Positions 1 through 64,000 of a stretch of 64,000 bases of DNA are shown here, piece by piece (position 1 is the first letter of the stretch; each line of letters begins with the position of its first letter). A model generated the notes under the pieces. It was not told the origin of the DNA. It ran no database searches and was given only the letters and a program-made list of their open reading frames with translations. The translations under genes and the position numbers were made by a program. Origin of the DNA: Sorangium cellulosum (GTDB lineage: Bacteria > Myxococcota_A > Polyangia > Polyangiales > Polyangiaceae); contig NZ_CP012673.1 of assembly GCF_002950945.1 (NCBI RefSeq), positions 10,926,501 through 10,990,500 of the forward strand, in the 5' to 3' direction.

Positions 1-2
1 AC

Positions 3-527
3 TCGATGAGCGGCGGAGAGATCGCGCGTTACCTTTCGCGCCATGGCGGCGGCCGGATCGCCCGCGCGGTGTTCCTGGCGCCGACCACACCGATGCTCCT
101 CAGGGCGGCGGACAACCCGGACGGGCTCGACCTAAGCCTCGTCGAGCAGGCGCGCGCGGCGATGCGCGCGGATTACCCGGGGTGGCTGGCCGACAACGCG
201 CCGCCGTTCTTCGTGGACGGCACGCCGCCCGCGATGAGGGCGTGGGTGCAGCAGATGATGCTCCAGTGCTCGATGAAGGCGCTGCTCGACTGCAACCGCG
301 CCTCGGTCGAGGCGGACTTCCGCGACGATCTGCGCCGGATCACGGTCCCGACCCTCGTCCTCCACGGCGACCGCGACGTGTCGGCGCCGCTCGCGCTCAC
401 CGGCGAGAAGACGGCGGCGCTCGTCCCGGGGAGCCGTCTCGTCGTGTACGAGGGCGCGCCGCATGGGCTGTTCATCACCCATCGCGAGCGCCTCAGCCGC
501 GATCTGCTCGCCTTCGCGCGAGGCTGA
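3..527 (+). CDS. Alpha/beta hydrolase, 3' part of the gene
   Basis: The frame is open from the window edge, and the first codons read S-M-S-G-G, which fits the nucleophile elbow G-H-S-M-S-G of alpha/beta hydrolases (Ser codon at 9-11). The real start therefore lies upstream, and the ATG at 6 is internal. Further on are an H-G-D-R-D segment (about 362-376) that would carry the catalytic acid and a G-A-P-H-G-L segment (about 453-470) that would carry the catalytic His. This is the usual second half of an esterase, haloperoxidase or C-C hydrolase of about 270 residues. The substrate cannot be told. The gene converges on the small membrane-protein pair that follows, with only 8 bases between stop codons. 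Confidence 0.82.
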   Translation, partial: SMSGGEIARYLSRHGGGRIARAVFLAPTTPMLLRAADNPDGLDLSLVEQARAAMRADYPGWLADNAPPFFVDGTPPAMRAWVQQMMLQCSMKALLDCNRASVEADFRDDLRRITVPTLVLHGDRDVSAPLALTGEKTAALVPGSRLVVYEGAPHGLFITHRERLSRDLLAFARG

Positions 528-535
528 GCGAGGCG

Positions 536-871
536 CTAGCGCCGCAGCGTCTTGTAGAACATGTAGCCGAAGCCGAGCGTGAGCACGACGAGGGCGGCCC
601 CGCCGAGCGTGACGAACGGCAGGATCTTGGCGCGCGCTTGCCGCTCCATCTCGCCGACGCGCATCACGAGATCCTCGCGGACCGCGTCGGCCCTCCGCTC
701 GAGGCGCTCGCGCTCCGGCGAGTCCTTTGCCTCGTTGTCCCTGACAGCGGGCGTCGCGCCGCCAGGGTGCTCGGTGATCCGATCGAGCTCTTCCAGGCTC
801 GCGCGGACGTTGGAACGGAGCAGGGCGGCGCGCTGCTCCAGGTCATCGATGCCGTTTGTGTTCGTGCTCAT
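536..871 (-). CDS. Small membrane-anchored protein, DUF3618-like
   Basis: A 111-residue protein with a charged, helical N-terminal two thirds (many Arg/Glu, probably coiled coil, residues 8-75) and one C-terminal membrane segment at about residues 85-107 followed by K-T-L-R-R. This layout is that of DUF3618 proteins, which accompany holin-like and envelope-stress proteins and whose biochemical role is unknown. Its ATG overlaps the stop codon of the upstream minus-strand gene (ATGA, 868-871), so the two are translationally coupled and probably act together at the inner membrane. The family call rests on layout and neighbourhood rather than a diagnostic motif. Confidence 0.68.
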   Translation of the reverse strand: MSTNTNGIDDLEQRAALLRSNVRASLEELDRITEHPGGATPAVRDNEAKDSPERERLERRADAVREDLVMRVGEMERQARAKILPFVTLGGAALVVLTLGFGYMFYKTLRR

Positions 872-1251
872 GCGATCTCTTCCTTCAGCGTTTTGGCCTG
901 GGCCTCGGCGTGCTCCTTGGTGGCGTCGAGCGGCGGCTCCTTCGGGATGCTCCGGTAGCCGACCAGCCCGGCGACGCCGGCCGTGACGAGCAAGACGGCC
1001 GCGATGACGAGCGCCGGCGCCGGGCCGCCCATCGCGAGCACCGCCGCGACGAGGAGCATCGCGACCATCAGGATCGCAGCGACGAGGGCGACGCCGAACG
1101 CGATGACCGCGCTCTTGAGCTTGAAGGCGTCTTGTTTGGTCTCGTTCTTCGCGAGCGCGATCTCGATCTTGATCAGCTCCTGCGTGTCCTGGATGGCGCC
1201 TTTGACGAGATCGACGAGCCCGCTCTCCTCGGGTTGATTGTGGTTCGCCAT
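868..1251 (-). CDS. Phage holin family protein (DUF1469-like)
   Basis: The start is placed at the ATG at 1251 because GAGGAA lies 5-6 bases upstream and the further upstream frame is low-quality sequence. The 127-residue product has an amphipathic N-terminus (residues 10-45, rich in K/E), two adjacent membrane segments (about 48-74 and 78-98) and a charged C-terminal helix. This is the layout of Actinobacterial holin/YqjE-like DUF1469 proteins. These are housekeeping membrane proteins found in many non-phage contexts, so the name does not imply a prophage. It is the first gene of a two-gene operon with the DUF3618-like protein. Confidence 0.74.
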   Translation of the reverse strand: MANHNQPEESGLVDLVKGAIQDTQELIKIEIALAKNETKQDAFKLKSAVIAFGVALVAAILMVAMLLVAAVLAMGGPAPALVIAAVLLVTAGVAGLVGYRSIPKEPPLDATKEHAEAQAKTLKEEIA

Positions 1252-1680
1252 GGGTTCCTCGCGTGTGACGGATCGGTCGGGCAACGCTCCATCCGGCATC
1301 TCGCCGGCGGGTGCAGCGGGTCGTCCGGGCTGGTCAGCTCCGTCGACGGCCAGTCGTAGGAGCTCCAACTGCATCGATCGGACCAGGCAAAACGTAGGCC
1401 CGCGGACCTCGCCGCGCGGCCCGGGAGGCCGTCCGAGACAACGGGCTGTATCCGTTACGCCACATGTGGCGGGCCTGCGCGTGCAGAGTAAAACATTCCA
1501 CCCGATGACCCGCTGAGAGCGCTGCGAGGCCGTTCGACGTCACGCCGCGGTGCGGCACGGCCCGCAGCCATGGAAACCGCGCGGTGGAGGGCGCCGTGAA
1601 ACATGCCCGAAAACTCGGTGCAACAGGCCTCCCCGCACGCTCCGCCTGGCTCCGCAGGCAACCGGATGAAAGGTCGCGCC
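1252..1680. other. Divergent intergenic region, no gene seen
   Basis: About 430 bases between the holin-family gene (minus) and the ABC-transporter operon (plus). It must carry promoters for both. I see no convincing sigma-70 or sigma-54 promoter and no protein-like frame. Importers of this subtype are sometimes preceded by a guanidine riboswitch, so I looked for the conserved ykkC words and did not find them. Confidence 0.5.
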
Positions 1681-2778
1681 ATGACTTGGCTTGTTCGGCT
1701 CATCGGATTCCTCTCGCTGTTGCTGCTCGGGACGTCGTGCGGCAAGTCGTCGGGTCCCGAGGTGGGCCCCTCCAGGGACGAGCCGCCCGGCGCCGCCGCG
1801 GCCACGACGCCCGGCGCCGCCGCGGGCGCGCTCCCCGCCGCGAAGCCCGCCGGCGCGCCGCTGCGCGTCGCGTACAGCGACTGGCCAGGCTGGGTCGCCT
1901 GGGAGATCGCCCTCCAGAAGGGGTGGTTCAAGGAAGCCGGCGTGGAGGTCGACTTCAAGTGGTTCGAGTACGTGCCCTCCATGGAGGCCTACTCGGCCGG
2001 CAAGGTCGACGCGGTGTGTGTCACGAACGGCGACGCGCTCGTCACCGGCAGCAGCGGCGCGCCCGGCGTGGGCGTCGTCGTCAACGACTACAGCAATGGC
2101 AACGACATGGTGGTGGCGAGGCCCGGAATCACCCGCGTCGCCGAGCTCAAGGGCAAGAAGGTCGGCGTCGAGGTCGGGTTCGTCAGCCACCTCCTGCTCC
2201 TCCACGCGCTCAAGTCCGCCGGGCTCGCCGAGAAGGACATCCAGATCGTCAACGTGCCGACCGACCAGACGCCCCAGACGCTGAAGTCGGGAAGCGTCGA
2301 CGCCATCGTCGCCTGGCAGCCGAACAGCGGGCAGGCGCTGCGCGAGCTCCCGGGCTCGACCGCCCTCTTCACGAGCGCCGACGTGCCGGGCATCATCTAC
2401 GACCTCCTCGTCGTCAACCCGAAGAGCCTCGCCGAGCGGCGCGCCGACTGGGTGAAGGTCGTCAAGGTGTGGGACCGGATCGCCACGTTCCTCCTGGACG
2501 AGCGGAACCGCGACGAGGCCGCGCGCATCATGAGCGCGCGCGTCGGGCTCACCCCGGAGCAGTACAAGCCGCTGCTCAAGGGGACGTTCTTCCTCGACCT
2601 CGCGGGCGGCGTGAAGCACCTCGCGAAGGGGGAAGGCCTCACGTCGGTCTACGGATCCAGCAAGCTCGTCGACGAGTTCAACGTGAGCAACAACGTCTAC
2701 AAGGCGTCGTTGAAGGTCGAGGACTACCTCGATCCCAGCCTCACCGCCGAGGCCGTCAAGGCAGGTCAGGCGCCGTGA
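1681..2778 (+). CDS. ABC transporter substrate-binding lipoprotein, NitT/TauT type
   Basis: Start chosen at the ATG at 1681 because it begins directly with a signal sequence (T-W-L-V-R-L-I then a hydrophobic run) ending in a lipobox-like L-G-T-S-C near residue 19; upstream in-frame ATGs at 1603 and 1666 would add a non-signal extension. After a Gly/Ala/Pro-rich linker comes a periplasmic binding-protein fold of the NMT1/SsuA family, beginning [10 protein letters not shown] and containing V-D-A-V and N-D-Y-S-N-G. These segments recall the subgroup found with urea-carboxylase-like (guanidine carboxylase) genes, so an aliphatic amine, guanidine or similar ligand is plausible but unproven. The stop overlaps the GTG of the permease gene (GTGA). 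Confidence 0.9.
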
Positions 2779-3962
2779 GCGCGGCTCCCCTGCCCTCGCC
2801 CGCCCCGCGCGCCGCGGCGGCCTCCTCGGCCGCCCCGCGCGCCGGGCAGGCTCGCCCGCGCCGCGCGCCGGGCCTCTTCGTGGTGCAGGCGCCGATCAGC
2901 CGGAGAGCGGGCCTCCGCCTCGGCGTGTTCGCCTTCATCCTGCCGCTCGCCGTGTGGAGCGTCATCAGCTATGTGCCGTTCGTCTGGCACCCGCTCGTGC
3001 ACGTCTCCCACCCGGGCGACACCGCCGTGCCGGGCGCATATGCCTACATCGCCGAGGGCCAGCTCGTCGATCGCGAGGTGTTCGAGCAGCGCAACCTCGA
3101 GCTCTCGCGGGCCGGGAAGCGGCTCGCGGAGGGGGAGCGCGCCAATCCCATCTTCCTCCCGGCGCCGCACGAGGTCGGCCGCGCCTTCTATGCCTCGTTC
3201 ACCACCCCTCCGCAGCGCACGGGCGACTACTGGCTTCACGAGAGCCTGCTCCAGAGCTGCAAGGTCATCTTCTGGGGCTTCTTCTACGCCGCGCTCGTCG
3301 GCGTCCCGCTCGGCGTCCTGTGCGGGGCGTTCGCGCTGTTCTCGCGGCTCGTCGAGCCGTTCGTCGACTTCATCCGGTACATGCCGGCGCCCGTGTTCGG
3401 GGCCCTCGCCGTCGCCGTGCTGGGGCTCGGGGACGCGCCCAAGATCACCATCATCTTCATCGGCGTCTTCTTCCAGATGGTGCTCGTCGTCGCGAACACG
3501 GTGCGCTCCGTCGATCCCGCCCTGCTCCACGCCGCGCAGACCCTCGGCGCCCGCCCCCACCAGCTCGTCGCCCACGTCGTGATCCCGGCGGCGCTGCCGG
3601 CGCTCTTCCGCGACCTGCGCATCCTGCTCGGCTGCGCCTGGACGTACCTCGTCGTCGCCGAGCTGATCGGCGAGAAATCGGGGCTGAGCGCGTTCCTCTA
3701 CCAGCAGCAGCGCTACCGGCACTTCGACAACGTGTACGCCGGGATCGCGATGATCGGCCTCATCGGCCTCGCGACCGATCAGCTGCTCGCCGCGCTCGGG
3801 CGGCTCCTGTTCCCGTGGGAGACGGGGAGCACCGCGCTCGCCCGCTGGCTGCGCGGCCTGCGCCGGCTGCTCCCGGCGCACGGCCGCCTCGCCGCGGCGC
3901 CGCGCCCTTTCCCGGCGGACGGCGCCTCGATGGCCCGAGAGCTCCAGGGAGGCTCGCGATGA
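2775..3962 (+). CDS. ABC transporter permease, NitT/TauT type
   Basis: The GTG at 2775 overlaps the stop of the binding-protein gene and gives a 395-residue product. An Ala/Pro/Arg-rich N-terminus (1-40) precedes a first membrane helix (about 50-72), a long periplasmic or peripheral segment (about 73-150), and a typical BPD_transp_1 core of about five helices. The EAA-like loop is near A-A-Q-T-L-G-A, the region that contacts the ATPase. The approximately 80-residue insertion between the first helix and the permease core is also characteristic of the urea-carboxylase-linked subfamily. It forms the channel of the importer with the flanking ATPase and binding protein. Its stop overlaps the next start (ATGA, 3959-3962). 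Confidence 0.9.
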
Positions 3963-4855
3963 GCCGGATCGTGGACGACCACGTCGCGCTCCCGAGCTAC
4001 AAGCACCACCCCGCGGAGGTCGCCGCGCGCCTCGCCGAGCTCCGGGAGCGCCCGGCCGTGATGCACATCGAGGCGCTCTCTCGCCACTTCGAGGGCGACC
4101 GGGGCCGGCTCACGGCGCTCGACGGGATCAGCTTCGACGTGCGCAGCCGCGAGCTCATCAGCGTGATCGGGCCGTCGGGGTGCGGCAAGTCCACGCTGAT
4201 CCGCCTCGTGGCGGGGCTCGACGCGCCGAGCTCCGGCGACGTGCTGATCGACGGGAGGCCCGTCGAGGGCCCCGGCGCCGACCGGGGCATGGTGTTCCAG
4301 AGCTACACGCTGTTTCCCTGGCTCACCGTGAAGAAGAACGTGATGTTCGGCCTCAGGATGAAGGGCGCGGCGCGCGGCGAAGCCGAGCGGCTCGCCCTCG
4401 GGTGGCTCGACGTCGTGGGGCTCTCCGCCTTCGCCGACCACTACCCCGCCCAGCTCTCCGGCGGGATGAAGCAGCGCGCCGCGATCGCCCGCGCGCTCGC
4501 GAACGAGCCGCGCATCCTGCTCATGGACGAGCCGTTCGGCGCGCTGGACGCGCAGACGCGGGCGAACATGCAGGCGCACCTGCTCCGCATCTGGGAGCGG
4601 GTCGACATCACGATCCTCTTCATCACCCACGACCTCGACGAGGCGATCTACCTCTCGGACCGCATCGTCGTGCTCGGGGCGAACCCGGGACGTGTGCTCG
4701 AGATCATCGAGGTGCCCGTGGCGCGGCCGCGCGGCCCGGAGCAGCTCCTGTCGGGGCACTTCCTGGCGACGAAGAAGCGGCTGGAGGAGCTGATCCACCA
4801 GCACGGCTCGCCCGGGGGTCAGGGCCTCGACGAGCCGCCCTCGGCCGCGGCGTAG
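3959..4855 (+). CDS. ABC transporter ATP-binding protein, NitT/TauT type
   Basis: A complete 298-residue ABC ATPase. Walker [10 protein letters not shown] is at residues 71-79, the Q-loop Gln at 114, signature L-S-G-G-M at 166-170, Walker B L-L-M-D-E-P at 187-192 and the H-loop His at 224. The L-F-P-W-L-T sequence after the Q-loop is typical of the nitrate/sulfonate/taurine group. A 35-residue extension precedes the nucleotide-binding domain, as in the amine-importer subgroup. Last gene of the operon; both upstream junctions are 4-base overlaps, so equal-stoichiometry coupled translation is likely. Confidence 0.95.
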
Positions 4856-4919
4856 CCCCTCGTCGCCCGAGGCGAACACGCCGGCGATCAGCGTGGCCTG
4901 TCGTCAGACGTGGGTCGCG

Positions 4920-5456
4920 TCACTCCTGCTCGCCTGGCGCGCCGGGATCGCACTCGAACAGCACACGTGTGCGGTACACGGACGCCGGGTCCTCCGGCGG
5001 CGGCATCAGGACCGTCTTGCCGCAATCCGCCCTGTAACGAGCGTGCAGGATGGCAGGTGCGTCGTTCGTCGCGTCGGTGTAGCTGGTCCACTCGAGGGTC
5101 GCGGCGCACGACCGGGTGCGGCAGTCGACCTCGACGATCGTGAAGCGTGCACGGTCCTTCAGCCCGACGAGCGCCTCGCCGAGCGCAGCGCCGGTGCGGC
5201 TGGCCCAGCCGGGCTCCACGGGGGCGAGGTCGTGATCCGCGAGGGCGCCCTGGAAGCGCTCGACCACACGCGCCGCGTCCTCCGGGCTGCCGGAGGGCTG
5301 CGCCGGCCCGAGAGCCCCGAGCGCGGGCCGCGCCGCGTCGACGATGCTCGCCCGAGGCTCCGGCGCGCGCTCGGACCCCCTCGCCTTCGCGAACAGGAGG
5401 GAGGACCCGGCCCCTGCGGCGACGCCCGCGAGCACGGGCAGAGCGACGCGAAACAC
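4920..5456 (-). CDS. Exported hypothetical protein
   Basis: A 178-residue protein starting M-F-R-V-A-L-P-V-L with a hydrophobic N-terminal segment (residues 3-22) that is either a signal peptide or a membrane anchor. The body contains four Cys (in C-R-T-R-S-C, A-D-C and F-E-C), spaced as if for two disulfides, and ends in an acidic tail. Similar short proteins with a C-x4-C pair in a segment about the effect of residues on a beta-strand are common among myxobacterial exported proteins, but I recognise no domain. It starts head-to-head with the Cys-rich ORF on the other strand, leaving almost no room for two promoters. Confidence 0.6.
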   Translation of the reverse strand: MFRVALPVLAGVAAGAGSSLLFAKARGSERAPEPRASIVDAARPALGALGPAQPSGSPEDAARVVERFQGALADHDLAPVEPGWASRTGAALGEALVGLKDRARFTIVEVDCRTRSCAATLEWTSYTDATNDAPAILHARYRADCGKTVLMPPPEDPASVYRTRVLFECDPGAPGEQE

Positions 5457-5482
5457 GGCGAACGTTCGGCTCCACCGTCTTC

Positions 5483-5911
5483 GTGGGCAAGGTGGCCGAT
5501 GGCGGCGCGTGCACCAACGACGGCGATTGCAGCGGTGAGGGCTCGCAGTGTGAGGATGACGTCTGCACGCCGCCCCCGGCGCCCTCGGCGGAGGGGGAGC
5601 CTTGCTTCTTCCCCGAAGACTGCCAGGAGGGCCTTGAGTGTGACTATGTCGAAGTCGGCCTCCAGTGCGTCAAGCCTCAATCCAAGCCCGATGGGCAGGA
5701 GTGCGCGGGCAACTACGATTGCGCAAGCCGCTACTGCGACGCCATGCGCGTCTGCGCGGCGCTGAGGGAGGACGGCGCGGAGTGCATCTTCTCCGGCGAG
5801 TGCAAGAGCGGCTACTGCGATACAGAGACCTTCACCTGCGCGCCGGACGAGCCGGCGCCCGAGCCGGCGCCCGAGCCGGCGGACGAGGAGCCGGTCTGCG
5901 ACGGCACGTGA
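5483..5911 (+). CDS. Cys-rich Dickkopf-like repeat protein, probably missing its N-terminus
   Basis: The frame encodes about five short Cys modules (C-T-N-D-G-D-C, C-F-F-P-E-D-C, C-A-G-N-Y-D-C, C-I-F-S-G-E-C and similar), each followed by a further Cys pair. This spacing matches the disulfide-rich repeats of secreted myxobacterial proteins. The tail is a P-A-P-E-P-A repeat. There is no signal peptide: the first in-frame start I can place is GTG at 5483, and upstream the frame runs antisense through the divergent gene. Proteins of this kind are normally exported, so this is probably a 3' remnant cut off from its signal sequence, though translation from the GTG cannot be excluded. Confidence 0.5.
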   Translation: MGKVADGGACTNDGDCSGEGSQCEDDVCTPPPAPSAEGEPCFFPEDCQEGLECDYVEVGLQCVKPQSKPDGQECAGNYDCASRYCDAMRVCAALREDGAECIFSGECKSGYCDTETFTCAPDEPAPEPAPEPADEEPVCDGT

Positions 5912-5961
5912 ACATCGACGGCCGCGCGCTCACCGTCTTCAGCATCGTCTAGAGCATCGAT

Positions 5962-6097
5962 CAGCTTGAAACGCCCGAGAATGAAAAGATTCGAACCACA
6001 GAGGCACAGAGGGCACAGAGTTGTTTTGTTGTTCCTCTGTGTCCTCTGTGCCTCTGTGGTTCATTTTCCCGGGGTTTCAACCCGTTCGGTGTCCTAG
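5962..6097. repeat. Large palindromic intergenic element A (CACAGAGG-type arms)
   Basis: The core is an inverted repeat with arms at 5993-6020 and 6035-6062. Of 28 positions, 27 are complementary and the remaining one can form G-U in RNA. The loop is a 14-base T-rich stretch. Each arm is three tandem words of about 9 bases built on CACAGAGG. Outside the core a second inverted pair (TTGAAACGCCC at 5966-5976 against GGGGTTTCAA at 6071-6080) extends the palindrome. Similar CACAGAGG palindromes are known as dispersed intergenic repeats in several large bacterial genomes. It sits between convergent genes (Cys-rich ORF and valS) and could also stop transcription from both sides. Confidence 0.8.
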
Positions 6098-6110
6098 GTG
6101 ACGTTATGGT

Positions 6111-6144
6111 GGATCGGGCTGCTCGATCCTGAGCAGCCCGATCC
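6111..6144 (-). terminator. Perfect 14-bp hairpin downstream of valS
   Basis: Arms 6111-6124 and 6131-6144 are perfectly complementary (14 bp, G/C-rich, loop GATCCT) and begin 20 bases after the valS stop codon. No T-run follows on either strand, which is usual for terminators in high-GC genomes. It could also work in the other direction. Confidence 0.6.
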
Positions 6145-6163
6145 ACGTCGATCAGCGCACCAC

Positions 6164-8953
6164 TCAGTCGAGCTCGCCCGCGATCGCCCGCGCCTCCTCC
6201 AGGCCGGCGCGCTTCTGCCGCAACGCCTCGAGCTGCGCGCGCGACTCCGCGACGACCTCGGGCGGCGCCTTGTCCGCGAAGGACGGCAGCCCGAGCTTCT
6301 TCTCCAGCGCCGCGATGTCCTTCTCGGCCTTCTTGATCTCGCGCTCGACGCGCGCCGCCTCCTTCGACCCCTCGACCAGCCCGCGCAGCGCGACCAGCAC
6401 GTCGACCCCGCCGGCCACGCTCATCACCGCGCCCCGCGGGCGCTCCGCCGACCGCGGCGCCACGACCGCGGCGCCCGCCGTCTTCACGAGCGCGCGGACC
6501 GCCGCCCCCTCCGCCTCGAGCAGCGCCCGCACGGCGGCGTCGTCGCTCCGCAGGGTCAGCGGCACCTCGGCGCTCGGGTGCACCTCGTGCTCGCTCCGCA
6601 CCGTACGCGCCGCCCCGATCACCGCCTGCAGCACGCCCATGTCCCGCTCCGCCTCCGGGTCGCGCGCGGCCGTGGCCGCGTCCGGGAACCGCGCCAGCGC
6701 GAGCGAGAGGGGGCTGCCCTCGGCGCGCGGCAGCCGCTGCCACAGCTCCTCCGTGATGAACGGGATGAACGGCTGGAGCAGCCGCATCGCGGCCTCGAGC
6801 ACGTAAGCGAGCACGTCGCGCGTCTCGGCCGCCGCCTCGCTGCCCCGGTCCGCGAAGATGGGCTTCGTGAGCTCCAGGTACCAGTCGCAGAGCTCGCCCC
6901 AGAAGAAGTGGTAAAGGCCGAGGCTCGCGTCGTCGAGCCGGAACTCGTCGATGCCGGCCCGGGTCGCCTCCACCACCGCGGCGAGCCGCGAGAGGATCCA
7001 GCGGTTCGGGAGGAGCGTCGCCCGGGGCGGCGCCGCCGAGACCCGCGCGCCCTCGAGGTACGGCAGCGCGTAGCGCGTGGCGTTCCAGATCTTGTTGCAG
7101 AAGTTCCGGTTGCCCTCGATCTTCTTCGGCGAGAGCGGGATGCGCTTCGCCTGCGGCGAGTACGTGGCCAGCGTGAACCGGAGCGCGTCGGCGCCGTAGG
7201 CCGCGAAGCCCGCGCCCATCTGCGCGGCCGAGGGGTACGCCTTCTTGAACTTCTTGAGCGACTCCTCGATCGGCGCGCCCGGCAGCGCCTTCTGCACCAC
7301 CTGATCGAACCCGGCGCCGTGGATGAGATCCAGCGGGTCGATGACGTTCCCCTTCACCTTGCTCATCTTGTCGCCGGTCTCGTCGACCACGAGGCCGTGC
7401 AGCAGGATCCGGCGGAAGGGGGGCTGCCCCATGAAATGGATGCCCATCATCATCATGCGGGCGACCCAGAAGAACAGGATGTCGTAGCCGGTCTCGAGGT
7501 CGCTCGCCGGGTAGAACTTGCGCAGCGCGTCCGTGTCGTCGGGCCAGCCGAGGGTCGAGAACGGCCAGAGGGCGGACGAGAACCACGTGTCGAGCACGTC
7601 CTCGTCCTGCCGGAGCCCGGCCGCGCCGCACGCCTCGCACGCGGCCGGGGACTCGTCGGTCGTGACCGTGATGTGCGCGCACGACCCGCAGAAGAAGGCC
7701 GGGATCCGGTGGCCCCACCAGAGCTGGCGGGAGATGCACCAGTCGAGGATGTTCGACATCCAGTGGTCGTACGTCTTCGCCCACTCCTCGGGGATGATCT
7801 TCGTCCTGCCCTCGCGGACGGCGGCGAGCGCGGGCTCGGCGAGCGGGGCCATCTTCACGAACCACTGGGTCGAGATCATCGGCTCGACCACGCTGCCGTT
7901 GCGCTCGCTCCGGGGGAGCACGAGCTGGTGCGGCTTCGCGCCGCGGGCGAGGCCCTTCTCCTCGAGGGCGCGCTTCACCGCCTTGCGCGCGGCGAAGCGG
8001 TCCATGCCGGCGAAGCTCCCGCCTTCGGCGTTGATCGTGCCGTCGTGGCTCAGGATGGAGATGATCTCGAGGTTGTGGCGCTTGCCCGTGGCGAAGTCGT
8101 TGAAGTCGTGCGCCGGGGTGACCTTCACCGCGCCCGTGCCGAAGCTCGGATCGACGAGCTCGGCGTCGGTGATGATCGGGATGAGCCGGTCGACGAACGG
8201 GTGCCGGACCCGCTTTCCGTGCAGCGCCTTGTAGCGCGGGTCGTCCGGGTGCACCGCGACGGCGGTGTCGCCGAGCATCGTCTCGGGGCGCGTGGTGGCG
8301 ACGACGATCTCGCCGCCGCCGTCCTCCAGCGGGTAAGCGAACTCGAAGATCTCGCCGTTCGTGGGCTCGTTCTCGACCTCGAGGTTCGAGAGCACCGTGC
8401 GCGCCTCGCAGTCCCAGTAGATGAGGCGGGTGTCGCGGTAGATGAGGCCCTCGCGGTAGAGGCGCACGAACGCCTCCCGGACGGCGCGCGACAGGTCGGG
8501 GTCCATCGTGAACTTCGAGCGGCGCCAGTCGGCGCTCACGCCGAGCACGCGCTGCTGCTCGAGGATCCGGTCGCCGCTCTGCCGGCGCCACGCCCACACG
8601 CGCTCGATGAACCTCTCGCGGCCGAGCTCGTGGCGGCTCGTCCCCTCGCGCTGGAGCAGGCGCTCGACCACGGTCTGCGTCGCGATGCCGGCGTGGTCGG
8701 TGCCGGGCTGCCAGAGCGCGTTGAAGCCGCTCATCCGGTGGTACCGCGTGAGGATGTCCTCGATGGTGCAGAAGAGGGCGTGCCCCATGTGCAGCGACCC
8801 GGTGACGTTCGGCGGGGGCATGGGGAGCACGTAGGCCGGGCGGGTGTCGGCCGGGTCGTCGCTGGCGGCGAAGACGCCGTGCTCGAGCCAGTACGCATAC
8901 CAGCGGGGCTCGACGTCCTTGGGGTCGTAGGCTTTGGCGAGGTCGTTGCTCAT
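6164..8953 (-). CDS. valS: Valyl-tRNA synthetase
   Basis: A full-length 929-residue class I synthetase that charges tRNA-Val with valine in the cytoplasm. The HIGH box is N-V-T-G-S-L-H-M-G-H (H-M-G-H at 55-58). The KMSKS box, near residue 529, reads K-M-S-K-V. Between them lies the editing (CP1) domain with T-T-R-P-E-T-M-L-G-D. An anticodon-binding domain follows (from about 640), and the last 70 residues form the Lys/Glu-rich coiled-coil arm typical of ValRS. A Cys pair cluster (C-G-S-C and C-E-A-C near 400-430) in the connecting region suggests a bound zinc. Start at 8953 gives the canonical N-terminus L-A-K-A-Y-D-P. No clear ribosome-binding site precedes it. Confidence 0.98.
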   Translation of the reverse strand: MSNDLAKAYDPKDVEPRWYAYWLEHGVFAASDDPADTRPAYVLPMPPPNVTGSLHMGHALFCTIEDILTRYHRMSGFNALWQPGTDHAGIATQTVVERLLQREGTSRHELGRERFIERVWAWRRQSGDRILEQQRVLGVSADWRRSKFTMDPDLSRAVREAFVRLYREGLIYRDTRLIYWDCEARTVLSNLEVENEPTNGEIFEFAYPLEDGGGEIVVATTRPETMLGDTAVAVHPDDPRYKALHGKRVRHPFVDRLIPIITDAELVDPSFGTGAVKVTPAHDFNDFATGKRHNLEIISILSHDGTINAEGGSFAGMDRFAARKAVKRALEEKGLARGAKPHQLVLPRSERNGSVVEPMISTQWFVKMAPLAEPALAAVREGRTKIIPEEWAKTYDHWMSNILDWCISRQLWWGHRIPAFFCGSCAHITVTTDESPAACEACGAAGLRQDEDVLDTWFSSALWPFSTLGWPDDTDALRKFYPASDLETGYDILFFWVARMMMMGIHFMGQPPFRRILLHGLVVDETGDKMSKVKGNVIDPLDLIHGAGFDQVVQKALPGAPIEESLKKFKKAYPSAAQMGAGFAAYGADALRFTLATYSPQAKRIPLSPKKIEGNRNFCNKIWNATRYALPYLEGARVSAAPPRATLLPNRWILSRLAAVVEATRAGIDEFRLDDASLGLYHFFWGELCDWYLELTKPIFADRGSEAAAETRDVLAYVLEAAMRLLQPFIPFITEELWQRLPRAEGSPLSLALARFPDAATAARDPEAERDMGVLQAVIGAARTVRSEHEVHPSAEVPLTLRSDDAAVRALLEAEGAAVRALVKTAGAAVVAPRSAERPRGAVMSVAGGVDVLVALRGLVEGSKEAARVEREIKKAEKDIAALEKKLGLPSFADKAPPEVVAESRAQLEALRQKRAGLEEARAIAGELD

Positions 8954-9040
8954 ACGTGGCGTGGCTGGGCGTGGCGCGGCGTGGCGCGGGGTACGTCGGG
9001 GTCGTGGGTGGCGGACGGACGGGCTCGCCCGCGCGCGGGC

Positions 9041-9057
9041 GGGCCGAGGGTCGGCCC
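9041..9057 (-). terminator. GC-rich hairpin between the membrane-protein gene and valS
   Basis: GGGCCGA at 9041-9047 pairs with TCGGCCC at 9051-9057 around a three-base loop, with further GCGC pairing outside. It lies about 100 bases downstream of the minus-strand membrane-protein gene and upstream of valS, so it may end the former transcript. There is no T-run; in sequence this GC-rich such hairpins also arise by chance. Confidence 0.3.
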
Positions 9058-9155
9058 GCGCGATTGCTACACCGCGCGACCCCGGAGATCGAGCGCGGCG
9101 CGCTCCGGCGCGCCGTTCGTGGCCGGCGCAGGGGCCGCCTGGACGCTCCGGGACC

Positions 9156-10556
9156 TCAGCCCACGAGGAGCTGCCACGCCGCCGCCGCGAGCGGGGCCGC
9201 CGTGAGCACGGCGGCGGCCAGCACCAGCGCGTCGAGCGCCGTGAGCTCCCCGTGGCCGGCGGCGAGCAACGCCGCCTTCTCGCCCGGGATCACCTCGTCC
9301 GGGCCGAGCGGCGCCGGCGCCTCGCCGCGGTAGACGCCGCCGGACGCCCCGGGCGAGGCGCCGCGGGGCGCCGCCGCAGAGGCCTGCCCGAGGACCAGCA
9401 CCGGCCCCGGATCGAGCCGCAGCTCGGTCGCCGCGCGCACGGCCGGCTCCCCGCCGTCGAACGTGATCCACCCGTCGTCACCGAGCGCCCCGGGCGCCCC
9501 CGCGGCCACACGCCCGAGCTGAGCCGCCGCGCGGCGCCGCCGGCGCAGGAGCAGCGCCGCGAGCAGCACCCCGCAGCCCGCCCCCACCATCACGCCGTGG
9601 GGCGGGCTCAGGCGGTCGCGCACGGCGTGCACCCGGACGCCGCCGGGCGCCAGCGTCGCGCCCCGGAACGCGACGACGTCCGCGCCGACGGCCACCCAGA
9701 GATCATGCGCCTCGTCGCGCTTCACGACGATCGGACCGGACCGCCCCACCCCGCTGCGATCCTTGAACCGGCCATGGTCCCACGGCGCCGTCTGCGCGGC
9801 GGGGCGGATCAGGGCGAACGTGCACGCGGGGCCGTCGCAGCGACGCTCCACGTCGAAACCGAGGCCCTCGACGGGGTCGCGGTACACCTTCGTCACCTCG
9901 GCCCGCCGCCCCGGAACGAGCTCCGGCGGGAGCTCGGATACCGGCGCCCCCGCGACCCGCGGCACCGTCGCCGCCACCGGCAGCGACGCGACATAGCCCT
10001 CAGGGAGGGGGTAAACCACCGCGCGGGCGGTGGACCAGGCGAGCAGCGCCGCGGACAGCGTGAGCGCGCCCAGCGAGAGCCAGCGCACCGCGGCGGCCAC
10101 CACGGGCCGGCCCCAGGCGAAGAACAGCGCCACCCACCAGCCCAGCATGCCGCTCAGCAAGAACGCGACCGGCGCCGCCAGGGCCATCGGCGCGCCGCCC
10201 ATCCCGTGGAACGTGCTCCCGGGCACGGGGACGATCCAGTCGTCCAGCGTGCGCGCCGAGAGGAGCCAGAGCAGCGGGGCGACGGCGAGGCTCGCCAGCG
10301 CAGCGGCGCTCCCCGCGAGCGGGACGCCGGCCGAAGCGGCGCGGCGGCAGACCGCCGCCACGGTCGCGACCAGCACCCCGGCCACGAGCGAGGCGAGCGG
10401 CAGCTTCTGGCCGACGGCGGACCACAACACGCCGGCGACGATCGGCGCCACGAGGGCGGCCAGGCCCGCTGCCAGGCCGAAGCCGAGGAAGCGCGCGGGG
10501 GAGGCGCTCAACTGAGGGCTGAACGGGAGGTCGTCGCTCGAGGAGGAGGACATCAT
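9156..10556 (-). CDS. Polytopic membrane protein of unknown function
   Basis: Start placed at the ATG at 10556 (a second ATG follows directly at 10553), with GGAG about 9 bases upstream; a longer reading from 10622 adds an unlikely leader. The 466-residue product has a Ser/Asp-rich N-terminus, about six membrane helices in the first 200 residues, and a soluble extracytoplasmic domain (about 205-330) with two Cys in C-D-G-P-A-C. A further helix (about 340-357) is followed by R-R-R-R-R-R, then a cytoplasmic Gly/Ala-rich segment and a last hydrophobic helix at the C-terminus. The middle domain with W-D-H-G-R-F recalls other myxobacterial proteins of this layout. No function can be assigned. Confidence 0.72.
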   Translation of the reverse strand: MMSSSSSDDLPFSPQLSASPARFLGFGLAAGLAALVAPIVAGVLWSAVGQKLPLASLVAGVLVATVAAVCRRAASAGVPLAGSAAALASLAVAPLLWLLSARTLDDWIVPVPGSTFHGMGGAPMALAAPVAFLLSGMLGWWVALFFAWGRPVVAAAVRWLSLGALTLSAALLAWSTARAVVYPLPEGYVASLPVAATVPRVAGAPVSELPPELVPGRRAEVTKVYRDPVEGLGFDVERRCDGPACTFALIRPAAQTAPWDHGRFKDRSGVGRSGPIVVKRDEAHDLWVAVGADVVAFRGATLAPGGVRVHAVRDRLSPPHGVMVGAGCGVLLAALLLRRRRRAAAQLGRVAAGAPGALGDDGWITFDGGEPAVRAATELRLDPGPVLVLGQASAAAPRGASPGASGGVYRGEAPAPLGPDEVIPGEKAALLAAGHGELTALDALVLAAAVLTAAPLAAAAWQLLVG

Positions 10557-10720
10557 AGGACCGCTCCGCGCAAGGGCCGGCGAGCGGACGATCTCGCCGG
10601 CCCGCAGATCGTAGAGGAACACGACGGAAGGCGCGAGGGTGATCCCCCGTCGCCGGCACCTCGCCGACGTTCAGCTGACGCTGGATTTCCCCGTCTTGGG
10701 CGAGGAGGTGCGCGTCGGGG

Positions 10721-11392
10721 TCACTTCGCGGCGGCCTTGTGGACGGGGCAGCCGCCGGTGAGCTGGCCGAGGAACTGGCTGTTGTCATAGAAATGCTCGA
10801 CCTCGACGATGCGCAGGTCGTCGGCCACGCGCGCCACGCTGACGCCGAACATCTCGATGCGCTTGCCGGTGGGGGCGAAGCCCTTGTAAGGCCCGGTGAA
10901 CGAGCCCCAGTGGCGCCACTTGAACGTCACCACCGGCGGGGGCGAGTAGACCTCCAGCACCTCCCAGAAGAAGCCGCCCGGGAAGGCCTCGTGGAAGACG
11001 TCGTGAGAGGACTCGAAGGTCTCTCCTTGCGCGTCGTAGAAGACGCTCTCGCCGATCATGAGGTTATAACCGCCCTTCTCCGCGATGTCCCTGGCGCTGG
11101 CCCAGGCGCCGCCGTTCACGCGGGTGCGGAACCGCTCCGTCACCGTGCTGAGCCACTGCGCCGGATCCTGCTTGTGCGAGGTCTCCATCTCGAAGACCTT
11201 GACCAGGTCCTCGACGACGGCCTCCAGCGAGCCGGCCGCGTGCTGGCAGGTGCGCTCCTTCGGGATCGTCTCGTTCGAGAGGTGGTAGTCCGGCGGGGCG
11301 CCCTTGCGCCACGCCACGCCCTCGGCGCGGGCGACCACGACGTCCCGGCCCTGCAGATACAGAGGTTGCTCCGTCGCGCTCTCGTCGCTCAT
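10721..11392 (-). CDS. SnoaL-like / NTF2-fold protein
   Basis: Start placed at the ATG at 11392 because GAAGGG lies just upstream; the longer frame to 11458 adds a Pro/Arg-rich leader. The 223-residue protein has the features of the cystatin-like NTF2 fold used by SnoaL-type polyketide cyclases and ester cyclases. These include a helical N-terminal half with W-L-S-T-V-T-E-R-F, and the strand pair V-T-F-K-W-R-H-W-G-S-F-T-G and R-I-E-M-F-G-V-S-V-A-R. Their usual order is conserved, ending in V-E-V-E-H-F-Y-D. Many members have no known substrate, and there is no biosynthetic cluster next to it. It ends in C-P-V-H-K-A-A-A-K. Confidence 0.68.
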   Translation of the reverse strand: MSDESATEQPLYLQGRDVVVARAEGVAWRKGAPPDYHLSNETIPKERTCQHAAGSLEAVVEDLVKVFEMETSHKQDPAQWLSTVTERFRTRVNGGAWASARDIAEKGGYNLMIGESVFYDAQGETFESSHDVFHEAFPGGFFWEVLEVYSPPPVVTFKWRHWGSFTGPYKGFAPTGKRIEMFGVSVARVADDLRIVEVEHFYDNSQFLGQLTGGCPVHKAAAK

Positions 11393-11568
11393 CCCTTCGC
11401 TCTCCCGGGGTGGCGCCGCCACCATGGCTGGGGGACGCGGTCGCGGCACCTCACGCACCGCACGAGAGGCGAACGCCCCGCCCTGAACAGAATGGACCAG
11501 GACTTTCTCCTGGTGTCCAGGGGGGGGCGGATCACGGTTTTCTGTCGTGCTTCAACTCTCGCCGAGGA

Positions 11569-13116
11569 TCAGGGCGGGCCCTCAGCGCCGTCGAGGATCC
11601 ATTGACGCAGGTTCTCGAGCTCCCGCGCGGTGGCGGTCGGCCCGCCCGTGCTGGGCGGCATCACGCCCGGGATGCACTGCGCCGTGGCCGTCTGCTGGCA
11701 GCCCACGGTCTCCGCTCTGCCGGAGGCCTTGAGGTAGAGCCAGCTGTTATCGGGATCGCCCGGGACCACGAGCTTGAACTGGCCGCCGTTCTTGGAGGGG
11801 CGGTTGACCAGAGCGTCGACGATCTTCCTGGAGCTGATGTGGCCGCCGAGCGTCAGCCCCGCATTGGCGCCCGACTCGGCGTGGCAGCCGCTGCAGAGGT
11901 TCCTCGTATTCTCGAACATCGGCCGGACCGTCTCGTGGAAGAACCCCGTCTCCACCGGCAAAGGCTCGTTGGGGTTCGTGACCTCGTCGGGCGTCAGGTC
12001 CTCCTTGATGATCTTGATCTCGGTGTCCATCTCGCGGCACTGCGCGATGAGATCATGCTTCAGCTTCTCGTCCGTCGGCAGCAGCCCCTTGGCGAGGCGG
12101 TACTTCTCCCACACGTTGTCGATCCAGCCGTGGAGCTTCCAGAACATGTAGTTGTCGATGTTCACGTTGGTGTTGTTCACCCCGTGCGCCGTGTTGCCCG
12201 GCCGCGCCCACTTGGCGTGCAGCGCAAAGTGGAGGCCCACCCACGGCATGTTGTTCGCCGGCGACCTCAGCCGCTGACCCACGTTGCACTGAAGCCAGAA
12301 GCCGAGCGTGCCTTCGTCCGGGAACCTCGCGAGGTTCTCGGGCTTGTCGATCTCGTCTCCGATCCTCCCGGCCTCGAGGGCCGCCGAATCCCAGTCCCTC
12401 CACGCGGAGCGCCACTGGGGCGGCACGTCCTCCGCCGAGGTCGGGAACTTGGTGAAGCCCGTGAACTGCTCGCTGTGATTGGGCCAGAGCTGCTTCAGCG
12501 CCTGGATCATGTGGCGGTGAAACACCAGGAACTGATAACCGTCGCCGGCGGTCTGGCAGTTCTGATCCTGCGGGACCAGCTGCTCGAACGAGCAGATGTT
12601 CACCTTGCTCAATCCGCCGCCGCCCGGGAGATTGCAGGCGCGGATCGCGTGCCACTCCACGTGGGCCGCCTGCCAGGAGTTGTCGTACATCCACTGCAGC
12701 ACCTCCGGCTGCACCGTGGTATCGACGATGTTCGGATCGGTGTTGCCGGGCGGATAGAAGTCCGCGGGGCCGTCCTTCATGTTGGGATCCGAGTCGCTCG
12801 GGTGGGGAAGGTAGCCGTCCACGCAGTGGTCATGCGGACGGCCGGCCGTGTCTTCGCCGCCCGTGCCCGAGTGCGAGCCCGCGCCCGAGCCCGCTTGCGA
12901 GCCCGAGCTCGAGCTCGGGCCCGGGCCCGAGCCGCCCGCTCCGCTCGTCGCCCCGGGTCCCCCCGGGCCGCCCCCCGGCCCGCCGCTCAACGAGCCTTCC
13001 TCCTGATCGCCGCACGCGCTCAAGGACAACGCGGTCAGCGCCACGAGAGTGGCCAGGCGCCGTCGGGACGTACGGCGGTCGATTGTAGATACGTGTAGCG
13101 GGTCGTTAAATCGCAT
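11569..13116 (-). CDS. Lipoprotein joining a tyrosinase-like copper domain to a cytochrome c motif
   Basis: Start taken at the ATG at 13116, which gives R-R-T-S-R-R-R-L-A followed by a hydrophobic stretch and the lipobox L-S-A-C (Cys35); the twin Arg makes Tat export possible. A Gly/Ser/Pro linker follows (about 40-95). The middle region has His clusters in the order of a type-3 copper protein: H-V-E-W-H (about 150), F-H-R-H-M (about 198), L-H-F-A-L-H-A-K-W (about 294) and W-K-L-H-G-W-I-D-N-V-W (about 325), the last matching the tyrosinase CuB signature. The C-terminal 130 residues contain C-S-G-C-H (about 408-412) and read like a short cytochrome c domain ending in L-R-Q-W-I-L-D-G-A. The combination implies redox work at the cell surface. 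The substrate is unknown. Confidence 0.85.
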   Translation of the reverse strand: MRFNDPLHVSTIDRRTSRRRLATLVALTALSLSACGDQEEGSLSGGPGGGPGGPGATSGAGGSGPGPSSSSGSQAGSGAGSHSGTGGEDTAGRPHDHCVDGYLPHPSDSDPNMKDGPADFYPPGNTDPNIVDTTVQPEVLQWMYDNSWQAAHVEWHAIRACNLPGGGGLSKVNICSFEQLVPQDQNCQTAGDGYQFLVFHRHMIQALKQLWPNHSEQFTGFTKFPTSAEDVPPQWRSAWRDWDSAALEAGRIGDEIDKPENLARFPDEGTLGFWLQCNVGQRLRSPANNMPWVGLHFALHAKWARPGNTAHGVNNTNVNIDNYMFWKLHGWIDNVWEKYRLAKGLLPTDEKLKHDLIAQCREMDTEIKIIKEDLTPDEVTNPNEPLPVETGFFHETVRPMFENTRNLCSGCHAESGANAGLTLGGHISSRKIVDALVNRPSKNGGQFKLVVPGDPDNSWLYLKASGRAETVGCQQTATAQCIPGVMPPSTGGPTATARELENLRQWILDGAEGPP

Positions 13117-13856
13117 GGCGCTCTCGCAGGGCGGTAGGCTAAATCCGTCTGGCGCTACCCGCCCCGCATTGGGCAGGCAATCGCACCCTATCAGCAGCAT
13201 AAGAACCCCGTCAGCGGGGTTATCGGGCATTTATGCGATCCACCCCCTTCCGGAAAAGCGACGTAGTTCAACAAGTCATCCATGCATCGAAGCGGCCGCC
13301 TTCACGCGCGTGTCGCTGCGGGATCCACTGGCGACGATGACGCTGGAAAGTTTTCCAGGCGATGCAATCGCGATGGCTTCGACATCGCGGCAAAGATTCC
13401 CGCCAGACGCTCGAATGATCACGACGCGCGCGGATCGACGGAGCGCATGAGCCGCTCGCAGGGGGCAGGAGGGAGCAAGGGTCACGTCGGCGGAGCGCTC
13501 CGTCGACTTTCTTGGCGGCACGGCGATTGCTGGAGCATCCCGGGCTTCACGTCGGGCTCCTGTACAGCGCCGTGCCCGCAGCTGTGGAATCCAGGCGGTC
13601 TCTTCAATGCGGATCTTCGACTGGGGGCGTGTCCGCACATTCGCGAAGAGACCTGGTGGGTGCCGGCAACCTCGGTCGTCCTTCGCTCACAGGGGCCCCG
13701 ACAACGTCGTTGTTTGCAGTGAGCGAGGGCCCGCCCGGCCTCACCCGCCCCCGCAGGAGAGCCCCTCCCTGGCCGTGTTTTCGGCGGCCTGGTCCTCCTC
13801 TTCGATCGCCGCGCCGGCGCCCCCAACGCCCGGCCGGCGGGTGCTAGAGTGCCGGG
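13117..13856. other. Long divergent intergenic region
   Basis: About 740 bases between the tyrosinase-like lipoprotein gene (minus) and the AraC gene (plus). The ORFs present have no protein-like composition. Two small structures stand out: a perfect 7-bp hairpin with a TCAG loop (AACCCCG 13204-13210 with CGGGGTT 13215-13221) and a near-palindrome CTGGAAA-GT-TTTCCAG at 13343-13358 that could be a regulator site. Local GC is lower than in the flanking genes. The region may contain decayed genes I cannot identify. Confidence 0.45.
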
Positions 13857-14693
13857 GTGATTTCCGACGACCTCGGCCTCGCGCAGATCCGGGTCATGCA
13901 CCGCGTCGGGCCCATGGAGCTCCCGCGGTCGCCGTGTGGCCCGGCGGTCCATACGTTCGTCGTGCTCGCCCTGCAGGTCGGCGGTCGCACCCGGGTCGAG
14001 CACCACGGCGAGTTCGAGCTGCGGGCCGGCCACATGCACCTCGTCCCTGCCGGCGACGCGCACCGCGTCGTGTCCGCGAGCGGACCCGAGGTGTGGACGG
14101 TGGCCTTCTGCCGATCGTGCCTGGACCCGGATCGTTATGGCCAGCTGCTCGCCCCGCTCGACCGCGTCCGTCAGGGGGCCTCCCCCGTGGTCGAGCTGCC
14201 CGCCGCGCGGCAGGAGTACGTGCTCGATCTGTTCCGGGAGCTCGATCGCGAGCAGAAGGCGGCCGGCGCGATGCCCGTCGTGGCCGAGAGCCTGCTCGCG
14301 CTCGTGCTCGCCGAGGTCGTGCGCGCGCGCGGCGCCGCCGCCGCGCCGCCGCGGCCGCTTCAGCCCCCCTCGCTCGTGGCCGACGCCCTGGCCGTCATCG
14401 AGGCGCGCTGCCTCGGGCCGCTGACCCTCAAGGAGGTGGCGCACGTGGTGCGACGCACGCCCGCCCACGTGACCACGGCCGTCAAGCAGGCCACCGGGCG
14501 CACCGTCGTCGCGTGGATCGTGGAGGGGCGTATGGCCGAGGCGCGGCGCCGGCTGCTCTCGACCGACGAGTACGTGGACGCGATCGCCGAGCGCGTCGGC
14601 TACGCGGACCCGAGCCACTTCGTGCGGCTCTTCCGGCGCCACCACGGCGCCACGCCCGCCGCCTGGCGCGCCCGGCACCGCGCCGCCGGCTGA
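13857..14693 (+). CDS. AraC-family transcriptional regulator
   Basis: Begins with GTG at 13857 and encodes 278 residues. The N-terminal half (about 25-95) is a cupin-type sensor domain, with H-H-G-E-F-E-L-R-A-G-H and V-P-A-G-D-A-H as the barrel strands. The C-terminal 100 residues carry the two helix-turn-helix motifs of AraC proteins: L-T-L-K-E-V-A-H-V-V-R-R-T-P for the first, and the family-defining I-A-E-R-V-G-Y-A-D-P-S-H-F-V-R-L-F-R-R for the second. It converges on the ferritin-like gene. Its target is not evident; the divergent copper/cytochrome lipoprotein gene 740 bases away is one candidate. Confidence 0.92.
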   Translation: MISDDLGLAQIRVMHRVGPMELPRSPCGPAVHTFVVLALQVGGRTRVEHHGEFELRAGHMHLVPAGDAHRVVSASGPEVWTVAFCRSCLDPDRYGQLLAPLDRVRQGASPVVELPAARQEYVLDLFRELDREQKAAGAMPVVAESLLALVLAEVVRARGAAAAPPRPLQPPSLVADALAVIEARCLGPLTLKEVAHVVRRTPAHVTTAVKQATGRTVVAWIVEGRMAEARRRLLSTDEYVDAIAERVGYADPSHFVRLFRRHHGATPAAWRARHRAAG

Positions 14694-14723
14694 GCGGCGG
14701 ACCTCAAGGCGGGCGGGGGGCTG

Positions 14724-15458
14724 TCAGCAGGCGAAGAAGCGGCGGAGCCCAGGGCGGATGACCTGATCGATGGTCTCGTCGAGCAGCGCTCGGGCGCTCA
14801 GGCCGCTGCACAACCCGAGCTGCTCCCCCTGCGGCGGAGCGTCGTGGGGCGGCAGGTGCGCGTGCTCGTGGGCGACGAGGTGCCGGAAGGCGACCGGCAG
14901 GTACCGCTCGACCGCGCTCCGCTCCTCCGCGGAGAGCGACGGCGCCACCTCGTCGAGCAGGCGCCAGCCGAAGCGGGCGTGGCCCACCTCGTCTGCATAG
15001 ATGCGGGTCAAGAGGTCCAGGAGCGGCCCGGGCGGCATCTCCAGCCGCTCGGCGCCGATCAACGCGACCGCCACGGTCTCGCTCATGCAACAGATGTGGA
15101 TCACGTTGCGGAGCACGGCGGCGCGCGGCGGCGCGTCCCGGTGCAGCGGGAACTCCGGGCGATCCGGGAGGCCCGCGGCCGCGGCGCCGCCGAGGGACTC
15201 GACCACGGCGCCGCACAGGACGCCGTGCTCGCGCTCCTCGCGGGCGAACCCGAGGCACGTGTCGACGAGCTCCGGCGAGAACCGCGCCTCGGCGAGCTGA
15301 CGCGCGAGCGCCTCGAACACGGCCGACGAGGCGTACTCGTTCACCATCCGCCCGCGCCAGGTGCGGATCGCCGAGGGAAACAGCGCCTCGGGATAACCGC
15401 TCAGGTCGAGGGCGCGCGCGCGCGCCGTGTCGCGGAGATCGAGGACCGGCGCGTTCAC
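14724..15458 (-). CDS. Ferritin-like domain protein
   Basis: GTG start at 15458, overlapping the stop of the upstream lipoprotein gene (GTGA), gives 244 residues. The protein is all-helical with the two metal-binding helix signatures of the ferritin-like superfamily: E-E-R-E-H-G (about residue 73) and D-E-V-G-H-A-R-F-G-W (about 170). It also has early helix residues around E-Y-A-S-S-A-V-F-E-A-L-A. A di-iron or di-manganese site is therefore likely. Such stand-alone proteins in myxobacteria commonly follow a gene for a Cys-rich lipoprotein, as here; the reaction is unknown. The last residues are R-R-F-F-A-C. Confidence 0.75.
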   Translation of the reverse strand: MNAPVLDLRDTARARALDLSGYPEALFPSAIRTWRGRMVNEYASSAVFEALARQLAEARFSPELVDTCLGFAREEREHGVLCGAVVESLGGAAAAGLPDRPEFPLHRDAPPRAAVLRNVIHICCMSETVAVALIGAERLEMPPGPLLDLLTRIYADEVGHARFGWRLLDEVAPSLSAEERSAVERYLPVAFRHLVAHEHAHLPPHDAPPQGEQLGLCSGLSARALLDETIDQVIRPGLRRFFAC

Positions 15459-16105
15459 GCGACCTCCAGCGCGTCGCCCGCGTCGAGCGCCGGCGGGACA
15501 GGAGGCCCCCAGGGCGTGCACAAGGCGCGCGCGTAGAGCTCCTCCTCGGGAGCGACGATGTCGCCAAAGCAGCACGCGCTGCGGACGGGGCCGGTCTCGT
15601 CGTACGTGATGACGTCGGTCTCCACCCCCTCGATCACCGCCGCGCAGCAGTTCACGAACGACGCGTCCGCCGAGAGGGCGGCCAGCTGCGCGTCGGTGGG
15701 CACGAGCCCAGGATCGGGCAGCCGCTCCGTCGTGTAGCTCAGGCAGCACTCGAGCTCCGCGCGCGGGCGAGGCTGCACGTGGTCGAGATCGACCTCGCCG
15801 GTGCACGCGAGCGCGGCCGGCTCCGGCAGCGAGCCCCCGCCGCCCTCGCCGGGCCCGGAGCCGGCCGTCCCGACCGAGGTCGTCCCCCCGCCGCCGTCGG
15901 CGGCGGCGTACGGATCGGCGCCGCCGCCGGTGGAAGCGCCGCCGGTCAGCACCTCCGGCGGACGTTGCTCCTCGCCGTCCAGGCCCGGCGGCCGCTCGCC
16001 GGTGGTGTAGTGTCCGCCGCAGCCCGCCAGGACCTCACATGCCAGCATGCCCAGCGCGACCCGCGCCGCGGCGTTCAGCGCCTTTCGCCTCGTCTCTTCA
16101 CGCAT
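15455..16105 (-). CDS. Cys-rich lipoprotein coupled to the ferritin-like gene
   Basis: Start at the ATG at 16105 with GGAGG-type sequence 8-14 bases upstream. The 216-residue product has R-R-K then a hydrophobic run and lipobox L-A-G-C (Cys29), a Gly/Ala/Ser-rich linker to about residue 100, and a C-terminal domain with three Cys pairs (E-C-C-L, N-C-C-A, A-C-C-F). It is predicted to sit on the outside of the inner membrane or in the outer membrane. Translational coupling to the ferritin-like protein suggests a shared task in metal handling, though that protein has no signal sequence. I recognise no named domain. Confidence 0.75.
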   Translation of the reverse strand: MREETRRKALNAAARVALGMLACEVLAGCGGHYTTGERPPGLDGEEQRPPEVLTGGASTGGGADPYAAADGGGGTTSVGTAGSGPGEGGGGSLPEPAALACTGEVDLDHVQPRPRAELECCLSYTTERLPDPGLVPTDAQLAALSADASFVNCCAAVIEGVETDVITYDETGPVRSACCFGDIVAPEEELYARALCTPWGPPVPPALDAGDALEVA

Positions 16106-16256
16106 GATCCCTGCCTCCAGAAGAAGGACTACGCCAGCGGAGCATATCCGCTGTCCATGAGGGGCGCGCACGCCTCCCATCGACCCATAGTATGCTCGCG
16201 GGGCGACAGGAGAGAAGCTGTACGTTCGCTACGCGATTGTATTGACCGACCGAACA

Positions 16257-16409
16257 ATGCCGCGCGCCGGCGCGCCTCCCTCCCCTTGCTTGCTCCTGGA
16301 CGAGGTGGAGTGCGCCGGCGAGGGCATCTCGGCGCGCTGCGCGCCCTGCGTGGAGCAGGCGGGGATGGACCAGTGCAAGGCCGAGCTCGAGGCGTGCAGC
16401 GGGAGCTGA
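16257..16409 (+). CDS. Small Cys-rich ORF, possibly a remnant
   Basis: A 50-codon frame from ATG 16257 to TGA 16409 encodes a peptide with six Cys (including C-A-P-C) and an acidic helical tail ending E-A-C-S-G-S. The Cys spacing looks protein-like, but there is no ribosome-binding site or signal peptide. It lies alone in a 460-base gap (16106-16566) that otherwise shows nothing. It could be the 3' end of a decayed Cys-rich gene or chance. Confidence 0.3.
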   Translation: MPRAGAPPSPCLLLDEVECAGEGISARCAPCVEQAGMDQCKAELEACSGS

Positions 16410-16566
16410 GCGCCGCGCGCGCAGGGGTCCAGCGCCGCCGGGCCGAGGCGAGCTCCGCCGGACGGCGGGCTGGCTCGCCGAGCTCGACGGGATGATCCCT
16501 GCCCTGCTCACCCGGCTCGATCGGCCTCGGTCCACGGATTGCTTCCGAGCGAGCCGGGAGGTTCTC

Positions 16567-17076
16567 ATGACACAGTCCGTTGTTTACCCCGGCACAGAAG
16601 ACGTGCTTCCGGCGGCGGAGCAGACCGGGCCCGGCGCCGCCGCGCCGGCGGTCCAGCAGAACGCAGCGATCCCCTCGAAGCTGCTCTTCGGCGTCCTGCC
16701 CATCCGGCGCGTCATCCCCCAGGACGTCCACTCGGTCCTCGACTACACAAACGGTCTCATGGTCGCCATGGCCGGCCTCTCCTCGAGCCGGCGGGAGGCG
16801 AAGATCGCCGGCGTGATGCTGGGCGCATCGGTCATCTCCGTGTCTCTGCTCACCGACTATCGGCTGAGCCTGGCGAAGCTGATCCCGATCGAGATGCATG
16901 AAGCGCTCGACTATGCGTGGAGCGCTTCCGTGATCGCAGCGCCGTTCGTGTTCGGGTACACAAAGCGCGCACCGCTCGCGGCGATGGTCCAAATTGCCAC
17001 AGGAGCGGCCACCATCCTGGGGTCGATGTTCACCGACTACCGGGCGGCGCGAGGGAGCATGCAGAGCGCCACGTAG
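16567..17076 (+). CDS. Four-helix membrane protein with internal duplication (SPW-like)
   Basis: ATG at 16567 is preceded by GGGAGG at a good distance. The 169-residue protein has an Ala/Pro-rich cytoplasmic N-terminus (1-45), then four membrane helices in two similar halves. The first half opens with D-V-H-S-V-L-D-Y-T and the second with E-M-H-E-A-L-D-Y-A, and both contain a T-D-Y-R turn. The repeated H-x2-L-D-Y start is reminiscent of the SPW-repeat membrane proteins. The function is not known. It stands alone and is followed by a strong hairpin. Confidence 0.7.
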   Translation: MTQSVVYPGTEDVLPAAEQTGPGAAAPAVQQNAAIPSKLLFGVLPIRRVIPQDVHSVLDYTNGLMVAMAGLSSSRREAKIAGVMLGASVISVSLLTDYRLSLAKLIPIEMHEALDYAWSASVIAAPFVFGYTKRAPLAAMVQIATGAATILGSMFTDYRAARGSMQSAT

Positions 17077-17133
17077 CGGGTGGCTGCGGCAGCCGGCTGC
17101 GTCCCGGGAGCGGGACGTGATGCCGAGCTGGGC

Positions 17134-17180
17134 GGCCCCCAGGGAGAGAGCTCGCGGCGCGAGCGCCCTCCCTGGGGGCC
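17134..17180 (+). terminator. Strong hairpin downstream of the four-helix membrane protein
   Basis: GGCCCCCAGGGAG (17134-17146) pairs perfectly with CTCCCTGGGGGCC (17168-17180), 13 bp, and the loop itself can form CTCGC/GCGAG. It starts 57 bases after the stop codon and is followed by TGTCGTCTTC. The rest of the 466-base gap (17077-17542) holds no gene I can support; a lone TTGACA at 17361 has no matching -10 box. Confidence 0.55.
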
Positions 17181-17542
17181 TGTCGTCTTCGCCGGATGAA
17201 GGGCGGAGTTGGGCGATACGGTACCAGCATGATCGCGGCTGCGACCGCGAAGAGCACGGCTTCTGTGCACATCCAGCACGGTCTGTGATCCCGGGAGGGC
17301 ACGATCGGGGCGGAGGGGTGCACCACACGCCGATGCTGGGCTAGCCTGATCGCATTTTGATTGACATTTTCGACACATTGTGCAGTCGCTGGCGCTTCCC
17401 GCGCGTGTGTGTCCGCGAGAGGGCCGAGCCGCCGCACCTCCGTCGCGACGGCGTGCGCTGCGCGCTCGAGAGGGCTGCATGCATTGCTTGCCGTGCCGGA
17501 GTGAGGCAGGAGCGGGGGGTGATGCCGCAGGGAGAGAGCGCG

Positions 17543-18385
17543 ATGAAGAGCGGGTCCGCGACATGGCTGGGGGCGGCGTGGTGCCTCCTGGCCTGCGGGT
17601 GTACGGCGCTCGCCGGGCTGGACAAGCCGTATCACCCGGCGGACGGCGAGGCGGGGGGAGCTGGCGGTGCTGGGGGAGCTGGCGGTGGAGACGGAGGGGG
17701 AGGCGGGGAGATCCGCGGCTACCAGCGGTGCAGCGACGTTCCCGAGAGCCTGCCGGACGGGGCCTACACGCTCGATCCGGACGGGGACGGTCCAGAGGAG
17801 GAGCTCCTCGTCCACTGCGGTCCCCCGATCGACGGCGACCGGTGGGCCCTCGTCTACAACAGCGTCGGGTCGGAGGAGGGCACGACCCTCGCCTTCTGGA
17901 AGTTCCTGTACAGCGATCGGCTCCGGTCCAGGGGCGAGCCGTCGATCGACAACAACCATTACCAGCCTGCCCTCTACCGCGTCGGCCGGGAATACCGCGA
18001 CGAGATCGAGGATCGCGACGGGCTCGCCCTGGAGGTCATGCGCGCGAGCGCCGAGGGGATCGACACCGAGACCATGCGCTTCGTCAACCCGGTGCCGGTC
18101 TCCGGACACGGCAGGATCTTCGAATGGCAGTTCGCCGCCGGGTGGTCCTCCACCGATTACGACGGCGACACCGACGACGAGAACTGCGCGGAGCACTACG
18201 CGGGCGTCGCGCAGCACTACGGGTACTGCTTCGTTTACAACCTCGGCGCCGACGCGGACGATCCGTACGAGGACGGCGGCTTCGGCCCACACATCGCCAC
18301 CGACGACGCGACCGCGCTCGGGTTCGTGAACGACAGCACCCCGTACACGCGGCTCAACCGGATCTCCCGCTGGACCCGGTGGTGA
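17543..18385 (+). CDS. Lipoprotein with fibrinogen-like domain
   Basis: Start at ATG 17543 (an in-frame ATG at 17522 is the alternative) gives 280 residues. A short signal ends in lipobox L-L-A-C (Cys18), followed by a Gly/Ala-rich linker (about 37-60). From about residue 65 the sequence reads L-P-D-G-A-Y-T-L-D-P-D-G-D-G then V-H-C-G-P-P and W-A-L-V-Y-N, the opening of a bacterial fibrinogen-like (FReD) domain. The pair Y-D-G-D-T-D-D-E-N-C and Y-G-Y-C-F-V-Y near 210-235 would give the second disulfide. The family binds carbohydrate or protein ligands at the cell surface; this member's ligand is unknown. Confidence 0.75.
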   Translation: MKSGSATWLGAAWCLLACGCTALAGLDKPYHPADGEAGGAGGAGGAGGGDGGGGGEIRGYQRCSDVPESLPDGAYTLDPDGDGPEEELLVHCGPPIDGDRWALVYNSVGSEEGTTLAFWKFLYSDRLRSRGEPSIDNNHYQPALYRVGREYRDEIEDRDGLALEVMRASAEGIDTETMRFVNPVPVSGHGRIFEWQFAAGWSSTDYDGDTDDENCAEHYAGVAQHYGYCFVYNLGADADDPYEDGGFGPHIATDDATALGFVNDSTPYTRLNRISRWTRW

Positions 18386-18566
18386 GCGCGCCGCGGGGGC
18401 CGGTCGCGCCGGGACCCCGCCCTCGTGCTACAATGCCGAGACACACGCTGACCCGTCGCGCCCCGGCGCGCTCCTCTCCATGACATGCGCGCTGACGTGA
18501 GCCGCTTCGGACGCGACGCGACCGCTTCATGATCACACGTCCGCTCGCGCAGAACGGTGGTCCATC

Positions 18567-20288
18567 ATGAACCTTTCGCGACGTCGTTTCCTTCGATCTT
18601 CAGCCACGCTGGCCGCCGGCGCCGCCGGGGCCCGCATCTTCAAGGTCACGCCGGCGAACGCCGACGTGTCCTGCCCTCCGCCTCCCGGGTTTCCCGCCGG
18701 GATCGAGCTCTATCAGCAGGGCTTCGAGAACTGGGCCGGCGATATCGTCGTGGACGATCTCTGGACGTGCGCTCCCCGGACCGACGCCGATCTCGTCGCC
18801 CTGGCCAACTGGGCGTACGCCGCGGGATATACCCTCCGGGCTAGGGGCAAGATGCACACCTGGTCTCCGCTGACCGTGACACCGGAGACCTCCCTCGCGA
18901 GCGCGCTGGTCGTCCTCGTCGACACGACACAGCACCTCACCGCCATGCAGATCGTCTCTGCGTCGCCCGCCGCCGTGAAGGTCCAGACGGGCGCCACCAT
19001 GGAAGACCTCCTCACCTTCCTGGAGCAAGCCGGCTACGGGCTGACCGCGACCCCTGCGCCGGGTGACCTGACGATCGGGGGCGTGCTCGCGATCGGCGGT
19101 CACGGGACCGCCATCCCGGCGCAGGGCGAGACGCGCACGCCCGGCCATACCTACGGCTCGCTCAGCAACCTCATCGTCTCGCTCACGGCGGTCGTGTGGG
19201 ACGCGGCGCTGTCGCGCTACGAGCTCCGGACCTTCGATCGCTCTCACCCTGACTGCAAGGCGTTCTTGACCCACCTCGGTCGAGCCTTCCTCACCGAGGT
19301 GACGCTGCGCGTCGGGGCGAACCAGGACCTCCGCTGCGTGAGCCACGTCGACATCCCCGCGACCGAGCTCTTCGCCAGCCCGGGCAGCGGCGCCGCGCGC
19401 ACGTTTCAGAGCTTCGTCGAGCAGGCGGGTCGAGCGGAGGTGATCTGGTTCCCGTTCACGAGCCATCCCTGGCTCAAGGTCTGGAGCGTACGCCCGACCA
19501 AGCCGCTCCTGTCTCGCCCCGTGCTCTCGCCCTACAACTACCCCTTCAGCGACAACATCCCGGCGCCGGTCTCGGACCTCGCGGATCGGATCGTCAGCGG
19601 CGAGGGCGCCCTGACGCCCCTCTTCGGCCAGGTGGGGTACGACGCCGCCGTCGCGGGGCTCACGGCCACGCTGGGCTACGACCTCTGGGGCAAGTCGAAG
19701 AACCTCCTCCTCTACGTGAAGCCCACGACGCTGACCGTGACGGCGAACGGCTACGCCGTCGTGACCAGCCGGGCGAACATCCAGCGCGTCGTCGCCGAGT
19801 TCACCTCCGCCTACCAGAGCAAGCTCGACACATACTGCGCCCAGGGTAGGTTCCCCATCAACTCCCCGGTCGAGATCCGGGTCACCGGCCTCGACGATCC
19901 GGGCGACGTGGAGGTGGCCGGCGCAGAGACGCCCGCGCTGTCCGCCGCCCGCTATCGACCGGATCACCCCGAGTGGGACGTGGCGGTGTGGCTCGACGTC
20001 CTGACGTTTCCAGGAACGCCGGACGCGGACGTGTTCTACGCCGAGATAGAGGCGTGGATCTTCAGCAACTACACCGGCTCGTACGCCACCGTCCGGCCGG
20101 AGTGGTCGAAGGGCTGGGGGTACACGGGGGCCGGCGCGTGGACGAACACGAGCGTGCTCACGTCGACGATCCCGGCGGAGCTCGAGTCAGGCCCCAGCCC
20201 AGGCTGGACCTTCGCGGTCACCACGCTGGACCGGTACGACCCGCACCGCGTCTTCAGCAATCCGTTCCTCGACGCGCTGCTCTCGTGA
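18567..20288 (+). CDS. Tat-exported cholesterol-oxidase-like flavoprotein (VAO type)
   Basis: The 573-residue protein begins with a textbook Tat signal (S-R-R-R-F-L-R followed by a hydrophobic Ala/Gly run, cleavage near A-N-A at 30-32). It has an FAD-binding PCMH domain: R-G-K-M-H-T-W-S-P-L places a His at residue 97 where class II cholesterol oxidases attach FAD covalently. It is followed by T-I-G-G-V-L-A-I-G-G-H-G. The second half, with W-F-P-F-T-S-H-P-W and T-F-P-G-T-P-D-A-D, corresponds to the substrate-binding domain of those enzymes. The expected reaction is oxidation of a 3-hydroxysteroid to the ketone with release of hydrogen peroxide, outside the cytoplasm. Another large hydrophobic alcohol is possible. 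It converges on a thioesterase gene. Confidence 0.9.
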   Translation: MNLSRRRFLRSSATLAAGAAGARIFKVTPANADVSCPPPPGFPAGIELYQQGFENWAGDIVVDDLWTCAPRTDADLVALANWAYAAGYTLRARGKMHTWSPLTVTPETSLASALVVLVDTTQHLTAMQIVSASPAAVKVQTGATMEDLLTFLEQAGYGLTATPAPGDLTIGGVLAIGGHGTAIPAQGETRTPGHTYGSLSNLIVSLTAVVWDAALSRYELRTFDRSHPDCKAFLTHLGRAFLTEVTLRVGANQDLRCVSHVDIPATELFASPGSGAARTFQSFVEQAGRAEVIWFPFTSHPWLKVWSVRPTKPLLSRPVLSPYNYPFSDNIPAPVSDLADRIVSGEGALTPLFGQVGYDAAVAGLTATLGYDLWGKSKNLLLYVKPTTLTVTANGYAVVTSRANIQRVVAEFTSAYQSKLDTYCAQGRFPINSPVEIRVTGLDDPGDVEVAGAETPALSAARYRPDHPEWDVAVWLDVLTFPGTPDADVFYAEIEAWIFSNYTGSYATVRPEWSKGWGYTGAGAWTNTSVLTSTIPAELESGPSPGWTFAVTTLDRYDPHRVFSNPFLDALLS

Positions 20289-20310
20289 TCAGGATCACGC
20301 GCGGCGGCGT

Positions 20311-20802
20311 TCACCGCAGGATCAGGCACGTCGTCGTGGCGTGGGCGTACAGGGTGCCCTCGGCGTCGCGCAGCGTCCCGTCGGCGGTCGCGTGGCGCTT
20401 GCCGAGGTAAACCACGCGGCCCTCGGCGAGCAGCTCGACCCCGGCGCGCGGGCCGCGCACGAAGCTCACCTGGAGAGAGACCGTCGAGTAGCCGACCCCC
20501 GCCTCCAGGGCCGTATGAACGGCGCAGCCCACCGCCGAGTCGAGCATCGTGCTCAGGTAACCGCCGTGGACCGTGCCGATCGGGTTCTGGTGCTGCTCGC
20601 CCGGGGTGCCGGCGACCACGACGCGGCCGGACTCCACCGCGGCGAAGCGCAGGCCGAGGAGGTGGGCTATCGGCGCGGCCGGCAGCTCTCCCTTCATCAT
20701 CGCGGTGAGGTAGTCGACGCCGGACATCGACCGCACCTTCTCCGCGGCCGGGGCCGGATCTTGCCACGTCACCACAAGCTGCCTCTCCTGGTTCATCGTC
20801 AT
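20311..20802 (-). CDS. PaaI-type hotdog thioesterase
   Basis: A 163-residue single hotdog domain. The signature is Q-N-P-I-G-T-V-H-G-G-Y-L-S-T-M-L-D-S-A, with the H-G-G turn and the acidic residue on the central helix used by PaaI/YdiI-like acyl-CoA thioesterases. It ends in the beta-strand A-H-A-T-T-T-C-L-I-L-R. It would hydrolyse acyl-CoA or aryl-CoA esters in the cytoplasm. A 45-residue N-terminal extension precedes the fold. It lies between lipid-related genes and converges on the sterol-oxidase-like gene with 22 bases between stop codons. Confidence 0.87.
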   Translation of the reverse strand: MTMNQERQLVVTWQDPAPAAEKVRSMSGVDYLTAMMKGELPAAPIAHLLGLRFAAVESGRVVVAGTPGEQHQNPIGTVHGGYLSTMLDSAVGCAVHTALEAGVGYSTVSLQVSFVRGPRAGVELLAEGRVVYLGKRHATADGTLRDAEGTLYAHATTTCLILR

Positions 20803-20891
20803 CGCTCCTCCTCCGTCGCTCCACCACGCTGCCGCTGCTGATCGATGCCTGTCCTGCGCAATGTGCCCGCCGGCTCCGCCGGCCGCCGAGC

Positions 20892-22199
20892 TTAGGCGGA
20901 AAGCCGCGTCGCCTCAAGGTCGGCGCCGCCCCGCGGCGCGGCGCGGCGCGCGGCCGCAGGCGTGATCGTGACGCGCGCGACCTGCACCTTGTCGTCGCTC
21001 ACCACCGCGCGCACCGTCTCGACGATCCGGCGCCAGACCGAGTCCCGCCGGTACGGGAGCCCGTGCTCGCGGCAGAGCGCCTCGACCTCCCTCGCGACCT
21101 GAGGATATTGCCGCAGCGGCAGGTCCGGCCAGAGGTGATGCTCGATCTGATACCCCATGTAGCCGTGCATGAAGTCGGCGGCGCCGCCCGGGCTCCTGTA
21201 GTTCACCGAGCCCACGATCTGCCGGACGTAGTACTCCTCGCGGCTCCGCGCCGCGCCCTCGAAGATCGGGATGTCGAGGCCGGTGTGCGTCGGCGCGATG
21301 GCCGCGAAGCTGTGCAGGTTCGACAGGAGCTCCGCGACCAGGCTGTTGACGAGCACGCCGAGCGCGGCCCAGCGGCCGAACGGGAGGAACGCGAGCGGCA
21401 AGATCACGAAATGCACGGCCGCATACGGGATGTACGAGCGGAGCAGCATCTCGCGGTCGAGCAGGGCCGCGGGCGTCCACCCGTCGCCGGCGCCCTCCTG
21501 CGCCGCCCGCCCGCGCCCCTCGCGGGCGTTCTTCCGCGTCGCGGGGCCATAATAGATCCACTTCCACGTGCCCGCGGTCACGAGGAGCGCGAGCGCGCGG
21601 ACGAGCTTCGACTTCTTCTTCAGCCACTCCATGTTGACGGCCAGCCGGTCGGGATCCCGCTCGTCGCCGACGTAGCAATGGTGAGAGACGTTGTGCTGGC
21701 CCTGCCACTCGCTGGCGTCGAGCCAGTCGAACCAGTCCCAGAAGCGGCGACGCCCCCGCGCGAACGTGCGGCTGTGCCAGGCGGGATCGCCGGCGGCGAC
21801 GTCGTCGTACGCCCGGTGGAGGACCGGATGGGCGATCACGACCCACCGCGCGAACCGGCCGAGCGCGATGAGCGCCATCGAGAGGGGGTTCGGGCCGAGC
21901 ACGCAGGTGGCATAACCAAGGGCGGAGAACGCGCGGCCGAGCCACGACAGGCGCTTGATGTGATCGAGATCCTCCTGGCCCGTCCGGGCGGTGGCGCGGG
22001 CGCGGATCGCCTTCAGGCCCGCGACGAGCCGCCGGGCGTCCTCGGACGACAGGACGACATCGCCGCGAGCGTCCGCGACGGCGCGACACGGCAGGGCACG
22101 GGAAGGGGCATCCACGGTCTTCATCTTCATCTCTCCAGCGGCGCGAGGTGTGTTATCAGCGGCGACGGCGGCGACGGCGGCGAGGACCCGAGCGCTCAT
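20892..22199 (-). CDS. Membrane fatty acid desaturase
   Basis: The 435-residue protein has the three histidine boxes of membrane di-iron desaturases: H-P-V-L-H, Q-H-N-V-S-H-H and, near the C-terminus, Q-I-E-H-H-L-W-P. The last is the variant shared with front-end and acyl-lipid desaturases. Hydrophobic pairs lie between the boxes (around 95-125 and 235-285). It should introduce a double bond into fatty acyl chains at the inner membrane using O2 and an external electron donor. The ATG at 22199 overlaps the stop of the upstream hydrolase gene (ATGA); a start at 22124-22130 (M-K-M-K-T-V), preceded by GGAGAG, is an equally credible alternative. Confidence 0.87.
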   Translation of the reverse strand: MSARVLAAVAAVAADNTPRAAGEMKMKTVDAPSRALPCRAVADARGDVVLSSEDARRLVAGLKAIRARATARTGQEDLDHIKRLSWLGRAFSALGYATCVLGPNPLSMALIALGRFARWVVIAHPVLHRAYDDVAAGDPAWHSRTFARGRRRFWDWFDWLDASEWQGQHNVSHHCYVGDERDPDRLAVNMEWLKKKSKLVRALALLVTAGTWKWIYYGPATRKNAREGRGRAAQEGAGDGWTPAALLDREMLLRSYIPYAAVHFVILPLAFLPFGRWAALGVLVNSLVAELLSNLHSFAAIAPTHTGLDIPIFEGAARSREEYYVRQIVGSVNYRSPGGAADFMHGYMGYQIEHHLWPDLPLRQYPQVAREVEALCREHGLPYRRDSVWRRIVETVRAVVSDDKVQVARVTITPAAARRAAPRGGADLEATRLSA

Positions 22200-23248
22200 G
22201 ACGCGGCCTCCGGGGCCGGCTGGCGGCGCAACCAGGCGGCGATCTGCTCGTACGGGGTGCAGGGGACCGCCGGGCCGAGCCCGAGATCCAGCCGGCGGGG
22301 AAAGGCGATGTGGCCGCCGCCATCCATCCAGGCGACGCGGACGGCCGGCGAGCGCCGCTCGTGCGCCTCGAGGCCGGCGAGCGTCGACGGCGGCACCATC
22401 GGATCCTGGGGCGAGTAGAGGAGCAGCGCCGGCGTGGCGAGCGCGCCGAGGATCCTGCCGGCGCTCTGGGATTCGTAGTAGTCCGTGGGATCACGGAAGC
22501 CGAAGCGGCGGACCACCGTGAGATGATCCCAGGCGCGCAGGGTCTCCGCGCGATCGACCTCCGAGGGAGACACCGGCACGGGCCGCCGTCGCGCGATGTC
22601 CCGGTACATGTGCCGGAGGCCCGCGAGGACGTGGCGCCGGTACACGGCGCTCTCCGGGCGGTCCATGTGCCGGACGGCGCCGTCGAGGTACAGGGGCGAG
22701 CAGATCGAGACCACCGCGGCGAGCCGCGGGCGCCGCGCCGCCGCGAGGTGGAGCGCGACGTGACCGCCCATCGAGAAGCCGACGACATAGACCCGCTCGT
22801 AACGGGCGACCGTCGCGTCATCGCGCAGCACCGCGGCGAGGTCCTCCCAGAGCCCGGCGTGATGGAGGTCCTCCGGGTCGCGCGACGAGCCGCGCTGGCC
22901 GAGGCGGAGCACCGACATGCCCAGCGCGCACAGGGCGGAGGTCGCCCGGCGCTGATAAGCCGAGTGGACGTTCCCTCCCATGCCGTGGAGCAGGATGACC
23001 AGCTCGCGGCTGCCAGGCGTCGGGAAGTACAGGCCGGTCAACGTCGCCGGGCCGCAGGAGCCGCCGGAGACATGGAATCGAAAGGGGACCGAGGACGGGA
23101 GATCCGAGGCGAGGCCGTTCGTGACGAAGGCCGCGATCGTCGCGACATGGCCGCGCAGGAGAGAGGGGCTGTCGGGCCGACGTGCGGCGGCCGGCGGCGG
23201 ATCGAGGCCGATCGCGGGGGTGCAATACGCGGCATTCTGCTGGGCCAT
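22196..23248 (-). CDS. Alpha/beta hydrolase (YheT-like)
   Basis: A 350-residue hydrolase with the oxyanion-hole segment L-L-H-G-M-G-G-N, nucleophile elbow G-F-S-M-G-G, acidic residue in S-P-Q-D-P-M-V-P and catalytic His in G-G-G-H-I-A-F-P. The R-L-G-Q-R-G strand and the overall order resemble the YheT/ABHD1-3 group, which act on lipid esters and phospholipids. No signal peptide is seen. Its stop codon overlaps the start of the desaturase gene, so the two form an operon for acyl-lipid modification. Confidence 0.85.
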   Translation of the reverse strand: MAQQNAAYCTPAIGLDPPPAAARRPDSPSLLRGHVATIAAFVTNGLASDLPSSVPFRFHVSGGSCGPATLTGLYFPTPGSRELVILLHGMGGNVHSAYQRRATSALCALGMSVLRLGQRGSSRDPEDLHHAGLWEDLAAVLRDDATVARYERVYVVGFSMGGHVALHLAAARRPRLAAVVSICSPLYLDGAVRHMDRPESAVYRRHVLAGLRHMYRDIARRRPVPVSPSEVDRAETLRAWDHLTVVRRFGFRDPTDYYESQSAGRILGALATPALLLYSPQDPMVPPSTLAGLEAHERRSPAVRVAWMDGGGHIAFPRRLDLGLGPAVPCTPYEQIAAWLRRQPAPEAAS

Positions 23249-23520
23249 GGGTCCTCTCGTGCCTTTCTTCTCCGCCGTGGCGCGCTGCCCGGCCGGGCTT
23301 CGGGTCTCTGGGTGCTCGTGGAGGATGGGGTAGGAGCGACAGCGGGCGACGCGTTCACGGCTTCCGGGGAGCGCCCGCGCGCTGTGCCGAGAGGGGCCCT
23401 TGCAGCGAGGATGCCAGGCTGCGTGAGGCCGCGTTTCCAGCGCGCGGAGCGCCGCCGGTGCGGCATGGGCGGGCGGCCGCGGGGCGCGCGGGCGGCGCGC
23501 ATGGAGGGGACAACCTCCAG

Positions 23521-23602
23521 CCGAGGGCGCCGGCCTTCAGCGACAGGGGCGCCGGCCCTCGACCGAGGGCGCCGGCCTTCAGCCGAGGGCGCCGGCCTCC
23601 AG
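23521..23602. repeat. Four tandem 20-21-bp GC-rich units
   Basis: Units at 23521-23541, 23542-23562, 23563-23582 and 23583-23602 share the core GGCGCCGGCC followed by YTYCAG. They lie in the 550-base gap (23249-23798) between the hydrolase gene (minus) and the hydroxylase gene (plus). The GGCGCC core is itself palindromic. Nothing else is supported in this gap; the ORFs across it are Arg/Pro/Ala-rich frames made by base composition. Confidence 0.6.
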
Positions 23603-23798
23603 CCAACGAGAGAGAGCGCGCGGCGCCGCGAGGGGTTTTGAGGGCTGAACACGGCGCATGAGCGCGGGCGCAGCGCCGCGGCCGGCTGGCATCGCGATTG
23701 CCATGTACGGAGCCGCGAGGACGAGAGGCGCAGCGCCCTGCAGTGGGCCGGCGCGCGCGGCCTCGCGAAGAGAAGCACCAGGCAAAGGAGTCTTAACG

Positions 23799-24500
23799 AT
23801 GCATCCCGTGGCGTTGACTACAGGGGTTTTCCAGCTGGTGGCGGGCGCGGCGCTCGGCTACCTCACCGTCTCTCTCGCGGAGTCGTTCCTTCACCGGAAT
23901 GCGCTGCACGCGAGCGGAAAGACCCGCCGCGCGGCGCAGAAGCTCGGCGCCGCCGGCCGGCCGCTGCTGCGCGCCTACACGAGCCACACCGTCGTGCACC
24001 ACGGCAAGACGTACCGCGAGAGCCACGTCCAGCAGTTCAAGAGCCGCGAGGATCAGGAGCGCCTCGATCGCTGGATCGTCGAGACCCAGGGCAGCCGGCG
24101 CATCATCCAGGAGAAATACGGTGTCTCGCTCGCCGGACTCGGGATCCTCGCGTTCGCCGCCCCGGTGCTGCCGTTCTTCGCCGCGTACGTGTTCTTCCTC
24201 TCGCCGCCGGCGCTCGTCGGCGCGCTGGTCGCGCTCGTGATCTACCCGCTGTCCTCGCTGGTGCTCCACCCGTACCTGCACATGCCCCGCGCCGAGGCCA
24301 TGGCCCGCGCGTCGGCGCCGATGCGGTGGCTGCTCGACACCCGGTACGTGCGCTTCATCTCACGCCACCATTACCTGCATCACCGCTACATGCACTGCAA
24401 CTACAACCTCCTCTGGCTCGGCGACGTGCTCCTCCGGCGGCACCGCCGCCCGAGCGACAAGGACGTCGAGGAGATGCGCAGCCTCGGCATGATCTGCTAG
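23799..24500 (+). CDS. Membrane hydroxylase-like protein with histidine boxes
   Basis: Start at ATG 23799 because AAAGGAG lies about 8 bases upstream; the frame is open further upstream but without signal. The 233-residue protein has a first hydrophobic segment (7-28), a His cluster S-H-T-V-V-H-H-G (about 64-71), two membrane helices (about 110-160), H-P-Y-L-H (about 165) and R-H-H-Y-L-H-H-R-Y-M-H at about 198-208. This arrangement matches the fatty-acid-hydroxylase/sterol-desaturase superfamily of di-iron membrane enzymes. With the neighbouring desaturase and hydrolase it suggests remodelling of membrane or secreted lipids. The exact substrate is unknown. Confidence 0.77.
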   Translation: MHPVALTTGVFQLVAGAALGYLTVSLAESFLHRNALHASGKTRRAAQKLGAAGRPLLRAYTSHTVVHHGKTYRESHVQQFKSREDQERLDRWIVETQGSRRIIQEKYGVSLAGLGILAFAAPVLPFFAAYVFFLSPPALVGALVALVIYPLSSLVLHPYLHMPRAEAMARASAPMRWLLDTRYVRFISRHHYLHHRYMHCNYNLLWLGDVLLRRHRRPSDKDVEEMRSLGMIC

Positions 24501-24507
24501 AAGGGCA

Positions 24508-24662
24508 AACGGGTTGAACCAGCCTGAAACGAACAGAAGATCGAAACGCCAAGGCGCCAAGGACACCAAGAGCGCCAAGAAGCAGATAATATCTTGGCGT
24601 CCTTGGCGCCTTGGCGTCCTTGGCGTCTTATTTCTCGCTCGATCAACGTGATCGGTGTCTAG
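24508..24662. repeat. Large palindromic intergenic element B (CGCCAAGG-type arms)
   Basis: The core, about 24542-24630, is an imperfect inverted repeat in which each arm is four tandem 9-base words built on CGCCAAGGA. The centre is AT-rich (about 24581-24592, AGCAGATAATAT). It sits between convergent genes, as element A does. It shares sub-terminal motifs with A: CAGCYTGAAACG on the left (24520-24531 here, 5962-5973 in A), and TCGGTGTC(C)TAG on the right (24652-24662 here, 6086-6097 in A). In addition AACGGGTTGAA (24508-24518) is the complement of 6076-6086 in A. The stop codon of the MFS gene lies inside the element. Confidence 0.75.
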
Positions 24663-25887
24663 CTACGGGCTCGCGCGTCGCGCGGAGCAGCGCTTCGTGC
24701 AGCAGCCACAGGCCCACGGACGCGGCCACGGCGAGCGTCCCGATCGCCGAGAGCCCCACCCGCGCGGCGAGGAACCCGCCGATGCTCGGCAGGATGGCGC
24801 CGCCGATCATGCCCGCGCTCACCTGGAACCCGATCGCATGCGCGGTGTACGGGCCGAGGCGAGCCGGGGTGCGGGACATCAACGTGGGGTAGATGGGCGC
24901 GAGGCCGAGCCCCGCCAGCATGAGCCCCGCGGCGCCCGGCCACGCCGGGCCGACCGCGAACAGCGCGCTGCCGAGCAGCGCCGCGACCGTGGCCATGCGC
25001 AGGAGCCGATCCGCGCCCACCCGATCCACCGCCAGGCCGAGCAGGACGCGGCCGACGCCGATGCTGGCCCAGTAGGCGCCCGCCCAGATCCCGGCCGTCT
25101 CCGTCGCGACGCCGCGCGCCTCGGTGTTCACCGTGAAGCTCCACTGCCCGAGCGTCACCTCGAGGCCGGTGTAGAGGAAGAACACGGCGATCTGCAGCCA
25201 CACGCGGGGCTGCCGCAGCGCCGCGCGGGCCTGGGCGGGCGGCACCTCCTGGACACCCGGCGCCTCCTGGGCGCCCGCGCCGGCCGCCGGACGCGCGCGG
25301 AACGACGCCTTGGCCAGGGCGAACGCCGTGGTCAAGACGAGCATGATCGCGCCGAGGATCGCATAACCCCAGCGCCAGGAGCCGGTGGTCGCGAGCGCCG
25401 CCGTCGCGATGAGCGGTCCGAGCGCCGCGCCGACGCAGTAGCAGGCGTGAAGCCAGTTCACGTGGCGCGCGGAGAAGTTGCTCGCCGCGTAGGCGTTGAG
25501 CCCCGAGTCGATCGCGCCCGAGCCCAGCCCGGCGATCAGCCCGCAGAGGATCAGGAGCGGCCAGACCGGCGTCGACGCATAACCAAACATGGCGACCGTG
25601 ATGAGGCCGCTGCTGACGGCGAGCAGCTTGCCCACCCCGAGCCGCTCCACCAGCCTGCCCGCCGCGATCCCGGACGAGAAATACCCCACGCCCGTCCCGA
25701 CCAGGAGCGCGCCGAGGGCGCTCTGGGGGAGGGCGAACGCGGTGCGCAACGAGGGCCACGCGACGCCGATCACCGCGTCGGGCAGCCCGAGGCTCACGAA
25801 CCCCACATAGGTGAGGATCAGGAGCGGCGGCACGCGGGCAGCCTCCCCGCCAGCGCTCCGCAGGCCCTGGATTGACGAAGCTTCCAA
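24643..25887 (-). CDS. Major facilitator superfamily transporter
   Basis: A 414-residue protein with twelve predicted membrane helices in two bundles of six, split by a Pro/Ala/Gln-rich cytoplasmic loop at about residues 200-225. The helix 2-3 loop carries the MFS-like G-R-L-V-E-R-L-G-V-G-K and helix 4 has G-L-G-S-G-A-I-D-S-G-L-N, a pattern seen in the FucP/GlcP-like sugar and drug transporters. Substrate and direction cannot be told. The 3' end reaches into palindromic element B, so the last residues (R-H-R-S-R) may be encoded by repeat sequence. Confidence 0.9.
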   Translation of the reverse strand: MEASSIQGLRSAGGEAARVPPLLILTYVGFVSLGLPDAVIGVAWPSLRTAFALPQSALGALLVGTGVGYFSSGIAAGRLVERLGVGKLLAVSSGLITVAMFGYASTPVWPLLILCGLIAGLGSGAIDSGLNAYAASNFSARHVNWLHACYCVGAALGPLIATAALATTGSWRWGYAILGAIMLVLTTAFALAKASFRARPAAGAGAQEAPGVQEVPPAQARAALRQPRVWLQIAVFFLYTGLEVTLGQWSFTVNTEARGVATETAGIWAGAYWASIGVGRVLLGLAVDRVGADRLLRMATVAALLGSALFAVGPAWPGAAGLMLAGLGLAPIYPTLMSRTPARLGPYTAHAIGFQVSAGMIGGAILPSIGGFLAARVGLSAIGTLAVAASVGLWLLHEALLRATREPVARHRSR

Positions 25888-26080
25888 GAAGTCGACATGG
25901 CCGGTGAGGTTACATGCTCGCCATCGTCACAGGCGGTGGAAAGAGGCTGCCCGGCAGCAGGGCGCGGAGCCCGCGTTCTTTCAGGACGGAGAGGCGCGGA
26001 TCAGGCCCTCCGCTCGCCTGCGGCGGCCAGGTCGCGCGGGCCGAGCGTCCGCCCCCGAAGCATTGTATGAGCAAACGACC

Positions 26081-28870
26081 ATGCGCCCGCCGGTCGCCGC
26101 CGTGCTGCTCCTGGAGGACAACGATCTCGACGCTGGGCTCGTCTGCGAGCGGCTCGATCAGGCAGCGCTCCCGGTGGAGGTCGAACGCGTCAGGGGCCGC
26201 GACGACTTCGTGGCACGGCTCCGGGAGAGGCCTTACGACCTCATCCTTGCCGACTGCGAGCTCCCGACGCTGGAAGGGCTCGGCTCGCTGGAGCTCGCCC
26301 GCGAGCACCAGCCCGACGCGGCGTTCGTCTTCGTCTCCGGGACGCCGGGAGAGGAGCGCGCGGTCGAGGCGCTGAAGCGCGGAGCGACCGACTACGTCAT
26401 GAAGCAGCGCCTCTCCGCGCTCCCGGCCGCCGTCGGGCGGGCGCTCGCTGAAGCCCGCGCGCGGCGCGCGCAGAAGGCAGCCGCAGCGGCCCTCCAGGAG
26501 AGGGAAGCGGAGTACCGTACCCTGTTCGAGGCGGCCGCGGCCGGGAGCGCGGAGGTGGACCTCCCGACTGGCAAGCTCATCCGCGTGAACCAGAAGTTCT
26601 GCGAGATGACGGGCTACACCCGGGACGAGCTGACCGGGAGGATGACCCTCGCCGACCTCACCCACCCGGACGACCGGGCCGGCCACCAGGCCGCGGTGGA
26701 CCGCCTCGAGCGGGGCGAGGTCCACGAATGCCAGTTCGAGAAGCGGTATGTCCGCAAGGACGGCGCGGTGCTCTGGGTCCATGTGACCGATTCCGTGGTC
26801 CGCCGGGCCGCGGGGCGGCCGGACCGGATCCTCGCCGTCGTTCAGGACATCACCGCCCGGAAGCGGGCCGAGGAACGTCTGCGGCTCCTCTACGCGGTGG
26901 GCGAGGCGACGCGGCCCGCGGCCGATCCCAGGGACGTGATGAGCGCCACCACGCGGCTCCTGGGCGAGCACCTGAAGGCCACGCGCTGCGCCTACGCCGG
27001 CGTGGAGCCCGACAACGACCAGTTCACGATCGAGGACTGGACGGCTCAGGGGGTCCCGAGCTCCGCCGGCACGTACTCGCTCGACCGGTTCGGCCCCCGG
27101 GCCGCGGCGGACATGCGCGAGGGTCGGACGCTCGTCGTGCGGGACATGGACCGGGAGGTCAGCCCCGCGGAGGGCGCGGACATGTTCAACGCGCTCGGCA
27201 TCAAGGCGATCGTCTGCTGTCCGCTCGTGAAAGGGGGGCGGCTGGTCGCGATGATGGCCGTCCACCAGGCCGCCCCCCGCGACTGGCAGCCTGAAGAGAT
27301 CGCCATCGTCGAAGAGGTGGTGGAGCGCTCGTGGGCGCATATCGAGCGGTTGCGGGCGGAGCTCGAGCGGGCGCGGTTCGCCCTGCTCGCCGAGAACGCG
27401 CACGACTTCGTCGGCATCGCCGGGCCGGACCTGACGCCGCTCTACGTGAACCGCGCGGGCATGGCCCTGATCGGGCTGGACAGCGCCGATGAGCTCCGGG
27501 CGACCAAGGTCCTCGACTTCTTCTTCCCGGAAGATCATCCGACCCTCCGCGACGAGTTCCTCCCCCGCGTCGCGCGCGAGGGGGCGGCCGAGATCGAGGT
27601 CCGGTTCCGGCATTTCAAGACCGGGGAGCCGATCTGGATGACCTACGGCGTCGTGGCGCTCAAGGACACCTCCGGGCGGCTCACCGGATTCGCGACCGTG
27701 AGCCGCAACATCAGCGAGCGGCGGCGGGCCGAGGAGGCGCTCAAGGAGGCCGACCGGCGGAAGGACGAGTTCCTGGCCATCCTCGCCCACGAGCTCAGGA
27801 ACCCGCTCGCGCCGATCCGCACCGGGCTCCAGACCCTCAAGCGGTCTCCGGCCGACGGCCCGGAGGCCGAGAGGACCCTGGCCATCATGGAGCGGCAGCT
27901 CGGGCACATGGTGCGTCTCATCGACGACCTGCTCGACGTCTCCCGGATCACCCGCGGGAAGATCGATCTCCGCAAGGAGCGGATCGACGTCGCGACCGTG
28001 ATCGAGAACGCCGTCGAGGCGAGCCGCCCGCTCGTCGAGGCCGGGAAACACACGCTCTCCGTCGCGCTGCCGGACGAGCCGCTGTGGCTCGACGCCGATC
28101 TCACCCGGCTGGCGCAGGTGGTGAATAACCTCATCAACAACGCGGCGAAATACACCCCGGATGGGGGCCGTATCGAGCTCTCGGTCCGCCGGGAGGGGCG
28201 CGAGGCGCTCGTCGTGGTCAAGGACTCCGGCGCCGGCATCTCGGGGGAGATGCTCCCTCGCGTCTTCGAGATGTTCGCCCAGGCGGACCGCACGCTGGAG
28301 CGCGCCCACGGGGGCCTCGGCGTCGGCCTCACGCTCGTCCACCGGCTCGTCCAGATGCACGGCGGGACGGTGCATGTGGAGAGCGAGGGCCTGAATCGGG
28401 GGAGCACGTTCACCGTGCGGCTTCCGCTCCTGGACGCCCCCGCGAAGGCCGACGCGAAGCCCCCCGAGAGCGGCAGGGTGAAGGGCAATGCGCCCGGCAA
28501 GCGCGTCCTGGTCGTCGACGACAACCGGGATGGCGCCGAGACCCTCGCCCTCCTGCTCGAGATCTTCGGCCACAGCACCCAGATCGCGTACGACGGCCCG
28601 GGCGCCCTGGAGGCCGTCCAGACGTTCCGCCCCGACGTCGCGTTCCTCGACATCGGCCTCCCGGGGTTCAGCGGCTACGAGGTCGCCAGGCGGTTCCGTG
28701 AGGACCCGACGCTCCGCTCGACGGTCCTCGTCGCCCTCACCGGCTGGGGTGCGGACGAGTACCGGCAGAAGAGCCGGGAGGCCGGCTTCGACTTCCATCT
28801 CACGAAGCCGGTCCAGGCCGCGCAGGTGCGCGACATCCTCTCGCGGGTGTCCGAGCTCGGCGGCCACTGA
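26081..28870 (+). CDS. Hybrid sensor histidine kinase (REC-PAS-GAF-PAS-HisKA-HATPase-REC)
   Basis: Start taken at ATG 26081, which opens directly with a receiver domain; the upstream open frame is not protein-like. In order, over 929 residues: receiver (about 5-120, phospho-acceptor Asp58 in L-A-D-C-E), PAS (about 140-265, ending D-I-T-A-R-K-R-A-E), GAF (about 280-430), second PAS (about 440-560), HisKA with F-L-A-I-L-A-H-E-L-R-N-P (His570), HATPase with N-N-L-I-N-N-A-A-K-Y and G-G-L-G-V-G-L, and a C-terminal receiver with V-V-D-D-N and A-F-L-D-I-G-L-P-G. There is no membrane helix, so it senses a cytoplasmic signal. Receivers at both ends allow input from one phosphorelay and output to another. 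No partner regulator is adjacent. Confidence 0.94.
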   Translation: MRPPVAAVLLLEDNDLDAGLVCERLDQAALPVEVERVRGRDDFVARLRERPYDLILADCELPTLEGLGSLELAREHQPDAAFVFVSGTPGEERAVEALKRGATDYVMKQRLSALPAAVGRALAEARARRAQKAAAAALQEREAEYRTLFEAAAAGSAEVDLPTGKLIRVNQKFCEMTGYTRDELTGRMTLADLTHPDDRAGHQAAVDRLERGEVHECQFEKRYVRKDGAVLWVHVTDSVVRRAAGRPDRILAVVQDITARKRAEERLRLLYAVGEATRPAADPRDVMSATTRLLGEHLKATRCAYAGVEPDNDQFTIEDWTAQGVPSSAGTYSLDRFGPRAAADMREGRTLVVRDMDREVSPAEGADMFNALGIKAIVCCPLVKGGRLVAMMAVHQAAPRDWQPEEIAIVEEVVERSWAHIERLRAELERARFALLAENAHDFVGIAGPDLTPLYVNRAGMALIGLDSADELRATKVLDFFFPEDHPTLRDEFLPRVAREGAAEIEVRFRHFKTGEPIWMTYGVVALKDTSGRLTGFATVSRNISERRRAEEALKEADRRKDEFLAILAHELRNPLAPIRTGLQTLKRSPADGPEAERTLAIMERQLGHMVRLIDDLLDVSRITRGKIDLRKERIDVATVIENAVEASRPLVEAGKHTLSVALPDEPLWLDADLTRLAQVVNNLINNAAKYTPDGGRIELSVRREGREALVVVKDSGAGISGEMLPRVFEMFAQADRTLERAHGGLGVGLTLVHRLVQMHGGTVHVESEGLNRGSTFTVRLPLLDAPAKADAKPPESGRVKGNAPGKRVLVVDDNRDGAETLALLLEIFGHSTQIAYDGPGALEAVQTFRPDVAFLDIGLPGFSGYEVARRFREDPTLRSTVLVALTGWGADEYRQKSREAGFDFHLTKPVQAAQVRDILSRVSELGGH

Positions 28871-28897
28871 CACGCTCGCGAGGCGGGGAGCGCCGCT

Positions 28898-31207
28898 TCA
28901 GGAGCGGCCCAGCGCGATCTGGAGGAGCGAGCGGAAGAAGAACGCGAGGAACCCGAACACCGCCCGCGTCTTGTCCGGCAGAACGCGCCCGCCGGGTACC
29001 CGGAACGACAGGAGGAGATGCACCACGTCGATCGGCCGGAGCCGCGTGATGCCCTCGCCCACCACGCGCCCCTGCTCGTCGTCTCCCTCCTGGATCCGGA
29101 AGGGGAGCGCGGCGCCCTCTCGCCACATCCGCCACAAGGCAGCGACGCCGCGCGACCGGAAGACCCGGGCGCCGCGCAGCGTGAACCGCAGGCCGCCGTC
29201 GCCGTAGAACGGAAGCACATAGCGGATCTCCCTGTCCGGCCCGGTCCCGGTGTCGGCGAACAGGTTCCAGACCCCCTCCTTGATCGCGGTCCTCCGCGCG
29301 GTCAGGCCCTCGGCGAACAACGTGCCCGTCACGACCGCCGGGTGCGCGGGGTCGCTGATGAACCTGGCCAGGTAGGAGATGGTGATGCGCAGGTGAAGGC
29401 GCACCGGGCGAGGCGCCGCGCGCCCGGCGGCCGCCCCTTCCGGGAGGCGCTCCCAGGAGCCGGCGAGCCGCTCACGGAACTTCAGGCCGAGCCCCGAGTG
29501 CCGCGGCGGCGACGTCCCCTCGGCCGGTATCGCGATGGCCGTCAGCGGATCCGCGTACGGCGTCGCGTGCGCGCGCTCCGGCGCCGTCCAGCCCTCCTGG
29601 CGCGTGATCCGCCGGATGATCCGCTCGATGTTCCGCTCGGCCACCGCGGCGATGGTGTGCGCGGGGTTGACCCCGGTCGCCGCCGGCAGGATCGAGCCGT
29701 CGAGCACGAAGAGGTCCGGGTAATTGAACACCTCGCCGAGCCCGCTCGTGACGCCGTCGGCCGCGTTGTCCCCCATGCGGCAGCCGCCGAGGCTGTGGAC
29801 GGTGATCGGCAGGTGCGCGAACCGCCAGAAAGGAGAGACGGCGTAGTTGCCTCTGAGCTGCGTGACGATGTCCTGGGCGAGCCGCTCTGCCACGCTGTAG
29901 AGCAGCAGGTTCGACGCGACGTCCCACCGGACCGACAGCTTTCTGCCGCCCTTCACGAGCTCGATCCGCCCGTTGGCCAGGTCTCTCCCCATGACGAAAA
30001 AGGCCGCGGTGTGCCGCATCTCCTCCGGCGTGATCGCGGGCGGCTCCTGCTTCGACGCGGCCTCCACGATCTCGTCGAGCACGTCGGCGGTCGGCGGCCC
30101 CGCCGCGGGCGTCCAGGGCCTGTGCAGCGCCGCGAACAGCCGGGAGCGCCAGTGGGTGTGCGGCCGCGCGAGCCTGAGGATCGGCCAGAGCTGCCTCGGG
30201 AAGCCGCCGTCCTCGATCAGGAACCACCCCGCGTCCCGCCCGCCCGGACGTGTGTAGACGACGCCCGTGGTGATGGGCGGCCCGCCGTCCGGCTCGAACG
30301 GCGCAGCGACGTCGAAGCCGAGGGCGAGCATGTCCCCGTTGCCCGAGTAGCCCGCGCCGAGCTGGTCGCTGAGCTGCCGCATCGCGCCCGCTTCCCTGCA
30401 GCGCAGGAGCAGCTCCGTCGAGTTGAGCGAGCCCCCGCAGACGAAGACGTGCTCGGCCTCTTCCGACAGCGCCTGCCCGCCGCGCCCGTGGTCGCGGTAC
30501 GTCACGCGGTACCGCCGCCCCTCCGCGCCGGAGAGCGGCTCTATGAGCGTGACCTCGCACTGCGTGCGCATCACCGCGCCGGCGCGCTCGGCGAGCGCGA
30601 GGTAGTTCATGTCCAGGGTGTTCCTCGCCCGGTGGGGGCAGCCCAGGGTGCACTCGCCGCAGCGGGCGCACCCGCCCTGGAGCACCCCGAACTTGTTCGG
30701 CCGGAGCGTCGGATCATCGGAGAAGTTGAGGGCCAGCGGCGGATAGAAGAGCTGGCCTCCGCGTCCCAGCCGGGAGAGCGCCTCGACCATCTGCCGCGTC
30801 TTCGGCGGCAATCCTCCCGGCGAGCGGGTGATCGGCTGGACATCGAGCATGTAGGCGACGAGATCGTAATACGGGTCGAGCGCCTCGCGGCTGTAGCCCT
30901 CGGGCCACCCGCGCGCGAAGACCTCCGCGGGCGCGCGCAGGTGCACGTTCGCGTAGATCAACGAGCCGCCGCCGTACGCCGCCGACTGCACGACGCGCAT
31001 CTGATCGATGGGCCGGACGTCGTACATCCCTCCCGTCTTTTTCCAGAGCCACTGATCGGGCGGACCTTGCGGGAATTGAGGGACCTCCTGGTCGTAGCGG
31101 CGGCCGCGTTCCAGCACGGTCACCGCAAATCCGGCCTGCGCGAGGCGGCAGGCGGAGACCGCTCCGCCAAAACCAGTTCCGATCACGATCGCTCGATGTT
31201 GTGCCAT
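28898..31207 (-). CDS. GMC oxidoreductase, cholesterol-oxidase-like, with C-terminal extension
   Basis: The 769-residue protein opens with a dinucleotide-binding motif (V-I-G-T-G-F-G-G-A-V) and follows the GMC flavoprotein order: G-G-G-S-L-I-Y-A-N-V, then the C-terminal H-S-L-G-G-C-R-M-G and N-P-A-H-T-I-A-A-V-A-E-R (about 525-550). Unlike simple GMC enzymes it carries a Cys cluster, G-C-A-R-C-G-E-C-T-L-G-C-P (about residue 180), which looks like an Fe-S or zinc site. Residues after about 575 form an additional beta-rich domain seen in large bacterial cholesterol-oxidase-like proteins. No signal peptide. The expected reaction is FAD-dependent oxidation of a hydrophobic alcohol. It converges on the histidine kinase gene. 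Confidence 0.87.
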   Translation of the reverse strand: MAQHRAIVIGTGFGGAVSACRLAQAGFAVTVLERGRRYDQEVPQFPQGPPDQWLWKKTGGMYDVRPIDQMRVVQSAAYGGGSLIYANVHLRAPAEVFARGWPEGYSREALDPYYDLVAYMLDVQPITRSPGGLPPKTRQMVEALSRLGRGGQLFYPPLALNFSDDPTLRPNKFGVLQGGCARCGECTLGCPHRARNTLDMNYLALAERAGAVMRTQCEVTLIEPLSGAEGRRYRVTYRDHGRGGQALSEEAEHVFVCGGSLNSTELLLRCREAGAMRQLSDQLGAGYSGNGDMLALGFDVAAPFEPDGGPPITTGVVYTRPGGRDAGWFLIEDGGFPRQLWPILRLARPHTHWRSRLFAALHRPWTPAAGPPTADVLDEIVEAASKQEPPAITPEEMRHTAAFFVMGRDLANGRIELVKGGRKLSVRWDVASNLLLYSVAERLAQDIVTQLRGNYAVSPFWRFAHLPITVHSLGGCRMGDNAADGVTSGLGEVFNYPDLFVLDGSILPAATGVNPAHTIAAVAERNIERIIRRITRQEGWTAPERAHATPYADPLTAIAIPAEGTSPPRHSGLGLKFRERLAGSWERLPEGAAAGRAAPRPVRLHLRITISYLARFISDPAHPAVVTGTLFAEGLTARRTAIKEGVWNLFADTGTGPDREIRYVLPFYGDGGLRFTLRGARVFRSRGVAALWRMWREGAALPFRIQEGDDEQGRVVGEGITRLRPIDVVHLLLSFRVPGGRVLPDKTRAVFGFLAFFFRSLLQIALGRS

Positions 31208-31808
31208 GGATCCCCCCGCCGCCCAGCGTCGAGCCTAGGGACCGCGGCGCCCTACCGCCATCGGGTGAGGCCGCGCACCGGCATGGCGCTCGCGGGGGCG
31301 GACGCGCGACGGGGCGAAGCACGAGAGTCGGGAGCACGATGGATCGCTGGCAGACGTCGAGGCCTTCGCGAGCGAGGAGAGCGAGGCTCTCGGCATCGTC
31401 GCGGGAGGGAGGGCCGATGCGTGGAGGGAGATGGAGGACGCCGGTCCGAACGGGATCGGCGCCGGCCATCGCGCGCTGCCGCGGCAGACCTGCGCACGAC
31501 AGCATGCGCTCCAGCTTCCCGGGTACCCTCTGCCGGAGCTCGCCGCTGGACGTCCGCGCACGATCGCCTTGCTTGGTACGGTCATCGGGGCGATGCTCTG
31601 CAGTGTGCGACACGGACCCGCCCCAGGAACGCGAGGCCTTCGAGCCCCCCTCCGCGTCCCCGCGGTCCTTCGAGACGAGGGGCCGCGGCGGACCGGACGG
31701 ACGGCGCTGGACCCACCCGCCCCCAGCCGCCCAGCGAAGACGAGCTCTCTTCGGATGAGGACGCGCTAGCCTGGAAGGCTGAAGGTCGAGATGAGAAGGA
31801 GGATCTTC
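31208..31808. other. 600-base gap without a supported gene
   Basis: Between the GMC oxidoreductase (minus) and the toxin-antitoxin pair (plus). The frames present are Ser/Arg/Pro-rich products of base composition. A stretch at about 31340-31480 has a slightly more protein-like frame but neither start nor end. This may be decayed sequence at the edge of the accessory region. Confidence 0.45.
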
Positions 31809-32069
31809 ATGGCGGAACCTGCGGAAACGCTGTCGGCAGACGACCTGTTGCCCCTCGCAAAGAAGCTGCCAAGGGGCGAGCAGCTTCGCCTCGCTCGCAC
31901 GCTTCTGGAGCTAGATCCCGCGACGGGGGACGACCTCCTCGAGAAGCGGCGCGCAGGGATCGGCCGCTACGCCGGTCGGGGGCGGATAGCAGAAGATTTC
32001 GACGCACCGCTCCCTCCGGAGATCCAGAAGTACTTCGAAGGTGAGACCGACGAGGACGACGCGCCGTGA
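31809..32069 (+). CDS. Antitoxin of a PIN-toxin pair
   Basis: ATG 31809 is preceded by a near-perfect AAGGAGG. The acidic 86-residue product starts with L-S-A-D-D-L-L-P-L-A-K-K-L-P-R-G-E-Q-L-R-L-A-R-T-L, a helical segment common in the short antitoxins partnered with PIN toxins. It ends in a very acidic tail (E-G-E-T-D-E-D-D-A-P) likely to wrap the toxin. No ribbon-helix-helix or AbrB DNA-binding motif is obvious. The stop overlaps the GTG of the toxin gene, the usual arrangement that keeps antitoxin in excess. Confidence 0.7.
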   Translation: MAEPAETLSADDLLPLAKKLPRGEQLRLARTLLELDPATGDDLLEKRRAGIGRYAGRGRIAEDFDAPLPPEIQKYFEGETDEDDAP

Positions 32070-32464
32070 GGCTCCTTCTCGACACCCATGTCTGGCTTTG
32101 GTTCGCGCTTGATCCGGGACGGGTCTCCGCGGATGTGCAAGCCTTGCTCGGCAGCGTGGATACGGAGATCTATGTCTCCGTGGCCAGCCTGTGGGAGGTG
32201 GTCATCAAGACAAGCCTGGGAAAGCTCGACCTACCCGACCCGCCAGAGACGTTCTGGGAGTGTCAAACCCGTGGCAGCGGGATGGCCACGTTGCCCATTC
32301 GTCCCGAGCACATCCTCGATATCGCAGTTCTTCCTCACATTCATCGTGATCCCTTCGACCGCCTGCTCGTCGCACAAGCGCGCGTCGAGCGCCTCACGCT
32401 CGTGACCACGGATCCCAAGATACGAGCGTACCCTGTGGCGACGCTCTCCGCGGAGAGCTCCTGA
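32066..32464 (+). CDS. PIN-domain toxin (VapC-like)
   Basis: A 132-residue PIN domain starting at GTG 32066. The acidic active-site residues are in L-L-L-D-T-H-V-W-L-W (Asp6), S-L-W-E-V-V-I-K (Glu near 43) and H-R-D-P-F-D-R-L-L-V-A-Q-A (two Asp near 96-99), with a final T-T-D-P-K-I. This is the T-H-x-W subgroup of type II toxins, ribonucleases that cut tRNA or other RNA when freed from antitoxin. The pair sits at the start of the mosaic accessory region, which fits a stabilising or defensive role. Confidence 0.87.
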   Translation: MRLLLDTHVWLWFALDPGRVSADVQALLGSVDTEIYVSVASLWEVVIKTSLGKLDLPDPPETFWECQTRGSGMATLPIRPEHILDIAVLPHIHRDPFDRLLVAQARVERLTLVTTDPKIRAYPVATLSAESS

Positions 32465-32676
32465 GGCCGATGGGGCGCTCCGGCTCTCGCCCCAAGTGAA
32501 GGTCACGACGGGTTTGGCGCCCGTCGGCTCGGGTCGAGCCGGACGCCGGGGCAGCGGCTCGGACGAGGCGCGGCCGCGCGGCGCGGGCGATCTGCCCGGT
32601 CGTGGAAGACGCTCGGAGGACGAAGCACCTGGTTCCAGTTCCAGCGCCGGCGGGCTTCAGGTAAGAGCTAGATATC

Positions 32677-33747
32677 ATGGAACGTCTTCTCAGCGAGGAG
32701 CTCCGGCGTCTCTCGGCCATGCTGGAGGACGTCGCCCACCGGCTCGACGGGAAGACCGTGCTCATCACCGGAGCGGCCGGGTTCATCGGGAGCTACCTCG
32801 TCGGCGTCCTCCAGGAGCTGAGCCGGAGCAGGCTCGCGCGGCCGGCGCGGATCGTCGCGCTCGACAACCTCATCACCGGGACGAAGGATAACCGGTTCTT
32901 CGACCTCGACGATCCGGCGCTCACGTTCACGAAGCACGATGTGACGAAGCCCTACCTGGACGACGTGAGCCCCGATTTCATCATCCACGCTGCCGGGATC
33001 GCGTCCCCGGTGTACTACGCCAGGTACCCGCTCGAGACGATCGACGCGACCATCCAAGGCATCCGGAACGTGCTGGAGCTCGCGCGCCGCACGCGCCCCG
33101 AGGCCGTCCTCTATTTCAGCTCGAGCGAGATCTACGGCGATCCGCCGGCCGAGTTCATCCCGACCCCGGAGGACTACCCGGGACACGTCTCGCCCACGGG
33201 GCTCCGCGCCTGTTACGACGAGTCGAAGCGCCTCGGCGAGACGCTCGCGACGGTCTACCACCGCCAGTACGGCGTCCCGGTGACGAGCGTCCGCCCCTTC
33301 AACGTCTATGGCCCGGGGATGCGGCGCGACGATTACCGCGTGCTGCCGAACTTCCTTGGCGCCGCGCTCGACCGGAGGGCCGTCGAGGTCTTCGGGGACG
33401 GGACGCAGACGCGCACGTTCTGCTACGCGACCGACGGGGTGAACGGCTTCCTGCGCGCGCTCCTGCTCGGCCGGCCCGGCGAGGTGTACAACATCGGCTC
33501 CGACGCCGAGGAGATCTCGATGCGCGACCTGGCGAGGAAGGTGGAAGAGGCCCTCGGCGAGCCGCTCGACATCCGCCTCGCCGAGCCGCCGGAGGGATAC
33601 CCGGTCGGCGACCCGAGCCGCCGCCGGCCGGACATCACCAAGGCGAAGCGGGAGCTCGGGTATGCGCCGACGGTCCCGCTCGCGGAAGGGCTCCCGCGGA
33701 TGATCGCGTGGTACCGGCTCCTCCGCCAGGAGGCCACGTCGCCCTGA
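32677..33747 (+). CDS. NAD-dependent epimerase/dehydratase, UDP-glucuronate decarboxylase-like
   Basis: A 356-residue extended short-chain dehydrogenase. After a 25-residue helical leader comes the NAD motif T-G-A-A-G-F-I-G-S (about 31-39), the active-site Ser strand L-Y-F-S-S-S-E-I-Y-G, and Y-D-E-S-K-R (the YxxxK pair near 183-187). Then V-R-P-F-N-V-Y-G-P-G-M and P-D-I-T-K-A-K-R-E-L-G-Y follow. The Y-G-D and D-E-S-K-R combination is characteristic of UDP-xylose synthase and related nucleotide-sugar enzymes. It would act in cell-surface polysaccharide or natural-product sugar synthesis. No glycosyltransferase is next to it, so its pathway is open. Confidence 0.88.
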   Translation: MERLLSEELRRLSAMLEDVAHRLDGKTVLITGAAGFIGSYLVGVLQELSRSRLARPARIVALDNLITGTKDNRFFDLDDPALTFTKHDVTKPYLDDVSPDFIIHAAGIASPVYYARYPLETIDATIQGIRNVLELARRTRPEAVLYFSSSEIYGDPPAEFIPTPEDYPGHVSPTGLRACYDESKRLGETLATVYHRQYGVPVTSVRPFNVYGPGMRRDDYRVLPNFLGAALDRRAVEVFGDGTQTRTFCYATDGVNGFLRALLLGRPGEVYNIGSDAEEISMRDLARKVEEALGEPLDIRLAEPPEGYPVGDPSRRRPDITKAKRELGYAPTVPLAEGLPRMIAWYRLLRQEATSP

Positions 33748-34009
33748 GGCCCCGCGGGCCGCCGCGGGACCGGAGGGCCGCGGCGGCGAGGTGAGGGCGC
33801 GAGCCTCCGTCGCTGAGGGTCGCAGCCGCCAGATCTCCGCCCGGCTCGCGGGCAGAAACCGCCGGATTACCAGGAGCTCTGCCGTGCGCCGCTCGCGCAG
33901 GAGGGCACGCGAGCCCGCGGCGCGTGTGGATCGCCCGCTCCGGGACGGCGCGCGGCGCGTCGTGGGGTGTCCGTCGGCGACGGCCCGCGCGTTGCAATGG
34001 CGGGTCGCC

Positions 34010-35446
34010 ATGAACCACGCCACCCAGCAGAACCTTCGTTCTAGCGACTCCTTCGGCGGCCGCAGGGCCGTTGTCATCGGCGGCAGCCTCGCTGGCCTCG
34101 TCGCGGCCCGCGTGCTCGCCGACCATTTCGACGAGGTCATCGTCATCGAGCGCGATGGCATCCCCGACGACCTCCGTGAGCCCCGCAAGGGCGTGCCGCA
34201 GTCCCGCCAGCTCCACGGCCTGCTCGCGCGGGGGGAGAAGATCCTGAACGACCTGTTCCCCGGCCTCACCGAGGATCTGGTCGCGGACGGGGCGGTCTCC
34301 TTCGACGTCGGGCTCGGCCTCGCCTGGCACCACCTCGGCGCGTGGAAGCTGCGCTGCGCGACCGGCGTGAAGAACGTGTGCATGACCCGCCCGCTGCTCG
34401 AGGCGCACGTGCGGCGCCGCACCTTCGCGCTCGGCCGCGTGCGGCGCATGGATCAGCACGACGCGCTCGAGCTCGCGGCGTCGCCCGATCGCTCGCGGCT
34501 CACGGGCGTCGTGATCCGGCGGCGCGACGGGCAGGGTGAGCCCGAGCTGCTGCCGGCGGACCTCGTGGTGGACGCCAGCGGGCGCGGCTCGCGGACGCCG
34601 GCGTGGCTCGAGGCGCTCGGGTATGAGCGGCCGGAGGAGTCGACGATCAAGGTGCAGGTGGGCTACGCGAGCCGGCAGTACCGGCCGCGGGATCCGTCGA
34701 AGTTCTCGTGGAAGGGGCTGTACGTCCTCGGCTCCCCGTCGGACAGCCGGCGGTTCGGCTGCATCGCGCCGGTCGAGGGCGGGCGCTGGATGGTGCTGCT
34801 CGCGGGGCTCTTCGGCGACCACGCGCCCGCGGATCCCGACGGCTTCCTGGAGTACGCGCGGGGCCTGCCGAACGACACGCTCTACCGGGCGCTGCTCGCG
34901 GCCGAGCCGGAGACGGAGGTCTTCACCTACAAGTTCCCGGCGCACGTCCGGCGTCATTACGAGCGCATGGCGCGCCTGCCCGAGGGGCTCGCCGTGCTCG
35001 GCGACGCCCACGCGAGCTTCAACCCTGTTTACGGTCAGGGGATGACGTCGGCTTGCCTCCAGGCGGTCACGCTCGGCGAAGCGCTCGTGGAGCAGCGCCG
35101 CCGCGCGGGCCAGGGCGAGATCGCGGGGCTCACCCGGCGTTACCAGGCTGTCGCGGCGCAGGTGGTCGAGCACCCGTGGCAGATGTCCACGGGGGAGGAC
35201 CTCGCCTACCCGGAGACCGAGGGGCAGCGGCCGCTCCTCCAGCCCGTCATGCGCTGGTACACCGGGATGCTGCACCGGGCGGCGCAGGTGGATCGCGAGG
35301 TCCTCGTGCAGTTCGTGCGCGTGATGAACCTGCTCGACCGGCCCGAGTCGCTGATGGCGCCCGGCATGTTCCTGCGCGTGCTGCTCGCGGCGCGCACGGC
35401 GGCGTCGCCGGCGGTGAGCGCGGCCGCCCCGGGATACGCGGGCTGA
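34010..35446 (+). CDS. FAD-dependent monooxygenase/epoxidase-like protein
   Basis: Start at ATG 34010, which puts the FAD-binding A-V-V-I-G-G-S-L-A-G-L at residues 20-30; upstream sequence is not protein-like. The 478-residue protein has I-V-I-E-R-D at the end of the second strand, L-V-V-D-A-S-G-R-G-S-R-T-P-A-W-L (DG-type motif near 190) and the third FAD motif G-D-A-H-A-S-F-N-P-V-Y-G-Q-G-M near 335. This places it in the aromatic-hydroxylase/squalene-epoxidase-like superfamily, close to proteins annotated as polyketide or terpene epoxidases. Product and partner reductase are unknown. A P450 gene lies 470 bases downstream on the opposite strand. Confidence 0.86.
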   Translation: MNHATQQNLRSSDSFGGRRAVVIGGSLAGLVAARVLADHFDEVIVIERDGIPDDLREPRKGVPQSRQLHGLLARGEKILNDLFPGLTEDLVADGAVSFDVGLGLAWHHLGAWKLRCATGVKNVCMTRPLLEAHVRRRTFALGRVRRMDQHDALELAASPDRSRLTGVVIRRRDGQGEPELLPADLVVDASGRGSRTPAWLEALGYERPEESTIKVQVGYASRQYRPRDPSKFSWKGLYVLGSPSDSRRFGCIAPVEGGRWMVLLAGLFGDHAPADPDGFLEYARGLPNDTLYRALLAAEPETEVFTYKFPAHVRRHYERMARLPEGLAVLGDAHASFNPVYGQGMTSACLQAVTLGEALVEQRRRAGQGEIAGLTRRYQAVAAQVVEHPWQMSTGEDLAYPETEGQRPLLQPVMRWYTGMLHRAAQVDREVLVQFVRVMNLLDRPESLMAPGMFLRVLLAARTAASPAVSAAAPGYAG

Positions 35447-35451
35447 GCGGG

Positions 35452-35757
35452 TCAGCGCGGGTCAGTAATCCCGGGCGTGGGGTCGCCGGGCGGGAGGGGC
35501 GGGTCGCGGAGCGCGCGCCAGCGCTCGCGCGAGAGCTGGAAGTGCAGCTGCGGCCAGCGCGGGCCCGGGCTCTCGCCGGCCGGCGTCATGCCGAGGCGCT
35601 CGAGCACCCGGATCGAGGCGAGGTTCGGCGCGTCGGTGCTCGCCCGCACCAGGGCGAGGCCGCGCTCCTCGAAGGCGAGGTCGAGCACGGCGGCCGCCAT
35701 CTCGGTGGCGAGCCCCTGGCCGGTGAACCCGGGCGCCAGGGCATAGAGCAGCTCGAT
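35452..35757 (-). pseudogene. 3' fragment of a GNAT acetyltransferase gene (RimJ/RimL type)
   Basis: About 100 codons read L-I-E-L-L-Y-A-L-A-P-G-F-T-G-Q-G-L-A-T-E-M (acetyl-CoA-binding strand and loop) and then A-S-I-R-V-L-E-R-L-G-M, the second half of a RimJ/RimL N-acetyltransferase domain, to a normal stop codon. The first half is absent: upstream of about 35757 the frame runs into unrelated sequence and then antisense through the P450 gene, and there is no start. The gene is therefore truncated. It ends 5 bases from the flavoprotein gene's stop codon. Confidence 0.62.
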
Positions 35758-35760
35758 CAA

Positions 35761-35880
<120 letters not shown>

Positions 35881-35917
35881 TTGCCACGTCGCCGGCGCGG
35901 CGCGGCGCGGGGGAGGG

Positions 35918-37177
35918 CTACGCGTCCCACGCGATGGGGAGCGAGTCGAACGCGCGCATGAGGATAAACGGGCTCCGGCGCGCGGGGTCCTTCCCGCGCC
36001 GCAGGCCGGGCAGCCGCTCGAGGAGCTCTTCGAGCGCGATCTTCGCCTCCGTGCGCGCCAGCAGCGAGCCGACGCAGAAGTGGATGCCCTTGCCGAAGGC
36101 GAGGTGCTTGCCCGCGTCCCTGCGGTGGATGTCGAAGCGCTCGCCGTCGGCGAACTCCGCCTCGTCCCGGTTCCCCGACGCATACAGCAGGTACACCCGT
36201 GCGCCTTTCGGGATACGGACCCTGGCCACCTCGGCGTCCGCCGTCACCGCCCGGAAGAAGCCGCGGACCGGGGACTCGCAGCGCAGCATCTCGTCAATCG
36301 CGCCCGGGATCAGCGACGGGTCCCCGCGCAGCGCCTCTGCCACCTCCGGGGGCGCGAGCAAGAGGTCGATCCCGCTCGCGAGCAGGGCCGTCGTCGTCTC
36401 GTGCCCGGCGGCCAGCAGATCCATCGCGTTGCAGACCGCCTCCTGCATGCTCAGCGCCGCGCTCCCGCCGATCTCCTCCGGGACGAGGAGCGAGAGCAGA
36501 TCCTCCCGCGGCTCGGCGCGGCGCGCCTCGATCTGGGCCTGGAAATAGCGCTGCATCGCCACGTATCCGCGGGCGCTCGCCACCTGCGCCTCTGGCGGTG
36601 CGCTCCCCGCCATCAGCGCCTGCTTGTCCTCGTGCCACGCCCTGAGCTGCTTCATCTCGGAGCGCGGCACCCCGAGCAGATCGCAGATGACGTACCCCGG
36701 CAGCGGCAGGGCGATCTGCGAGACCAGCTCGGCGTGCCCATCGCGAATGAAGGCGTCGATCAGCTCCCGCGTGAGCTCGCGGATGTGCCCCTCCAGCGCC
36801 GCCACGCGCAGCGGGGTGAAGGCCTTGCCGAAGACGGCGCGCACGCGCGTGTGATCGGGCGGGTCGCTCTGCACGAGCGAGGTGAACTCCTCGTACCCCT
36901 CGCGGAGGACCGCGCGGACCTCGGGGATCGGCTCGGCCCTGACGTAGAGCGAGTTGAAGGACGAGAACCGGTCCGTGTCCCGCAGGACGGCCACGATATC
37001 GGCGTACCTGGTGACGATCCACACGTCGAGCCGGGGGCTATAGAAGACCGGCTCCTCGCGCCGCGCGCGCGCATAGATCGGGTAAGGGTCCTCGATCTGC
37101 TCGGGGAGGAAGGGGTTGAAGAGCTCGCCGAGGGAGCCCCTCGGCGTCGGCGCGATCTGCTCCGGAGCTGCCTTCAC
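35918..37177 (-). CDS. Cytochrome P450
   Basis: A 419-residue soluble bacterial P450. It has the I-helix oxygen-binding A-A-G-H-E-T-T (about 256-262), the K-helix E-M-L-R (about 297-300) and the heme-binding loop F-G-K-G-I-H-F-C-V-G (Cys about residue 367). The N-terminus F-N-P-F-L-P-E-Q-I-E-D-P-Y-P-I-Y is typical of class I bacterial enzymes of the CYP107/CYP109-like kind. It would hydroxylate or epoxidise a small molecule with electrons from a ferredoxin. The only ferredoxin gene in the window is 20 kb away. The gene is intact next to a scar of broken genes. Confidence 0.95.
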   Translation of the reverse strand: MKAAPEQIAPTPRGSLGELFNPFLPEQIEDPYPIYARARREEPVFYSPRLDVWIVTRYADIVAVLRDTDRFSSFNSLYVRAEPIPEVRAVLREGYEEFTSLVQSDPPDHTRVRAVFGKAFTPLRVAALEGHIRELTRELIDAFIRDGHAELVSQIALPLPGYVICDLLGVPRSEMKQLRAWHEDKQALMAGSAPPEAQVASARGYVAMQRYFQAQIEARRAEPREDLLSLLVPEEIGGSAALSMQEAVCNAMDLLAAGHETTTALLASGIDLLLAPPEVAEALRGDPSLIPGAIDEMLRCESPVRGFFRAVTADAEVARVRIPKGARVYLLYASGNRDEAEFADGERFDIHRRDAGKHLAFGKGIHFCVGSLLARTEAKIALEELLERLPGLRRGKDPARRSPFILMRAFDSLPIAWDA

Positions 37178-37352
37178 GATGTCGCCTCCTGGACGGCCCT
37201 GGGGAGGAGCGGGCCGAGCCCGGAGGATACCTCATCGGTGACGCCCTCCGGGAGCGGCGCGATCACCTGCTCCAGGCGGCGCCAGCGCTGGCACGGGACG
37301 CGGCACATGCCAGCGGGGTGCCAGCGGGCCCGTGCCGACAGGCGCCCTCCCG

Positions 37353-37454
37353 GCGCGTAGGTAAAAGAAGCCGGAGCGCTGCGCGAGCGCGTAGATAAAA
37401 GAAGCCGGAGCGCTGCGCGAGCGCGTAGGTAAAAGAAGCCGGATCGCTGCGCGA
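37353..37454. repeat. Three tandem 34-bp units
   Basis: Exact-length units at 37353-37386, 37387-37420 and 37421-37454, nearly identical (GCGCGTAGRTAAAAGAAGCC... ending GCTGCGCGA). The third unit is the left edge of direct-repeat copy 1, and a single diverged version opens copy 2 at 38660. There are no spacers, so this is not a CRISPR array. It lies in the 720-base gap between the P450 gene and the DHFR-like gene. Confidence 0.9.
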
Positions 37455-37705
37455 AGAAGTGGAGCGCAGTAACCGAAAAGGTGGGACCGCGAGCGTCATG
37501 ATGGCTCGGTCCTGGGTCGAAAGAGCGTGGTCCGGGCGGCGCCGAGCGCGCTACGGGGCGCATCGGCGTGCCGTGGGCACACGTGTCCGTCCGGGCGTTG
37601 GTCTGGCCCGGGAGGCGCGTCGCGAGACGTTATACGGCGTCACCGAGCGCCTTGCGGCGCAGAGCGGTGCTTTTCCAGTACGGTGGTCGCCGCGTGGACG
37701 CTGGG
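37421..37705. repeat. Direct repeat copy 1 (about 285 bp)
   Basis: Aligns end to end with 38660-38945 at an offset of 1239-1240 bases. The last 150 bases (37556-37705 against 38796-38945) are identical. The left 60 bases carry several substitutions and one single-base indel. The repeat lies just upstream of the DHFR-like gene; its partner lies just upstream of the 5-oxoprolinase gene. ORFs across it are not protein-like. Confidence 0.95.
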
Positions 37706-37898
37706 AGAGCGTGCTGGAACATCGGTCGGCTCGCCGAGCGCGCAGAGGAAGCGGACGATGTTCCGGGGCTCAGTGACCATGGCGACGAGCTTCATCCGCC
37801 CCTTGCAAGCTGGGCCGATGACAAAGCCGAGAGGCTCGCGGTGCGCATTGCAATACCGGAACGTTGACCGATGCCTCGTTCCGAAGGAGACTCGCCGC

Positions 37899-38456
37899 AT
37901 GGGACTGCTGACCTTCAGCATCAACGTCACCCTGGACGGCTGCGTCGACCACCAGGAGGGGATCGTCGACGACGAGACGCACGCCTTCTTCACCCGCCTC
38001 ATGGACGAGAGCGGCGCGATGCTGTGGGGCCGCGTCACCTACGAGATGATGGAGAGCTACTGGCCGGCGGTCGCCCGCGGCGACGAGGAGGCGCCTCCGG
38101 CGATACGCGAGTGGGCGGTCAAGCTGGAGACCAAGCCGAAGTACGTGGTGTCGTCCACGCGCAAGGACTTCCCGTGGACCAACAGCCACCACATCGCCGG
38201 CGATCTGCGCATGGGCGTGCAGAAGCTCAAGGACGCGACCCCGGCCGGCGTGCTCCTCGGCAGCGGCAAGCTCGCGACCGAGCTGGATCGGCTGGATCTC
38301 ATCGACGAGTACAAGTTCCTCGTCCACCCCAAGCTCGCCGGCCACGGCCCGACCCTGTACCAGAGCGGGCTGCCCGCCACGCGGCGGCTCGAGCTGGTCT
38401 CGGCCAAGCCGCTCCGCTGCGGCGCGGTGGCGATGCACCACCGGCGCGCGCGCTGA
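37899..38456 (+). CDS. Dihydrofolate-reductase-fold protein (RibD C-terminal/YwjB type)
   Basis: Start at ATG 37899 with GAAGGAG nearby upstream. The 185-residue protein starts L-L-T-F-S-I-N-V-T-L-D-G-C-V-D-H (first strand and substrate loop of the RibD_C family). It has W-G-R-V-T-Y-E-M-M-E-S-Y-W (NADPH-side helix), Y-V-V-S-S-T and the nucleotide-binding L-L-G-S-G-K-L-A-T-E-L. These proteins are NAD(P)H reductases of unknown physiological role in most bacteria; resistance to an antifolate has not been shown for this branch. The gene is bracketed by a 285-bp direct repeat, so it may have arrived or been duplicated as a unit with its upstream region. Confidence 0.86.
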   Translation: MGLLTFSINVTLDGCVDHQEGIVDDETHAFFTRLMDESGAMLWGRVTYEMMESYWPAVARGDEEAPPAIREWAVKLETKPKYVVSSTRKDFPWTNSHHIAGDLRMGVQKLKDATPAGVLLGSGKLATELDRLDLIDEYKFLVHPKLAGHGPTLYQSGLPATRRLELVSAKPLRCGAVAMHHRRAR

Positions 38457-38457
38457 C

Positions 38458-38640
38458 TCAGAGAATGACGCTGGCACTCGGAGACAGCGGCCCCGGCCGA
38501 GCTCCAGCTCGAACCGCGCGTCCGCTGGCGCGGACTGGATCTCGATCAAGCCGGCGCGATCCCCAGCCACCGGCACCGCGGCAGCCAGCTGGGCCTGCTT
38601 CGACGCGTGCGCCCGCTTCGGCGGCTGTCTGCGCTCGAGC
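38458..38640 (-). mobile_element. Possible relic of an IS66-type accessory ORF (TnpA)
   Basis: In the minus-strand frame about 60 codons read A-H-A-S-K-Q-A-Q-L, G-L-I-E-I-Q and finally A-R-F-E-L-E-L-G-R-G-R-C-L-R-V-P-A-S-F. The last segment has the shape of the C-terminal strand of IS66-family TnpA (E-L-x-L-x-x-G-x-x-L-R-V-P). Both ends are missing: it breaks at the stop codon of the DHFR-like gene on one side and fades before direct-repeat copy 2 on the other. No transposase gene or terminal inverted repeats are present. Assignment from pattern only. Confidence 0.4.
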
Positions 38641-38659
38641 GCAGGCGCAGAGGCCTTGT

Positions 38660-38945
38660 GCGCGTAGGCAAATCAAGCCGGATCGCAGCGCGAGGAAGTG
38701 TAGCGCGGCAGAGCGAAAGGGTGGGACCGCGAGCGTCGTGATGGCTCGGTCCTGGGTCGAAAGAGCGTGATCCGGGCGGCGCCGCGCGCGCGAAGGGGCG
38801 CATCGGCGTGCCGTGGGCACACGTGTCCGTCCGGGCGTTGGTCTGGCCCGGGAGGCGCGTCGCGAGACGTTATACGGCGTCACCGAGCGCCTTGCGGCGC
38901 AGAGCGGTGCTTTTCCAGTACGGTGGTCGCCGCGTGGACGCTGGG
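38660..38945. repeat. Direct repeat copy 2 (about 286 bp)
   Basis: Partner of 37421-37705. It has only one, diverged, 34-bp unit at its left end where copy 1 has three. The right end lies 53 bases before the start codon of the 5-oxoprolinase gene, so the repeat may carry its promoter. The two copies enclose the DHFR-like gene and the IS66-like relic. Confidence 0.95.
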
Positions 38946-38998
38946 CTGGACCGGGGGCGCGCGGTGGCCTACTCGCTCGAGCGAGGAGGAGCCCCCCG

Positions 38999-41900
38999 AT
39001 GGGCCGATGGCAATTCTGGATCGACCGCGGCGGCACGTTCACCGACATCGTCGGCAAGCGCCCCGACGGCTCGCTGGTCACGCACAAGCTGCTCTCGGAG
39101 AACCCCGAGGCGTACCGCGACGCGGCGGTCGCCGGCGTCCGGCGCCTGCTCGAGGCCGACGGCGGCGGCGCGGCCGACGGCGGCGGCGCGACGCGGTGGA
39201 GCGACCTGATCGAGGCGGTCAAGATGGGCACCACGGTCGCCACGAACGCGCTGCTCGAGCGCAAGGGCGAGCCGACGGCGCTCGCGATCACGCGGGGCTT
39301 CCGCGACGCGCTGCGCATCGCCTACCAGAACCGGCCGCGCCTGTTCGACCGTCACATCGTGCTGCCGGAGCTCCTCTACGGCCACGTCGTCGAGATCGAC
39401 GAGCGCGTGGGCGCCCGCGGCGAGGTGCTCGCGCCGCTCGACGAGGCCGCGGCGCGGGCGGCGCTCCAGCGCGCCTTCGACGCGGGCGTCCGCGCCCTCG
39501 CGATCGTGCTGATGCACGGCTACCGCTACCCGGCGCACGAGGCGGCGCTCGAGCGCCTCGCGCGCGAGATCGGCTTCACGCAGATCAGCGCCTCGCACGT
39601 GGTGTCGCCGATGATGAAGCTCGTCCCGCGCGGCGACACGACGGTCGTCGACGCCTACCTCTCGCCGATCCTGCGGCGGTACGTGGAGCAGGTCGCGTCG
39701 GAGCTGCCCGGCGTGCACCTCCAGTTCATGCAGTCGAGCGGCGGCCTGACCGACGCGCGCCGCTTCCAGGGCAAGGACTCGATCCTCTCCGGGCCCGCCG
39801 GCGGGATCGTCGGCATGGCGCGCACGAGCCTCTCGGCCGGCTTCGACAAGGTGATCGGCTTCGACATGGGCGGCACGTCGACCGACGTCTCGCACTTCGC
39901 CGGGTCGCAGCTCAGCGACCTCGAGCGCGCCTTCGAGACGCAGGTCGCCGGGGTGCGGATGCGCGCGCCGATGCTCTCGATCCACACGGTCGCGGCGGGC
40001 GGCGGCTCGATCCTGCGCTTCGACGGGTCGCGCTACCGCGTCGGGCCGGAGTCGGCGGGCGCGCACCCCGGCCCGGCGTGTTACCGACGCGGCGGGCCGC
40101 TCGCGGTGACGGACTGCAACGTGATGCTCGGCAAGATCCAGCCCACGTTCTTCCCGCGCGTGTTCGGCCCGCGCGCGGACCAGCCGCTCGACGCGGAGCG
40201 CGTGCGCGCGGCGTTCGCGGCGCTGGCCGAGGAGATCGCGGCGGCGACGGGCGTGCTGCGCGCGCCCGAGGAGGTCGCCGAGGGGTTCATCGAGGTCGCG
40301 GTGGGCGGCATGGCGAGCGCGATCAAGCAGATCTCGGTCGCGCGCGGGCACGACGTCACCGAGTACACGCTCGCGGTGTTCGGCGGCGCCGGCGGGCAGC
40401 ACGTGTGCCTGGTCGCCGACGCGCTCGGCATGACGCGGGTGTTCGCGCACCCGCTCGCGGGGGTGCTGTCGGCCTACGGCATGGGCCTCTCGGACCAGAC
40501 CGCGATGCGCGAGCGGTCGATCGAGCTCCGGCTCGACGCCGGCGCGACGGCGCCCCTCGAGGCCGCGCTGGACGAGCTCGCGGCCGACGCGCGCGCCGAC
40601 CTCTGCGCCCAGGGGGTGGCGCCGGAGCGCGTCGAGGTGCTCCGCCGGGTGCACCTGCGGTACGAGGGCACGGACACCGCGCTGGTCGTGGCGCACGGCG
40701 CGCCCGAGGGGATGCGCGCCGCGTTCGAGGCCACGTACCGCCGGCGGTTCGCGTTCCTGATGGAGCGGCGGCCGCTCGTCGTCGAGGCGGCCTCGGTGGA
40801 GGCGGTCGGCCGCGGGGAGCCGGTGGGCGAGGCGACGCGCGCGCTGCCGCCGCGGCCGGGGCCGCTCCTCCCGGCCGAGGTGGTGCGGATGTTCTCGGGC
40901 GGCCGCTGGCACGACGCGCCGCTCTACCGGCGCGACGACACGCGGCCCGGCGACGTCGTGCGCGGGCCGGCGATCGTCGCGGAGCAGAACCAGACCACGG
41001 TGGTCGAGCCGGGCTGGCAGGCGGAGGTGACCGCGCAGGACCACCTCGTGCTCGAGCGCGTGGAGGCGCGGCCGAGGCGCCGGGCGATCGGCACCGAGGC
41101 CGACCCGGTGATGCTCGAGGTGTTCAACAACCTGTTCATGAGCATCGCCGAGCAGATGGGCCTGCGGCTGCAGAACACGGCCCACTCCGTGAACATCAAG
41201 GAGCGGCTCGACTTCTCGTGCGCGATCTTCGACGCGGAGGGCAACCTGATCGCGAACGCGCCGCACGTGCCGGTGCACCTCGGCTCGATGGGCGAGAGCA
41301 TCAGGACGGTGATCCGGGAGAACCGCGGCGTGATGCGGCCCGGGGACGTCTACGTGCTGAACGCGCCGTACAACGGCGGCACGCACCTGCCGGACGTGAC
41401 CGTCGTGACGCCGGTGTTCGACGACGCGGGGCGGGAGGTGCTGTTCTACCTCGGCTCGCGCGGCCACCACGCGGACATCGGCGGAACGACGCCGGGCTCG
41501 ATGCCGGCCGACAGCGCGAGCGTCGAGGAGGAGGGCGTCCTCATCGACAACTTCAGGATGATCGACGGCGGCGTGTACCGGGAGGCGGAGACGCGCGCGC
41601 TGCTCTCGTCGGGCCGATACCCGGCGCGCAACGTCGACCAGAACCTGGCCGACCTGCGCGCCCAGGTCGCCGCGAACGCGAAGGGCGCCGAGGAGCTCGG
41701 CAAGATGGTGGCGCACTGGGGCCTCGACGTGGTGCGGGCCTACATGCGGCACGTGCAGGACAACGCGGAGGAGGCCGTGCGGCGGGTGATCACGGCCCTG
41801 GACGACGGCGCCTACGAGTACCGGCTCGATCCGATCGAGGGCGTCGGGGAGCCGGTGATCAAGGTGGCGATCCGCGTCGACCGCGCGCGGCGGGAGGCGA

Positions 41901-42676
41901 CCATCGATTTCACCGGCACGTCGGCCGAGCTGCCGAACAACTTCAACGCGCCGAGGTCGATCGCGACGGCGGCGGTGCTGTACGTGTTCCGCACGCTGGT
42001 CGACAGCGACATCCCGCTGAACGCGGGCTGCCTGAAGCCGCTGAAGGTGATCGTGCCCGAGGGGACGATGCTGAACCCGCGGTATCCGGCCGCGGTCGTC
42101 GCGGGCAACGTGGAGACGAGCCAGTGCGTCACGCAGGCGCTCTACGGCGCGCTCGGCGTGATGAGCGAGAGCCAGGGCTCGATGAACAACTTCACCTTCG
42201 GGAGCGAGCGATACCAGTATTACGAGACGATCGCGGGGGGATCGTCGGCCGGGGTGGTGCGCGGCGAGAGGGGGGAGATCGCCGCCGGGTTCGACGGCAC
42301 GGACGTGGTGCAAACGCACATGACGAACTCGCGGCTCACGGATCCCGAGGTGCTGGAGTGGCGCTTCCCGGTGCTGCTCGAGGAGTACCGGATCCGCGCC
42401 GGCTCGGGCGGCGCGGGGCGCTGGAAGGGCGGCGACGGCGGGGTGCGGCGCGTGCGGTTTTTGGAGCGGATGACGGCGTCGATCCTGTCGAACAACCGCG
42501 TCCACGCGCCGCGGGGGGCGGCGGGCGGCGAGGACGGGAAGACCGGGGAGAACCGGGTCGAGCGGGCGGATGGGCGGGTCGAGCGGCTCGGGGGGTGCGC
42601 GCGGACGGAAGTGGGGGCCGGGGATGTGTTCGTGATCGAGACGCCTGGGGCCGGGGGGTACGGGCGGACGGGGTGA
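38999..42676 (+). CDS. Fused 5-oxoprolinase / hydantoinase A+B
   Basis: Start at ATG 38999 with GAGGAGGA 10-17 bases upstream. The 1225-residue protein joins a HyuA-type ATPase half and a HyuB-type half. The HyuA half begins [12 protein letters not shown] and contains [11 protein letters not shown] and G-G-A-G-G-Q-H. The HyuB half begins about residue 700 and contains [19 protein letters not shown] and T-S-Q-C-V. This single-chain form matches ATP-dependent 5-oxoprolinase (5-oxo-L-proline to glutamate, the last step of the gamma-glutamyl cycle). Related fused enzymes act on hydantoins or acetophenone-like substrates. It is complete and strongly GC3-biased. Confidence 0.92.
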
Positions 42677-42760
42677 CGGACGGAGCGGCGTTGCCGTTCG
42701 TGGGGCCACCGTTAGCCGTGGCGGAGCGCGGCGTTGCCGTTCGCCATGCGTCGCCGTCCG

Positions 42761-42838
42761 CCAGGCGGTGGAGCCGCCCCGCTCGGCCAGGCGCAGGAGC
42801 CGTCCCGCTCCGCCTGGCAGAGGAACCGACCGCTCTCC
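42761..42838. repeat. Three decaying 26-bp tandem units before the defence-like cassette
   Basis: Units at 42761-42786, 42787-42812 and 42813-42838 follow the pattern CCAGGCGNNGGAGCCGYCCC, with the third most diverged. A separate 16-base direct repeat (GCGGCGTTGCCGTTCG) occurs at 42685-42700 and 42728-42743. These fill most of the 346-base gap between the 5-oxoprolinase gene and the ATPase gene and mark the point where GC content drops. A promoter for the cassette would have to lie between 42839 and 43022; none is obvious. Confidence 0.6.
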
Positions 42839-43022
42839 ATCAGGCGGGGGGACAACGCGAGCGGTGGCGGGCGCGGACACGGATGAGAGGCAGACGTGGC
42901 CCCTCAGCAAAGCGGGTGCGGAAGCGGAAAGGCGCAAGGCGCCGACGGTCGCCCTGGTCAAACCCGACGTTGTGTCTTCCCCCCGACCCCATCGCGCACT
43001 AGAACAAACCGGGAGGTCCTCG

Positions 43023-44201
43023 ATGCGGCTACGCACGCTCTCCTTTGCTGGTTACCGCTCGTTCGCGGCGCGAAGCCCTGCCGCTCCTGAGCGGCCGTTG
43101 CAGCGCCTCCAGCTCGCTCCCCTCACGATCCTTCTCGGTAAGAACAACAGCGGGAAGAGTACGGTCGCACGTCTGCTCCATCATGTGCTCCTTGCGCTCG
43201 GCCATGACGGGAAGGACCCCTTTCCGATGGACCGCGACGGCCACAAGTATGGCGGCAGCTTCCGGGACGTACAGCATGGCGGCGCGTTCTTCAACCCAGT
43301 CGACCTTGAGGTCGAGCTCAGCGCGGAAGATGGTGCAGAGACCACACTCGCGACCCAGCTCATCCAGGTAAGCGACATCGCGGATGACCGCCCGCCACTC
43401 GTTCAGAAATGCATATTCCGAGGCAAAGCATTCGCTGCCGAAGAAACCCCCCTCCGGGGGCTGTTACCGGATGTGCCGGAAGCGAACTCCTGGCGAGAAG
43501 GTGCCCGTCGTCTTCTGAAGGCGAGCTGTCATATAGGACCTGTACGCGATTCCGTCCAGGAATCTTATGAGGTCGTTCGAAACAAAACGGAGCAACGTCT
43601 CCCAAACAGCCGTGACGCCATTGCGCAGATGCTGCTGACGGACGTTGAGCTACGCGCCGCCGTTGGCGACTGGATGGCGAAGCATCTCGAAGGGTGGCGC
43701 GTCGACGTGCGGCAGAGCCTTGACACGTTCAAGCTAATGGCGCGCAGAGCGGGACGAGAATCTAACCTTGCAGACGCTGGGCAAGGGATACAGCAGGTGC
43801 TGCCGGTCGCGGTGCTTTGTTGCTGGCGCAGTCTGGGCCGCAGCGATGCATCCTTCCTCGACATTATGGAACAGCCCGAGTTGCACCTGCATGACGCGGC
43901 ACACGCCCCAATAGGCGATCTGTTGCTCTCCGCGGTCGCCGACACGCGTGGGAACCTCGTTGTGGAAACTCATTCGGAGTCACTGGTGCTACGCGTTCGC
44001 CGGCGCATTGCAGAGGGACGGCTATCTCCCGACCATGTGGCGATGATATATGTAGAGGACACAGCGGAAGGGAGTCAGCTTCGACCGATTCCACTAGAGC
44101 CCAACGGCGAGGTCGAATGGTGGCCTGAAGGGGTATTCTCAGAGGCTTTCGTGGAGGTGAAGGCCATTCGTAGAGCCCAGCGTGCCCGCGGGGGCGCCTG
44201 A
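43023..44201 (+). CDS. AAA ATPase with DUF3696-like C-terminus (candidate defence cassette, gene 1)
   Basis: A 392-residue SMC/OLD-like ATPase. It opens L-R-T-L-S-F-A-G-Y-R-S-F, then Walker A G-K-N-N-S-G-K-S-T (39-47). A 190-residue insertion follows, then a signature-like A-G-Q-G-I-Q-Q-V-L-P, Walker B F-L-D-I-M-E-Q-P-E-L-H-L-H and the His switch V-V-E-T-H-S-E-S-L-V-L-R. The end, L-E-P-N-G-E-V-E-W-W-P-E-G-V-F-S-E-A-F, resembles DUF3696. Such ATPases act as sensors or clamps paired with a nuclease in several phage-defence systems. Its codon use is visibly less GC-rich than neighbouring genes. The stop overlaps the next start (TGATG). Confidence 0.87.
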   Translation: MRLRTLSFAGYRSFAARSPAAPERPLQRLQLAPLTILLGKNNSGKSTVARLLHHVLLALGHDGKDPFPMDRDGHKYGGSFRDVQHGGAFFNPVDLEVELSAEDGAETTLATQLIQVSDIADDRPPLVQKCIFRGKAFAAEETPLRGLLPDVPEANSWREGARRLLKASCHIGPVRDSVQESYEVVRNKTEQRLPNSRDAIAQMLLTDVELRAAVGDWMAKHLEGWRVDVRQSLDTFKLMARRAGRESNLADAGQGIQQVLPVAVLCCWRSLGRSDASFLDIMEQPELHLHDAAHAPIGDLLLSAVADTRGNLVVETHSESLVLRVRRRIAEGRLSPDHVAMIYVEDTAEGSQLRPIPLEPNGEVEWWPEGVFSEAFVEVKAIRRAQRARGGA

Positions 44202-45202
44202 TGCTGTTCGTAGTGCAGCTCGCAGCCATGAACGGTGAAGAGAGGGTCCTCGACGCACTAGACGCCATCCTTGTCCGTGTCGAGGACGACGTGCATGAGG
44301 CTGAGCTCATCGACGTTGACGAGCTAGAGGCAAGTGCATGGTATCAGTCAAGCCGTCGAGATCGACAGAAGTTGCTTGAGAAGATCGCGGAAGCATCCTT
44401 GCACCGTTCACCCCGCAAGCGGGGTCCACACCTGCGACGGGTCGAGGTTAGCGATCCGGCCACCGCCGCACAGGCCCGGGTCATCGCGCATGCACCTTTG
44501 CTCGTGCTTGTCGAGAACGACATCTCAGATGGATCCCTCGTCGAGGCCGCCCTGAGGACGCTCGCCGAGCCGGCGACTATCGAGTTATGCTTCGGCGCAC
44601 CGTCGCAGCTTGAGCCACCAGCCTTTAAGATGGAGAGTCGAGGCGGGCATGGTGAGCTAAAAAAGCTCATCGTGAGTTGCATCAAAGACGCTGCAGCGCG
44701 CGGGCGTCGACCCAGAATGGTGGTGATCACTGACAGCGACGGAGAATGGCCAGGGGAAGTAAAGTCGCACGCTCAAGAAATTCGCACAGATTGTGCCAGA
44801 CACGGCATTCCATGCCCACCTCTCAATAAGCGCACGGCAGAAAATTACATCCCGGATGCGGTGTGGCACGCGTGGGTAAGCGACCCGGACAAGACGGCCG
44901 CGAAACCGATGGTGGAGGCGCTGCTCCGACTATCTCGCGAGCAGCGGGATCATGTCAACATGGCTCGTCCTGATCAAAGTCCATGGGATAAGAACAAGCC
45001 GAAAGCCGTGGCACTCTTTCAGGGGGTCTCGACTGCAGACGAGGATATACTTCGGCGCTCTAACCTGAAGGGGAGAAGCGACAGCATGTTGATTCTGGCG
45101 CTGAAGGTACACGCGAATGCGCTCACGTCGATCGATCTCCAGGCCCGCGACCATCAAGGGGACCTTTTGAACCTGGTACGCAACATCGAGGATGAACTGT
45201 AG
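44201..45202 (+). CDS. TOPRIM-like protein (candidate defence cassette, gene 2)
   Basis: A 333-residue protein without a recognised full-length family. Residues 99-125 read P-L-L-V-L-V-E-N-D-I-S-D-G, giving a conserved-type Glu (E105) after a beta-strand. Residues 172-182 read M-V-V-I-T-D-S-D-G-E-W, giving a D-x-D pair (D178, D180). Then comes K-R-T-A-E-N-Y-I-P-D-A (210-220), like the K-R-x-x-E-N-Y segment of OLD-family and DUF4435 TOPRIM nucleases. Glu plus D-x-D is the metal site of TOPRIM enzymes. It probably is the nuclease arm used by the upstream ATPase, with the two OLD halves on separate chains. It overlaps that gene by one base and is followed 2 bases later by the DUF262 gene. Confidence 0.72.
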   Translation: MLFVVQLAAMNGEERVLDALDAILVRVEDDVHEAELIDVDELEASAWYQSSRRDRQKLLEKIAEASLHRSPRKRGPHLRRVEVSDPATAAQARVIAHAPLLVLVENDISDGSLVEAALRTLAEPATIELCFGAPSQLEPPAFKMESRGGHGELKKLIVSCIKDAAARGRRPRMVVITDSDGEWPGEVKSHAQEIRTDCARHGIPCPPLNKRTAENYIPDAVWHAWVSDPDKTAAKPMVEALLRLSREQRDHVNMARPDQSPWDKNKPKAVALFQGVSTADEDILRRSNLKGRSDSMLILALKVHANALTSIDLQARDHQGDLLNLVRNIEDEL

Positions 45203-45204
45203 CC

Positions 45205-46944
45205 ATGCGCCAAGCGGAACGCCGAGAAGAGGCTCCCGAAATCACCCCTCAGGTGCTTCACCTGCGCGATCTACTGAAGTGGGTGCGCCAGGGGCGGATA
45301 CGGGTACCGAATTTTCAGCGGGACTTCACCTGGGACCGCCAGCGGATGCTCAATCTGTTCGACTCTATCCGTAAGCAATATCCTATCGGAACTCTGCTTT
45401 TCTGGGAGTCCACCAAGCCGCTCCCGATGTCCGACCGCCTGGGCCCCCTCAGTCTTCCCAGTTCTGCGGGGGGGAAGCTTCTGGTGCTGGACGGACAGCA
45501 ACGCCTGACGACGCTCGCCGGCGTGTTACTGCTCGATGAGCTGGAGCGAAGCCCGGCAGATGACCGCGATCCGGCCAGATGGATTATCCATTACGACGCC
45601 GCGGCTGATGGTTTCGCTTATTTTGATGACGATCCGCCGCTGTCGGCGGTGAGGGTCTCGGAACTAATGGGCACCAAGGGTCTCTACAATGCTGCTCAGA
45701 GCATCATGGGAGCACCGGGGCAAGTCCCTGACACCGAAACCCGCTCCAGATGGATGGAACGCATCGAATCGGTTTCGGCGGCCCTTGCCGCGTACCGAAT
45801 CCCGCTCGTCATCTTCGCAACGGACTCGCTGCGCCTCGCCGTCGAGAGCTTCACGCGTGTCAACCGAAGTGGACAATCGCTGGGACCCGACGAGATGTTC
45901 TCAGCCCTGACCTACAAGGTCGACGACGAGCAGGAAACCTTTCGTCTCGCCAAGCAGATCGACTCCATTCTTGCCGAGATCGTGCGAACCGGCTTCGGGG
46001 AGATGGAGCGTGTCGTCGTGCTGCGTTCCGTGCTTCTCGCCGCCGAACTGGATCCGTTTCGAACGGAGTGGGATCAGCTCGCCGAGGAGACCCGGAGGGA
46101 CGCCACGACGAGGCTCCCTGCTGCCATCAAAGAAGCGCGAGAAGGGCTACTCCGTGCGGTGGAATTCCTACGCGCCGAGGGTATTCGTAACAAGCGCTTG
46201 CTACCGTACAGCATGCAAATCGTCGGACTTGCTGCCTTCTTCGGCCGTCGCGATGGTGCACCGACGGAAAAGCAGAAGGCTCTCCTACGCCGCTGGCTAT
46301 GGGTTAGCGGGTTTACCGAGGGCTTCGGCGGGTTGAACCCGAGCCGCATTCTTCTTCAGCTCAAGGATCTGCGCGAGGTGATCCCGAACCAGGATGCTCC
46401 CGTTACCGTGGAAGGGATCGATCTCGACGCGCCAGCGCACCCTTTCCCCGAGCGCCACGACCACCGTAGCGCACGAGTACGTGCACTGCTTTGTGTGATG
46501 TTGCGTGAGCGCGTGCTGGGCCCCGACGGCGCACCGATCGACCCGGAGAAGATGGCGTCCGACGTGCTTCAGCGCGGCCCACAAGCCCTCGCGCGAGTCT
46601 GCGTCCGGGTACAGAACCGGGGGAAGGCGCCGCTCATGTCCAGTCCGGCTAACCGAGTCTTCGACGTGACGCCTGGCAAACGAGGTCAGGCTAAGACCTG
46701 GTTGCTGGCCATCGATCCTTCGATTCGAAGCACCGTGCTTCAGTCGCACCACGTTTCCGAGGAGGCGTGGAAAGCTCTTGTTGAAGACGATCACCGCGCC
46801 TTCGTGGAGGAGCGGATCAAAACCCTCATGAATCTCGAACGGCGGTTCATGGAAGAAAAAGGCGTGGTGCCACCCAAAGCCGACCGCCCGGCCCCCAGCG
46901 CTATCGATGTCGAAGACGAAGTGCCTCTCAGCGATGACGCGTAA
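45205..46944 (+). CDS. DUF262 protein (candidate defence cassette, gene 3)
   Basis: A 579-residue protein with the DUF262 (GmrS/ParB-like NTPase) core. It has R-I-R-V-P-N-F-Q-R-D-F-T-W (31-43), L-F-D-S-I-R-K-Q-Y-P-I-G-T-L-L-F-W (51-67), V-L-D-G-Q-Q-R-L-T-T-L (94-104) and F-T-R-V-N-R-S-G-Q-S-L (about 213-223). The D-G-Q-Q-R motif is the catalytic signature of this fold. The C-terminal half is helical, with S-H-H-V-S-E-E-A-W and F-V-E-E-R-I near 515-540 and no HNH motif that I can find. In modification-dependent enzymes and phosphorothioate-sensing SspE, DUF262 hydrolyses nucleotides and gates a nuclease. Here the nuclease may be the separate upstream TOPRIM-like protein. The tail is acidic. 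Confidence 0.87.
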   Translation: MRQAERREEAPEITPQVLHLRDLLKWVRQGRIRVPNFQRDFTWDRQRMLNLFDSIRKQYPIGTLLFWESTKPLPMSDRLGPLSLPSSAGGKLLVLDGQQRLTTLAGVLLLDELERSPADDRDPARWIIHYDAAADGFAYFDDDPPLSAVRVSELMGTKGLYNAAQSIMGAPGQVPDTETRSRWMERIESVSAALAAYRIPLVIFATDSLRLAVESFTRVNRSGQSLGPDEMFSALTYKVDDEQETFRLAKQIDSILAEIVRTGFGEMERVVVLRSVLLAAELDPFRTEWDQLAEETRRDATTRLPAAIKEAREGLLRAVEFLRAEGIRNKRLLPYSMQIVGLAAFFGRRDGAPTEKQKALLRRWLWVSGFTEGFGGLNPSRILLQLKDLREVIPNQDAPVTVEGIDLDAPAHPFPERHDHRSARVRALLCVMLRERVLGPDGAPIDPEKMASDVLQRGPQALARVCVRVQNRGKAPLMSSPANRVFDVTPGKRGQAKTWLLAIDPSIRSTVLQSHHVSEEAWKALVEDDHRAFVEERIKTLMNLERRFMEEKGVVPPKADRPAPSAIDVEDEVPLSDDA

Positions 46945-47185
46945 GCCTCATGAAACGGGATGGACAAATTTCTCGCCTCGATGTTCTAGATAGAAGAAGC
47001 ACCAGACCGCAAGGGTACGTCCGAATCAGGCAATCTGGGCCTGACAGGTGGCAACCACGAACAGTGTCCGGAATCAGCCGGGGAGCTGGAGTAGCCTGAA
47101 TCTCCTGAATGTGCGGGGTGCCTGACGTGGAGGGCGACGTCGGTCCCTGGCTGGCCAGCGTGATATGGTGAAGCAAGTTTGCTGC

Positions 47186-47205
47186 GATCTCACCATGATG
47201 AGATC
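47186..47205. terminator. Small hairpin between the DUF262 gene and the Uma2-type gene
   Basis: GATCTCA (47186-47192) pairs with TGAGATC (47199-47205) around CCATGA. It lies near the end of the 288-base low-GC gap between these convergent genes (46945-47232), which otherwise contains nothing I can identify. The stem is too weak to be sure it terminates transcription. Confidence 0.3.
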
Positions 47206-47232
47206 ATAATCTCCGGCACCGCCCATCCAAGG

Positions 47233-48063
47233 TCATGGCCAGCGTCTGTGGCGCTTCAGGTGGTCGCGCAAGGCGCTGAGCTCGGCTTCATCCATGGTGT
47301 CGAGCGCCGCTGCGCGCTCGGGTGAGGTCGCGATGTCGAGCAGCTCGCAGACATCCCGCACCCACGCGCGCAGCCCGGCGACGCGCTCCTCCCTCCGCCC
47401 TTCCTCCCTCACCGCGTCCAGGCCGGAGTACCCTCTGCGCTGGAGCAGATTGCGCAGCGTCGCCTCGTGCGCCGCTTCACGGTCGTACAGCGCTTCGACC
47501 AGGACCGGATTCTGGAGGACGCCGGGCGCCCCCAGCGCCTCGCCGGGGTAGGCCACGCGCGCCGGACGCGGCGGCGACGTCGCCCGATCCGCCGCTCGCA
47601 CGGCGCGGACCGGCGCCTTCCGCGCCGGAGCCCCCGTCGCCTCGTAGACCTCGACCCGCGGCGCGCCGTGCAGGCGCACCACCCAGATCCAGCGCGTGCC
47701 CGCCGCCAGCAGCTCGTCGATCTTGCGCAGCAGCTCGGCCTCGTCCTGGCCCGTGTCCGCGTACTCGACCGCAAGCGGCGGCGCTGCGGCGGCCCACCCC
47801 GGTTCGTCGGGGATGTCGCCCACCGCGATGTCCGGCGCGCGAAGCATCCCGGGCCGGGGGGAGACGCCGATGTCGACGCCGGCGGACTCGACGCCAGGAT
47901 CGGTGTCCAGCACCTCGCCGCCCACCAGGTTGCCCCGACCCCCGCGCCGTCCGGTCGGCAGGTAGTCGACGAGGCGGCCCTCGGACAGCTCGTAAGGGTC
48001 GCCCGGCCGGAGCTGGTCGGCGGTCGCAGGAGAACGAGGCGGCGCGCTCATGGGATGTTTCAT
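47233..48063 (-). CDS. Uma2-family PD-(D/E)xK nuclease-like protein
   Basis: A 276-residue protein (start 48063; an internal ATG at 48051 is possible). The N-terminal domain has the Uma2/DUF820 order: L-S-E-G-R-L-V-D-Y (about 26-34), R-A-P-D-I-A-V-G-D (Asp78), P-L-A-V-E-Y-A-D (Glu100) and L-L-R-K-I-D-E-L-L-A-A-G-T-R-W-I-W-V-V (111-129). This restriction-endonuclease fold is massively multiplied in cyanobacteria and myxobacteria, and its biological role is unsettled. The C-terminal 80 residues are charged and helical. It returns to high GC, unlike the preceding cassette, so it probably is not part of that unit. Confidence 0.8.
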   Translation of the reverse strand: MKHPMSAPPRSPATADQLRPGDPYELSEGRLVDYLPTGRRGGRGNLVGGEVLDTDPGVESAGVDIGVSPRPGMLRAPDIAVGDIPDEPGWAAAAPPLAVEYADTGQDEAELLRKIDELLAAGTRWIWVVRLHGAPRVEVYEATGAPARKAPVRAVRAADRATSPPRPARVAYPGEALGAPGVLQNPVLVEALYDREAAHEATLRNLLQRRGYSGLDAVREEGRREERVAGLRAWVRDVCELLDIATSPERAAALDTMDEAELSALRDHLKRHRRWP

Positions 48064-48260
48064 ACCTTCAACTTCCGGGAAGGTGCCGGCTTCGATCCTG
48101 GTTTGTTACCGAACGTCCCCCCGGGACCGGCGATCACGCCCAATCCCCTCGCGGCGCTGCCGAAAAACACCCTTACGGCGCGCCCACCTCCTGGCGCTGA
48201 CCCGCTGGGGCGCATCATGAAGCGGAGGCTCCCGGCGCGCTGAGCCTCGCTTCATCCTCC

Positions 48261-48282
48261 ATAACGGACACGCATCCGTTAT
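48261..48282. promoter_or_regulatory. Perfect 8-bp inverted repeat upstream of the GST gene
   Basis: ATAACGGA (48261-48268) and TCCGTTAT (48275-48282) are perfect inverted copies separated by six bases, in locally AT-rich sequence within the 394-base region before the glutathione S-transferase gene (48064-48457). The size and spacing suit a dimeric repressor or activator. AAAGGA at 48443-48448 is the ribosome-binding site of the GST gene. Nothing else is recognised in the gap. Confidence 0.4.
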
Positions 48283-48457
48283 AGTAGACATGCCCCGCCG
48301 CCCGTGGTAGTGGACGCCCGATCTCGAACACATCGCGCGGCGTCAAGGTGAACCAGGAGCAGCCGCTTTCCTGCGGCGCTGGTCGCCGTCTTCTGCGGTC
48401 GCATCGCTGCCGCGCGCCCCGGAACCTTAAAGCATTTCTTCACGTGAAAGGACCACC

Positions 48458-49066
48458 ATGAAGCTCTACTACACCCCCGGCGCCTGCTCCCTCTCGCCTC
48501 ACATCGCGCTGCGCGAGTCTGGCCTCTCCTTCGAGCTGGAGCAGGTGGATCTCAAGGCGAAGAAGCTCAAGGACGGCGGCGACTACCTCGCCGTCAATCC
48601 GAAGGGGTATGTCCCTGCCCTCGCGCTCGACAGCGGCGAGGTGCTCACCGAGGGGGCGATCATCGTGCAGTACATCGCGGACAAGGTCCCTGCTTCCAAG
48701 CTCGCGCCCGCGGCAGGGACGACGGAGCGGCTGCGGCTCCAGGAGTGGCTGCACTTCATCGCCACCGAGCTGCACAAGGGGTTCGGGCCCATCAACCACC
48801 CGAAGTCGAGCGACGAGCTGAAGCAGGCGTTCCGGGAGCGGCTCGAGGCGCGCTTCGCGATCCTCTCGAAGGGCCTCGAAGGGAAGAGCTTCCTCCTCGG
48901 CGACACCTTCACCGTGGCCGACGGGTATGCGTTCTACACGCTCCGCAACCTCCGCCGCCTCGACGAGCAGGCGCTCGATCGTTCGCCCGCGCTCAAGGGC
49001 TACTTCGAGCGCGTCGGCGCGCGCCCGGCGGTGAAGGCGGCGCTCGCCGCCGAGGGGCTCTCGTAG
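48458..49066 (+). CDS. gstA: Glutathione S-transferase, bacterial beta class
   Basis: A complete 202-residue GST. The N-terminal thioredoxin-like domain starts M-K-L-Y-Y-T-P-G-A-C-S-L-S-P-H with the beta-class catalytic Cys10. It continues to V-P-A-L with the cis-Pro and to the glutathione-binding E-G-A-I-I-V-Q-Y-I-A. The C-terminal helical domain has the folding motif F-L-L-G-D-T-F-T-V-A-D-G-Y near 145-157. It conjugates or reduces electrophiles with glutathione in the cytoplasm. It is preceded by an AAAGGA site and, 180 bases upstream, by a palindrome that may be its operator. The stop codon lies in a 17-bp tandem duplication. Confidence 0.95.
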   Translation: MKLYYTPGACSLSPHIALRESGLSFELEQVDLKAKKLKDGGDYLAVNPKGYVPALALDSGEVLTEGAIIVQYIADKVPASKLAPAAGTTERLRLQEWLHFIATELHKGFGPINHPKSSDELKQAFRERLEARFAILSKGLEGKSFLLGDTFTVADGYAFYTLRNLRRLDEQALDRSPALKGYFERVGARPAVKAALAAEGLS

Positions 49067-49087
49067 CCGAAGGGCTCTCGTAGCCGA
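49055..49087. repeat. 17-bp tandem duplication containing the gstA stop codon
   Basis: The 16 bases GGGCTCTCGTAGCCGA occur at 49055-49070 and again at 49072-49087. The first copy contains the gstA stop codon (TAG 49064-49066), so the second lies in the untranslated region. It looks like a recent slippage event with no effect on the protein. Confidence 0.6.
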
Positions 49088-49228
49088 GGGTCCCTCTAAC
49101 CTCCTCCGCGGGCTCCGCGCGCGCCCACGGCGCCTCTTTCCGCGGCCGCGGCGGCCTATACTCGGGCCCCGGCCGGCCCGCTCCTCCTCGCACCAAGCCG
49201 GCGCCCCTCACCCGACGCGGAGCGCTGC

Positions 49229-49984
49229 ATGCGGCAATCTTCTGGACCGACCGACCCCCCGGGCCTCCCAGCCCCCCCGGGCAGCGACCACCTCGCCGGC
49301 GAGGCGGCGCGCCCGCGGCGCACCTGGCTGGGCTGGGCCGGCTTCTCCGGCCTGCTCCTGTCGGCGATCCTCGTGCCGTTCTTCCTGTTCGCGGACTCCA
49401 TCGAGGCGGCGGCCCGCCGGCTCCTCGCGTCGCCGCCCTCGGGCACCGCGACGGCGCTCGTGCTCGGCGGGCTGCTCGCGGGCGACATCGTGCTGCCGGT
49501 GCCTTCCAGCCTGGTGAACACGGCGGCGGGCGCGCTGCTCGGGTTCTGGCGGGGGACGGGCGTCACCTGGGCGGGCATGATGGTGAGCGCGGGGCTCGGT
49601 TACCTGCTCGGCGCACGCGCGGGCGCTCCGGCGTTGCAGCGGATGGTGGGCGCGGCGGAGCTCGAGCGCCTCGCGCGGTCCGCCGAGCGGCACGGTCCCT
49701 GGTTCCTGCTCCTCTTCCGCGGCGTGCCGGTGCTGGCGGAGGCGTCCGTCGTCGTCGCGGGCGCGGGCCGCATGCCCCGGCGCGTGTTCTTCACCGTGAC
49801 GGCGCTGGCCAACCTGGGCATCGCCGCGACGTACGCGGCGGTGGGGGCTTCCGCCGCGCGGCTCACGTCGTCCCTGCTGCTGTTCGCGGGGATCGTGCTC
49901 CTCCCGGGGATCGCGCTGCTGCTCGTCCGCCTGCCGGCGGCGCTGCGGCGCAGGGCGCAGGGCTCGACCCGGGAGAGCTCATGA
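49229..49984 (+). CDS. VTT-domain (TVP38/DedA-like) membrane protein
   Basis: A 251-residue membrane protein. A Pro/Gly-rich cytoplasmic leader (1-32) precedes a first helix (about 36-55). Then comes the VTT core: D-I-V-L-P-V-P-S-S-L-V-N-T-A-A-G-A-L-L-G-F, a re-entrant segment, R-H-G-P-W-F-L-L-L-F-R-G-V-P-V-L-A-E-A, and two C-terminal helices with an Arg-rich end. Proteins of this superfamily scramble lipids or maintain membrane potential. The G-x-R-x3-P-x2-E element seen in DedA proteins appears here as L-F-R-G-V-P-V-L-A-E-A. It stands alone, 163 bases after the GST gene. Confidence 0.8.
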   Translation: MRQSSGPTDPPGLPAPPGSDHLAGEAARPRRTWLGWAGFSGLLLSAILVPFFLFADSIEAAARRLLASPPSGTATALVLGGLLAGDIVLPVPSSLVNTAAGALLGFWRGTGVTWAGMMVSAGLGYLLGARAGAPALQRMVGAAELERLARSAERHGPWFLLLFRGVPVLAEASVVVAGAGRMPRRVFFTVTALANLGIAATYAAVGASAARLTSSLLLFAGIVLLPGIALLLVRLPAALRRRAQGSTRESS

Positions 49985-50113
49985 CACAACCCGGGAGAGC
50001 GCATCGCTCAACTTGAGAAAGCTGAGAGAGCGTATCACTCCGTATCCTTTCAATACCTCAACTCGAGAGAGCACGGAGCCACCGGACGCGAGCGCCACGA
50101 GGCGCGCGGGCGC

Positions 50114-50608
50114 TCACCTCGGTTCCATCCAGGCGGTGACCTCGAAGCCTGCGCCGGTCACGAGCCGGACCGCGTGGAGCTCGTCGAACCCCTCGGCGAA
50201 GGAGGGCACCTCGAAGCGCTTGGCGGTCGCGAAGATGGCCACGTCCGGCACACACGCCGCGCCCTGCCGGGCTCGGTTGCGCTCGAGGCACTCGTCCACC
50301 GGAGCGTCGAAGCAATACCCGATGAGCAGCGCGCCGTGGACGCGGCCGAGCGCGACGAGCGGAGCCCGGACGAGCGCGGTGGGGTTCGTGTTGTCCACGA
50401 CGACCGAGCGGCCGGCCGCGAGCGCCTCTGCGACGAGCCGCTCCTGGCGCGCATCCTTGTTCTTCGCGCGCCTCGAGAAGTGGTCCTTGCTGACGTGAAC
50501 GTGGGTATCGAGCAATCGCGCGCGAGCGAAGCTGGTCTTGCCGGCGCCTTGCAGGCCCATGAGCACGACGAGCGCCGGCCCCGGGCGAGGCGTCTCTTGC
50601 GGAAGCAT
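50114..50608 (-). CDS. P-loop kinase of the polynucleotide-kinase/zeta-toxin type
   Basis: Start at ATG 50608, which places Walker A G-L-Q-G-A-G-K-T-S at residues 18-26 of a 164-residue protein. Other marks are V-S-K-D-H-F-S-R-R (Asp of the kinase active site), V-V-V-D-N-T-N-P-T-A (about 71-80, the D-N-T-N signature of the AAA_33/Pnk group) and R-N-R-A-R-Q-G (lid). Relatives phosphorylate 5' ends of nucleic acids or small molecules. It has neither the phosphatase domain of T4 Pnkp nor an adjacent antitoxin, so it is not a proven toxin. It might serve RNA repair in this accessory region. Confidence 0.8.
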   Translation of the reverse strand: MLPQETPRPGPALVVLMGLQGAGKTSFARARLLDTHVHVSKDHFSRRAKNKDARQERLVAEALAAGRSVVVDNTNPTALVRAPLVALGRVHGALLIGYCFDAPVDECLERNRARQGAACVPDVAIFATAKRFEVPSFAEGFDELHAVRLVTGAGFEVTAWMEPR

Positions 50609-51101
50609 GGTGGCCCTGGCGAACGGCAAGGTTTCACCGGATCGACCGCGGCGCAAGGGCGCGAGGGGTCTGGGCCCGACGGACACCGTTGGCGGAGGGA
50701 CCGGCCCCATCGGGCGCGGCTCACGAAGGGCCCCATCTGCTACACTCCGCGGCGATCGACCAGGGGAGTCTTGAAGAAGGTCGCCTGCGCGGCGAGCCGC
50801 TCGCCGGCTGCTTTCGTCTGCCACTCTTGAAGACGAGCAAGACCGTAGCCTCTCTGGCTCCCTCCGGGAATAAGGCGGCGGAACCTCCCGGAACGACGCA
50901 GCAGGGTCCCTGATCGAGCGAGCTCTTCCACGATAGGCGTGTGCGCCATTACGCTGACTCGCTGCGGCAAGGTCCCCGCTCATCTCACACCTCTCCCGGA
51001 CTGCCAGCATGGACGTCACGCCGCCCGAGGACGCGTGGACTCCGTGCGCGCCGGGCACAAGCCACCTCGACGCGCCCGGGGCGCCCGTCTAGGCTCGTGG
51101 A
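50609..51101. other. Divergent gap with one doubtful small ORF
   Basis: 493 bases between the P-loop kinase gene (minus) and the GIDE-like gene (plus). A minus-strand frame at 50740-50949 encodes 69 residues (M-A-H-T-P-I-V-E-E-L-A and R-L-Q-E-W-Q-T-K-A-A-G) with a more protein-like composition than its surroundings. It has no ribosome-binding site and no family I recognise. It may be a fragment. Confidence 0.3.
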
Positions 51102-51935
51102 ATGGGTTTCATCGCGAGTCTTCTCATCGTGTACGGGGTCGCGGGGGTGGCGCTGGGCGGCGCGGTCGCGGTCGCGATCGGGCTCTGTCTCCACCACCGG
51201 CGGCGCTCGCGGGTCGCCGCGTATGCACGGAGCCCTTCGGCCTCGCCGGCGGCCATGCGCGAGGGGTTCGCCCTGCTCCGCGGCGAGGTGGCCGCGGACG
51301 ACGCCGCCCCGGATGACGCGGTGATCGCCGTCGAGATCCCGTACTGCGGCGAGGCGAGCCCGGGCGCCGCGCTGGGCCCCTGGCAGACGCGGGCGCGCGC
51401 GTTCTCCCTCCGGCTCGCGTCGGGCGCCGCCGTGCGCGTCGTGCCGGCGAGCGGCAAGCTCTCCCTCGACACGACCTTCGTCCCGACGAGCCGCGGCGGC
51501 ATGCCCGTTTACGTGTCCGAGGTCCGCCCGGGCGACGCGATCTACATCGCCGGCGCCGTGCGCCGCGAGCTCGACCCGAGCGCCGCCGGGAAGGGATACC
51601 GCGACGCCGCGCAGGCCTGGGTGCTCCGCGCGCCCGCGCAAGGCAACCTCTGCGTCTCCTCCGAGACGGTCATCGCCCACCACGCCCGGCGCGCGCGCTT
51701 CCACCGCGCGTGGGCGCTCGCGCTCGGCGGCGCGCTCGCGGCGCTGCACCTCGTCCTGTTCCGCCCGTTCCACGCGAGCGTCTTCGGCGCCCTCGGCCCG
51801 GCCGGCGACATCGGCGTCGGCCCGGCGGCGCTCGCGCTCTTCCTCGTCGGCGCCGCGGCGCTCGCCTACCGCACCCTGGCCGAGCAGACCTCCCCCTGGA
51901 CCGAGCTCCGCGTGGAGCGCCCCAGGACAGCCTAG
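51102..51935 (+). CDS. Membrane protein with GIDE-like middle domain
   Basis: A 277-residue protein with one N-terminal membrane helix (about 3-28), then H-H-R-R-R-S, a soluble beta-rich domain (about 50-205), and two C-terminal helices (about 207-228 and 240-258). The middle part, with an exposed-loop pattern F-S-L-R-L-A-S-G-A-A-V-R-V-V-P and Y-V-S-E-V-R-P-G-D-A-I-Y-I-A-G, resembles the GIDE domain that sits between two membrane segments in MUL1-like and bacterial proteins. The bacterial role is unknown. It precedes the PAS-PAS-STAS gene by 32 bases on the same strand and may be co-transcribed. Confidence 0.62.
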   Translation: MGFIASLLIVYGVAGVALGGAVAVAIGLCLHHRRRSRVAAYARSPSASPAAMREGFALLRGEVAADDAAPDDAVIAVEIPYCGEASPGAALGPWQTRARAFSLRLASGAAVRVVPASGKLSLDTTFVPTSRGGMPVYVSEVRPGDAIYIAGAVRRELDPSAAGKGYRDAAQAWVLRAPAQGNLCVSSETVIAHHARRARFHRAWALALGGALAALHLVLFRPFHASVFGALGPAGDIGVGPAALALFLVGAAALAYRTLAEQTSPWTELRVERPRTA

Positions 51936-51967
51936 AGCGCCGCGACGAACACGCCGAGCGAGGAACG

Positions 51968-53278
51968 ATGAACGCGCCGCACATCGATGAGTCCCTCAGG
52001 GCAGAGAACGCGCGCTTGCGAGCCCGGGTCGCGGAGCTCGAGCGCAGGCTCGGGCTCGGCGAAGCCGCGCCGCCGCGCGAGGCGCAGGCCGCCGCGGGCG
52101 AGCGCCCCGTCCCGTTCGAGGCCGTCTTCGACCTGATGCCGATGCCCATCTTCGTCCACCGCACCGACGGGACGGTGGTCGCGATCAACGCGATCTGCGG
52201 TACGTGGTTCAAGGCCAGGCGGGAGAACGTGGTGGGCGTGCAGAACGTCCTCAGGCACCCCGAAGCCGAGAGGACGGGGATCGCCGAGGCGTTCCGGCGC
52301 GCAGCCGCCGGCGAGGTGGCCACGGTCCCCGCGACCCCCTATGTCATCGACCACGCGACAGGCCGCCGGCTCTGGATCGAGGTCACCTACCTGCCGCTCC
52401 GGGACGAGGCCGGGGTCAGCTTCGTGGTGGCGGTGACCCGCGACGTGACGGCGTACAAGGAGGCCGAGGCGCAGCAGCGCCGGAGCGCCGCGCTGCTGGA
52501 GAGCATCATCGAGAACGCGCCGCTCCTGATCTACGCGGTGGACACCGAGGGCCGCTACACCGTCGCGAACCGCCGGGTCGAGGAGGGGATCGGCAGGCCC
52601 CGGAGCGACCTCCTCGGCCGGGACGGGCGCGGCTTCGTGCCCGACGAGGCCCTCGCGCGGTTCACCGCGCAGAACCGCGCGGCCGAGGCCTCCAGCGAGC
52701 CGATCGTGCTGGAGGACCAGCTCGAGGGGCCCAACGGCACGCGCGTGTACATCACCACGAAGTTCGCCCTCCGCGACGACGAGGGCAAGGTCACGGGCGT
52801 CTGCGGCATCTCGGCGGACATCACCGAGCGCGTGCGGGCCGAGGAGGAGAACCTCCGGCTGCAGGAGCAGATGTTCCGCGTCCGCGAGGAGACGCTCCGG
52901 TCGATCTCCACGCCGCTCCTGCCGATCGCCGCCGGCGTGCTCGTGGTGCCGCTCGTCGGCAAGATGACGCGCGAGCGGGCCGATCTGGTGATCGAGGCGC
53001 TGCTCCACGGGATTTCAGACCAGCAGGCCAGGATCGCCATCCTCGACGTCACCGGGATGCCCGAGGCCGGGGCGGAGGTGACCGACGCGCTGATCCGGGC
53101 CGCCAGGAGCGTGAGGCTGCTCGGGGCCGAGATCGTGATCACCGGGGTCAGGCCGAGCGTGGCCCAGGCGCTCGTCCAGCTCGAGGCCGATCTCGGCGGC
53201 ATCGTCACCCGGGGGACGCTGGAGCGGGGGGTCGCCTACGCGCTCTCGACGCGCAGCGGCCCGGGCGCGGCGCGTTAG
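51968..53278 (+). CDS. PAS-PAS-STAS stressosome-type regulator (RsbR-like)
   Basis: Start at ATG 51968 with GAGGAA upstream; 436 residues. An N-terminal coiled coil (about 8-30) precedes PAS 1 (about 45-160, ending R-D-V-T-A-Y-K-E-A-E) and PAS 2 (about 170-290, ending D-I-T-E-R-V-R-A-E). A linker helix then leads to a C-terminal STAS domain beginning V-L-V-V-P-L-V-G-K-M. The STAS strand A-I-L-D-V-T-G-M-P-E-A-G-A corresponds to the RsbR segment ending V-D-T, whose Thr is phosphorylated by RsbT. Here that position (about residue 369) is Ala, while the later I-V-T-R-G-T-L keeps its Thr. It should transduce a cytoplasmic signal by partner binding. No RsbS or RsbT gene is adjacent. Confidence 0.9.
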   Translation: MNAPHIDESLRAENARLRARVAELERRLGLGEAAPPREAQAAAGERPVPFEAVFDLMPMPIFVHRTDGTVVAINAICGTWFKARRENVVGVQNVLRHPEAERTGIAEAFRRAAAGEVATVPATPYVIDHATGRRLWIEVTYLPLRDEAGVSFVVAVTRDVTAYKEAEAQQRRSAALLESIIENAPLLIYAVDTEGRYTVANRRVEEGIGRPRSDLLGRDGRGFVPDEALARFTAQNRAAEASSEPIVLEDQLEGPNGTRVYITTKFALRDDEGKVTGVCGISADITERVRAEEENLRLQEQMFRVREETLRSISTPLLPIAAGVLVVPLVGKMTRERADLVIEALLHGISDQQARIAILDVTGMPEAGAEVTDALIRAARSVRLLGAEIVITGVRPSVAQALVQLEADLGGIVTRGTLERGVAYALSTRSGPGAAR

Positions 53279-54276
53279 CCGGCCTCGGCGCCTCCGCCGC
53301 GTCCGCCGCTCCCGCTGCGCCCGCCGCCCTCGCTGCGCCGACCGCCGCGCCCGCCGGCCCGGCGGAGGGCGGCGGCGCCGAGCGCGGCGGCGGCGGCGGC
53401 GAACGGAGCGCTCCACCACCTGCCGCCGCCCGGGGCTCTCGCCACGCCGCACTTCACCAGCTGGTCTTCCGCGCACTCCGGAGAGAACCCGTGAGGGGGA
53501 ATCGGGTTGCATTCCTCGGTCGAGAGATCGCGCGGCGGGTAGATCTGACAGATGCCCGCGATATCGTCCGGGTGCAGCGACCGGAAAGCGCTCGCGTCCT
53601 GCGGATCGTACCTGAAGTGCATGGTCGCCTCTTCGCCGGCCATCGTGTGGTCGAGCCCGAGGAAGTGCCCGGCCTCGTGGGTGACGACGGCGAGCAGATC
53701 GAACTTCGGTGGAGGGGCGGCTTCCTCGGTGGAGAAGTCGAAGAGATCGGTGTTGATCTCCATGTCGGCGCCCCAGATCTCGCCGGTCTTCCTGTCGAAC
53801 TGCACGGTGGTGAGCGCGAGCATGCTGGGGTCGTGCTCCTCGCTCTCGAGCCAGCGCATGTCGCGAAACGTGATCACGTTGGCGTTGCCCGGAACGAGCC
53901 CGTCGACCACCCTGGTCTTGCCGTCCCTTGCGTTCAGCTCCACCTCGCTGCACGCGACGGGGCCGAAGTTCTGCACGCGGATGCCCGGGGTTCCGGCGCC
54001 GCAGGGCGCGTCCTGCCATGTCCTGAACGCGATGTCGGCCGCGTCCGAGATCTGCTTGAAGGTGACCTCGTCCGACGCGTCCTCCTGGACGGCGAAACCG
54101 ATGCAGTTGCCGGGCCAGCGGAACGGCTTGCAGTCGCCGACGGGCTGGTCGTCCTGCAGGCACAGGTTCGCGTCCTTGCAGGTATTGGAGCGGCAGTAGG
54201 CCGAAGCCTGCTGCGCGCTCGCCAGGACGGCGAGGACGGCAGCGGCGCAGGAACACCTCGCAAGCGTGATCGACAT
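53275..54276 (-). CDS. Secreted matrixin-type zinc metalloprotease with C-terminal anchor
   Basis: A 333-residue protein with a signal peptide (cleavage near A-S-A at 24-26) and a Cys-rich segment (C28 to C58). The catalytic domain has the metzincin zinc motif H-E-A-G-H-F-L-G-L-D-H (H200, E201, H204, H210) followed by a turn with M-H-F. After H-P-D-D-I-A-G-I-C-Q-I-Y, the end typical of matrixin domains, come two Cys and a C-terminal hydrophobic helix (about 290-306) with an Arg-rich tail. That tail resembles the cell-surface sorting tails of myxobacteria. It would digest proteins outside the cell or at its surface. Its stop codon overlaps that of the regulator gene by three bases, convergently. 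Confidence 0.88.
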   Translation of the reverse strand: MSITLARCSCAAAVLAVLASAQQASAYCRSNTCKDANLCLQDDQPVGDCKPFRWPGNCIGFAVQEDASDEVTFKQISDAADIAFRTWQDAPCGAGTPGIRVQNFGPVACSEVELNARDGKTRVVDGLVPGNANVITFRDMRWLESEEHDPSMLALTTVQFDRKTGEIWGADMEINTDLFDFSTEEAAPPPKFDLLAVVTHEAGHFLGLDHTMAGEEATMHFRYDPQDASAFRSLHPDDIAGICQIYPPRDLSTEECNPIPPHGFSPECAEDQLVKCGVARAPGGGRWWSAPFAAAAAALGAAALRRAGGRGGRRSEGGGRSGSGGRGGGAEAG

Positions 54277-54486
54277 CGCGACTCCTCCAGGATCACTCTA
54301 CCGCACGGCGACGGGTTCAGCGCCGGCCCTTGTGCTTGTGCTCCTCGTCGGCCCCGGTGGAGGTGGCCGGCGCCCTCCCTCCCGGCGCCGCCGCTCGCCG
54401 CCGCGGGCGCGCCGCTGCGGCCGGCGGTGCCGCGGCCTGCCGCCGTCCCTGCTTGCCGCCGTCCGCGGAGGCGCCATCCTGAGCGC

Positions 54487-55113
54487 ATGGGCGTGCTCGT
54501 GGCGGGGGCGGGCGGCGAGGCGGAGGGCGCGACGGGGGAGCCGGCGGCGCCGAGCTTCCTGTGCGACGCGATGCTCGGCGGCCTCTCGCGCTGGCTGCGC
54601 GGCGCCGGCTACGACGCGGCCTTCGAGCACGGCATCGACGACGGCGAGCTCGTTCGCCGCGCCCAGGAGACCGGCCGGGTGCTGCTGAGCTCGGACGCGG
54701 GCGTGTTCGAGCGCCGTCCGCTGCGCACCGCGGCGGTCCGCGGCCTCTACGTGCCCCGCGGGCTCCGGCCGATGGAGCAGGCCGGCTTCGTGCTGCGGGA
54801 GCTCGGCCTGCCCGTGCGGGATCCGCGCTGCATGGCGTGCGGCGGCGCGCTGGCGGCCGCGCCGCGCGAGGGGGTGCGCGGCGCGGTGCCGGCGGTGGTG
54901 GCCGAACGTTACGACGAGTTCTGGCGCTGCGAGCGCTGCGGCAAGGTGCTGTGGAAGGGCAGCCACTGGGAGGGCATCGTCGCGGGCGTGGCCGCCGCGG
55001 CGGCCGAGGCGGCCACGCCCGCGGCGGCTGCGGCCACGCCCGCGACGGCTGCGGGCGCGCCGGCGGCCGCGGTGGGCGCGGAGCCCGCCGGCGGCCGCAA
55101 ACCCTCGCCGTGA
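54487..55113 (+). CDS. Mut7-C RNase domain protein with zinc ribbon
   Basis: A 208-residue protein. The PIN-like Mut7-C core has F-L-C-D-A-M-L-G-G-L-S-R-W-L-R (Asp near 27), G-I-D-D-G-E-L (acidic pair near 49-50) and V-L-L-S-S-D-A-G-V-F (Asp near 75). The zinc ribbon follows, with C-M-A-C-G-G and C-E-R-C-G-K-V-L-W-K-G-S-H-W. This is the standard bacterial Mut7-C plus ribbon layout. It is predicted to cleave RNA, by analogy with the C-terminal domain of the Mut-7 exonuclease; no bacterial substrate is known. The last 45 residues are an Ala/Thr/Pro repeat (A-A-T-P-A-A-A units) that is probably disordered. Confidence 0.86.
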   Translation: MGVLVAGAGGEAEGATGEPAAPSFLCDAMLGGLSRWLRGAGYDAAFEHGIDDGELVRRAQETGRVLLSSDAGVFERRPLRTAAVRGLYVPRGLRPMEQAGFVLRELGLPVRDPRCMACGGALAAAPREGVRGAVPAVVAERYDEFWRCERCGKVLWKGSHWEGIVAGVAAAAAEAATPAAAAATPATAAGAPAAAVGAEPAGGRKPSP

Positions 55114-55162
55114 AGGCGCTCCCGATCGGACCGAGCCGCGCACGGGCGGACGCGGGCTCGCT

Positions 55163-56299
55163 TCACCTCGCCGGCGGTGCGTTCCTCGCGCACCGAGCGC
55201 CCATGCTCGGCAGGCGGCCCGGGACGCGGTACGAGGAGCGCTTGGCGACATGGAGGTCGATTTCGTACAGGCCACCGCGGACGCTCAGGTACCAGCCGTC
55301 CGGGTGAGGCACCGTCTTCGCGCAGTCGATGCACGGATTCGGGTAGTCGCCCTTGTAGTCGATCACCATCTCCGAGACGCCTCCAGCGAGGTTCTGGTGG
55401 CCCCACCGCCCGGCGCCATCGCCGCTGCCGAGCTCTCGCCCCCATGGGTACACCCGCTGCTCGTCCCCGCCGGCTGCCGCGTAGTTCCACTCCGCCTCTG
55501 TCGGAAGGCGTCCCCCGTCCCACGCGCAGAACGCGAGCGCCTCCAGGTACGTGATGCACCCGAGCGGCAGGCTCTCGTTCGCGCCGACCTCATCGGTCCA
55601 CGTCGAGCGGTCCGGGCGGCAATGCAGCGCAGCTTTCAGCTCCGCGGTGTCCGCCGCGAGCAAGTAGAGCCAGTTGGTATCCCAGCCCATCCCGGGGATC
55701 TTCGGGTGCGCGCCTGCGTCCATGGCTGGCGGGTTCACCTGGGTGCCTTGTCCCGCGTCCACGAACGCGCGAAACCGCCCCACCGTGATCTCGAAGGTGT
55801 CCAGGAGGAAGTCGCTCACCGTCGCAGGATTGGAGTCATCCGTGAACTCCTCTCCATCGAAGCTCCGCAGGAACGTTCCCCCGGGCACGAGCGTGCTCTC
55901 GCAGCAGCTGCGCCCCTCCGGTCCGCAGCGCAGCTCCGTGTCGCCCGAGGTGCAGCTCCGGGGCGCCGACGGCGCTTCGCCGGACCCACCTCCGCCCGCG
56001 CCGCCGCCGCCCGCCGCGCCGTCCCCTCCGCCCGCGCCGCCGCCCGCCGCGCCGTCCCCTCCGCCTGCGCCGCCGCCCGCCGCGCCGTCCCCTCCGCCTG
56101 CGCCGCCGCCCGCCGCGCCGTCCCCTCCGCCCGCGCCGCCACCTCCTGCTGCACCGCCGCTTTCCGCGGCGCCCCCGCCCCCTGCCCCGCCCTTTCCGGG
56201 CTCCTGCGGATCGGCGCGCTCGCAGCCGCTGCCAAGCGCGATCGCGGCCCAGACCCCGACCCACGCTGCCCCCCCACGCAGTCTGCACCTCATCTCCAA
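55163..56299 (-). CDS. Lipoprotein with SUMF1 (formylglycine-enzyme-like) domain
   Basis: A 378-residue protein with signal sequence and lipobox L-G-S-G-C (Cys26), then an 80-residue Gly/Ala/Asp linker made of an 11-residue unit repeated four times. The C-terminal 240 residues are a SUMF1/FGE domain: V-P-G-G-T-F-L-R, D-T-F-E-I-T-V-G-R-F-R-A-F, G-C-I-T-Y-L-E-A-L-A-F-C-A-W-D-G-G-R-L-P-T-E-A-E-W and finally M-G-A-R-C-A-R-N. The active-site Cys pair expected near R-S-S-Y-R is absent, so formylglycine formation is unlikely. Such surface proteins usually bind ligands. It is one of several similarly built lipoproteins in the window. Confidence 0.82.
   Translation of the reverse strand: MEMRCRLRGGAAWVGVWAAIALGSGCERADPQEPGKGGAGGGGAAESGGAAGGGGAGGGDGAAGGGAGGGDGAAGGGAGGGDGAAGGGAGGGDGAAGGGGAGGGGSGEAPSAPRSCTSGDTELRCGPEGRSCCESTLVPGGTFLRSFDGEEFTDDSNPATVSDFLLDTFEITVGRFRAFVDAGQGTQVNPPAMDAGAHPKIPGMGWDTNWLYLLAADTAELKAALHCRPDRSTWTDEVGANESLPLGCITYLEALAFCAWDGGRLPTEAEWNYAAAGGDEQRVYPWGRELGSGDGAGRWGHQNLAGGVSEMVIDYKGDYPNPCIDCAKTVPHPDGWYLSVRGGLYEIDLHVAKRSSYRVPGRLPSMGARCARNAPPAR
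56007..56140 (-). repeat. Four coding 33-bp tandem units in the SUMF1 lipoprotein gene
   Basis: Near-identical 33-base units encode G-A-G-G-G-D-G-A-A-G-G four times in the linker after the lipid anchor. The near identity at DNA level, including synonymous positions, suggests recent expansion or slippage, so linker length probably varies between strains. Boundaries are approximate. Confidence 0.62.
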
Positions 56300-56619
56300 G
56301 CTCCTTTTGCCAAGCGCGTCCGCCCTCGAGGCTCACCGCGCCCTCCGCGCCCGTCAAGCCGGCCAGCAGTATCCCGTCCCCCGCCGGGGGGCGTCTCGTC
56401 GTATCGCCCCATGACTTCATTGATCTTTTCGTGGTGCACCGGCTTCACGAGGGGGGAGTCGCCCCCGACCCGAACGCCCGCGCGCAATCTTCCGGCTGAC
56501 TTCGCCTCGCCCTCCGCGCGCAGCGAGCGAGGCAGCCCGCCGCATTGACCGGCCGGGGTGGAGCTGGTAGCCCCTCCTGCCGGGCCGCGCGCGGCGCCGG
56601 CTCCCCTGGAGGTCCACCG

Positions 56620-57213
56620 ATGTTCCGCAAGACGCTCGCCGCAGCTCTCCCGCTCTCGCTCGCGCTGGCCGCCGTGCCCCGGGAGGGCGCCGCCTCGAAC
56701 TACCCGCCGAGCTACAACGTCTGCGGCCCGACGACGACGGTGCACACCGGCCCGTTCGAGATCATCCAGGACCCGGTGCGGGAGGACTGCGCGAACCTGA
56801 CCGTGGCCTACCGCGGTTACCTGCGCGACTCGTACCCGGACCACGAGATTGCGATCTATATCCGGCTGAACGGCCAGGATGTGCTCCTCCCGGCGAGCGC
56901 GGGCGCCCACGACGACGCCTATGTCTTCGCCAGCAACGCGCCCCGCGACTGCGCGTGGTGCTCGCCGTCCCCCTACAGCAGCGCCACCCCGTCCGTCTGC
57001 GGCGGCGTGCAGCTCCCGCCCGGCTCCAGCGGGAGGTGGGTCTGCAACGGGCCGACGCCGACCGAGCAGGAGCTCTTCTTCTGGGCTTACAACGAGTACG
57101 GCGACATGAACGCCTGGGACATCGAGCTGGCCGCGGAGTCTCACGGCGAATGGGACAGCAACCTCGGCGCGAACTACGCCGCGCGCTTCGAGCCCCGCAC
57201 GAGCTGCTTCTGA
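56620..57213 (+). CDS. Secreted protein of unknown function
   Basis: Start at ATG 56620 with GGAGG upstream. The 197-residue protein has a clear signal peptide (F-R-K-T-L-A-A-A-L-P then a hydrophobic run, cleavage near A-A-S at 23-25). The mature part has six Cys (C35, one in E-D-C, C-A-W-C, V-C-G-G, W-V-C-N and a C-terminal T-S-C-F) and many aromatic beta-strand patterns (V-A-Y-R-G-Y-L-R-D-S-Y; F-F-W-A-Y-N-E-Y). It is probably a disulfide-bonded beta-sandwich. No family is recognised. It lies 50 bases upstream of the ferredoxin gene on the same strand, but no link is obvious. Confidence 0.6.
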   Translation: MFRKTLAAALPLSLALAAVPREGAASNYPPSYNVCGPTTTVHTGPFEIIQDPVREDCANLTVAYRGYLRDSYPDHEIAIYIRLNGQDVLLPASAGAHDDAYVFASNAPRDCAWCSPSPYSSATPSVCGGVQLPPGSSGRWVCNGPTPTEQELFFWAYNEYGDMNAWDIELAAESHGEWDSNLGANYAARFEPRTSCF

Positions 57214-57262
57214 GCGGCGTGATCGGGCGAGGGTGGGACGGCGGCGGAGGGAGTCGAGGAAG

Positions 57263-57613
57263 ATGGCGGAGTCGTTGAACAAGGAGAAGGCGCGGCGCGC
57301 GGCCTCGCACCCGGATCGGCCGGGCGATCGTTGCCGGGCCGAGCCGGGCGCGTTCCGGCCGGTGGTGAACCGGAACCGGTGCGAGGCGAAGGGCGATTGC
57401 GTCGAGGTCTGTCCTTACCAGGTCTTCGAGGTCGCCCGCATCGAGAGCGCCGACTTCGAGGCCCTCTCGCTGCGCGGCAAGCTCAAGGTGCTCGTCCACG
57501 GCCGGAAGACGGCCTACACGCCCAACGCGGCGCAGTGCCAGGCCTGTGGTCTCTGCGTCGTCGCTTGCCCGGAAAAGGCGATCGCGCTGGTGCCGGCGCC
57601 GGCGCCGGGATAA
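57263..57613 (+). CDS. Ferredoxin with two Fe-S cluster motifs
   Basis: Start at ATG 57263 (GAGGA upstream) gives 116 residues. After a basic 40-residue leader comes R-C-E-A-K-G-D-C-V-E-V-C-P (a C-x5-C-x3-C-P motif with only three of the four usual Cys before the Pro). A 40-residue insertion follows, and then the canonical C-Q-A-C-G-L-C-V-V-A-C-P. One cluster is therefore an ordinary [4Fe-4S]. The other may be [3Fe-4S] or may borrow a ligand. It would carry electrons in the cytoplasm and could serve the P450 or desaturase elsewhere in the window, though no linkage is shown. It ends in a P-A-P-A-P-G tail. Confidence 0.87.
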   Translation: MAESLNKEKARRAASHPDRPGDRCRAEPGAFRPVVNRNRCEAKGDCVEVCPYQVFEVARIESADFEALSLRGKLKVLVHGRKTAYTPNAAQCQACGLCVVACPEKAIALVPAPAPG

Positions 57614-57723
57614 CCCGAGCCGCCCGATCCGCGCATCGCCGAGGCGCTCGCCAGCCTCAACGCCTGAGGCTCCGCCGCGAGCGCGCGCAGGAGCCCCGGA
57701 GAGCCCGGCCGGCGAGGCGCTGG

Positions 57724-59973
57724 CTAACGCGCCCCCTGATCCTTCCCTGTCCGGTACTCGATCCCGAGTTCCTTGAAGAGGAACGTGAACATGTCTGTCT
57801 GCTGCTCGATCTCCTCGGAGAGCGGCGTCCCGATTCCATGCCCCGTCGCGTCGCTCGCCCGCAGCAGGATGGGCGCCGTCCCCGAGGTCGCCGCCTGCAT
57901 CCGCGCCGCCATCTTCCGGGAGTGGAAGGGATCCACCCGCGCGTCGTTCGCCCCCGTCATGAACAGCGTCGCCGGGTACGCCGTCCCCGGCTTGACGTTG
58001 TGGTACGGCGAGTAGGCGTAAAGCGCCTTGAACAGCTCGGGGTCCTTCACCGTGCCGAACTCGGTCACGTTGAACGCCCCGTTCGTCGTGAGCTCCACCC
58101 GCAGCATGTCGTGGATGCCCACGAGCGACACCACGGCCTTGTACATCTCCGGGTGCTGCGTGAGCTGCGCCCCCATCAGCAGGCCGCCGTTCGAGCCGCC
58201 GAGGATGGCGAGCTTCGCCGGGCTCGCGTAACGCCCGTCGACGAGGTGCCTCGCGCACGCCGCGAAATCGTCGAAGACGTTCTGCTTCTTCGTGAGATTG
58301 CCGCCGTGGTGCCACGCCTCGCCGAACTCGCCCCCGCCCCGCAGGTTGGCGACCGCGAACACGCCGCCGTGATCGAACCACAGCCGCCAGAGCGGGTTGA
58401 AGCCCGGCGCGATGCTGAGGCCGTACCCCCCGTACCCCGTGAGCAGCGCCGGCGCGGTCCCGTCGAGCGCCGCCCCTCTCCGCCGGAGGATGTTGATCGG
58501 CACCTTCGTCCCATCCTTGGAGGTGCACGACTCGCGCACCACCTCCACATCGGCGTACGACACGGGGGACGTCACCGCGAGCGGCGTCTTCGCCAGCTTG
58601 CCGTCCCTGGCCGAGTACGTGTGCCAGGCCGGCGGCTCGGTGTAGCTCACGACCCGGAGCAGCGCGTCGTCGCCGGTCGTGCGCACGAGCTGCCGCACCG
58701 AGGAGATCGGCGGGATCGGCACCATCCCGAGCGCCTTGCCCTTGAGATCGAACACGCGGACCTGCGACGGGCCGCCGAGCAGATCCCGCGTGTAGAGCCG
58801 CCCCGCCGTGGGCATGAAATCCTGGATCACCGACGCGCTCTCGGGCACCACGAGCTCGGCCTTCGCGAGGTCGGGCTTGCCCGCGGGCAGGCGCAGCACC
58901 TTGCCGCGCGGCGCGTCCTTCAGCGACAGCACGTAAAGCCGATCGTCGCTGCCGAACTTCGCCCCGACGACCTTGTCGGGCAGATCGGCGAAGCGCGTCC
59001 ACTTGCCCGCCGCGTCGAGCAGGTAATGCCAGTACTCGCCGCCGTCGCCGTTCTGCACGCTCGCGTGCACGAGCCTGCCGCTCTCGCTCGTCGTGAGCTC
59101 CACCTCGGCGATGCGGGGGAAATCCTTGCCGAGCGAGTAGGTGTCTTCCTTCTCCGGCGTGCCGAGCGCGTGGAAGTAGATCTGCTGGTAGAAGCCCATG
59201 TCCTCCGGCGGGCGCTCGCCGGGGCGCGGGTGGCGGGTGAAGTAGAACCCCTTGCCGTCGCCGCGCCACGCGAGGCTGCCGCCGGCCGTGCCGCTGTGCG
59301 CGTAAGGCACGGTGTCGCCCGTCTCCTTGCCGGTCGCGACGTCGTAGACGCGCACGGTGCCGTTCTCGCTCCCGCCCTCGGACATCGAGACGGCGACCTT
59401 CTTGCCGTCGCGCGAGGGGACGAACCAGTCGATGGTGGTGCGCCCCTGCGGGTCGATGACGTTCGGATCGACGAGGATCCGCTCCGAGGCGGGCTCGCTC
59501 GCCGATTTCAGGACGACGAGGGACGGCTGCTGCTTCGGCGGCTGGGTCTTGAGGGCGAAGAGCTGTCCGCCGGCCTCGTCGAGCGAGAAGTGGCTCGCGG
59601 AGGTCGCCGACAGGATCTCCTTCACGCGCTCCCGGATCGCCGGCCGCATCGGGGCCGCGTCGAGGTAGCCGCGCGTGACGCGGTTCTGCTCCGCGACCCA
59701 GCGCTGGACCTCGGGGGCGCGCCCGTCCTCGAGCCACTGGTACTCGTCGACGACCTTGGTGCCATGATAGTCGTTCGTGACCGGCCGCCGCGCGGCCTCG
59801 GGGTAGCTCAGGCCTCCTCTCGACGTGGCCGACGGGGCCGACGGGGCCGTCGCGGCGGGCGCGGGTGAGGCGGCCGCGGCGGGCCCCTCCGGCGGCTTCG
59901 CCGGGGGCGCGCTGCACGCCGCGAGCAGCGGGAGCGTCATCAACACAGCGGAGGTCGTGCGCAGGCGGTTCAT
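57724..59973 (-). CDS. Prolyl oligopeptidase family serine peptidase, lipoprotein
   Basis: A 749-residue protein with lipobox L-L-A-A-C (Cys20) and an Ala/Pro linker to about residue 55. The N-terminal beta-propeller starts around D-E-Y-Q-W-L-E-D. The C-terminal alpha/beta-hydrolase domain has T-G-Y-G-G-Y-G, the nucleophile elbow G-G-S-N-G-G (Ser near residue 594), G-A-N-D-A-R-V-D-P (catalytic Asp) and T-G-H-G-I-G (catalytic His). This is the S9A family, which cleaves short peptides after proline. The anchor places it in the periplasm or outer membrane, so it may process imported or extracellular peptides. It is a single-gene unit; the DNA to its next upstream neighbour is only 118 bases. Confidence 0.94.
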   Translation of the reverse strand: MNRLRTTSAVLMTLPLLAACSAPPAKPPEGPAAAASPAPAATAPSAPSATSRGGLSYPEAARRPVTNDYHGTKVVDEYQWLEDGRAPEVQRWVAEQNRVTRGYLDAAPMRPAIRERVKEILSATSASHFSLDEAGGQLFALKTQPPKQQPSLVVLKSASEPASERILVDPNVIDPQGRTTIDWFVPSRDGKKVAVSMSEGGSENGTVRVYDVATGKETGDTVPYAHSGTAGGSLAWRGDGKGFYFTRHPRPGERPPEDMGFYQQIYFHALGTPEKEDTYSLGKDFPRIAEVELTTSESGRLVHASVQNGDGGEYWHYLLDAAGKWTRFADLPDKVVGAKFGSDDRLYVLSLKDAPRGKVLRLPAGKPDLAKAELVVPESASVIQDFMPTAGRLYTRDLLGGPSQVRVFDLKGKALGMVPIPPISSVRQLVRTTGDDALLRVVSYTEPPAWHTYSARDGKLAKTPLAVTSPVSYADVEVVRESCTSKDGTKVPINILRRRGAALDGTAPALLTGYGGYGLSIAPGFNPLWRLWFDHGGVFAVANLRGGGEFGEAWHHGGNLTKKQNVFDDFAACARHLVDGRYASPAKLAILGGSNGGLLMGAQLTQHPEMYKAVVSLVGIHDMLRVELTTNGAFNVTEFGTVKDPELFKALYAYSPYHNVKPGTAYPATLFMTGANDARVDPFHSRKMAARMQAATSGTAPILLRASDATGHGIGTPLSEEIEQQTDMFTFLFKELGIEYRTGKDQGAR

Positions 59974-60091
59974 GCGGCGACCCTAGCACCACTCCGCCAG
60001 GTCGGCGCGGCACGGCGGCCGCGCTCCACCGCGCTCCACCGCGCGAGCGCTGCCGCCCGCAGCGCCGCCGTACACCGCGGCTCCGGCCGCC

Positions 60092-60781
60092 TCAGGCGAC
60101 GCTGCGCGCGGGCGCCGACGCGGGTGCGACGGCGCACATTTCGCGGTAACGCGCGCAGCGCTCGATGAACTCGGCGGTGGTCTTGGGCATCGGCACACGC
60201 GCGCGGGTGATGTACGAGATCACGTTTTTACCGCGGACGATCAGCTCGACGCCCTGGGCCGCCTGCTCCCGGGTGGCCGGCGGCGCCTCCGCGCCGAGCA
60301 GCGGCCGGAACGCGGCGAGCTTCTCCGCCGCGACGACGAAGGACGTCCAGACATCGAAGATCTCGGCGTCCGTGCGCAGCGTCTCGCACTTGACCTTGGC
60401 CGCGTGCGAAAACTCGTGGACCACGCGGTCTACCCCGGAGAACACCGGCAGATCCGCGAAGGTGGCGATCATCTCGTCGCGGATGCCGTCGATGGCCCGC
60501 ATGCTCTGCGCGATCTTGACGTACCGGCTGTTGTAGAACGCCTCGATCGGGTAGGAGAACGCCTTGAACGGCTCTCCCCAGAGCTCGTCGAGCCCCTCCT
60601 CGCCGCTGCGATGGAGCACCATCTTCCCGAGCGTCAGCGCCTCCATGAGGTGCTCTCCGCACTCGCGCATGAGCGCGTTGTCGGCGTCGATGGCCACGCC
60701 GAGCTCCTGGATCTCGACGAGCTTGGTGAAGATGTCCGCCGCGCGATTGAAGATCGCGCCCGCGAGCATCGCGGCCTTCAC
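60092..60781 (-). CDS. Conserved alpha-helical protein of unknown function
   Basis: GTG at 60781 is preferred because GGAGG precedes it by about 4 bases; an in-frame ATG at 60769 is the alternative, and the open frame further up is composition-driven. The 229-residue product is mostly helical, with H-L-M-E-A-L-T-L-G-K-M, Y-P-I-E-A-F-Y-N-S-R-Y-V-K-I and V-V-H-E-F-S-H-A-A-K-V. The H-E-F-S-H segment resembles a zinc-protease H-E-x-x-H, but the surrounding residues do not fit a known protease family. No signal peptide or membrane segment. I do not recognise the family. Confidence 0.65.
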   Translation of the reverse strand: MKAAMLAGAIFNRAADIFTKLVEIQELGVAIDADNALMRECGEHLMEALTLGKMVLHRSGEEGLDELWGEPFKAFSYPIEAFYNSRYVKIAQSMRAIDGIRDEMIATFADLPVFSGVDRVVHEFSHAAKVKCETLRTDAEIFDVWTSFVVAAEKLAAFRPLLGAEAPPATREQAAQGVELIVRGKNVISYITRARVPMPKTTAEFIERCARYREMCAVAPASAPARSVA

Positions 60782-61226
60782 GCGCCTCCGCTGCGGGTCG
60801 GTCTCGGACTCGCGAGCGGAATCGCGTTGTCCATGGCCCGCCTCTGCCGGCCGCCGCGCTCGCGCCCGCGAGGCGCGCGCGGCCGTGCGACGAGCAAGTA
60901 TTATGGAGACACGCGGCCCCGCAAGGCGGTAGCGACGCCGACTGGCGATGTCTTGCGCCTGAAACCAGGCATTAACCGGCGGGAAAGGTGCTGTCCTCCC
61001 GCGACGCTTCCGGCCCTCGCCGGCCCCCACCCGCGCGGCGGGAGGAGCGCGGAGCGTACGGGGCGGGGGGCGCCGGGGGCGCGGGACGGGGAGCCGGGGG
61101 CGCGGAGAACGCGTGGACCGTCGAGGGGGCGCGCAGGCGCAGGCCGCGCGTGCGGGCGCCTCGCGCCGCTTGAAGGAATCCCGGGGGGCGGGTACGATGC
61201 TCGCCGGTTCGCTTCGGATTTCGCCT
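60782..61226. other. Divergent gap, no gene seen
   Basis: About 445 bases between the helical unknown (minus) and the LysM gene (plus). The section 60890-60990 is relatively AT-rich and is the likeliest promoter area for both directions. The section 61010-61190 is extremely G-rich on the plus strand (runs such as GGGGCGGGGGGCGCCGGGGG), which may fold into G-rich structures. No conserved promoter box stands out. Confidence 0.45.
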
Positions 61227-61880
61227 ATGCCCCACCAGCATGTCGTGAAGCAGGGAGAGTGCCTGTCGAGCATCGCCCCGAAGTACGGCTTCTCCGACTG
61301 GCGGGTCATTTACAACCACCCTGACAACGCCGAGTTCAAGAAGCGGCGCCCCAACCCGAACCTCATCTATCCGGGCGACGTCCTCGTCATCCCCGACATG
61401 GCGCCGAAGCAGGTCGAGGTCTCGACGGGCGGGAACCACGTCTTCACGGTCAAGGTGCCGAAGACGGTGCTCCGTGTCCTCCTCGAGGTCGAGGAGCCGT
61501 TCGCGTACGAGCTGAAGTACCGCGACGTGGTCGCCTCGGGCACGACGGACGGCAAGAGCCCCATCGAGCACCCCATCCCGGCCGACCTGGAGGACGCCGA
61601 GCTCGCGGCCTGGCCGGACACGCCCGGCAACGAGGTGGCGCGCGCCGGCGGGGTCACCTGGGCGCTGAAGCTCGGGCACCTCGATCCGATCGAGGCCGCG
61701 AGCGGCGTCCAGGGTCGCCTCAAGAACCTCGGCTATTTCTCGCGCGAGGTCGACGGCCAGGACGGGCCCGAGCTCGCCAATGCGGTGGCGTGGTACCAGT
61801 CGGCGTCGGGCCTCACGCCCACCGGGGTCGTCGACGACGCGACGCGCGCGAAGCTGCTGAAGCGCCACGACGGGGCCTGA
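61227..61880 (+). CDS. LysM and peptidoglycan-binding domain protein
   Basis: Start at ATG 61227 (alternative ATG 61197). The 217-residue protein opens with a LysM-type repeat (H-V-V-K-Q-G-E-C-L-S-S-I-A and N-L-I-Y-P-G-D-V-L-V-I-P, residues 4-54), then a beta-rich middle (about 60-145). It ends in a PG_binding_1 domain with V-Q-G-R-L-K-N-L-G-Y-F and V-D-D-A-T-R-A-K-L-L. There is no signal peptide, although both end domains bind cell-wall glycan. That combination is typical of proteins loaded on type VI or other contractile injection systems. It is followed 18 bases later by the metalloprotease gene and is probably its operon partner. Confidence 0.8.
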   Translation: MPHQHVVKQGECLSSIAPKYGFSDWRVIYNHPDNAEFKKRRPNPNLIYPGDVLVIPDMAPKQVEVSTGGNHVFTVKVPKTVLRVLLEVEEPFAYELKYRDVVASGTTDGKSPIEHPIPADLEDAELAAWPDTPGNEVARAGGVTWALKLGHLDPIEAASGVQGRLKNLGYFSREVDGQDGPELANAVAWYQSASGLTPTGVVDDATRAKLLKRHDGA

Positions 61881-61898
61881 CGAGGACGAGAAGGAACG

Positions 61899-63950
61899 AT
61901 GGCACAGACGGCCGCGGTCACGATCACCCTCCAGAAGGTCCTCGGCATCGACGGGTGGCTCGCCGGCGCGAAGCGGCCGTACGCGCTCGGCTTCATCGCC
62001 GGGCGGCGCTTCGGCCGCAGCAAGCCGATCCCGGCCGGCGCCAAGGAGCTCGACCTGACGGCGGAGGTGATCCCGTGGAAGCTCGAGGTCGCCGCGGCCG
62101 GGTCGATCCCGGTGGCCGTCGAGATCTGGGACGATCAGGGCGACGCCGGCTCGAAGCGCCTCGGCGCGGTGACGGGCAGCCTGGGCAGCCCCTACCCGAC
62201 CCAGGTCCACGAGCTCGGCGGAGGTCCGCTCCTGCGCTGCGACGTCTTCACGCGCGAGGTGCCCGCCGCGCCGGGCGCGGCGCCCGTGCCCCGCGTCGCC
62301 GAGGGGGAGAAGGCGCGCGCGACGCTGCGCGTGCCGAACACCGTGCTCGTCTCCATCACGGAGATCCTCGGGCTCCACGCGCCCGTCTCGCCGGGCGCGC
62401 CGGGGGTGAAGCGCGCCGAGGCGCGGCCCGGATACACGAGCCAGGACGACCTCGGCCGGGTGTACCTCAACAGCGACCTCGCCGGGGGCTGGGCCAAGGA
62501 CAAACAGGTAATCCAGCTCACCGCCAAGGTGAAGGTCCAGCGGGGGAAGCTCCCCGCCGACGCGAAGATCCGGTGGACGGTCGTCGAGCCGGACGACCCG
62601 ACCAACGACGACCCCGGCTTTCACGCCGCGTGGGGGCAGTACGTCGACAAGAAGGACTACGACGCCGCCGGCAACCACCAGGGCTCGCGCGCGGGCGACA
62701 ACGAGGGCAAACCCGCGAAGAGCCCACCCTGGGAGGCGGTCTCCGGCTTCGCGCTCGCGTCCGCGGCGGCCGCCGAGGCGAAGACGACGATCGTGGGCGA
62801 CGAGAGCAAGGTCGTCTTCCACTGCCCCGACACGGCGGGGGACAACTTCATCGTCCGGGCGGACATCGACTCTGCGACGCAGGTGGAAGGGTTCGGCGCC
62901 CAGACCGGCATCATGACCCTGTGGCACCGGATCCGGGTCGAGTCGATCCGCATGAAGGGCGCGTTCGCCCTGCCGATGGACGAGGTGCCCGTCCCGTTCG
63001 AGCCGTGCTGCGTCCAGCTCGACTGCGAGCCGGAGCGGGAGGTCGCGGACCAGCCGCACATGGCCCCCAAGGACGAGGACCTCGAGACCGAGTGTGTCGC
63101 CTACGTCGACAAGGTCTTCACGAACAAGGCGAAGCCCGGCTGGTTCTGCGTCATCTCCGCGATGGAGCCGCACCCTTTGCCGAGCAAGAAGGGCGACAAG
63201 GTCTTCGAGGGGGACGCCGAGCTGAAGAGCGGCGGCGCGGGCGCGAACCTGTCCGAGTACTTCGAGGTTCCGGGGACGTTCCCCGACGTGAATTTCGCAG
63301 AGCTCACCTCCGGCTCGGACACCGTCAGCTTCAACCTGTTCAGCGTCCAGACCGAGACGACGGCGGCGGGGCCGATCACGCGCTGCTGGATCGTGGAGCA
63401 CGACGCCCAGCCGGAGTTCACGGCGGGCGACGGGTCGCTCGCGCACGCCTACAAGGTGCGGTTCAACTACTCGCCCAGGCACCGGAAGAAGGGCGGCGCC
63501 GTGACCCCCGGCGGCTACGGGATGGCCGCCAAGGTGAAGGTCAAGGTGTTCAACCCCGGGGCCTTCTACACCGCCGGCATCAGCCCCACGGCGACGGCCA
63601 AAGGCAAGGAGTACTTCGCCGGCCGGACCATCATGTTCACGCACCACCGGGCCTACCGCGACGAGATCACCGGCCAGCCGAAGGCGGACTACCGCCAGCG
63701 TATCCTCGGGACCATCGTGCACGAGCTCGTCCACGCGTTCGGCATGCCGCACAAGTGCGGCTACTTCGATTTCCGCGCGCCGCGCGACAGGACCTGCTGC
63801 ATGAACTACAGGCCCAACTGGATGCTGGACGACAAGCGCAACCTCATCCCCGGGACGTCGGGGAAGACCGGCATGGACGTCTGCGGCAGGCACCTCAAGG
63901 AGGTGCGGCGGGTGCACCTCGAGGACAACAAGGGGCTCGCGTGGAAGTGA
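61899..63950 (+). CDS. Large HExxH zinc metalloprotease, probable effector or cargo protein
   Basis: A 683-residue protein without signal peptide. Residues 1-115 form a beta-rich domain with V-T-I-T-L-Q-K-V-L-G. The centre (about 150-550) is a long multi-strand region of unknown family with scattered Cys (C-C-V-Q-L-D-C near 370). The catalytic motif is at the C-terminus: H-E-L-V-H-A-F-G-M-P-H (H608, E609, H612, H618), followed by C-C-M-N-Y as a Met-turn-like element and a terminal K-E-V-R-R-V-H. The H-E-x-x-H-x-x-G-x-x-H spacing is that of metzincins. With the LysM protein in front and an overlapping gene behind, it looks like cargo of a contractile secretion system. The target is unknown. 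Confidence 0.78.
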   Translation: MAQTAAVTITLQKVLGIDGWLAGAKRPYALGFIAGRRFGRSKPIPAGAKELDLTAEVIPWKLEVAAAGSIPVAVEIWDDQGDAGSKRLGAVTGSLGSPYPTQVHELGGGPLLRCDVFTREVPAAPGAAPVPRVAEGEKARATLRVPNTVLVSITEILGLHAPVSPGAPGVKRAEARPGYTSQDDLGRVYLNSDLAGGWAKDKQVIQLTAKVKVQRGKLPADAKIRWTVVEPDDPTNDDPGFHAAWGQYVDKKDYDAAGNHQGSRAGDNEGKPAKSPPWEAVSGFALASAAAAEAKTTIVGDESKVVFHCPDTAGDNFIVRADIDSATQVEGFGAQTGIMTLWHRIRVESIRMKGAFALPMDEVPVPFEPCCVQLDCEPEREVADQPHMAPKDEDLETECVAYVDKVFTNKAKPGWFCVISAMEPHPLPSKKGDKVFEGDAELKSGGAGANLSEYFEVPGTFPDVNFAELTSGSDTVSFNLFSVQTETTAAGPITRCWIVEHDAQPEFTAGDGSLAHAYKVRFNYSPRHRKKGGAVTPGGYGMAAKVKVKVFNPGAFYTAGISPTATAKGKEYFAGRTIMFTHHRAYRDEITGQPKADYRQRILGTIVHELVHAFGMPHKCGYFDFRAPRDRTCCMNYRPNWMLDDKRNLIPGTSGKTGMDVCGRHLKEVRRVHLEDNKGLAWK

Positions 63951-64000
63951 GCGCCGCGGACATCGCGCCTCCGGGCCCGTCGCTCGTCGGCGTCGACGTG
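63947..64000 (+). CDS. Start of the next gene, cut by the window edge
   Basis: GTG at 63947 overlaps the stop of the metalloprotease gene (GTGA), and the 18 visible codons (V-S-A-A-D-I-A-P-P-G-P-S-L-V-G-V-D-V) stay open to the edge. The overlap fits the operon style of this genome. Too little is visible to name a family. Confidence 0.45.
   Translation, partial: MSAADIAPPGPSLVGVDV

Follow-up and report, generated by a model that had tools for sequence, protein, structure and literature searches.

Three adjacent genes of Sorangium cellulosum, on the forward strand at positions 43023–46944 of the window (the whole 64,000-nucleotide stretch of DNA that was analysed), make up, by their sequence matches, a PDC-M55 unit, an already catalogued anti-phage candidate. 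Each encoded protein matches its counterpart in PADLOC-DB 2.0.0, gene A the PDC-M55A model (8.7e-75), gene B PDC-M55B (1.1e-23) and gene C PDC-M55C (8.6e-104); the genes are adjacent on one strand and, judged by these protein models, no difference from the catalogued candidate was found. The first-pass annotation had proposed a trio matching no named defence system and had listed a match to a named one as grounds for refutation; these matches do not bear out its claim, although the name is that of an unvalidated candidate. PDC entries are mostly of this kind, the PDC-M55 model entries carry no description, and a literature search returned no paper naming PDC-M55 and no mechanism described for it. 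What is new here is the anatomy of PDC-M55, namely the TOPRIM reading of B and the reading of A and B together as a split OLD nuclease. We favour, with moderate confidence, a model in which the trio acts against phage as a gated two-chain nuclease, C gating A and B.

The trio is a compact A-B-C operon. All three ORFs (43023–44201, 44201–45202 and 45205–46944) run uninterrupted from ATG to stop, with a GGGAGG upstream of gene A's ATG. At the A/B junction, TGATG, the TGA of A and the ATG of B have one base in common, and at the B/C junction the TAG and ATG are spaced by 2 bases. This packing is more than chance, since the same A-B-C order occurs in all 15 other whole-genome loci found with B. 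Moreover, the trees of A, B and C agree (distance correlations r 0.77, 0.91 and 0.76, none reached in 2000 permutations); the three genes are inherited jointly. The trio is also lower in G+C, at 59.5–61.4% in four 1-kb segments from 43001 versus 70.8% for the whole window, and its GC3 is 0.65–0.70 versus 0.88–0.97 in three flanking ORFs. ORFs, junctions and GC3 agree with the earlier description of three tight genes, with a one-base overlap and a 2-base gap, of lower GC amid GC-rich genes, and a recount of positions 44641–44700 gave the same 33 G or C in 60 bases.

Gene A (43023–44201) encodes a 392-residue protein that Pfam and PADLOC-DB matches and conserved motifs identify as an OLD-type ABC ATPase. 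Pfam AAA_15 matches above its cut-off (7.4e-12) and AAA_21 matches at 6.6e-7, in line with the OLD-like ATPase first proposed; for the accompanying DUF3696-type label, the match reaches 21.5 bits, slightly under the Pfam cut-off of 22. The protein contains GKNNSGKS, DAGQGIQQ, EQPE and ETH, which we take to be the Walker A, signature-like, Walker B and H-loop motifs, respectively. Invariant positions across 17 sequences, the window's own included and L013, L024 and L033 left out, are G39, N41, G44, K45, R175, G255, P285, E286, H290, E315, T316 and H317. The A profile also matches two independent OLD proteins (L063 and L064). Other OLD ATPases score about equally, and hence A by itself is not diagnostic.

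Gene B (44201–45202, 333 residues) belongs, on profile comparison, to the TOPRIM superfamily. The PDC-M55B model matches all 16 B sequences scanned, whereas Pfam finds no relevant family, and no TOPRIM match, in any of the 16. By hhalign, the B profile scores 38.5 against 10 independent TOPRIM domains (DUF4435 and OLD, selected without use of B), the best of 300 column shuffles reaching 16.7. The alignment of 16 sequences, from which L027 and L029 (broken frames) and L033 (truncated) were left out, bears out exactly the three residues named at the outset for a TOPRIM-like middle protein, E105, D178 and D180, each invariant in 16/16. E105 (codon 44513–44515, counted from the gene start), the first TOPRIM acidic residue, lies in a VEN..SDG motif together with the equally invariant D110 (44528–44530). 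D178-S179-D180 (44732–44740) form the DxD, in register with that of the TOPRIM domains. A further motif, RxxENYxP (R211-T-A-E214-N-Y216-I-P218; 44831–44854), keeps R211, Y216 and P218 in all 16 sequences and E214 in 15. The proposal of DUF4435 as B's family did not hold: Pfam matched it in 0/16 B proteins at E up to 1, and a DUF4435-only profile (six sequences, two of them below Pfam's cut-off) scored 24.0, a narrow margin over shuffles of up to 20.8. We therefore limit the assignment to the TOPRIM superfamily. B is probably the chain of a split OLD enzyme that does the metal-dependent cutting.

The split reading draws on four one-chain ATPase-TOPRIM proteins, picked out by the PDC-M55B model. 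Their C-terminal parts match the independent TOPRIM set at 45.6 (200 shuffles, at most 17.9), although Pfam TOPRIM matches none of the four. The A profile matches all four and the B profile three. The score of B against them, 80.7, is not independent because the PDC-M55B model had selected these proteins, a dependence that their 45.6 against the TOPRIM set does not share. A single-sequence search with A recovered none of the four, the profile alone recovering them. Two carry DSE at the expected DxD position, and the ENY part of B's RxxENYxP motif is found again in the fused proteins. Since one-chain proteins with A-like and B-like parts exist, A and B together read as a split, PARIS-like OLD nuclease. 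The ATPase domain that defines OLD proteins is present in A (AAA_15, the motifs and the profile match to L063 and L064), and a TOPRIM domain with its acidic residue and DxD is present in B by sequence profile. The single chain of OLD classes 1–3 is absent, A and B being separate ORFs, an arrangement for which OLD class 4 (PARIS) is proposed (PMC10568477).

Gene C (45205–46944) encodes a DUF262/GmrSD_N protein of 579 residues (GmrSD_N, 7.6e-23) with FQR and DGQQR motifs. The PDC-M55C model matches all 18 C sequences scanned. Invariant positions across 18 sequences (L024 and L027 left out) include F37, Q38, R39, D96, G97, Q99, R100, N220, N483 and R537, and DGxQR is kept in every one. Besides GmrSD_N, Pfam returned nothing for C up to E 1, including no DUF1524/HNH domain, and H515 is absent from five of the 18 sequences. 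These results fit the original proposal of a DUF262 NTPase lacking its own HNH nuclease.

The trio misses a defining feature of each of PARIS, Menshen, Gabija and GmrSD. AriB of PARIS belongs to the DUF4435 family, which Pfam finds in none of the 16 B proteins (E up to 1); moreover, AriA matches A at 3.3e-13 compared with 8.7e-75 for PDC-M55A, and PARIS consists of two genes without DUF262, whereas here a third, DUF262 gene accompanies B, as it does in 15/15 other B loci. What PARIS (AriA and AriB) has in common with the trio is an OLD-type ABC ATPase and a TOPRIM nuclease on separate chains (PMC10568477). Menshen (NsnA, NsnB and NsnC), the first rival, also has three genes, including a DUF262 protein and an ATPase that resemble C and A, and a review describes it as coupling DUF262 with an OLD-type nuclease (PMC10952713). 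The NsnB and NsnA matches (5.4e-33 and 4.5e-9) are much weaker than those of PDC-M55A and PDC-M55C. Menshen is rejected on NsnC, for which no relationship to B was seen: NsnC gave no match to the window's B up to E 1, and profile comparison, with an NsnC alignment of seven loci that included some weak matches, stayed at noise and revealed no TOPRIM signal in NsnC. The gene order differs as well, being DUF262-like, ATPase, NsnC in L054, L057 and L059 but ATPase, TOPRIM, DUF262 here. Gabija (GajA and GajB) and single-chain OLD proteins follow the same ABC ATPase and TOPRIM logic, but here the halves lie on two chains; the operon is without the UvrD-like helicase of Gabija, and the best GajA match among those listed is 1.2e-5. 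C shares with GmrSD, BrxU and SspE the DUF262 domain and its FQR and DGQQR motifs, but differs in having no DUF1524/HNH nuclease domain.

By analogy with these relatives, we infer complex formation, nuclease activity, a trigger role for C and an anti-phage role. A (the ABC ATPase) and B (the TOPRIM protein) would together make up an OLD-family nuclease divided between two chains, with B carrying the metal-dependent active site (E105, D178 and D180) and A's ATP-driven assembly holding or positioning B. On sensing either the invader or its nucleotide state, C, an NTPase without its own nuclease, would release or recruit A and B. The pair would cut nucleic acid, either DNA or tRNA, and thereby end the infection, probably through arrest of the cell. 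The likely active site of B, together with the likeness of A and B to a split OLD enzyme, makes the mechanism of PDC-M55 testable, with K45 of A, E105, D178 and D180 of B and DGQQR of C as candidate residues. TOPRIM/OLD nucleases and DUF262 NTPases, each a large theme in defence, would thus meet in a single operon.

Relatives of C bear on its proposed role. Seven of the 10 records opened for C relatives lack A and B, which counts against the gated-nuclease model. One relative, on a Klebsiella plasmid (L040), directly adjoins a putAbiC gene and another, on an Azospirillum plasmid (L036), a HipA-like kinase gene, and these neighbours in place of A and B hint that C is the trigger. Whether DUF262 proteins are interchangeable triggers is a question that this opens. 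Tentatively, C-type DUF262 proteins might be a portable trigger module wired to differing killing parts, namely the split OLD pair A and B, a putAbiC protein or a HipA-like kinase; A, B and C would then form a separate OLD class in which the nuclease is controlled by an NTPase switch rather than by a helicase or retron. To our knowledge, putAbiC and HipA proteins do not cut DNA, which argues against modification-dependent restriction, in which C would read a chemical mark on invading DNA like GmrSD or SspE and signal to A and B, these would cut that DNA and the cell would survive. C, without its own HNH domain, would need a partner nuclease for this, and DUF262 proteins of known function are described as readers of modified or phosphorothioated DNA (PMC10952713). 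However, Pfam recognised no DNA-reader domain in the C-terminal half of C, and PARIS, in which ATPase and TOPRIM are also split, cuts tRNA (PMC12409363). We regard restriction of this type as rather unlikely.

The gated-nuclease model also supposes that phage is the target. The flanks are ordinary, which counts against a defence role: 84 flanking ORFs from 15 other loci, scanned out of 103 picked by length and GC3, gave no defence-island signal; 33 PADLOC families were matched at 1e-10, 32 of them by one Ser/Thr kinase. These flanks and two plasmid copies would suit a module for DNA repair, for action against plasmids or for its own maintenance in the manner of a toxin-antitoxin pair. We nevertheless consider this unlikely: the trio is patchily distributed and has passed between distant lineages, as fits defence, it stands in PADLOC as a candidate defence system, and A and B resemble OLD, PARIS and Gabija parts. 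The trio occurs in 6 of 108 genomes of the source organism's family, the window's own included, and each plasmid copy lies near a recombinase or integrase gene; together with the low GC3 these features suggest mobility, which we count as support. No relative was found in phage records (queried with two B proteins), in viral contigs (the window's C protein and three B proteins) or in E. coli genomes (a DNA-level search with the Leclercia locus). In an empty-site comparison with three same-genus genomes, similarity stops close to where the hydantoinase gene upstream of the trio ends, and the 8–10 kb compared from each contained nothing of the downstream side.

The closest relative found, L024, lies in a metagenome-assembled genome and carries A (64% identity) and C (72% identity) joined as a single reading frame, with B missing and no PDC-M55B match elsewhere in that genome. 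The junction contains no N but lacks equivalents of the last 15 residues of A and the first 7 of C, and no further A-C fusion appeared among 297 genomes of its phylum; the fusion may be a deletion or a misassembly. A reading in which A and C do the essential work, while B assists or regulates them or has a nuclease that can be dispensed with, is improbable given that this is a single case, that the 18 other loci opened with both A and C all contain B, and that E105, D178 and D180 are kept in every intact aligned copy.

The three open reading frames lie on the forward strand where the first-pass annotation had placed them, gene A at 43023–44201 (392 aa), gene B at 44201–45202 (333 aa) and gene C at 45205–46944 (579 aa), with a one-base overlap between A and B and a 2-base gap between B and C. 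That annotation had found no named system to match the trio, a claim not borne out since A, B and C match the PADLOC-DB models PDC-M55A (8.7e-75), PDC-M55B (1.1e-23) and PDC-M55C (8.6e-104), which together form a catalogued candidate. By the tests available, all on sequence, the trio is PDC-M55. In Pfam, AAA_15 and AAA_21 are over the cut-off in A, with DUF3696 slightly under, C matches GmrSD_N and B has no match. Menshen, PARIS, Gabija and GmrSD were rejected, the trio failing a defining feature of each. The abbreviation PDC means phage (or putative) defence candidate; such candidates, obtained by guilt-by-embedding, are reported to be largely unvalidated (PMC11514479, PMC12988326). Two others assayed in a native host are described as inactive (PMC12409345), whereas HEC-06, identified by the same approach, is reported to be active. 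No mention of 'PDC-M55' was found in the literature searched, a search limited in coverage.

The proposal that the middle protein is TOPRIM-like, with E105, D178 and D180 as its key residues, gained support. All three are among the residues invariant in the 16 B sequences (M1, H32, E105, D110, G149, D178, D180, L208, R211, Y216 and P218, window's copy included), every one of which is matched by PDC-M55B and none by Pfam's TOPRIM or DUF4435 families. Against 10 DUF4435 and OLD TOPRIM domains picked without reference to B, the B profile scored 38.5 (hhalign probability 52.7) in an alignment where both the acidic residue and the DxD line up; 300 column shuffles reached at most 16.7, the reversed profile 9.9, and the unrelated profiles of the Menshen component NsnC and of C 14.4 and 18.0. 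Scores were weaker than for the combined set against the OLD domains alone (30.7, shuffles up to 18.8) or the DUF4435 domains alone (24.0, shuffles up to 20.8). On these sequence-profile comparisons B is a predicted TOPRIM protein.

The A profile matches other OLD-type proteins (L064, L063 and L070) about equally well, which marks A as an OLD-type ATPase in general. One-chain proteins with A-like and B-like parts also exist. A PDC-M55B search of 297 genomes from the phylum of the closest relative gave four matches, every one in an ORF of 544–628 aa in which Pfam shows ATPase domains only. The C-terminal parts of these four proteins carry VEG and ENY motifs and DSD, DGD or (two proteins) DSE, and score 45.6 against the independent TOPRIM set (200 shuffles, at most 17.9). 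The A profile matches all four and the B profile three; a single-sequence search with A matched none, and no C lies near them within the stretches examined. Together with the TOPRIM match, these proteins make A and B a predicted split OLD nuclease. Two genomes of the same phylum hold A relatives lacking nearby B or C matches (L100:4322-5668 and L101:5712-7127).

Residues invariant in 18 C sequences include F37, Q38, R39, D96, G97, Q99, R100, N220, N483 and R537. Pfam finds no DUF1524 in C and H515 is absent from 5 of the 18, so that C, judged from its residues, has no HNH site, in line with the DUF262 protein without its own HNH domain first proposed. Two of the 10 plasmid-collection loci examined give a hint that C is the trigger and that the adjoining gene encodes the effector: on a Klebsiella plasmid with no A or B match (L040:3964-6557), a putAbiC-domain gene (4e-16) has a PDC-M55C-like DUF262 gene right behind it, and a C-like DUF262 gene directly precedes a HipA-like gene (HipA_C, 2e-50) on an Azospirillum plasmid (L036:4917-7802).

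ABC ATPases are reported to be coupled to TOPRIM nucleases in OLD proteins, GajA and PARIS, and class 4 OLD has been proposed for the separate ATPase and TOPRIM genes of PARIS (PMC10568477), whose AriB, a two-metal TOPRIM nuclease, is described as cleaving tRNA (PMC12409363). The nuclease domain of SspE is turned on by the NTPase activity of its DUF262 part, and the Menshen DUF262 protein is suggested to regulate an associated OLD nuclease (PMC10952713). From these precedents we infer that C would sense and switch, A would gate and B would cut. PDC-M55 is a catalogued yet unexplained candidate whose mechanism is now testable.

Reading the three genes as one system is consistent with their co-occurrence elsewhere: in all 15 loci besides the window, A, B and C keep the same order on one strand, three of them being imperfect (L027, TAG in B; L029, B in two frames; L033, starting inside A). 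A 4-base A/B overlap is possible from a start codon in 13 of the 18 listed loci. A B relative was found in 6 of the family's 108 genomes and in 10 of the phylum's 282; the two sets overlap, both count the window's genome, and together they supply the 15 further loci. The plasmid collection has C matches in 77 records; among the 10 examined, Paracoccus yeei, Leclercia and Nonomuraea carry the full trio (the 11.85-Mb Nonomuraea record is probably a chromosome) and seven have no A or B match. On a second Leclercia plasmid (NZ_MH909329.1, 101537-103252), a B relative of 98% identity is split in two, and the annotation shows an IS1-like element beneath the match.

Across 15 complete loci the A, B and C trees agree (r 0.77, 0.91 and 0.76; none of 2000 permutations reaches any), also after dropping one of two near-identical loci. 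The window's copy clusters with copies from other families, apart from the second copy of its own genome (34%, 26% and 36% identical in A, B and C), and a Bryobacterales MAG holds the closest relative found (A 64%, C 72%), which points to spread of A-B-C by horizontal transfer. That second, diverged A-B-C (L010:4377-8316, near 3.864 Mb of G000:C1) is close to a same-genus copy (L009:4373-8312, genome G101).

In the Bryobacterales MAG, A (residues 1–377) and C (from residue 8) form one 950-aa frame (L024:4867-7719) with B missing and a junction free of N. No PDC-M55B match was found in this genome and no further A-C fusion in the 297 genomes of its phylum; this single case, in a MAG, is either a genuine fusion, a copy in decay or a misassembly. 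At L027:6331-8730, the part of B beyond the TAG shares an open frame with C, and the locus may be a decayed B-C fusion.

The 84 flanking ORFs scanned, from 15 loci elsewhere, gave no defence-island signal, which counts against a defence role. The window's genome is a single contig of 14.6 Mb. G+C is 59.5–61.4% in four 1-kb windows from 43001, compared with 70.8% for the whole window, and GC3 is 0.65–0.70 in the trio against 0.88–0.97 in three flanking ORFs. Downstream lie an ORF that no Pfam family matches, and a GST; upstream is a hydantoinase ORF (38813–42676). The first ~60 codons of the latter (38813–38990) recur many times within the genus and look like a dispersed repeat, the true start probably being further in.
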